The notes below the pieces were generated by a model. It had not been told where the DNA came from. It ran no database searches and worked only from the letters and a program-made list of their open reading frames with translations. Shown piece after piece: positions 1-24,791 of a stretch of 24,791 nt of DNA (positions are counted from its first letter, which is position 1; every line of letters begins with the position of its first letter). The stretch spans positions 1 through 24,791 of IMG/VR virus record IMGVR_UViG_3300028844_000008. The stretch is one strand, 5' to 3'. A program made the position numbers and the translations under genes. Source of the DNA: a virus.

Positions 1-150
1 GTTTATTTTGTTGATAGAATAAGACGCGTCAACAAGGGATGGATAGTTATAGTATTGGAATATGAGACATTGCCAGAAGAAATTATTAGCGATTATTTAC
101 TTAATGATTATATAAACGAATTAGTTAAAATAGGGGAGTTGGCACTATGA
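1..150 (+). CDS. C-terminal end of a truncated upstream gene, unknown function
   Basis: An open frame runs from base 1 (frame 1) to a TGA at 148-150, giving 49 residues; the start lies outside the window. The visible peptide begins VYFVDRIRRVNKGW and ends LVKIGELAL. It reads like genuine coding sequence: it alternates hydrophobic and charged residues and its stop overlaps the next start as ATGA, which is the arrangement used by real genes further along this window. I do not recognise the family. The overlap suggests translational coupling with the Cys-rich gene that follows. Confidence 0.6.
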   Translation, partial: VYFVDRIRRVNKGWIVIVLEYETLPEEIISDYLLNDYINELVKIGELAL

Positions 151-893
151 GTAACGGGTATATAATTTATGAAGGTAAAAGCTTGATTGATAATAAACCC
201 ATTGTTGCAATAGCGACTGTTGATAGTAGCAATAAAAAGACTGGTGCAATGGTTCAAACATGGATTCTACGTTCGGATATAGATCCTGTTACAGCCTCTA
301 GAACTGGTGAAGATTATTCTATTTGTGGCAATTGCCCACATCGGGGAGTCGCTAGTGATAAAGACACTGGTCAAGCTTTAAATCGTACTTGTTATGTTAA
401 TCTAATATTCGCACCTAATAACATATATAAGAGTTACAAACGCGGCATATATAAACACGCCACAACTCATAAAGAGCTAAGAGCTATAGGTTTACTAAGG
501 GGAGTCCGTTTAGGCTCTTACGGTGACCCACTAGCCATAAATAGATCTATTTGGGACTCGCTTACTAGTGGCGCGGAATATGTGACCGCATATACTCACC
601 AAGCAAACACAATGCCAGAGTCGATCATGACTAGCGCGGATAATCTACAACAAGCAGAGTCGGCATGGAGTCGTAGTGAAAGAACGTTTAGAGTTATTAG
701 CTCAATTGATAAACTGGTAAAAGGTAAAGAGATCTTATGTCCGGCTAGTGATGAATATAAAGAGTTATATAATAAACCAAAGAGAACTTGTGCAACTTGC
801 AAGTTATGTGGTGGCAATAGCGTCAAAGGTAAATCGGTTGCGATTGTCGCGCACGGTACGTCCAAACGTAAGGCTAAAGAGCTAGTCGAATGA
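147..893 (+). CDS. Conserved phage protein with two cysteine clusters, function unknown
   Basis: 248 residues. The N-terminal part contains IVAIAT and KTGAMVQTWIL segments, then a Cys cluster (C60-x2-C63, followed by H65 and C82, in ICGNCPHRG). The C-terminal part has C198 in ILCPAS and then C215-x2-C218-x2-C221 (CATCKLCGG), followed by an IVAHG segment. I recall this overall plan from uncharacterised phage proteins (possibly the DUF7227 group), but I cannot name a reaction. The spacing of cysteines suggests a bound metal, zinc or an iron-sulfur cluster; that is inference. It overlaps the upstream ORF by ATGA and is the last gene before the long non-coding control region, so it belongs to an upstream transcription unit rather than to the structural operon. 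A possible SD, AGGGGAG-like (taggggagtt), lies about 10 bases before the ATG. Confidence 0.75.
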   Translation: MSNGYIIYEGKSLIDNKPIVAIATVDSSNKKTGAMVQTWILRSDIDPVTASRTGEDYSICGNCPHRGVASDKDTGQALNRTCYVNLIFAPNNIYKSYKRGIYKHATTHKELRAIGLLRGVRLGSYGDPLAINRSIWDSLTSGAEYVTAYTHQANTMPESIMTSADNLQQAESAWSRSERTFRVISSIDKLVKGKEILCPASDEYKELYNKPKRTCATCKLCGGNSVKGKSVAIVAHGTSKRKAKELVE

Positions 894-926
894 CATAATA
901 CTTTTATAGAATGACTCCCTCAACTG

Positions 927-944
927 GCGGCCTTTCGAGGCCGC
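927..944 (+). terminator. UUCG-loop hairpin, probable transcription end of the upstream cluster
   Basis: A perfect 7-bp stem GCGGCCT/AGGCCGC encloses the tetraloop TTCG, 33 bases after the stop of the Cys-rich gene. Stable GC-rich stems with UUCG loops are typical of intrinsic terminators. The run of T expected immediately after the stem is missing (gctcgcctcg follows), so termination could be partial or Rho-assisted, or the hairpin could act as a 3' end stabiliser. Confidence 0.55.
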
Positions 945-995
945 GCTCGCCTCGTCAAGTAAAAACTTTTGTCAAGCCCTAAATTTAATCTTATG

Positions 996-1041
996 TGTTG
1001 TAATTTTGCAACATGGTTAACCTTGTGACATTTTTGCAACA
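996..1041. promoter_or_regulatory. Candidate operator: TTTTGCAACA motif twice, one as an inverted repeat
   Basis: TTTTGCAACA occurs at 1004-1013 and again at 1032-1041. The first copy is the right half of an 18-bp near-palindrome, TGTTGTAATTTTGCAACA (996-1013). Both sit 35-80 bases upstream of the -35 box of the strong promoter, a usual place for activator or repressor sites. There is no direct evidence for a binding protein. Confidence 0.3.
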
Positions 1042-1077
1042 GTTTGTAATAAATCTGCCCCGAATCTAAAATAATGC

Positions 1078-1106
1078 TTGACATTAAGTGGGACCCTCCG
1101 TATAAT
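1078..1106 (+). promoter_or_regulatory. Perfect consensus sigma70 promoter for the packaging/structural operon
   Basis: TTGACA (1078-1083) and TATAAT (1101-1106) are both exact consensus hexamers, separated by the optimal 17 bases. The predicted start is near 1112-1114, which gives a leader of about 385 nt before terS. It points rightward into the long run of co-oriented late genes, and it follows a hairpin that would insulate it from upstream transcription. The hexamers are read directly; activity and timing are inferred. Confidence 0.8.
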
Positions 1107-1259
1107 ACGCAAAGTGATTCGGTGGGGGCGTAACCACCCATATGTCCAAAATAAAAAATTTGGTAACGATTCGTACCTGTGTGTCAACAAAAAAGATTCG
1201 TTAGAAAACAGCAGTTTATAAAAAAAATAAAATTTGTGTGTTACAAACAACAAAAAAAG

Positions 1260-1381
1260 TACATATATATATGTAGAGAGACATACTTAAGTATAATACT
1301 TAAGTTTTAAACTTATAAATATATATACATATAGATTATAAACTTATAAATTATTATTAGTAAGTATAATACTTAAGTATA
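1260..1381. repeat. AT-rich array of palindromes and direct repeats
   Basis: Bases 1261-1380 contain only 18 G or C in 120 (15%). Within this block there is a 16-bp perfect palindrome TACATATATATATGTA (1260-1275), the 12-bp palindrome ATACTTAAGTAT twice (1283-1294 and 1369-1380) with a third partial copy ATACTTAAGT at 1296-1305, an 18-bp exact direct repeat TAAGTATAATACTTAAGT (1288-1305 and 1361-1378), and TAAACTTATAAAT twice (1308-1320 and 1339-1351). It lies in the leader of the packaging operon, 115 bases before terS. Candidate roles are the TerS binding part of a packaging site, a replication origin or DNA-unwinding element, or operator sites; sequence alone does not decide between them. 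Confidence 0.65.
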
Positions 1382-1396
1382 CAGGAAGTTTTCTTT

Positions 1397-1475
1397 GTTG
1401 ATCTCATTCAACCAGAACAAACTGTACCAATAGCTCACTTGACAGAGTAAAGTTCTGCCGATGAGTGGGATCAAC
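1397..1475 (+). ncRNA. 79-nt extended hairpin in the leader of the terminase genes
   Basis: The arms 1397-1410 (GTTGATCTCATTCA) and 1462-1475 (TGAGTGGGATCAAC) pair over 14 positions, 12 Watson-Crick and 2 G-U. Inside, CAGAAC (1413-1418) pairs with GTTCTG (1452-1457), and CTGT (1422-1425) can pair with ACAG (1442-1445), giving a three-tier stem with a 16-nt apical loop. It ends 21 bases before the terS ATG. The two G-U pairs mean the structure is better as RNA than as a DNA inverted repeat, which favours a cis-acting leader RNA; a cos or pac element remains possible. No known riboswitch class is recognised. Confidence 0.5.
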
Positions 1476-1496
1476 CAATTAAACTAAGTAAAGAAT

Positions 1497-1895
1497 ATGG
1501 ACAAGAAACCACCACTCCCTTACAGTGAACTTGTTGCTAAGAAGATAAAGGATGGCATCCGTAATGGTGTGTCTGTAAAAGACATCATGGGATCTATTCA
1601 GAAATATCAATATGCTCCTAGTTCTACTGCTACGTTGTATAAAATCTATGGAGAGTTGATTGCCGAAACTCGTGCTGATGTTGTTGGACAAGTCGGCTCT
1701 GTTATTGTGCAGCAAGCTCTAGATGGTGATTTTAAAGCTGCAGAGTTTTACCTACGTTCTAAAGGTGGTTGGTCACCTACACAGACAATCAATGAAGTTG
1801 AGCAATCAGAAGACCCCGATACTGATGAAGGTGCTATCGACACTTTGATGATGTTGTTAGGCAAGAATGATCCCGATGAAAATAACAGCGACTGA
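1497..1895 (+). CDS. terS: Terminase small subunit (DNA recognition)
   Basis: 132 residues. The N-terminal half (about residues 8-60) looks like a DNA-binding helical segment with VSVKDIMGSIQKY and SSTATLYKIYGEL. The middle holds ALDGDFKAAEFYLRSKGGW (about residues 75-93), which matches the A-x-FYL-x-KGGW element common in small terminases, where it belongs to the oligomerising core. The C-terminus is acidic, as is usual for the part that contacts the large subunit. Small terminases form rings that bind the packaging site and load the large subunit. The large subunit gene follows with a 29-base overlap, which supports the call. The SD is weak (taaag). The site it recognises may lie in the repeat-rich DNA just upstream. 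Confidence 0.8.
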   Translation: MDKKPPLPYSELVAKKIKDGIRNGVSVKDIMGSIQKYQYAPSSTATLYKIYGELIAETRADVVGQVGSVIVQQALDGDFKAAEFYLRSKGGWSPTQTINEVEQSEDPDTDEGAIDTLMMLLGKNDPDENNSD

Positions 1896-3237
1896 CCTTA
1901 GAGAAATATCCCCTGAGAAACTCAAGGAAGTTTTAGACCAACTAGGCCCAAAGAAAACAGAAGAACTCCAACACACTTGGGAGTTTTGGGCTAGACCAGA
2001 GCAACTAGAACCAAATGATGATTGGAATATCTGGATTGCTCTTGCAGGTCGAGGTTGGGGAAAGACTAGAGCAGGTGTTGAGTGGGTAAGACATCAAGTC
2101 AAAAGTGGAAAGAAGCGTATTGCTGCAGTTGCTCCTACTAACTCTGATATTCGTAGGGTTATGGTTGAAGGTGAATCAGGGTTTCTGAATGTTTGTTGGA
2201 AGGGCGATAAGACCTATCGTGGCGGTAGGTTGGGATACCCAAACTGGTCACCGACAAACAGGACACTCACATGGGAGAACGGAGCGAAAGTCGAGTTCTA
2301 CTCAGCGGAAGACCCAGAGAGATTACGTGGACCTCAGTTTCACGCAGCATGGGCAGACGAAGTTGCAGCATGGCGTAACCAACAAGATGTATGGGACATG
2401 CTACAGTTTACCTTACGACTTGGACGCAAACCAAGAGTGATGGTAACGACCACACCGAAGCCCACTAAATTAATGAGGGCTTTGATAGCTTCACCTCATA
2501 GCCACATTACTCGTGGTTCTACATTTGATAACATAGACAACCTTGCCAAACCTTTCCTTGAAACAATTAAAAAAGAATACGAAGGGACAAGACTTGGTAA
2601 TCAGGAACTCTATGCGGAGATGTTGGAAGAGGCTGATGGAGCTTTATGGACAACCGAAGTCCTCGACAAATGTACAATCGAACAAAAAGACATTCCCGAA
2701 CTAAATAGAATTGTTGTTTCAATAGATCCTGCTGTTACGTCTAAGACGGAATCTGATATGACAGGGCTTATTGTTGCAGGTATAGATGTGAATGGAATTG
2801 GCTATGTTCTTGAGGATGCAACAGATCGGTATAGCCCTGCAGAATGGGCTGCAAAAGCTATATCACTATATAAAGCACATAGTGCTGATCGTATTGTTGC
2901 AGAACGCAATCAAGGCGGTGATATGGTTCGCAGAACTCTTGAAGCAGAGGATGAAGCAGTTCCTATCAGGCTTGTACACGCCTCTAGAGGAAAAATGGCT
3001 AGGGCTGAACCTATATCTGCACTCTATGAGAGAGGCAAAGTTAAACATGCTAAAGGGTTGGACGAACTGGAAACGCAAATGAGAACTTGGGAGCCATTAG
3101 GCTCTATGGGTTCCCCAGATCGACTAGACGCTTGTGTTTGGGCCTTAACTGACCTTATGTTGAATGGCGTTACGAACCCTACGCTTCGCCTTTCCTATTC
3201 AAATGCTAAAGGTCTTAGCCAGATACACTTAGGATAA
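1867..3237 (+). CDS. terL: Terminase large subunit, packaging ATPase and nuclease
   Basis: 456 residues, the usual length for this family. The N-terminal ATPase shows Walker A GRGWGKT (residues 61-67), Walker B with the acidic pair D164-E165 (HAAWADE), and the coupling motif VTTTPKP (about 193-199). The C-terminal RNase H-like nuclease shows its acidic triad in SIDP (D287), VAERNQGGD (E346) and SPDRLDA (D418 or D421). The protein docks on the portal, pumps DNA into the procapsid using ATP and cuts the concatemer. The start at 1867 has AGGCAAGA upstream and overlaps terS; an in-frame ATG at 1876 is a less supported alternative. All catalytic residues are present, so it should be active. It belongs to the Terminase_6 type by motif pattern. 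Confidence 0.96.
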   Translation: MIPMKITATDLREISPEKLKEVLDQLGPKKTEELQHTWEFWARPEQLEPNDDWNIWIALAGRGWGKTRAGVEWVRHQVKSGKKRIAAVAPTNSDIRRVMVEGESGFLNVCWKGDKTYRGGRLGYPNWSPTNRTLTWENGAKVEFYSAEDPERLRGPQFHAAWADEVAAWRNQQDVWDMLQFTLRLGRKPRVMVTTTPKPTKLMRALIASPHSHITRGSTFDNIDNLAKPFLETIKKEYEGTRLGNQELYAEMLEEADGALWTTEVLDKCTIEQKDIPELNRIVVSIDPAVTSKTESDMTGLIVAGIDVNGIGYVLEDATDRYSPAEWAAKAISLYKAHSADRIVAERNQGGDMVRRTLEAEDEAVPIRLVHASRGKMARAEPISALYERGKVKHAKGLDELETQMRTWEPLGSMGSPDRLDACVWALTDLMLNGVTNPTLRLSYSNAKGLSQIHLG

Positions 3238-3240
3238 ACG

Positions 3241-4557
3241 ATGAAGAATTTAAGTGAAGGACTAGGCAAGATTGAACTTGGACAGGCAGGTACACACACT
3301 CGCCAAGGAACAATCCGTGCTGATGAGTTTTTACAAGACCTAAAAGGTAAAAGAGCTATTCGTAAGTTTCGTGAGATGCGAGACAACGATAGCACAATTG
3401 GCGCAATCATGTACGCCACAGAACAGGTTCTTAGAGATGTTGATTTCTATGTTGAACCTGCAAACGACACAGATGAAGCGCAGCGTGAAGCTGACTTCGT
3501 AAAATCTGTATTAGAAGACATGGAGCATTCTGTTGATGATCACATCTCAGAAGCTCTCTCGCACTTGACATTTGGTTTCTCATTATTTGAGGTTGTATAT
3601 AAAAGACGCCTTGGACCAGATAACAGAAGTGCGAAGAAATATAGTAAGCACTCTGATGGAAGAATTGGTGTCCGTAAGTTAGCGTCTAGAGCGCAATGGA
3701 CAATAGAACGGTTCGAGGTGGATAAGACAACAGGAGATGTCCTAGGTGTCCACCAAGAACAAAACTACGGAATTAAAACTCTTTTCATACCGTCTACAAA
3801 AATACTACACTACAAGACAACAAACACCAACAACGACCCATCTGGACGTTCTATCCTGCGTAATGCATACTCTGCTTACCAATATCTTAAAAACCTCCAG
3901 AACATCGAAGCGATAGCAGTTGAGCGTGAGTTACATGGTGTACCGATTGGTAGAATTGCTGCAGAATACCTAAGTCCTGACGCAACAGCAGATCAAGCCT
4001 CTGTTAGATCACAAATGGAGAAGATTCTACGTGATCTTAAGTTTAATGAGCAGGGTTATGCCTTGTTGCCCTCAGATGTCTACCGTGATGCTGAAGGAAA
4101 GCCTACAAATCAGCGTATTGTTGATGTTGAGCTTATTGCTTCTAACGGATCTCGAAATATTGACATAAATCCCATCATAAGTCGCTATCAACACGATATT
4201 GCACGTAGTGTTATGGCTGAATTTCTTATGTTGGGGGCAGGAGCCAACGGTTCTTACGCTCTAAGCAAGTCAAAAACCGATTTATTCCTACGGTCTATGG
4301 AATCTTACATAAATTCGATCTTTGATGTGCTAAATAAGCAGCTTGTTGAGCGAATTTGGCAAATGAATGGCCTAAATTTTGATTTAATGCCTAAAATTTG
4401 TGCAGGAGATGTTGCTCCGCATGATTTACGTGAACTTGGTAGCTATTTACGCAACTTAAACGGTGCAAACATAGATTTGAGCGACCAAGAAGATATAGTT
4501 AACGCTCTGTTGGCTAACGCAGAGCTTCCACCTAAGAAAGTAGCAGAAAATGGCTAG
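3241..4557 (+). CDS. Portal protein (Mu gp29/DUF935-like)
   Basis: 438 residues, directly after terL with an AGGA SD. The N-terminal half carries RAIRKFREMRDNDSTIGAIMYATEQ (about 38-62), the typical opening of portals in which the crown and wing follow helices of this kind, then SHLTFGFSLFEVVYK (about 107-121), a hallmark stretch of DUF935 portals. LHYKTTNTNNDPSGRS (about 183-198) and the PIISRYQHDIARSVMAEFLMLGAG segment (about 305-328) also match portals of that family. Twelve copies form the head vertex channel through which DNA enters and to which TerL and then the connectors bind. Position between terL and the head genes agrees. The exact subfamily is my judgement from motifs. Confidence 0.88.
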   Translation: MKNLSEGLGKIELGQAGTHTRQGTIRADEFLQDLKGKRAIRKFREMRDNDSTIGAIMYATEQVLRDVDFYVEPANDTDEAQREADFVKSVLEDMEHSVDDHISEALSHLTFGFSLFEVVYKRRLGPDNRSAKKYSKHSDGRIGVRKLASRAQWTIERFEVDKTTGDVLGVHQEQNYGIKTLFIPSTKILHYKTTNTNNDPSGRSILRNAYSAYQYLKNLQNIEAIAVERELHGVPIGRIAAEYLSPDATADQASVRSQMEKILRDLKFNEQGYALLPSDVYRDAEGKPTNQRIVDVELIASNGSRNIDINPIISRYQHDIARSVMAEFLMLGAGANGSYALSKSKTDLFLRSMESYINSIFDVLNKQLVERIWQMNGLNFDLMPKICAGDVAPHDLRELGSYLRNLNGANIDLSDQEDIVNALLANAELPPKKVAENG

Positions 4558-4921
4558 TTTAGCAGATAGAGTGTTCGATAATGGCCTTACAGTACTAGAT
4601 ACTGAGGCAAACCGCATAGATATTACGTCACAAGAGTCTACAACCTACGCTGAAGCGACTAGCACCCATACTTTAGGCAATTCTACGTCACTTTCCATTG
4701 CTGCCCCCTCTGATCGTGGCGGTGGAGGAAGGGAAGTTGTTATTGCTGCTATCTCAGACGGCTCTGTAAGCGGCACAGGCACTGCAACGCATTATGCGAT
4801 AGTTGACACCTCAAACTCTCGTTTGCTTGCCACAGGCTCTCTCAGCGCCTCTCAGAGCGTAACATCGGGGAATACATTCTCTCTAGCTTCATTCACAATC
4901 GGTATTCCTGACCCTGCATAG
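4550..4921 (+). CDS. Small Ser/Thr-rich structural protein, probable head-region decoration or adhesin
   Basis: 123 residues overlapping the portal stop by 8 bases. Rich in Ser, Thr, Ala and Gly, with short predicted beta strands and a Gly-rich turn (DRGGGGREVVIAA, about residues 55-67). It ends with a VTSGNTFSLASFTIGIPDPA-like segment that I have seen as a recurrent C-terminus in uncharacterised marine phage structural proteins. No enzyme motif or membrane segment is present. It begins a block of four similar beta-rich proteins between portal and protease genes, so a virion surface role is likely but unproven. Confidence 0.65.
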   Translation: MASLADRVFDNGLTVLDTEANRIDITSQESTTYAEATSTHTLGNSTSLSIAAPSDRGGGGREVVIAAISDGSVSGTGTATHYAIVDTSNSRLLATGSLSASQSVTSGNTFSLASFTIGIPDPA

Positions 4922-4928
4922 GTGATTA

Positions 4929-5384
4929 ATGGTCAAACTCGTTAACAGGGCCAAGATGTCCACTAGCACAACTGGGACAGGTACTATAACTCTAGGTTCT
5001 GCTGAGACAGGATACCAAAGTTTTGCTGACGCAGGTGTGGCAGATGGTGATGTTCTTTCTTACGTCATAGAGGACGGAGACAACTTTGAGATTGGTAGGG
5101 GTATCTATACTGCCAGTGGGACAACACTGACCAGAGGATCACTAGAATCCAATAATAGTGGATCAGCTATAACTCTCTCAGGTAATGCAAAAGTTTTTGT
5201 ATCTGCCACTGTTAATGAAGTTTACTCGTACACTACAACTACAATAAATGTAGATCAGACTCTAGATGCTAATGTAGAATATGAAACAGGTAGTGGAACT
5301 ACTATAGATTCTGCAGCTACCCTGACGATACCAGTTAATGCACAGTTAGTAGTCAACACCTACTCAGAAAAACGTCCACTCTAA
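4929..5384 (+). CDS. Phage structural protein with [17 protein letters not shown] motif, function unknown
   Basis: 151 residues. The opening [22 protein letters not shown] is a recurrent N-terminus of phage virion proteins of unknown fold position. It is followed by [24 protein letters not shown] (about 28-51) and [22 protein letters not shown] (about 59-80). These segments describe a small beta domain found either alone or at the head of tail or fibre proteins. The C-terminal part (about 100-151) is a Thr-rich beta tail. SD AGGTGA lies close to the ATG. It is the second gene of the beta-rich block. I assign virion structural protein only. Confidence 0.65.
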
Positions 5385-5392
5385 GGTACACA

Positions 5393-6013
5393 ATGGGATT
5401 GAAATTAAATACTGCGTCAGGTTCGATCACAATAACCGCTGAAGACGGATCAGGTAATGCTGATGTAACTTTACCAAGGGGCGGTATTGGCAGTGTATCT
5501 AATCTATCTGATCTAAGCATAACGGCTAACGCAACAGAGATAAATGTTCTAGATGGTATACCTGCTACACTGACAGCTACAGAGCTTGGGTATGTAGACG
5601 GAGTTACTAGCGCAATACAGACGCAAATAGACGGTAAAATCACAGCAGACGTAACAGGTGAATTTATTGCAGATAGCTATAATGAGACTTACGTGGCAGT
5701 TACGTCAAGTTCTAACGCTACGACTGTAGATTGTCACAATGGTAATGCCTTTAGTCATACTCTAACAGAAAACACAACTTTTACATTCTCTAATCCACCT
5801 GCATCAGGTACAGCTTTTACATTTAGCATAGAGATTATACAGGACGCATCAGCATCAGGCTTTACTGTGACATGGCCTGCCTCTGTAGATTGGCCTAGTG
5901 CAACAGCACCAACTTTAACAGCTACCGCATCTGCAAAGGATGTATTCATTTTCTACACGAGAGATGGCGGTACTACATTCTATGGATTTACGGCAGGTCA
6001 AGCGTTAGGATAA
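5393..6013 (+). CDS. Beta-rich virion protein sharing its C-terminal domain with the fibre-region protein at 20172-21086
   Basis: 206 residues. The N-terminus (GLKLNTASGSITITAEDGSGNADVTLP written in part) is a short beta opening typical of phage fibre proteins. The middle contains ATEINVLDG and TATELGYVDGVTS (about 43-65), the ELN-x-LDG repeat style found in fibre shafts. The C-terminal ~110 residues (from about 95) form a compact beta domain ending DGGTTFYGFTAGQALG. In a hand alignment of the last 107 residues with the protein at 20172-21086, 85 positions are identical. The domain could be a trimerisation or receptor-binding tip. Being in the head gene block, it may form a head fibre or decoration; this is inference. 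Confidence 0.7.
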   Translation: MGLKLNTASGSITITAEDGSGNADVTLPRGGIGSVSNLSDLSITANATEINVLDGIPATLTATELGYVDGVTSAIQTQIDGKITADVTGEFIADSYNETYVAVTSSSNATTVDCHNGNAFSHTLTENTTFTFSNPPASGTAFTFSIEIIQDASASGFTVTWPASVDWPSATAPTLTATASAKDVFIFYTRDGGTTFYGFTAGQALG

Positions 6014-6027
6014 ACAAAGGTAAATAA

Positions 6028-7614
6028 ATGGTAGGCTTTTCCCCATTAGCCTCTAGTGCTTTAGGTGATGATGGGGGCGTAGTCAACATAGAGCTAACGG
6101 CAAGTAATCTTGTCACGCAGCCACCCTCAGTAGCTAACGCAACGCTTACTGAAGACCACAGCTTAACAGCTACGTCATTTTCTACTGGGGCATCAGAGGT
6201 CAATCAGACAGACCTCACGCAGGATCACAGTCTTACAGCTACTGCGTTTACATCAGGAACTCCTGAAGTTAACCAAAGCACAGTAAGCCAAGATCATAGT
6301 CTAACGGCTACAGCTTTAGCAGCAAGTACGCCAGAAGTTAATCAGTCTACATTAACTCAAGTCCATGATCTAACAACGTCAGATATTCTTACAGGTAACT
6401 CTGTTGTGTCTGACTTGGCAATGTCAGAAGCAGAAACCTTCTCGACTACCGCCTTAGAAACAGATCCCCCCTCAGTTCCTAGTGTCACACTAGTACAAGA
6501 CCACGATCTAGGAACAGTCAGCTTCGAATCTGGCAATCCTGTTTTAGCTACTTTAGCTATTACCCAAATCCATAGCCTGACACCCGATGGATTTACTGCA
6601 GGAACATCTCTAGTAGCTAATACTACGCTTACTGAGATTACTCCGTTAACTGCAGATAATTTACTAAGTGGCGCTCCAAGCTTAGATAACACAAGCTTAA
6701 CACAAGTCCACGACTTAACGCCTAGCTCTATCGTCACTCCAGTACCTGACGTAGATGCTGCCACCGACCCAAATGCAATCCTCGCTCAAGAAACACAGGA
6801 AATAGAACAAATGATTGGTGGTTGGACACGCAGAGCATACGAGGTTCCTGACGGAAGACTTGTCCAAGGTGAGCGTGAAATACAACAGACTTATGGAGAC
6901 AAAGTCTCTATTGATCGTAAGGCAAAGTCTCTTGTTAAGTTTGGTCGTTCAGCACAGTTAGGGACAGGCAGTTTAGAAACGCTTTGGACTGTTGGTGGAA
7001 ATGAGACTTATCTTTCTACAAACTCTATTTCCCACATATCTTCATCCTCCGCATCTGATACGCAAGAAGTCACGATTGAAGGTCACACAATAAGTAATAA
7101 TGAGTTTACCTTTGTAATTCAAACAGCAACCCTAAATGGACAGAATACTGTTGCTCTTAATACAGACCTTGCTCGTGTATCTCGTATATACAACAGTGAT
7201 AGCACAGAATTCGTTGGTCGTGTTGTAGTATACGAAAATACCGCCCTATCAGGGGGAGTTCCTACAGACGAAACGAAAATACACATTGATATTCCTGCAG
7301 GATTTCAACAATCATTTAAAGCTGCAACTACTTTCAGTAAAAATGATTACTTTATTATGACAGGTTTCTATGGGTCGGTTAGTGCACGAACCTCTGGATC
7401 TGTAGACTTTTATCCTGAGATTAGGCAAGTAGGTAAAGTATTTAGACAGGCAGGTTGTTTTACAGGATCTACAAATGGAGGGTCAACAGAGATAGCTTTA
7501 GACCCACCTCTTATCGTACCTAAAAATGCTGATATTCGTATTCGATGTGAGACAGAAACTAATAACTTAGTCGTATTCGGCATCTTTAAAGGTTATATAG
7601 CCAAGGTTTTATAA
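6028..7614 (+). CDS. Large structural protein with nine 23-residue repeats, probable adhesin or head/tail fibre
   Basis: 528 residues with an AAAGG SD. After an 18-residue lead-in, residues 39-245 are nine consecutive 23-residue repeats of the form xLTQDHSLTATxFxxGxPxVxx; most carry a central Asp/Val-His pair (H44, H67, H90, H113, H159, H182, H228), while units five and eight have lost the His. Residues about 246-290 are charged and helical (ILAQETQEIEQMIGGWTRRAY), and 295-528 form a Ser/Thr/Gly beta-rich domain without recognisable catalytic residues. Repeats of this style occur in phage virion proteins of unknown role. The gene ends in TAATG overlap with the protease gene. Role in surface binding is inferred from composition and neighbours. 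Confidence 0.7.
   Translation: MVGFSPLASSALGDDGGVVNIELTASNLVTQPPSVANATLTEDHSLTATSFSTGASEVNQTDLTQDHSLTATAFTSGTPEVNQSTVSQDHSLTATALAASTPEVNQSTLTQVHDLTTSDILTGNSVVSDLAMSEAETFSTTALETDPPSVPSVTLVQDHDLGTVSFESGNPVLATLAITQIHSLTPDGFTAGTSLVANTTLTEITPLTADNLLSGAPSLDNTSLTQVHDLTPSSIVTPVPDVDAATDPNAILAQETQEIEQMIGGWTRRAYEVPDGRLVQGEREIQQTYGDKVSIDRKAKSLVKFGRSAQLGTGSLETLWTVGGNETYLSTNSISHISSSSASDTQEVTIEGHTISNNEFTFVIQTATLNGQNTVALNTDLARVSRIYNSDSTEFVGRVVVYENTALSGGVPTDETKIHIDIPAGFQQSFKAATTFSKNDYFIMTGFYGSVSARTSGSVDFYPEIRQVGKVFRQAGCFTGSTNGGSTEIALDPPLIVPKNADIRIRCETETNNLVVFGIFKGYIAKVL
6142..6762 (+). repeat. Nine in-frame 69-bp repeats encoding 23-residue units
   Basis: Spacing of the conserved His codons is exactly 69 bases between neighbouring units. 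Units 1-3 are most alike (DHSLTAT core) and later units have diverged, so the array expanded by duplication and then drifted. Because the divergence is large at DNA level, recombination between units should now be rare. Confidence 0.8.
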
Positions 7615-9005
7615 TGCCATATTCTAGTAACGCAGAACTTCCTAAAGCAGTAAGACAAACTGTACCAGAAGACAAGCATACACAATTTAGAAGAGTGTTT
7701 AATTCAGTGTTAGAAGATACTAAAAACGAACAGAGAGCCTTTCAGTCAGCTTGGGCTGCAGTGAAGAAACGTCAAATGGATGACGATATTTTTACTAGCC
7801 CTGCAGAAGCTCGTAGCAGATCCTTTATGTTAGGTTTTGATGGTGAAATCCATACCCATGAAGTTGGTGCTAATATCTATTATATGCCATCAAGAACGCA
7901 TGAGGAATACCTCAACTACCATAAAGAACTTGCAGGTATCAAAGAGATACCACAGGAGCAAGAAGAGAGCGAAGATGACCTCTTGGCTCGTATCTTATCT
8001 GTAGTTATTCAAGAAGTAACTAAAGTAGAAACTAGCACTCTTGCATCTAAAGTAAAAGAGCATAATGAAAAAAATGGTGGCAAGGGTAAGGTAACTACCT
8101 CTATGCTGCGTCAGGTTTATAATAGAGGTGTAGGCGCATATAAGACAAACCCATCATCGGTTCGTCCTAACGTCTCATCTCCCGAACAGTGGGCTATGGC
8201 TCGTGTCAACAATTTCTTACGCACCATCCGTACAGGTCGCTTCCGTAGTGGTAAGCATGATACTGATCTCCTACCTTCTAAACATCCTCTTAGTACAAGG
8301 AAGTCACAAGTATGGGATGGAGGCGATTTACCAACGCAGGAGCAAGTTGATAAAGCAGATAAGCCACTAAACAAACCCTTCAGACTTCCTAAAGGCTCAA
8401 GTAAGAAGTTTGGAGTTTATGTAAAGGACGGAGACAAAACCAAGAAAGTTACTTTTGGTGATCCTAATATGGAAATCCGTAGAGATGACCCCAAGGCTAG
8501 ATCTAACTTCCGTAGCAGACATTCTTGCGATACCGCATCAGATAAGACTTCTGCTCGTTATTGGTCTTGCCGTATGTGGGAGAAGGGTAGATCAGTGACT
8601 GATTTAACAAAAGATATCGAAGGCCAGATTCTAAAGACTGACGATGAACAGCGTATAGTCTACGGATGGGCCTCAGTCATTACTGAGAAAGGTGAACGAG
8701 TAGTTGACCGTCAGGGTGACGTAATCGAGCCAGACACGTTAGTTAAAGCCGTGAATGATTTCATGGAGAATGTACGTGTTGGCAAAACAATGCACACAGG
8801 CGAACAAACAGGGATGGTTATTCATTCCTTACCAATTACCAAAGAGATTGGTGATAGCCTTGGCATACAGAGTGATCGTGAAGGGTGGATTGTAGCTTAT
8901 AAAGTCTACGATGATAAAGTCTGGAACATGGTCAAATCTGGTGAACTTGCGGCCTTCAGCATTGGCGGTCGAGCAATTAAGGAGAAATTAGATGAACCTT
9001 CTTAA
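7614..9005 (+). CDS. Multidomain head maturation protease: ChaB-like, DUF5872-like and XkdF-like serine protease domains
   Basis: 463 residues. Residues 7-52 match the ChaB fold pattern (ELPKAVRQTVPEDKHTQFRRVFN then SAWAAVKKR). Residues 60-110 (FDGEIHTHEVGANIYYMPS) I cannot assign. Residues 160-202 hold SVRPNVSSPEQWAMARVNNFL, and 264-322 hold KKFGVYVKDGD, GDPNMEIRRDDPKAR and H303/C305/C319 in a SRHSCD...YWSCRMW arrangement, resembling DUF5872-type modules. Residues 333-455 resemble XkdF-type phage proteases (Peptidase_S78_2): IVYGWASV, a QGDVIEP segment, H394 in KTMHTGE, and GELAAFSIGG with S449. The enzyme would cleave scaffold and capsid during maturation; H394 and S449 are the best candidate catalytic pair, by inference. 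Start is TAATG coupled to the repeat protein; its end overlaps the scaffold gene by 14 bases. Confidence 0.8.
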   Translation: MPYSSNAELPKAVRQTVPEDKHTQFRRVFNSVLEDTKNEQRAFQSAWAAVKKRQMDDDIFTSPAEARSRSFMLGFDGEIHTHEVGANIYYMPSRTHEEYLNYHKELAGIKEIPQEQEESEDDLLARILSVVIQEVTKVETSTLASKVKEHNEKNGGKGKVTTSMLRQVYNRGVGAYKTNPSSVRPNVSSPEQWAMARVNNFLRTIRTGRFRSGKHDTDLLPSKHPLSTRKSQVWDGGDLPTQEQVDKADKPLNKPFRLPKGSSKKFGVYVKDGDKTKKVTFGDPNMEIRRDDPKARSNFRSRHSCDTASDKTSARYWSCRMWEKGRSVTDLTKDIEGQILKTDDEQRIVYGWASVITEKGERVVDRQGDVIEPDTLVKAVNDFMENVRVGKTMHTGEQTGMVIHSLPITKEIGDSLGIQSDREGWIVAYKVYDDKVWNMVKSGELAAFSIGGRAIKEKLDEPS

Positions 9006-9768
9006 ACAACTAGAGCTTGATGAGTTATCTCTGGTGGATCGCCCTGCTAATGCGTCTGCCAAGGTTGCTTTATTTAAGCGAGACACAGAGGAATCTGATA
9101 TGACTAATGAAGTCGAAAAAATGTCCGATGACATGAAGGCAAAACTAAAGCCCTACATGGACAAAGGGATGAATGAAGAAGAGGCTATGAAAGCCTATAA
9201 TATGGACATGAAAAAGTCCGATGAAGAAGTTGATCTGAGCCTAGAGGTTGAAGTTGAGGCACTAAAAGCTGATAATCAAAACCTCCGCAAAGCTCTTATT
9301 GAGAATGGCTTTGTAATCAAAGCTGACGAAATCACAAAGAAAGAAGAAGTAGAAACAATTGAAGTAAGTGGTGAGATGGTTGTTAAATCAGATATCCCTG
9401 CTCCTGTTTTGAAAGCTCTTGAAGAAGCAGAAGTACAAAAGCATCAAGCTGAGTTACGCAAGTCTGCTGAAGCTGAATTACCGCACTTTAATGTTGAGGT
9501 TGCTATGCAACTCCTTGATGTTATCAAAGGTGATGAAAAGGTCTTAGAAGCACTTAAAGGAGCAGACGCTGCTTTTTCCGCTGCTATGGATGAAACTGGG
9601 GAAAAGGTTGTCGATGGTGACATGCATGACCCACAAACTAAATTAGATAAGATGGTAGAGGCACATGCTAAAGAGCATAGTGTCAACAAATACGCTGCTT
9701 TTGATGCCATCAGTAAAACAGCAGAGGGTAAATCCCTTATTGCTAAAACTTATGAAAAGGATGAGTAA
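8992..9768 (+). CDS. Scaffold-like capsid assembly protein
   Basis: 258 residues, strongly acidic and Lys/Glu/Ala-rich with long helical or coiled-coil stretches, for example LSLEVEVEALKADNQNLRKALIENG (about 82-106). The start LELDELSLVDRPANASAKVALFKR (residues 6-29) is the segment often found at the end of phage head proteases or the beginning of scaffolds, and may be a protease cleavage region. It overlaps the protease gene and precedes decoration and capsid genes, the classic protease-scaffold-capsid order. It would form the internal core of the procapsid and be degraded before packaging. The strong SD AAGGAG supports the start at 8992. Confidence 0.75.
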   Translation: MNLLKQLELDELSLVDRPANASAKVALFKRDTEESDMTNEVEKMSDDMKAKLKPYMDKGMNEEEAMKAYNMDMKKSDEEVDLSLEVEVEALKADNQNLRKALIENGFVIKADEITKKEEVETIEVSGEMVVKSDIPAPVLKALEEAEVQKHQAELRKSAEAELPHFNVEVAMQLLDVIKGDEKVLEALKGADAAFSAAMDETGEKVVDGDMHDPQTKLDKMVEAHAKEHSVNKYAAFDAISKTAEGKSLIAKTYEKDE

Positions 9769-9770
9769 TC

Positions 9771-10160
9771 ATGGCTGTACAAGAATCTCGTGAGACACGT
9801 ACATTCATTGCAGGAGAGGATCTATCTTCTTCTCAATTTAAATTTGTAACCCTTGAAGCTGACGGTCAAATAGATCTAGCTGATGCAGACGCAGAGCGTT
9901 GCATTGGTGTTCTTATCAATGACCCTGCCTCAGGATCAGAAGCAACTGTTGTTATTTCTGGCAAGACAATGGTTACCGCAGGTGGCGCTGTTACCGCAGG
10001 TGATGAAGTTTGCACAGATACATCAGGTGATGCAGTAGAGCTTTCTACATCATCATCAGCAACAGCAATCACAATGGGTTATGCCCTAGAAGACGCTGCA
10101 GACGGTCAAGTATTCGGTATCGAATTGATCCAAGGCGGCAATTCTTCTAATCAATCATAA
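9771..10160 (+). CDS. Capsid decoration protein (DUF2190-like)
   Basis: 129 residues, directly between the scaffold-like gene and the major capsid gene, where decoration proteins usually lie. The sequence is a beta-rich domain: IAGEDLSSSQFKFVTLEADGQI (about 13-34), CIGVLINDPASGSEATVVISG (about 44-64), then a Gly/Ala turn AGGAVTAGDEVCTDTSGDAV (about 70-89) and YALEDAADGQVFGIELI at the end. This pattern of an abundance-type beta-tandem resembles DUF2190 decoration proteins, which bind the outside of the mature capsid and stabilise it. SD AAGGA precedes the ATG. Confidence 0.75.
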   Translation: MAVQESRETRTFIAGEDLSSSQFKFVTLEADGQIDLADADAERCIGVLINDPASGSEATVVISGKTMVTAGGAVTAGDEVCTDTSGDAVELSTSSSATAITMGYALEDAADGQVFGIELIQGGNSSNQS

Positions 10161-10186
10161 TCCATAGATAAGAAGGAATAACAACA

Positions 10187-11197
10187 ATGCCTATGTTAAC
10201 CGCATCACAGGTACATATAGATCAGCCATTAACAAATCTGACTATTGCGTATCTGCAAGACCAAAATAACTTTATCGCTGATAAGGTTTTTCCGAATGTA
10301 GCTGTTGATAAGAAGACCAACAAGTTCTACGAATATAATCGTGCAGACTTCTTCCGTAACGATGTCAAAGCTCGTGCTCCACGCACACGCTCACAACGTG
10401 TCGGTATGTCACTCTCAACACAGACATACACTGCAGAAGTACGTTCATTGTCAACAGACTTTGACTTCGAGACACTAGCTAACGCTGACACAGCTTTGGA
10501 TATCCGAAGAGGTGCATCAGAAATGCTAACACACAATCTCTTGATTGATCGTGAAAGCCGTTGGATGACAACATTCTTCGCCACAAACATCTGGACAACA
10601 GAGTACGATGGTGTTGCTAATGCTGACAATAACCTTGCTTCAGAGGTTACACAGTGGGACGATTACACAAACTCAACTCCAATTGTTGACGTAACTGCTG
10701 CTCGAAGAGCAATGCAAAAAGCATCTGGTGGCTTCAAGCCAAACAAAATGGTTGTTACTCGTGACGTTCACGATACATTAGTCAACCACCCAGACGTACT
10801 TGCACGTATCAACGGTGGCGCAACTGTAACCAATACTGCTTTGGTAACGCAAGCTAAACTAGCAGAAATCTTTGAGGTTGCTGAGTACTACATTGTAGAC
10901 GCAATCGAAAACTCTGCTGCAGAAGGCTTAACAGAATCATTAGACTTTGTGGCAACTAAGAAAGCTGCATTGTACTATGCTCCTGCATCTTCCGGCTTGA
11001 TGGTTCCATCAGCAGGTTACAACTTCACATGGAATGAACTAGATAACGCATCTGGTTACGGTATTGACATACGTTCATATACTGGCGATTTCCTACGTGT
11101 AGAAGGTGTTGCAGAACTCCTAGAAGCAAACATGGCTTACGACCAAAAGGTTGTAGGGGCTGATCTAGGTGTATTCTTCAACACAATCTTGTCATAA
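10187..11197 (+). CDS. Major capsid protein (HK97 fold)
   Basis: 336 residues with a good SD (AAGGA) and a 26-base lead after the decoration gene. Features of this capsid family are visible: QPLTNLTIAYLQDQNNFIADKVFPNVAVDKKTNKFYEYNRADFFR in its N-terminal arm (written here only as evidence that residues 14-58 align with the usual pattern; key part FIADKVFPNV), RSLSTDFDFETLANAD (about 87-102), GFKPNKMVVTRDVHDTLVNHP (about 179-199) in the P-domain, and YGIDIRSYTGDFLRVEGVAE near the end. Hundreds of copies form the icosahedral shell. Its gene order after protease, scaffold and decoration genes confirms the call. Confidence 0.92.
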   Translation: MPMLTASQVHIDQPLTNLTIAYLQDQNNFIADKVFPNVAVDKKTNKFYEYNRADFFRNDVKARAPRTRSQRVGMSLSTQTYTAEVRSLSTDFDFETLANADTALDIRRGASEMLTHNLLIDRESRWMTTFFATNIWTTEYDGVANADNNLASEVTQWDDYTNSTPIVDVTAARRAMQKASGGFKPNKMVVTRDVHDTLVNHPDVLARINGGATVTNTALVTQAKLAEIFEVAEYYIVDAIENSAAEGLTESLDFVATKKAALYYAPASSGLMVPSAGYNFTWNELDNASGYGIDIRSYTGDFLRVEGVAELLEANMAYDQKVVGADLGVFFNTILS

Positions 11198-11208
11198 GGA
11201 GTAGGTGA

Positions 11209-11607
11209 ATGACCCGACCACCATTTCAATACGACAAGCCAATCTTCGTTAGAAATCCGCAAGGATTACTTATGAACGGTAAGCGTTATGCAAAAGGTGA
11301 TCTCGTTCCTTGGGTGGAGCGAGGTTTGCCTAAAGCGAACATTGAACGTATGTATAACGAGCACCATTTACATCACAATGAAGATCTGGAAATCTCAGTA
11401 AAACCTAAAGTTGGTGATGGGCTAGAAGAGATGTCTGTAGAAGAACTACACATCCTAGTCGATACAATCAATGACAAGGTTAAAGAGAAGACTTTAACGA
11501 AAGAAGCATTTGATCGCAAGAAATGTAAGCGGTCAACTATTCATGCAAAACAATGTGGGCTTATCCGTTCTTGGAGAGCCAACTACGGTGAGATAGAGGC
11601 TGACTAA
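11209..11607 (+). CDS. Conserved phage protein, possible head-tail connector region, function unknown
   Basis: 132 residues. The N-terminal half has PIFVRNPQGLLMNGKRYAKGDLVPW (about 11-35), a short beta unit seen in small proteins next to capsid genes, followed by two helical segments rich in Glu and Lys (about 78-105) and a basic end with two Cys (C106, C117 region, KCKRSTIHAKQCG). The SD AAGGAG is strong. It lies between the capsid gene and the connector gene, with a TAATG overlap to the latter. I do not recognise a specific function. Confidence 0.55.
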   Translation: MTRPPFQYDKPIFVRNPQGLLMNGKRYAKGDLVPWVERGLPKANIERMYNEHHLHHNEDLEISVKPKVGDGLEEMSVEELHILVDTINDKVKEKTLTKEAFDRKKCKRSTIHAKQCGLIRSWRANYGEIEAD

Positions 11608-12071
11608 TGGCTTGGACATATGACGAAAGCGTTCTTACAACTACTACGGCTGCAGGTCGGTTAAATGTTGTAAGACTTCTGATAGGAGATACTGATACAA
11701 ACGATCAGTTAATCAAGAATGAAGAAATAACTTTCGCATTGTCAGAAGCTAATGATAACGTCTATTTCTCTGCAGCTTGGTCAGCAGGAACAATTGCTGC
11801 ACAATTTGCTCGTAAAGTTACTACATCATTAGATGGGGCCTTATCAGCTAACTATAGCGACTTAGCTAAACAGTATAAGGCCCTTTCTGCAGACCTTAGA
11901 GAACAAGGTCAAAAATACTCTATGACATCTGCTAGTATTCGTGCAGGTGGCATTTCCAATGCTGCAATTAAAGCCAACAGACAACTTACAGACCGTCCTG
12001 ATCCTGCTTTCCGTAAAGGTCAGTTTGACAATCCACCATCAGATGAGCAATACATTTCGGATTTTGACTAA
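11607..12071 (+). CDS. Head-tail adaptor/connector protein (gp6-like)
   Basis: 154 residues. RLNVVRLLIGDTDTNDQLIKNEEITFALSEANDN (about 18-51) matches the start of many gp6-like connector proteins (R-x-LIGDTD...LL-x-DEEI-x-A), followed by a helical AAWSAGTIAAQFARKV (about 56-71) and by LSANYSDLAKQYKALSADLREQG (about 79-101), a helix typical of the ring-forming face. These adaptors sit below the portal as a dodecamer ring. TAATG overlaps on both sides suggest equimolar translation with the neighbouring neck proteins. Confidence 0.8.
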   Translation: MAWTYDESVLTTTTAAGRLNVVRLLIGDTDTNDQLIKNEEITFALSEANDNVYFSAAWSAGTIAAQFARKVTTSLDGALSANYSDLAKQYKALSADLREQGQKYSMTSASIRAGGISNAAIKANRQLTDRPDPAFRKGQFDNPPSDEQYISDFD

Positions 12072-12424
12072 TGGCCTTCAGAGCTTACGATGTCCTTAAA
12101 CTTGTAGAGGAACATGGAGAAGATCTTACGCTTCGTAAAATCACATACGGAAGCTATGATCCTCAGACCAGTTTATCATCTTCTAGTTCAGTAGATACGC
12201 ATTCCATTACAGGGTATTTCTATACATATAATCTAGGTGTTATTGACCCTGAGAACTTTGTAAGAGGTGGGCGCAAGTGTGTCATAGCAGCTTTAGGTTT
12301 AGCTGTTAGTCCAGACACTGACGATGAGATTACTGGCAACGGAAATAAAGTGAATATAACAAATGTTCTAACGCTTTATTCTGGTGGTCAGGCTCTTTGC
12401 TATATCTGTGATGTGAGTGAATAA
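12071..12424 (+). CDS. Probable head closure (stopper) protein
   Basis: 117 residues, small and beta-rich, with TLRKITYGSYDPQTSLSSSS (about 20-39) and RKCVIAALGLAVSPDTDDEI (about 68-87). This has the length, secondary structure and position (after the gp6-like adaptor, before the gp10-like protein) of head closure proteins such as SPP1 gp16. Sequence identity motifs are weak, so the assignment relies mainly on gene order. Ends in TAATG. Confidence 0.6.
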   Translation: MAFRAYDVLKLVEEHGEDLTLRKITYGSYDPQTSLSSSSSVDTHSITGYFYTYNLGVIDPENFVRGGRKCVIAALGLAVSPDTDDEITGNGNKVNITNVLTLYSGGQALCYICDVSE

Positions 12425-12834
12425 TGGCAAACAATCTAAAGAACGCAGAAGTATTTAGACAGGTTACATTCAAGATTAAAGAAGCTAAAGAAGATGCAAT
12501 ACGAGATAGACTAACAGATATTGCACAGTTTGTTACTTCAGTTTCCCCTGTAGATACTGGTGCGTATGTTACCTCACATAGTATGCTTGCTAACAACTCA
12601 AACTCTCGTGCTAGGGGTAAAACCTCCAAAGGAAAACCTCGCAAACAAAACAGAGAAGCTCTGCAACAAAGTGGTTTCTCTAATCTATTATCAGATATAA
12701 ACGCTATTGATATGGATATAGTAACAAGAATTACCTTGAGAAACGACAGTCCTCACGCAAGATTTGTAGAAGATGGTAACGGAAGTTCTCGTGGGTATCT
12801 TGTATATACGAAAACTAGAAGGCAATTTGGATGA
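12424..12834 (+). CDS. Neck/tail completion protein, HK97 gp10-like
   Basis: 136 residues. SVSPVDTGAYVTSHS (about 39-53) matches the PVDTGA-x-R/S motif of the HK97 gp10 and minor tail family, and the C-terminal SPHARFVEDG...GYLVYTKTRRQFG (about 110-136) matches its conserved Ala-Xaa-Phe-Val-Glu-x-G end. Between them is a basic linker (RARGKTSKGKPRKQNR, about 61-77). The family takes part in joining head and tail. The stop overlaps the next ATG as ATGA, as expected in a coupled neck operon. Confidence 0.8.
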   Translation: MANNLKNAEVFRQVTFKIKEAKEDAIRDRLTDIAQFVTSVSPVDTGAYVTSHSMLANNSNSRARGKTSKGKPRKQNREALQQSGFSNLLSDINAIDMDIVTRITLRNDSPHARFVEDGNGSSRGYLVYTKTRRQFG

Positions 12835-13238
12835 GCAGCATATACAAGGATATTAGGAGGGGATTAGAATACAAGCTCTCTCAGGTATCAGGTATCCCAG
12901 ATATTGCCTATGAGAATATAAATTACGATCCGACAACAGGAACCTCTTGGGTTAGGCCAACCTTTACGCCAACATCACGCAGACCTGCAGTAAGAGGTAG
13001 TAATCCACAACAACTCTATTTAGGTTTATTAAGAGTTGATTGTTTCGTTGCAGAGGGCAATGGTCCTTTGTATGGTGACAACTTAGCCAACAGCATAATA
13101 GAAGACTTTGAGGCCACAACGGATATTACATTCAATGGTAAAACAGTTTCTATAGACTATGCTGAGAGGGGGGAAGGAAGAATAGACTCCCCTTGGTATT
13201 TCATTCCAATCAACATTGGTTGGTATATTTATGATTAG
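12831..13238 (+). CDS. Tail terminator protein (DUF4128-like)
   Basis: 135 residues. YENINYDPTTGTSWVRPTFTPTSRRPA (about 27-53; key part NINYDPTTGTSWVR) is characteristic of small tail terminator proteins, with QLYLGLLRVDCFVAEGNGPLYGDNLANSI (about 61-89) forming the beta-strand and helix that follow, and the end WYFIPINIGWYIYD matching the usual beta hairpin. Six copies would cap the tail tube and mediate joining to the head. It immediately precedes the tail tube gene. Confidence 0.78.
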   Translation: MSSIYKDIRRGLEYKLSQVSGIPDIAYENINYDPTTGTSWVRPTFTPTSRRPAVRGSNPQQLYLGLLRVDCFVAEGNGPLYGDNLANSIIEDFEATTDITFNGKTVSIDYAERGEGRIDSPWYFIPINIGWYIYD

Positions 13239-13248
13239 GAGAAAATAA

Positions 13249-14226
13249 ATGGCCTTCGCACAGGGTTCACGTTCCACACTATCTTTCTTAGCAGAGAGTA
13301 CTTTCGGTACAACACCTGCAGGAAACTTTCAAAACTTACCTTTCACCACTCACTCTTTGAACTTATCAAAAGACCGTGTTGCAGGTACAGACATTCAATC
13401 AGACCGTCAGCCAAGAGTTGACCGTCACGGTAACAGAGTTGTAGGTGGAGACATCGTAGCTGACCTTCGTCATGCTGAGTTCGACTTACTTACACAAGCT
13501 GCACTAATGTCAGACAATGATTTCGCTACAGGCTTTACAGCAGGAGATGGGGCTACAGCAGTTACTCACGCAGCCGTCGCAGGTATAACACCACAGTTCT
13601 TCTCACTAGAAGATTATGCTGCAGACATCGACCAAGCTCGTTTGTTTAGTGGCTGTACTGTTAACACAATGTCAGTCTCTATGGCTCCAAACCAGATGGT
13701 TTCAACAACCTTTGGTATTGTGGGTAAAGAGATGGCAGTATCTGCTACACAAAAGACACAAGATGCTTCTGCAGGTAACTCCCCTTTTGATGCGTACTCA
13801 GGTGACATCAAGTTAGGTAACGTAGGTTCTCTAGGTTCAGCTTTGACATTGATCACTGCTGTTGACTTTACTGTCACTAACAACTTTGCTCCAACATTGG
13901 TTATTGGTGAAACTACAGCGTCTGCACTAGAGTTTGGTATGATTAACGTAGAAGGAACAGTGTCTGCATACTTCGAAGATGATACACTACTAAACCGCTT
14001 CTTGAACGAGACTGAGTCTTCACTAGAGGTGTCAGTTGGTGACGGTACAAACACACTAACATTCTTATTCCCACGTATCAAAGTTAACTCTGCTGATGTG
14101 GGTGTAGACGGACCAACTTCACGTATTGTGAATATGTCTTTTGTCGCTCTTCGTGACACTTCAGACTTATCGTCCTCTACAACAGACACAAACACAATCC
14201 TGAAGATTAAGAAATCAGGTGCGTAA
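13249..14226 (+). CDS. Major tail tube protein
   Basis: 325 residues with a near-perfect SD (AGGAG at about 10 bases before ATG). Residues 1-80 (RSTLSFLAESTFGTTPAGNFQNLPFT then LSKDRVAGTDIQSDRQPRVDRHGNRVVGGDIVADL; the key elements are ESTFGTTP and GGDI-x-x-DL) are the classical opening of siphophage tail tube proteins, and the end RIVNMSFVALRDTSDLSSSTTDTNTI matches the conserved last strands. Rings of six stack to form the tube around the tape measure. It is expected to be one of the most abundant proteins, which fits the strong SD. It is followed by a structured, non-coding 89-base gap rather than by an overlap. Confidence 0.87.
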   Translation: MAFAQGSRSTLSFLAESTFGTTPAGNFQNLPFTTHSLNLSKDRVAGTDIQSDRQPRVDRHGNRVVGGDIVADLRHAEFDLLTQAALMSDNDFATGFTAGDGATAVTHAAVAGITPQFFSLEDYAADIDQARLFSGCTVNTMSVSMAPNQMVSTTFGIVGKEMAVSATQKTQDASAGNSPFDAYSGDIKLGNVGSLGSALTLITAVDFTVTNNFAPTLVIGETTASALEFGMINVEGTVSAYFEDDTLLNRFLNETESSLEVSVGDGTNTLTFLFPRIKVNSADVGVDGPTSRIVNMSFVALRDTSDLSSSTTDTNTILKIKKSGA

Positions 14227-14231
14227 GTAAT

Positions 14232-14315
14232 CCCTAGCTAGGGCGAGGGAAGTGGTTGTCGGGTGCTGCTTCCCTCATTTAAATAACCCGACTGTTAACT
14301 CGAAAGGAACCCGAA
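14232..14315 (+). promoter_or_regulatory. Structured leader between tail tube and chaperone genes: palindrome, terminator-like hairpin and possible H-type pseudoknot
   Basis: A 12-bp palindrome CCCTAGCTAGGG (14232-14243) is followed by an 8-bp perfect stem GAGGGAAG (14245-14252)/CTTCCCTC (14269-14276), then ATTTAAATAA. Its 16-nt loop contains GTCGGGT (14258-14264), which is fully complementary to ACCCGAC (14286-14292) downstream, so an H-type pseudoknot with loops of 5, 4 and 9 nt can be drawn. A second copy of ACCCGA (14309-14314) lies between the SD AAAGGA (14303-14308) and the ATG at 14316, so the same loop might instead cover the translation start. The simplest role is partial termination after the abundant tail tube mRNA; translational control of the chaperone is an alternative. 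The pairing is read directly, the function is inferred. Confidence 0.5.
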
Positions 14316-14729
14316 ATGGATTTAATGAACATTGGTAAGATGAAAGAGACCTCTGAGGTTATCTTGTATAACCCAGTTAACTCAGAAATACTTATGAATG
14401 AAGATGGAAGCGAAATGTCCATAACAGTATATGGACCATATTCCTCTAAGTATAAGTCAATCTCCCACAATCAGCAAAATCGTAGGTTGATGAAAGCTCA
14501 ACGTACTGGCGGTAAATTAAACCTGAGTGCTGAAGAGATAGAAGCATCTGCATTTGACCTACTGGTTAAGTGCGTTGCGGATTGGGACATTACTTTAGGT
14601 GGTGAGAAGCCTGAGTGTACCGAAAAAATGATACGTGAAGTGTTTGAGCAATTGCCTTGGGTACGTGAGCAGGTAGACAGTGCTCTAGGAGACACCCAAG
14701 CTTTTTTGGACAGGTCCAATCAGAACTAG
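14316..14729 (+). CDS. Tail assembly chaperone, short form (gpG-like)
   Basis: 137 residues between the tail tube and the tape measure genes, the standard place for the lambda gpG analogue. Start ATG 14316 has SD AAAGGA. The sequence has a beta-rich first half with YGPYSSKYKSISHNQQNRR (about 39-57) and a helical second half (LSAEEIEASAFDLLVKCVADW, about 69-89; ending EQLPWVREQVDSALGD). The N-terminal half is probably what folds around the tape measure. About 20 bases before its stop it contains a slippery heptamer that yields a longer product; the short form should be the major one. Confidence 0.82.
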   Translation: MDLMNIGKMKETSEVILYNPVNSEILMNEDGSEMSITVYGPYSSKYKSISHNQQNRRLMKAQRTGGKLNLSAEEIEASAFDLLVKCVADWDITLGGEKPECTEKMIREVFEQLPWVREQVDSALGDTQAFLDRSNQN

Positions 14730-15079
14730 AGACTTTTGCTGAACAATCGTTCAGACTTAGTCGTAAGGTAAAAGGCTCCAATGCCACCGAAAGAGAACAT
14801 TTAGAACAAGTAGCAAAGCAGTTAGGCAAAACGGTTGAAGAACTTGATACAAAATTCGTTGATGCTGTATTCCCTGACCTTGCTGCACATATTTGGGCCA
14901 CCTTCCTTGAGTTACACGATGGTAGAACTTACGGAATGAGTGGCCCTAATCCTATCTCATACGATATTATTATGGGATGGTGTTATCTGAACGATATAAA
15001 ACTTACCCCTTGGGAAATTTCTGTAGTGAAGTCTTTAGACAACCTATGGATAAAAGTTACAGGCGAAGAGAATGGCTGA
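14316..15079 (+). CDS. Tail assembly chaperone, frameshift fusion (gpGT-like)
   Basis: Frame 14316-14708 (131 codons) joined by -1 slippage to 14708-15076 with TGA at 15077-15079, about 254 residues. The extension begins GQVQSELETFAEQSFRLSRK and contains EREHLEQVAKQLGKTVEELD and, near the end, ISYDIIMGWCYLNDIKLTPW, a typical helical gpT domain with no good ATG start of its own; this is why the 340 bases between gpG and tape measure look empty if frameshifting is ignored. In lambda the T part binds the tube protein and G the tape measure, so the fusion recruits tube subunits; the same is inferred here. Its stop overlaps the tape measure ATG by 8 bases, suggesting coupling. Confidence 0.85.
14702..14708 (+). 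promoter_or_regulatory. Programmed -1 frameshift site T-TTT-TTG
   Basis: In the gpG frame the codons are GCT TTT TTG GAC, so bases 14702-14708 form the X-XXY-YYZ heptamer T TTT TTG. Both tRNAs can re-pair one base back on TTT TTT, after which reading continues GGA CAG GTC. The new frame is open for 123 codons and ends 8 bases inside the tape measure gene. Possible stimulators are the inverted repeat TTGGACAGGTCCAA overlapping the site and a 6-bp perfect hairpin CTGAAC-AATC-GTTCAG at 14739-14754, 31 bases downstream, which is further than the usual spacing. A frameshift at this gene is conserved in long-tailed phages, so the assignment rests on both sequence and position. Confidence 0.85.
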
Positions 15080-18000
15080 CCTTTTACAGTTAGATTTTGT
15101 TGTTAAAGAGATTGGGTTAGATAAAGCCCTGACTCTAACTGCAAAGTTTGAACGTGAGATTTTGAAGACTGTTAAGGCTTACGATAAAGGTCAGATCACT
15201 CAGGACCGTTATAGAAAGTCTCTGCTTAATACAAAAAGACAAATGGCTGCTTTGACCAACGAAAATGGTAAGCAGATTATGTCCATACACAAGGCTAACC
15301 AAGCTACACAACAGTTTATTGCCACCCAGAGGGGTTTAAGTACTGCAGTGGGCGCAAGTGGCGTAGCCGCACAACAGACTGCCAGAAAGACAAATCAACT
15401 TGGTGTTCTAATGCAGCAGTCTGGGTATCAAATTGGTGACTTTGCGGTTCAGGTTCAATCTGGTACAAATGTTATGGTCGCTCTTGGTCAACAGGCCACA
15501 CAGCTTGTTGGTACTTTTGCCATGCTTGCTAGAAGCACTGCACTAATTGCTTTGTTTTCTGGTCTTGGTATTGTAGTCCCTATTATAACAGCTATAGCAG
15601 GTGCTCTTATGAGAACTGCAAAAGCGGCAGATGAGGCTAAAGATAAAGTAACTGGGTTATCCAAAACCCTTAAAGACTATAGTAAAGAACAACGTGCGCT
15701 TGCCCAAAGTGTAACCACTGATCAGTTGTCGTTAATAGATAGAATAGAGGCTATCAAACAGCTTCAGCAAGAGTACTTAGAAGTTTTAAGAACTTCTGGT
15801 ACTGTTGGCTTTGAAGGTGAAAAGAGAGCAAATGCAGAATCTACCATACTGGTACTGAATGATCTTCTTCTTAAAACAACAGGTCAACAAAAAGACCTAC
15901 AAGTACTAATAAATAATGAATACATTAAACGTCTCAAGTCTATGGAACGCTCTAACATTCTTGCTTCTATAGAAAACAAGTTTGGGCAAGATCATATAAA
16001 ATATAGAAATGAGTCTCGTAGACAAGCTGAAATAGAATTAGAAGCTGAAATCAGGGCAGCAGGTATTTCTGAGGCACTTGCAGAGAGGTTGAGAGATAGA
16101 CTTAAAACCGAATATGATATTATTGACGCCAAAGTTGAACAGGATAAATTAGATGTAGCGGCAAAGGGTAGACAAGAGGCTATAATAAATAGCCTGAAGA
16201 GTGGCCTAACAATTTATGAAAAAATGGTTGATGAGAATAAAGCTATTCAAGAGGCTGCTCAAAAAATCAAAGATACTCACGCTGACGAAGTACGGGATTT
16301 AAAAGAGAAGATTGCTTTAGTCCGTATAGAAGCTGAACATGGCAAGGATAGCGCGGTACTCCAAGAAGCAACGGCTGAGTTTGCTAGAGACGCCTATGAG
16401 CAATCTCGTGCTTCTGCAGGTATCAAAGGGGATCTCTTAAAAGCAGAGATGAATATATATGATGTTTTGCAGAGGGAGAAAAAAGAGTTAGCTGATATAG
16501 TTGAAAAAGAGAGGCAGAGACTCCTCTTTGCCAAAGAGCGAAGAAAGTTTTTTGCTCGTGAATCTGAACGTCAAATGATATTAAATGAATCTCCTATCTT
16601 TATGAATATGGATTCCATAGCAGAATCAGCTAAAATTTATCAAGATAGCCTAAAAGAAGCTGATAGGGCGCAAAAAGAGGTAGAGGCTTCTGCAGAAAAA
16701 CTTAAAGAAGAGCTAGAAGGCCCACTTGTATCTGCTATTGGAAGTGTATCAGATGCGTTTGGTGACTTTATCGCTCGTGGCCTAAAAGATTTCAAAGGCT
16801 TCGTAAAAGACATACTCAGGTCTTTCCAGAACATGATTGCACAGATGATTGCTACGGCTGTTAACAATCGTATTATGATTAGTCTGGGTATGGGTGGAGC
16901 AGGTACTGTAGCAGGTACAACTGCTGCCTTTGCAGGTCCTATGGGTTCTTTCTTAGGTACTACAGGTGCAGCAGGTGTAGCAGGTACTGGTCTTATGGGG
17001 GGTGTTGGTTCAGTATTTGGTGCAGGTGGTATTGGCATGAGTGGGTCATTCAGTGCGCTTGGCAGTATGCTTGGTGGCGGTGGTATGAGTGGATTTACGA
17101 TAGGTGCTGCTATCCCTGCTATTGCTGCAATTGTTGTTGTTATAGGCTTACTCACTAAGAAAACTAAGTTGTTAGATTCTGGCCTAAGAGCTACTGTTGA
17201 GGGTTTTGATGCGGCTATAGAGACATTTAAAGTCACTCAAACTAGTAGATTATTTGGAATACTTAAGGGCCCGAAGGTTACATCTTACGAAGCTGCAAGC
17301 GCAGAGATTTCTGATCCTATCATCGAAGCTATCAACACCATACAGACTAGCGTTGTTGACGCGGCAAAAGTTTTAGGTATTGGTGCAGGTTTATTCGAGA
17401 ACTTTACTTACCAGTTTGAACTGTCACTTAAAGGTTTAACCGATGACGAAAAGATGCAAGCTATCAATCAAGAGCTTGCTAAGATGGGAGATGAGTTTGC
17501 TTCTCTATCTGGTCACTTTAGTGATGTGAACTCCCTGTTGGCTGCTGCTAACGAGAGATATAATCTACAAATCAGACTTCTTGAGACTATCGGTGATCAA
17601 GAACAAGCTCTATCTATGAGAAGAGAGTCAGAGCTATCTTCTGTAAATGAACTCAATCGTGGGTTACTAGAGGCTATTCATGCTGTAGAAGATGCTCAGA
17701 GGGCTGTAAACATTGCGTTCTCTAACCTTGCTTCTGTTATTGAGCGAGAGAAACGTCAACTACAACAAGGCTATGCTGATTCTGTTGATGCGTTAAAGTC
17801 AGGTTTTGATAGCCTTATAGAGGGCATCGAAGTAAAGCTAGAGTCTGCTCAACGTGTCGCTTCCTTGAGCCAAGGTGTATACTCTGCCCTAGAAAGTGCC
17901 TTGAGGGGTCGGGGCTTCACTAGTCAGAGCCAGTTCTCTATGGCTAGGGAAACTGCCACATCTTATCTAAGAGAGCTTCGTGGTACAGGTAGATTAGAGG

Positions 18001-18923
18001 ATGAGCAAGCCCTTGAGGATGCTCTCAGGATTGTTGCGGAACCTTCTCAAGATCTATACGAAGACTTTGTAAATTATCAACGTGATTTCCAGAAACAGAC
18101 AAATGTAATCCGTGATCTTGAAGCAAAAGCAAAGCTTCAGTTAACGACTGATGAAAAAGCGCTTCTTTTACTGCAGGAAGAAAAAGATGCTGCTCAGATC
18201 AGACACGAGGAGTCGCTCTCTAAGTTAGATGATAATCTACAGTCTGAATTACTGGCACTTGACAAACAATATAACGAACTAGCAGGTATAAAAGAAGTCA
18301 ACCTCACTATGGTTGAAGCTATAAAAGCTGTAGAAAATGCTATAAACAATCTAGAGCTTAAACAGGCTGCCGCTGCTAAACTAGGCGGTGGAGGCGGTGG
18401 AGCCAGAGCAGACTTTGGTGGAAACGTAGATTTACTTGAGCAATATGATGTTGGATCAGATTTCACGAGAGGTGGAAAGACCTATGATCATATTAAACTA
18501 AGTGGGGCTAGTCAGCTTCTAGATGCTGCTAAACAATTGGGCATACAAACTTCAGGGCAAACTGGAGCAGAAATTCAGCAAGCTATTTCCAATGCAGGTA
18601 ATCTAGCTGTTACCTTAGATAATTCTACTAGAGCAGCACAGTTTGCGCTTGGTGGCTATCACTCAGGTGGTGTTCGTATGGTTGGTGAGCGTGGTCCAGA
18701 ACTTGAGATGACAGGGCCTTCACGAGTTATGAGTAACAATGACACTCGTAAGATGCTACAGAACCCCGACCTTGTAGAGGCAGTTAAGTCTATGAAGCAA
18801 GAGATTTCTGAACTTCGTAACGAACAGAGACAATTGGGTATAAACAATAATAAGTATACCAAACGTACATACGACCTGTACCGTCAGTGGGATACTGAAG
18901 GGCTACCTGCAGAGAGAACATAA
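15072..18923 (+). CDS. Tail tape measure protein
   Basis: 1283 residues, by far the largest gene, right after gpGT. The N-terminal ~110 residues are helical. Residues 114-147 hold the recurrent tape measure block MQQSGYQIGDFAVQVQSGTN and VALGQQATQLVG, followed by a hydrophobic segment at 156-180 (ALIALFSGLGIVVPIITAIAGAL). Long coiled-coil stretches cover about 185-540. A Gly/Ala-rich region at about 603-696 includes a second membrane-like stretch. More coiled coil runs to 1090, and near residues 1194-1225 is GGYHSGGVRMVGERGPELEM, the usual C-terminal signature. Length rules of thumb (about 0.15 nm per residue) give a tail near 190 nm. The protein sets tail length, then probably helps DNA cross the cell envelope. 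No lysozyme or peptidase motif was noticed. Confidence 0.93.
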   Translation: MADLLQLDFVVKEIGLDKALTLTAKFEREILKTVKAYDKGQITQDRYRKSLLNTKRQMAALTNENGKQIMSIHKANQATQQFIATQRGLSTAVGASGVAAQQTARKTNQLGVLMQQSGYQIGDFAVQVQSGTNVMVALGQQATQLVGTFAMLARSTALIALFSGLGIVVPIITAIAGALMRTAKAADEAKDKVTGLSKTLKDYSKEQRALAQSVTTDQLSLIDRIEAIKQLQQEYLEVLRTSGTVGFEGEKRANAESTILVLNDLLLKTTGQQKDLQVLINNEYIKRLKSMERSNILASIENKFGQDHIKYRNESRRQAEIELEAEIRAAGISEALAERLRDRLKTEYDIIDAKVEQDKLDVAAKGRQEAIINSLKSGLTIYEKMVDENKAIQEAAQKIKDTHADEVRDLKEKIALVRIEAEHGKDSAVLQEATAEFARDAYEQSRASAGIKGDLLKAEMNIYDVLQREKKELADIVEKERQRLLFAKERRKFFARESERQMILNESPIFMNMDSIAESAKIYQDSLKEADRAQKEVEASAEKLKEELEGPLVSAIGSVSDAFGDFIARGLKDFKGFVKDILRSFQNMIAQMIATAVNNRIMISLGMGGAGTVAGTTAAFAGPMGSFLGTTGAAGVAGTGLMGGVGSVFGAGGIGMSGSFSALGSMLGGGGMSGFTIGAAIPAIAAIVVVIGLLTKKTKLLDSGLRATVEGFDAAIETFKVTQTSRLFGILKGPKVTSYEAASAEISDPIIEAINTIQTSVVDAAKVLGIGAGLFENFTYQFELSLKGLTDDEKMQAINQELAKMGDEFASLSGHFSDVNSLLAAANERYNLQIRLLETIGDQEQALSMRRESELSSVNELNRGLLEAIHAVEDAQRAVNIAFSNLASVIEREKRQLQQGYADSVDALKSGFDSLIEGIEVKLESAQRVASLSQGVYSALESALRGRGFTSQSQFSMARETATSYLRELRGTGRLEDEQALEDALRIVAEPSQDLYEDFVNYQRDFQKQTNVIRDLEAKAKLQLTTDEKALLLLQEEKDAAQIRHEESLSKLDDNLQSELLALDKQYNELAGIKEVNLTMVEAIKAVENAINNLELKQAAAAKLGGGGGGARADFGGNVDLLEQYDVGSDFTRGGKTYDHIKLSGASQLLDAAKQLGIQTSGQTGAEIQQAISNAGNLAVTLDNSTRAAQFALGGYHSGGVRMVGERGPELEMTGPSRVMSNNDTRKMLQNPDLVEAVKSMKQEISELRNEQRQLGINNNKYTKRTYDLYRQWDTEGLPAERT

Positions 18924-20170
18924 TGGATATTATCAAGCCAGTTACAGTTACCAATGATATTCTTACTAGCTCTAATGTCACTGAAGATGATTATGGAGTG
19001 TGGGCTTCTGGTACTACTTATGCAGATGGTGATAATGTTATTGTCATTGGGACTACACACAAAGTCTATGAAAGTCTTGTAGGCAGTAATGTAGGCAATG
19101 ACCCGACTACAGATGATGGTACTAATTGGCTAGAGCTTAGTGCTACAAATAGATGGAAAGCCTTTGATCAGAAGATTGCAGCACAAGTTAGTAAACTGGA
19201 TAATATTCAATATCAGTTTAATGATGCTAACTCTAACATAACTGCTTTATCTATGTTTGGTCTTAGTGGAACAACCTGTAATGTGACCGTTACTGATGCT
19301 GATTTAGTTGATACTACTTATACTGTAACTGTAGCTAGTGGTACTCAATACGATGGTGGAACTGGTAATGTATTTGTCTTTGGTGCAAGTTCTAGACCTA
19401 CGGTAACATTTCGTAGAGGTAACACTTACATCTTTAATCAAAGTGATGGATCTAACGTAGGACATCAGATTGCTATAAGAGAGACAGACGGTACAGCTTG
19501 GACATCTGGTGTAACTACAACAGGTACATTAGGTACAGATAGTGTAACTACTTTTGTGGTCCCTAATGATGCTCCTGACGATCTTCAGTATTATTGTACT
19601 TCTCATGGTATTAACATGGGTAACGACATCACTGTAGAGGGGGATGGTGAAGTATATAATCAGGACTTCTCTTTGTTGGATAACAGTGAGATTGTAGACT
19701 TATTCACTTACTTCTTCGCTGAACAAGGTGTTAAGACAGAAGCTTTATTTACAGGCATCCCACCTTACCTTGATTCATCCGTAGAGGTTACTATCACTGC
19801 AGACGGTGGAGAGAATGCCAAAGTAGGTCAAATAGTATTTGGGTTCCTGTCTAACTTTGGATTAACAACTTATGGAACCTCAGTAGGTATCGAAGATTAC
19901 TCACGTAAAGAGACTGATGCCTTTGGTAACTTTATTATTACAGAAAGGGCCTTCGCTAAGTTAGTAGATTACGATGTAAGGCTTGAAACAGGAAAAGCCA
20001 GAACTGTGCAAAACACACTTGCAAATTTTAGGTCTACCCCTCTTGTTTATATAGGGTCTGAAGATGAAGCTCTCGCTACTATTGTATATGGGTTTTATCG
20101 TAGATTTGATATTAACTTAGAAGGCCCTGCCTATTCATTTGCTGCTATCGAAGTAGAAGGATTAACTTAA
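18923..20170 (+). CDS. Distal tail protein with carbohydrate-binding-like module and inserted cupredoxin-like domain
   Basis: 415 residues starting in TAATG overlap with the tape measure. Residues 24-72 (WASGTTYADGDNVIV, KVYESL, DPTTDDGTNWLEL) look like a CBM5/12-type small carbohydrate-binding module. Residues 76-132 and 240-415 (NRWKAFDQK, YFFAEQG, IGEDYSRKETD-like IEDYSRKETDAFGN) are a tail-tip protein type common in phages. Between them, residues about 133-240 form a plastocyanin-like unit: FRRGNTYIFNQSDGSNVGHQ with H181, and LQYYCTSHGINMGN with C225, H228 and M232, the four ligand types of a type 1 copper site. Similar inserts are known in marine phage structural proteins. Whether copper binds is unknown; the unit may be only a fold used for binding. 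Confidence 0.75.
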   Translation: MDIIKPVTVTNDILTSSNVTEDDYGVWASGTTYADGDNVIVIGTTHKVYESLVGSNVGNDPTTDDGTNWLELSATNRWKAFDQKIAAQVSKLDNIQYQFNDANSNITALSMFGLSGTTCNVTVTDADLVDTTYTVTVASGTQYDGGTGNVFVFGASSRPTVTFRRGNTYIFNQSDGSNVGHQIAIRETDGTAWTSGVTTTGTLGTDSVTTFVVPNDAPDDLQYYCTSHGINMGNDITVEGDGEVYNQDFSLLDNSEIVDLFTYFFAEQGVKTEALFTGIPPYLDSSVEVTITADGGENAKVGQIVFGFLSNFGLTTYGTSVGIEDYSRKETDAFGNFIITERAFAKLVDYDVRLETGKARTVQNTLANFRSTPLVYIGSEDEALATIVYGFYRRFDINLEGPAYSFAAIEVEGLT

Positions 20171-20171
20171 C

Positions 20172-21086
20172 ATGGCATATGTAAATATTACCGATTTACC
20201 GACTGCCCCTAGTCGGGCAAGACCATCAACATTTGCTGCTGAAGGGGATGCCTTTCTTGCCGCACTAGCAACATTCGTAACAGAGGTTAATACCTCTGGT
20301 TCTTATATAGACGGAGTAGGAACTGCTGCAGATACCGATGCAACTGCTGCTGCTGCCAGTGCTGCTGCTGCATCCACAAGCGAAACCAATGCAGCTAACT
20401 CAGCCACCGCTTCTGCTAACTCTGCTAACAGCGTTGCTTCAGGTGCTTGGTCTTCTGGAACTTCCTATTCGGTTGGAACTATTGTCTACTCGCCCATAAC
20501 CTACTTAAGCTATCGTGCTATAACTACTCACTCTGGAGAAAGCACAGATCCTTCCAGTGATGCTACTAACTGGGTTGCTCTTGGGGGTATCTCGGGTCTT
20601 ACTGCTTCGAGTGCAGAGCTTAATAAACTAGACGGAGCTACTGTAACCACAGCAGAGATTAACTATAACGATATTACTACACTAGGTACGACAGAGGCAG
20701 CTAAAACAGTTACCGCTGATGCTAACGGTGTTGTTACTTTTGATAATGGTATCTCTGAGGAATACACTGCAGTAACATCTAGCTCTAATGCGACTACTGT
20801 AGATTTACAAGATGGTACAAACTTTAGTCATACCCTGACTGAGAATACTACATTCACATTTAGTAATCCTGCAGCTTCTGGTAAAGTCTCTAGCTTCACA
20901 CTTAAACTTGTTCAAGATGCCTCTGCCTCTGGTTTTACTGTAACTTGGCCTACCTCTGTTGATTGGCCTTCAGCTACTGCCCCGACTTTAACTGCAACCG
21001 CAAGTGCTGTTGATTATTTCATCTTCATTACACATGATGGGGGTACTACGTATTATGGATTTACTGCAGGTCAAGCACTTGGTTAA
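20172..21086 (+). CDS. Tail fibre-like protein with Ala-rich shaft, carbohydrate-binding-like module and shared C-terminal domain
   Basis: 304 residues with an AGGA SD. The N-terminus (YVNITDLPTAPSRARPSTFAAEGDAF) is a known phage fibre attachment style. Residues about 55-90 are an Ala/Ser/Asn shaft (AAAASAAAASTSETNAANSAT) likely to be trimeric coiled coil. Residues 93-140 (AWSSGTSYSVGTIVY, SDATNWVALGG) resemble the CBM5/12-like module of the preceding protein. Residues about 143-170 have AELNKLDG and AEINYND. The last ~107 residues match the C-terminus of the protein at 5393-6013 at 85 of 107 positions in my hand alignment. Likely part of the host recognition apparatus. Confidence 0.75.
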   Translation: MAYVNITDLPTAPSRARPSTFAAEGDAFLAALATFVTEVNTSGSYIDGVGTAADTDATAAAASAAAASTSETNAANSATASANSANSVASGAWSSGTSYSVGTIVYSPITYLSYRAITTHSGESTDPSSDATNWVALGGISGLTASSAELNKLDGATVTTAEINYNDITTLGTTEAAKTVTADANGVVTFDNGISEEYTAVTSSSNATTVDLQDGTNFSHTLTENTTFTFSNPAASGKVSSFTLKLVQDASASGFTVTWPTSVDWPSATAPTLTATASAVDYFIFITHDGGTTYYGFTAGQALG

Positions 21087-21100
21087 TAAGGAGCAAAAAT

Positions 21101-23032
21101 ATGCCTAACTCGAAAAAATTACTCCAAGCAGCCTCAGGTAGTGCAGGTGGTGATCCACTTGATATAGACGAAGTGTTCAGCACGTTTTTGTATACTGGAA
21201 ATGGCTCTTCACAAACAATCACAAACGGCATTGACCTAAGTGGCGAAGGTGGTTTGGTTTGGACAAAACGTAGGGGTGATGCAGTAAGTCATACTCTCTT
21301 TGACACAGAAAGAGGCGCAACAAAACGTCTTTTTTCTAACTTGACTAATGCTGAAACAACCGAAAGCACTGCGTTAACTTCTTTTAACTCAAATGGTTTT
21401 AGTGTCGGCAGTGCAGCAGCAGAAAATAATAATGGAAGTGAAATAGTCTCTTGGACATTTCGGAAAGCCCCTAAGTTTTTTGATATTGTGACGTGGACTG
21501 GAACAGGAGGCTCTAGAACACTTAACCATAATTTAGGTTCCACAATAGGCATGATAATTGTCAAAGACTATTCTAATGCAGGAGAAAACTGGACAGTTTA
21601 TCATAGAGGGATTGATGTTAATGGAGATAATGCGCCAGAAACAGATGGCATTTATCTTAACACAACAGGTGCAGCATTTGATGAATCAGGCTTCTGGAAC
21701 GATACTGCTCCAACATCTACACAGTTTACTGTAGGTGGTAATTTAAATAGTAGTTTTGGTGGTGGCGCTAATTACGTAGCCTACCTATTCGCACACAATG
21801 ACAGTGGTGACGGTGAGTTCGGCCCTGATAGTGATGCTGATGTTATTAAGTGTGATACTTATACTGGTAATGGTTCTACTACTGGCCCTGTAATTGATTG
21901 CGGATTCGAGCCTCAGTGGTTGATGGTAAAATGCTCAAGTGATAGTGGCTCTGGTTTTGTAATGATGGATAACATGAGAGGCTTTACTGCTGACGCTGCT
22001 ATTCAAAGATTAGAAACTTACAGTAGTAATGGGGAGGCTGCTAAAACGTACATAGGGCCAACTTCTACTGGTTTTCAGCCAAAGACAACTGACGTGACTG
22101 TAAATGGCAGTGGTAAAACCTACATCTACATGGCAATACGCAGAGGCCCACTAGCTGCACCAGATGATGCGACTAAGGTTTTTAGCATGGATACTCAAGG
22201 AAGCAGTGCGCCTTACTTTGACAGTAACCACATTGTTGATATGTCTCTTGTAAAAGCATTAACTATTACTGGTGATTGGGATCTTTATACAAGATTATTG
22301 GGTGAAAAGAGTTTAGCAACAAACACAGCGGCTGTTGAAGCTACTGCAAGTGAGGCAGGTTTTGACTTTATGAATGGTCACATTGATACTAACTGGGGCA
22401 GTGGATTTCCACGTAGTTCAATGTGGAAACGTGCACCCGAATATTTCGATGTGGTTGCTTACACAGGCACAGGAAGCGCAACAACTGTAAGCCATAACCT
22501 TGGTGTTGCGCCTGAGATGATGTGGGTTAAGCGTAGGGATGATACAGGTAATTGGCTCGTATATCATTCTGGACTTACAAGCGCAGCATATAGATTATTT
22601 CTCAATGGAACTAACGCAGAAGGTATTCTTTCAAGTGCTTTTAATTCAACAGCGCCCACAGATAGTGTATTTACGGTTGGTGATAATGGTAGCAGTAACG
22701 CTACTGGTGGAACCTACATAGCCTATCTTTTCGCTACTGTAGCAGGTGTATCCAAGGTGGGAAACTTTTCACTCTCAGGAAGCGATATTGACGTAGATTG
22801 CGGCTTTAGTAGTGGGGCTAGGTGGGTAATGATTAAACGTACAGACGGTACAGGTAATTGGTTTCAGTTTGATACACTAAGAGGATTTGGCGTTGATAAT
22901 GATTCAACTATCTATTTAAACACAACTGATGATGAAGAACTTGCTGATTATATTGATCCATTATCAAGTGGTTTTTCTATAGAAAGTTCCTCTTGGGATA
23001 ATGGAGATTACATCTTCTACGCAATCGCATAG
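21101..23032 (+). CDS. Tail fibre or tail tip protein made of repeated DUF7483-like domains
   Basis: 643 residues with a strong SD AAGGAG. I see five related beta-rich units: about 25-122 (FLYTGNGSSQTI...WTFRKAP), 126-231 (FFDIVTWTGTG...YVAYLF), 248-349 (IKCDTYTGNGST...YIYMAIRRG), 448-545 (YFDVVAYTGTGS...YIAYLFA) and 550-643 (VGNFSLSGSD...DYIFYAIA). Each goes from a TGNG or TGTG strand through HNLG or CGF and a hydrophobic MIIVK/MMWVKRR strand to a closing YIxYxxA. Residues 353-447 are a linker or degenerate unit. Such repeats are widespread in marine phage fibre-like proteins and probably bind the host surface. No enzyme motif was noticed. Confidence 0.75.
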   Translation: MPNSKKLLQAASGSAGGDPLDIDEVFSTFLYTGNGSSQTITNGIDLSGEGGLVWTKRRGDAVSHTLFDTERGATKRLFSNLTNAETTESTALTSFNSNGFSVGSAAAENNNGSEIVSWTFRKAPKFFDIVTWTGTGGSRTLNHNLGSTIGMIIVKDYSNAGENWTVYHRGIDVNGDNAPETDGIYLNTTGAAFDESGFWNDTAPTSTQFTVGGNLNSSFGGGANYVAYLFAHNDSGDGEFGPDSDADVIKCDTYTGNGSTTGPVIDCGFEPQWLMVKCSSDSGSGFVMMDNMRGFTADAAIQRLETYSSNGEAAKTYIGPTSTGFQPKTTDVTVNGSGKTYIYMAIRRGPLAAPDDATKVFSMDTQGSSAPYFDSNHIVDMSLVKALTITGDWDLYTRLLGEKSLATNTAAVEATASEAGFDFMNGHIDTNWGSGFPRSSMWKRAPEYFDVVAYTGTGSATTVSHNLGVAPEMMWVKRRDDTGNWLVYHSGLTSAAYRLFLNGTNAEGILSSAFNSTAPTDSVFTVGDNGSSNATGGTYIAYLFATVAGVSKVGNFSLSGSDIDVDCGFSSGARWVMIKRTDGTGNWFQFDTLRGFGVDNDSTIYLNTTDDEELADYIDPLSSGFSIESSSWDNGDYIFYAIA

Positions 23033-23042
23033 TTCGCAACCG

Positions 23043-23168
23043 ATGTCAAATCCTAATTTCCACTGGAGGGGTTTACTCTTAATTTCCACTGGAGGGGTCA
23101 CTCTTAATTTCCACTGGGGGAGTAGTGATCAAGATAACAATCAAACTCATATGAAAGGATCAATCTAA
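23043..23168 (+). CDS. Putative 41-residue ORF across the tandem repeats
   Basis: ATG at 23043 to TAA at 23166-23168, in TAATG overlap with the following gene. It starts MSNPNFHWRG and repeats NFHW at residues 22-25; the remainder is polar and unlike known families. In favour: open frame through the gap and coupled stop. Against: no SD before the ATG, and the repeat periods of 26 and 25 bases are not multiples of three, so selection appears to act on the DNA or RNA rather than the peptide. I regard coding as possible but not likely. Confidence 0.25.
   Translation: MSNPNFHWRGLLLISTGGVTLNFHWGSSDQDNNQTHMKGSI
23055..23123. repeat. Three tandem copies of an 18-bp element at 25-26-bp spacing
   Basis: AATTTCCACTGGAGGGGT occurs at 23055-23072 and exactly again at 23081-23098; a third copy at 23106-23123 differs at two positions (AATTTCCACTGGGGGAGT). 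The spacers end in CTCTT in both cases. Each copy contains the small palindrome TCCACTGGA or a variant. The array fills the 135-base gap between the fibre gene and the chaperone-like gene. It could be a binding site array, an RNA processing or translation element (GGAGG occurs in copies 1 and 2), or a remnant of recombination at the variable fibre gene boundary. Confidence 0.8.
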
Positions 23169-23677
23169 TGGGTGAATTTAGAGAAAGAACAACAGGCGAA
23201 GTTAAATCGCAAGGGCAATGGAGAGCAGCCTTTGCTCATATGTCTATGCCTCGTGTCTGGAAAGCAGCAACGCTAGACTCACTTAACTTAGACGCTGTAC
23301 TAGCAAGCCCTGCGGCTACAACAACAGCATATCAAACATCTGCAAGGGATGGTGTTGAACAAAATGCTAACGGTGATTGGGTTGAGAAGTATGTCGCAAG
23401 GGATATGTTTGCAGACACTACTGAGGATGGCGTAACGACTACCAAGGCTCAACATGAGGCTGCGTATCAGTCAACGCTAGATGCAAGGACAGCCGAAGGT
23501 CACAGAACTACACGTAATAAGTTATTAGCTGATACCGATTGGACGCAAATGAACGACAGTCCACTAAGCAACGAGAATAAGACAGCTTGGTCTACCTATC
23601 GACAAGAACTTAGAGACATATCAGATCTAGATGCTTGGCCTAACCTAACAGATGATGATTGGCCTGTAGAACCATAG
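23168..23677 (+). CDS. Tail fibre assembly chaperone-like protein
   Basis: 169 residues, SD AAAGGA. The C-terminal 60 residues carry the signature of the phage tail assembly chaperone family that follows fibre genes: RNKLLADTDWTQMNDSPL (about 117-134), then WSTYRQELRDISDL (about 142-155) and a final WPNLTDDDWPVEP. The N-terminal 50 residues (EFRERTTGEVKSQGQWRAAF) are a separate short unit common in marine phage proteins of this type. The role suggested is folding or attachment of the fibres encoded immediately upstream. No catalytic residues are apparent. Confidence 0.75.
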   Translation: MGEFRERTTGEVKSQGQWRAAFAHMSMPRVWKAATLDSLNLDAVLASPAATTTAYQTSARDGVEQNANGDWVEKYVARDMFADTTEDGVTTTKAQHEAAYQSTLDARTAEGHRTTRNKLLADTDWTQMNDSPLSNENKTAWSTYRQELRDISDLDAWPNLTDDDWPVEP

Positions 23678-23687
23678 GGTGTAAGTC

Positions 23688-23918
23688 ATGTATGAAATGT
23701 TAGATTTAATGATGCAATGGCTTGTTGCTCCAATAGCCTTTGTTGTATGGTTTCTGTTTATGAAGTCTACAAAGAACGAGAAGGACATTGCAGTATTACA
23801 AACACAGTATGAAGCTAATAGATTAGCCTACGACAGAGAGATGAAAGAATTAAAAGAAACTGTAAAGGCAATATTTAATAAGCTAGATAGTATAGAGCAA
23901 TCATTAAGAGATAAGTAA
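23688..23918 (+). CDS. Small membrane protein with coiled coil, possible holin or spanin-like component
   Basis: 76 residues. One strong N-terminal membrane segment (WLVAPIAFVVWFLFMK, residues 11-26), then a charged coiled coil to the end (EKDIAVLQTQYEANRLAYDREMKELKETVKAIFNKLDSIEQSLR). The length and topology match haemolysin XhlA-like and other small phage membrane proteins often near the lysis genes. The stop overlaps the next start as TAATG. No endolysin is in the window, so the lysis role is suggested by form and position only. Confidence 0.6.
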   Translation: MYEMLDLMMQWLVAPIAFVVWFLFMKSTKNEKDIAVLQTQYEANRLAYDREMKELKETVKAIFNKLDSIEQSLRDK

Positions 23919-24394
23919 TGGACCCAGTAACTTGTGTTGCAATGGCTACAGGTGCATTCAAGGGATTGAAAGCAGCTATTGGGGCAGGGAAAGACTTACA
24001 ACAAATGACAGGACAGCTTGCTAACTGGGGCAAAGCTTTCTCTGACTTTACAAATATAGAAGAACGAGAGAAGAACCCTCCGTTCTGGAAGAAGACGTTC
24101 AAGGGGTCTGACGAAGAGACCGCTATTGAGATCTTCGCTAATAAGAAAAAAATGGAACAGATGAGGGAAGAGATAAAAGATCACATCTCTTGGAACTATG
24201 GTCCTAGTGCTTGGAAAGAAGTTTTAGCTATAGAGGCAAGGATGCGTAAACAGAGAAAAGATGAACTTTATCGAAAACAAGAGATGGTAGATAATGCTAT
24301 AAACTGGGCTATAGGTTTAACAATCTTTGCTACAGGAACAGCAGTTTTATTGGGTATTTTTTACATGATAGGTAAAGCTCAAGGTAGGTGGTAA
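23918..24394 (+). CDS. Conserved phage membrane-anchored protein, function unknown
   Basis: 158 residues. N-terminal residues 1-45 are small, Ala/Gly-rich and moderately hydrophobic (MATGAFKGLKAAIGAGKDLQQM), then a very basic and acidic helical region (about 48-120), and a single clear membrane segment near the C-terminus (INWAIGLTIFATGTAVLLGIFYMIG, about 128-152). Proteins with this opening (MDPVT..., GA-x-KG...) and layout are common in marine phages next to small membrane proteins; the function is unknown. TAATG overlaps on both sides place it in the same coupled unit as the neighbours. Confidence 0.65.
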   Translation: MDPVTCVAMATGAFKGLKAAIGAGKDLQQMTGQLANWGKAFSDFTNIEEREKNPPFWKKTFKGSDEETAIEIFANKKKMEQMREEIKDHISWNYGPSAWKEVLAIEARMRKQRKDELYRKQEMVDNAINWAIGLTIFATGTAVLLGIFYMIGKAQGRW

Positions 24395-24567
24395 TGTGGT
24401 TCTTAGTATGGATGCAATTTACGATAGGAACTCGTGACTTCGAGTATTACCAAGTAGGTACATACGGATCAGAAGAAGCTTGCAAAGAAGAAATGGTAAA
24501 AGCAAGAGTGATGATAACGAATAGTAAATCAGCGGTACATTGCTTTGAGGTTGATAGAAATAAATAA
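24394..24567 (+). CDS. Small conserved phage protein with two cysteines, unknown function
   Basis: 57 residues from an ATG in TAATG overlap to TAA 24565-24567. It opens with a hydrophobic MWFLVWMQFTIG, then FEYYQVGTYGSEEACKEEM and VHCFEVDRNK; the pattern of a short strand, a G-x-F/Y-x-S-E-E-x-C helix and a C-terminal C-F strand is frequent in small phage proteins of unknown role, and the two Cys (C30, C50) may pair if exported. The coupled start supports reality. Confidence 0.65.
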   Translation: MWFLVWMQFTIGTRDFEYYQVGTYGSEEACKEEMVKARVMITNSKSAVHCFEVDRNK

Positions 24568-24670
24568 TAAGTTTGTAGTATATGATAAAAACGGTAATGT
24601 TGTAATAATCACTAGTAATAAAAGCATTGCTATAAAATACGCGAGGGATAATGGCACACACGGTAATTGA
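24551..24670 (+). CDS. Possible 39-residue ORF with non-ATG start
   Basis: A frame from TTG 24551 (or TTG 24545) to TGA 24668-24670 reads xIEINNKFVVYDKNGNVVI then ITSNKSIAIKYARDNGTHGN, a sequence with clear protein-like beta-hairpin character (VVYDKNGNVVII) followed by a helix. There is no in-frame ATG, and no SD at suitable distance. It overlaps both neighbours. It would otherwise leave an 83-base gap. The peptide quality argues for a gene, the missing start argues against. Confidence 0.35.
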   Translation: MIEINNKFVVYDKNGNVVIITSNKSIAIKYARDNGTHGN

Positions 24671-24791
24671 TGATTGGAAAATTATACCAAGGCTAATGAT
24701 GTTGGCTGTAACTGTATTAACATATCAGGCTGTTCATTGGTATATGGCTTTACCTGATCCGACAATACAACAGTCAGGTCTGGTGTCAGTC
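24651..24791 (+). CDS. N-terminal part of a small phage membrane protein (runs off the window)
   Basis: ATG 24651 preceded by GAGGG (SD) and open to the end of the window, 47 residues. It shows W9-KIIPRLMMLAVTVLTYQAVHWYMALPDP, one membrane segment (about 13-33) ending in an aromatic WYMALPDPT motif, then QQSGLVSV. Small proteins with this PRLMM...WYM-L-x-DP pattern occur widely in phages, usually near lysis or late genes, and have no established function. The remaining C-terminus should hold a second hydrophobic segment. Confidence 0.7.
   Translation, partial: MAHTVIDDWKIIPRLMMLAVTVLTYQAVHWYMALPDPTIQQSGLVSV

Follow-up and report, generated by a model that had tools for sequence, protein, structure and literature searches.

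What is the structured hairpin that stands directly before the terminase genes of this phage, and what does it do there? The stretch analysed (the window) is a virus record of 24,791 bases, in which a sequence-only reading had described a 79-nt hairpin with a 14-pair stem and two G-U pairs, 21 bases before terS. Folding agreed with this description: the MFE of 1397-1475 was -26.8 kcal/mol compared with -14.0 +/- 2.8 kcal/mol for shuffled sequences (z -4.63), and none of 200 dinucleotide shuffles folded as low. The outer stem P1 was 14 bp long and included two U.G pairs, and 21 nt separated the hairpin end from the ATG at 1497. The same reading had proposed two further complementary segment pairs, of which P2 was recovered as a 6-bp stem while the third tier, P3, was weak and ambiguous in the window, the MFE structure pairing ACU with AGU and an alternative pairing CUGU with ACAG. 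The sequence of P3 varied in relatives, in which a short stem was usually kept. The features of the locus are as follows.

1078-1106, plus strand: sigma70-like promoter TTGACA-N17-TATAAT, a consensus match only (12/12), with predicted +1 at about 1113; candidate leader promoter.
1283-1380, plus strand: module A, an AT-rich palindromic inverted repeat with ACTTAAGTATA arms, between promoter and element; found alone in relatives such as L058.
1397-1475, plus strand: three-tier structured RNA element (module B), identified by MFE (z -4.6), a covariance-model family and double changes on the TerL tree.
1397-1410, plus strand: P1 5' arm, pairing with 1462-1475.
1411-1412, plus strand: 5' side of J1/2, AC, invariant in type I.
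1413-1418, plus strand: P2 5' arm, CAGAAC, pairing with 1452-1457, with compensatory changes at 4 of 6 pairs.
1419-1451, plus strand: J2/3, P3 (ACU/AGU or CUGU/ACAG) and the apical loop, which carries a conserved CUNNCC(A).
1419 and 1451, plus strand: the first and last base of the preceding segment, homopurine mismatch A1419.A1451, which is G.G or A.A across the family.
1452-1457, plus strand: P2 3' arm, from the fold.
1458-1461, plus strand: 3' side of J1/2, CCGA, which is YYGA in type I.
1462-1475, plus strand: P1 3' arm, from the fold.
1497-1895, plus strand: terS-like ORF, small terminase by position, with a weak fold match to Sf6 and PaP3 TerS.
1867-3237, plus strand: terminase large subunit (TerL), clear from Terminase_6N/6C.

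The putative terS owes its name mainly to its position: the window version had no Pfam or PHROG match, and the Sf6 and PaP3 small terminases were among the best PDB matches of its predicted fold (mean pLDDT 68), at a level that was not significant. Elsewhere in the window, the ORF at 147-893, just before the leader region, matched phrog_2554, which has a function-less label, and the ORF at 7614-9005 combined a ChaB domain with a phage serine protease domain (Peptidase_S78_2), its best PHROG match being labelled DNA methyltransferase.

We then asked whether the pairing has been maintained in evolution. TerL relatives were taken from viral contigs, and the same motif was present in their leaders. 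In a trimmed seven-sequence alignment (A2), 91.8% of cells were paired and 8 of 14 pairs were altered on both sides. The covariance model R1, built on the seven-sequence alignment, matched dozens of related leaders, among them that of the cultured Roseobacter phage CRP-6, and all strong scores fell on the terS strand. Across 38 distinct sequences, 93.9% of P1/P2 cells paired compared with 22-48% for slid-partner controls, and two-sided changes occurred at 11 of the 14 pairs; cells with such changes numbered 118 against a shuffled mean of 32, a value reached in none of 500 shuffles. Since this alignment had been fitted to the structure, a separate parsimony count was made on the TerL protein tree. 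The 14 P1/P2 pairs underwent 63 pair-preserving double changes, 27 single changes and 15 breaks, whereas slid partners showed 0-6 double changes and 71-80 breaks, all these counts being approximate owing to phage mosaicism. A covariance-model search of viral sequences was the check that the sequence-only reading had suggested, and the compensatory changes support its claim of RNA function. Furthermore, G.U combinations far outnumbered A.C combinations in the element's pairs (44 versus 10), which indicates that the element acts as plus-strand RNA. This comparative evidence for the hairpin is far stronger than the fold energy alone, and we regard it as very probable that the hairpin is a conserved cis-acting leader RNA element, in which evolution has maintained both the pairing and the internal loops.

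The element forms a single rod in which three helices are stacked, with a conserved internal loop at each of the two junctions. Its order is P1, the AC/YYGA internal loop (near invariant in type I), P2, which starts with an invariant C-G and A-U, the G.G or A.A loop-closing bases, the short P3 and the apical loop CUNNCC(A). The homopurine pair was matched (G.G or A.A) in 85% of cores compared with 48% after shuffling, a test in which the regular expression counted most cores twice and let in a few unrelated matches, so that independent cases are overstated. Several switches between G.G and A.A were seen on the TerL tree, and this co-switching argues, at the level of sequence comparison, for a specific three-dimensional fold. 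Because neither the loops nor the homopurine switch would be needed in a plain end-cap or spacer, something probably recognises the element. Many copies, in addition, carry TTGTCGTT-like words in their apical loops and flanks, and type II carries TTTGTAGTT.

The element sits before the DNA-packaging genes terS-terL in a widespread marine phage group, with one copy per record and no second copies in the same phage records. A terminase-independent DNA pattern scan returned at least 119 stretches, loci that were preselected by the pattern and whose E-values are not independent; among the matches listed and scored, 54 loci reached 30 bits or more, and each of them precedes a terS and/or terL that is homologous to the window's own. 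Four low-scoring pattern matches (L281, L300, L328 and L330) had no such terminase downstream and were treated as chance, and at a further match, L311, the stretch ends before the downstream region is complete. The element was absent where TerL relatives of 36-62% identity occur in bacterial genomes, most of them Sphingomonas, and among 50,697 phage records the close DNA match was CRP-6 only. Besides type I, we distinguished a type Ib (L007, L047 and L066), in which P2 is one pair shorter, and a type II (L028-L042 and L110), in which the apical part is kept and AC/YYGA is not. Model R2 bridged to type II at L034, L036, L037 and L170 (E 7e-7 to 1e-11), L036 being itself part of the alignment behind R2; model detection of type II is confident at these four, and the other type II leaders were assigned by eye.

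At gathering score, Rfam 15 gave no match for the window and 15 related loci, in line with the earlier remark that no described family came to mind, and permissive Rfam scans gave chance miRNA matches only, or nothing. No description of the element was found in the literature searched, most of it outside subscription journals. The element represents a new family among phage-leader RNAs, one that Rfam 15 does not contain. Its compact form and two conserved internal loops would also suit a small ribozyme that shortens the leader by self-cleavage, and the lack of a match at gathering score to known self-cleaving ribozymes in Rfam 15, in the window and the 15 related loci, excludes known classes only. 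However, J1/2, which type I conserves best of all, gives way to other sequence in type II, and there is no invariant catalytic core across all types, making a ribozyme very improbable.

We also considered whether the element belongs to the packaging machinery, either as a DNA packaging site (pac/cos) or as a packaging RNA working with terminase. Such sites often lie directly before terS, as the element does, and AT-rich palindromes adjoin it. All three ACTTAAGT palindromes of the window fall within 1283-1380, in paired arms, and ACTTAAGT words and ACTATAGT recur in the leaders of relatives; a late regulator or TerS may bind these words. A cos or pac site, however, acts as double-stranded DNA in which the strands are equal, whereas here plus-strand RNA pairing is preserved, with RNA-type covariation in which G.U exceeds A.C and with the homopurine switch. 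The distribution of the element bears on the same point. L106 and L058 share 95% identity in TerS, 97% in TerL and the upstream promoter region; L106 has the element, and L058 lacks both it and the hairpin that follows it in L106, L058-type leaders carrying a different AT-rich hairpin at a similar place. Type II leaders of the L110 type, moreover, occur with TerLs of a branch that otherwise has type I or module A only. Together these two observations indicate that the element is an exchangeable module, and comparison of the leaders shows it to be dispensable. A count of presence/absence changes on the tree was set aside here, since near-duplicates of L110 had by default been scored as lacking the element. 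Given the L106/L058 pair and the RNA-type changes, we consider both a packaging RNA and a DNA packaging site highly improbable, and the packaging role offered by the sequence-only reading is accordingly disfavoured.

Next we examined where the leader transcript would begin. The best promoter of the window lies ~290 nt upstream of the hairpin; type I leaders had no good sigma70 promoter just upstream of the element, the best ones lying mostly 210-370 nt upstream. In types Ib and II, by contrast, most leaders had a TTGACA-N16-18-TATAAT-like promoter, a consensus match, whose predicted +1 falls no more than about 3 nt from the hairpin. In the window, the interval 1061-1200 holds 4 of the 6 GATTCG/CGAATC words of the 24.8 kb, which we take to resemble the alphaproteobacterial GcrA/CcrM motif YGAKTCG; TGATTCG comes after the 12/12 promoter, and in L007 it separates the -35 from the -10 box of the promoter that immediately precedes the element. 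The proposal that the hairpin protects the 5' end therefore holds as a possibility for types Ib and II, with their predicted +1 at the hairpin, and not for the window, where no good promoter has its +1 there. An ordinary hairpin that does only this, with no specific recognition, would also agree with the different AT-rich hairpin at a similar place in L058-type leaders. Invariant loops and a co-varying non-Watson-Crick pair stand against it, and a 5' end-cap alone is insufficient because it would not need conserved internal loops; we consider it improbable.

A role in translation has stronger claims. In this reading the leader RNA sets the translation or stability of the terS or late mRNA via a bound phage or host protein, as an operator-like hairpin or a specific 5' stabiliser. 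In most leaders 13-42 nt separate the element from the start codon, in types Ib and II it coincides with the predicted 5' end, and its conserved internal loops suit a protein site. Simple masking of the ribosome-binding or start site, one form that the late-gene translation control raised by the sequence-only reading could take, was rejected: the start region is unpaired with the element in most leaders, and start-codon spacing varies between 13 and 219 nt (for L080 the figure is an artefact of start finding). The presence and absence of the element in L106 and L058, despite their near-identical terminases, speaks against TerS as an obligate ligand, and the evidence argues against TerS autoregulation. 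Control of translation or stability through a bound protein is nonetheless quite possible, at about a third of our confidence, nearly as much as we give to the elongation control that we favour.

Most likely, the element controls expression of the long late gene block. In the window this block is co-directional from 1497 to about 24.4 kb, and in CRP-6 the element heads co-directional genes from 41,977 down to 15,720, 26 kb without a strand change; the block behind the element thus spans 23-26 kb. CRP-6 has no annotated RNA polymerase gene, so the host polymerase must probably transcribe it. Our preferred reading, held tentatively and by analogy, is that the rod may be a cis-acting elongation or antitermination (put/nut-like) leader element of the late packaging and morphogenesis operon. 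The steps that we infer are these: once the leader is transcribed, the rod would fold; its two conserved internal loops would form a recognition surface; host RNA polymerase or an RNA-binding protein would bind the folded rod; and transcription would then pass through the 23-26 kb block without early termination. What inclines us to elongation control is the single, very long block behind the element and, in types Ib and II, the element's early place in the transcript. Two observations count against antitermination. The late block contains no strong intrinsic terminator, only weak candidates (23 on both strands, compared with 12.3 +/- 3.7 in shuffles), and relatives with near-identical terminase genes lack the element, whose function is therefore not essential in all of them. 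The region between element and terS has features of its own: in L106 a T-rich stretch follows a strong hairpin, TTCCCCCCAGC...GTTGGGGGGAA, that lies downstream of 2053, and the two together look like a possible terminator whose effect the element would need to override; the motif CTACCCAC(TATAGT)...TTTGTCGTT recurs there in L057, L080, L213, L224 and L226-L228. A more specific version is in our judgement unlikely. In it, the three-tier rod with its switching homopurine pair would found a new class of RNA antiterminators: by direct binding to alphaproteobacterial RNA polymerase, and with no need of a dedicated phage protein, it would render the whole late block terminator-resistant.

The element adds a well-supported family absent from Rfam 15, carried by phages whose cultured member, CRP-6, belongs to a group reported to be abundant in the ocean (PMC6918029). 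For phages that apparently transcribe a late block of >20 kb on host polymerase it offers a defined 79-nt target, and L106 and L058 are a natural pair of close relatives with and without it, ready for comparison.

Among known systems, phi29 pRNA resembles the element as a structured phage RNA with a positional link to packaging. It is, however, a separate trans-acting RNA and a required part of the motor, whereas the element is part of the terS leader, matches no Rfam family and is missing from L058 despite a near-identical terminase. Translational operator hairpins, such as those of RNA-phage coat protein and ribosomal-protein leaders, likewise have, a short way upstream of a start codon, a stem whose unpaired bases are conserved, but here the start codon is not occluded and the spacing is not fixed. 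In HK022, the put RNA, of similar size, binds polymerase via a structure with non-canonical pairs and bulges (PMC9378689). Like the element, putL and putR are cis-acting, about 70 nt long and near the head of a long phage operon, with internal mismatches and bulges and, in put's binding surface, non-canonical purine pairs. As with put, the element lies near the start of its transcript, at the head of the late block with predicted +1 either at the hairpin, in types Ib and II, or, in type I, as much as about 370 nt upstream. Whereas put forms two stem-loops in a V and serves the early operons of a lambdoid phage, the element is one rod in the late operon of marine phages; without the two-stem V, it is not a put member. 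Put contacts RNA polymerase at the zinc-binding domain of beta' and suppresses termination; by analogy, the element might likewise suppress termination. Lambda boxB is a short, small-looped hairpin, accompanied by a linear boxA. In lambda nut and other processive antitermination leaders, which stand where a long operon begins, a leader hairpin is recognised while transcription is under way, as we propose for the element.
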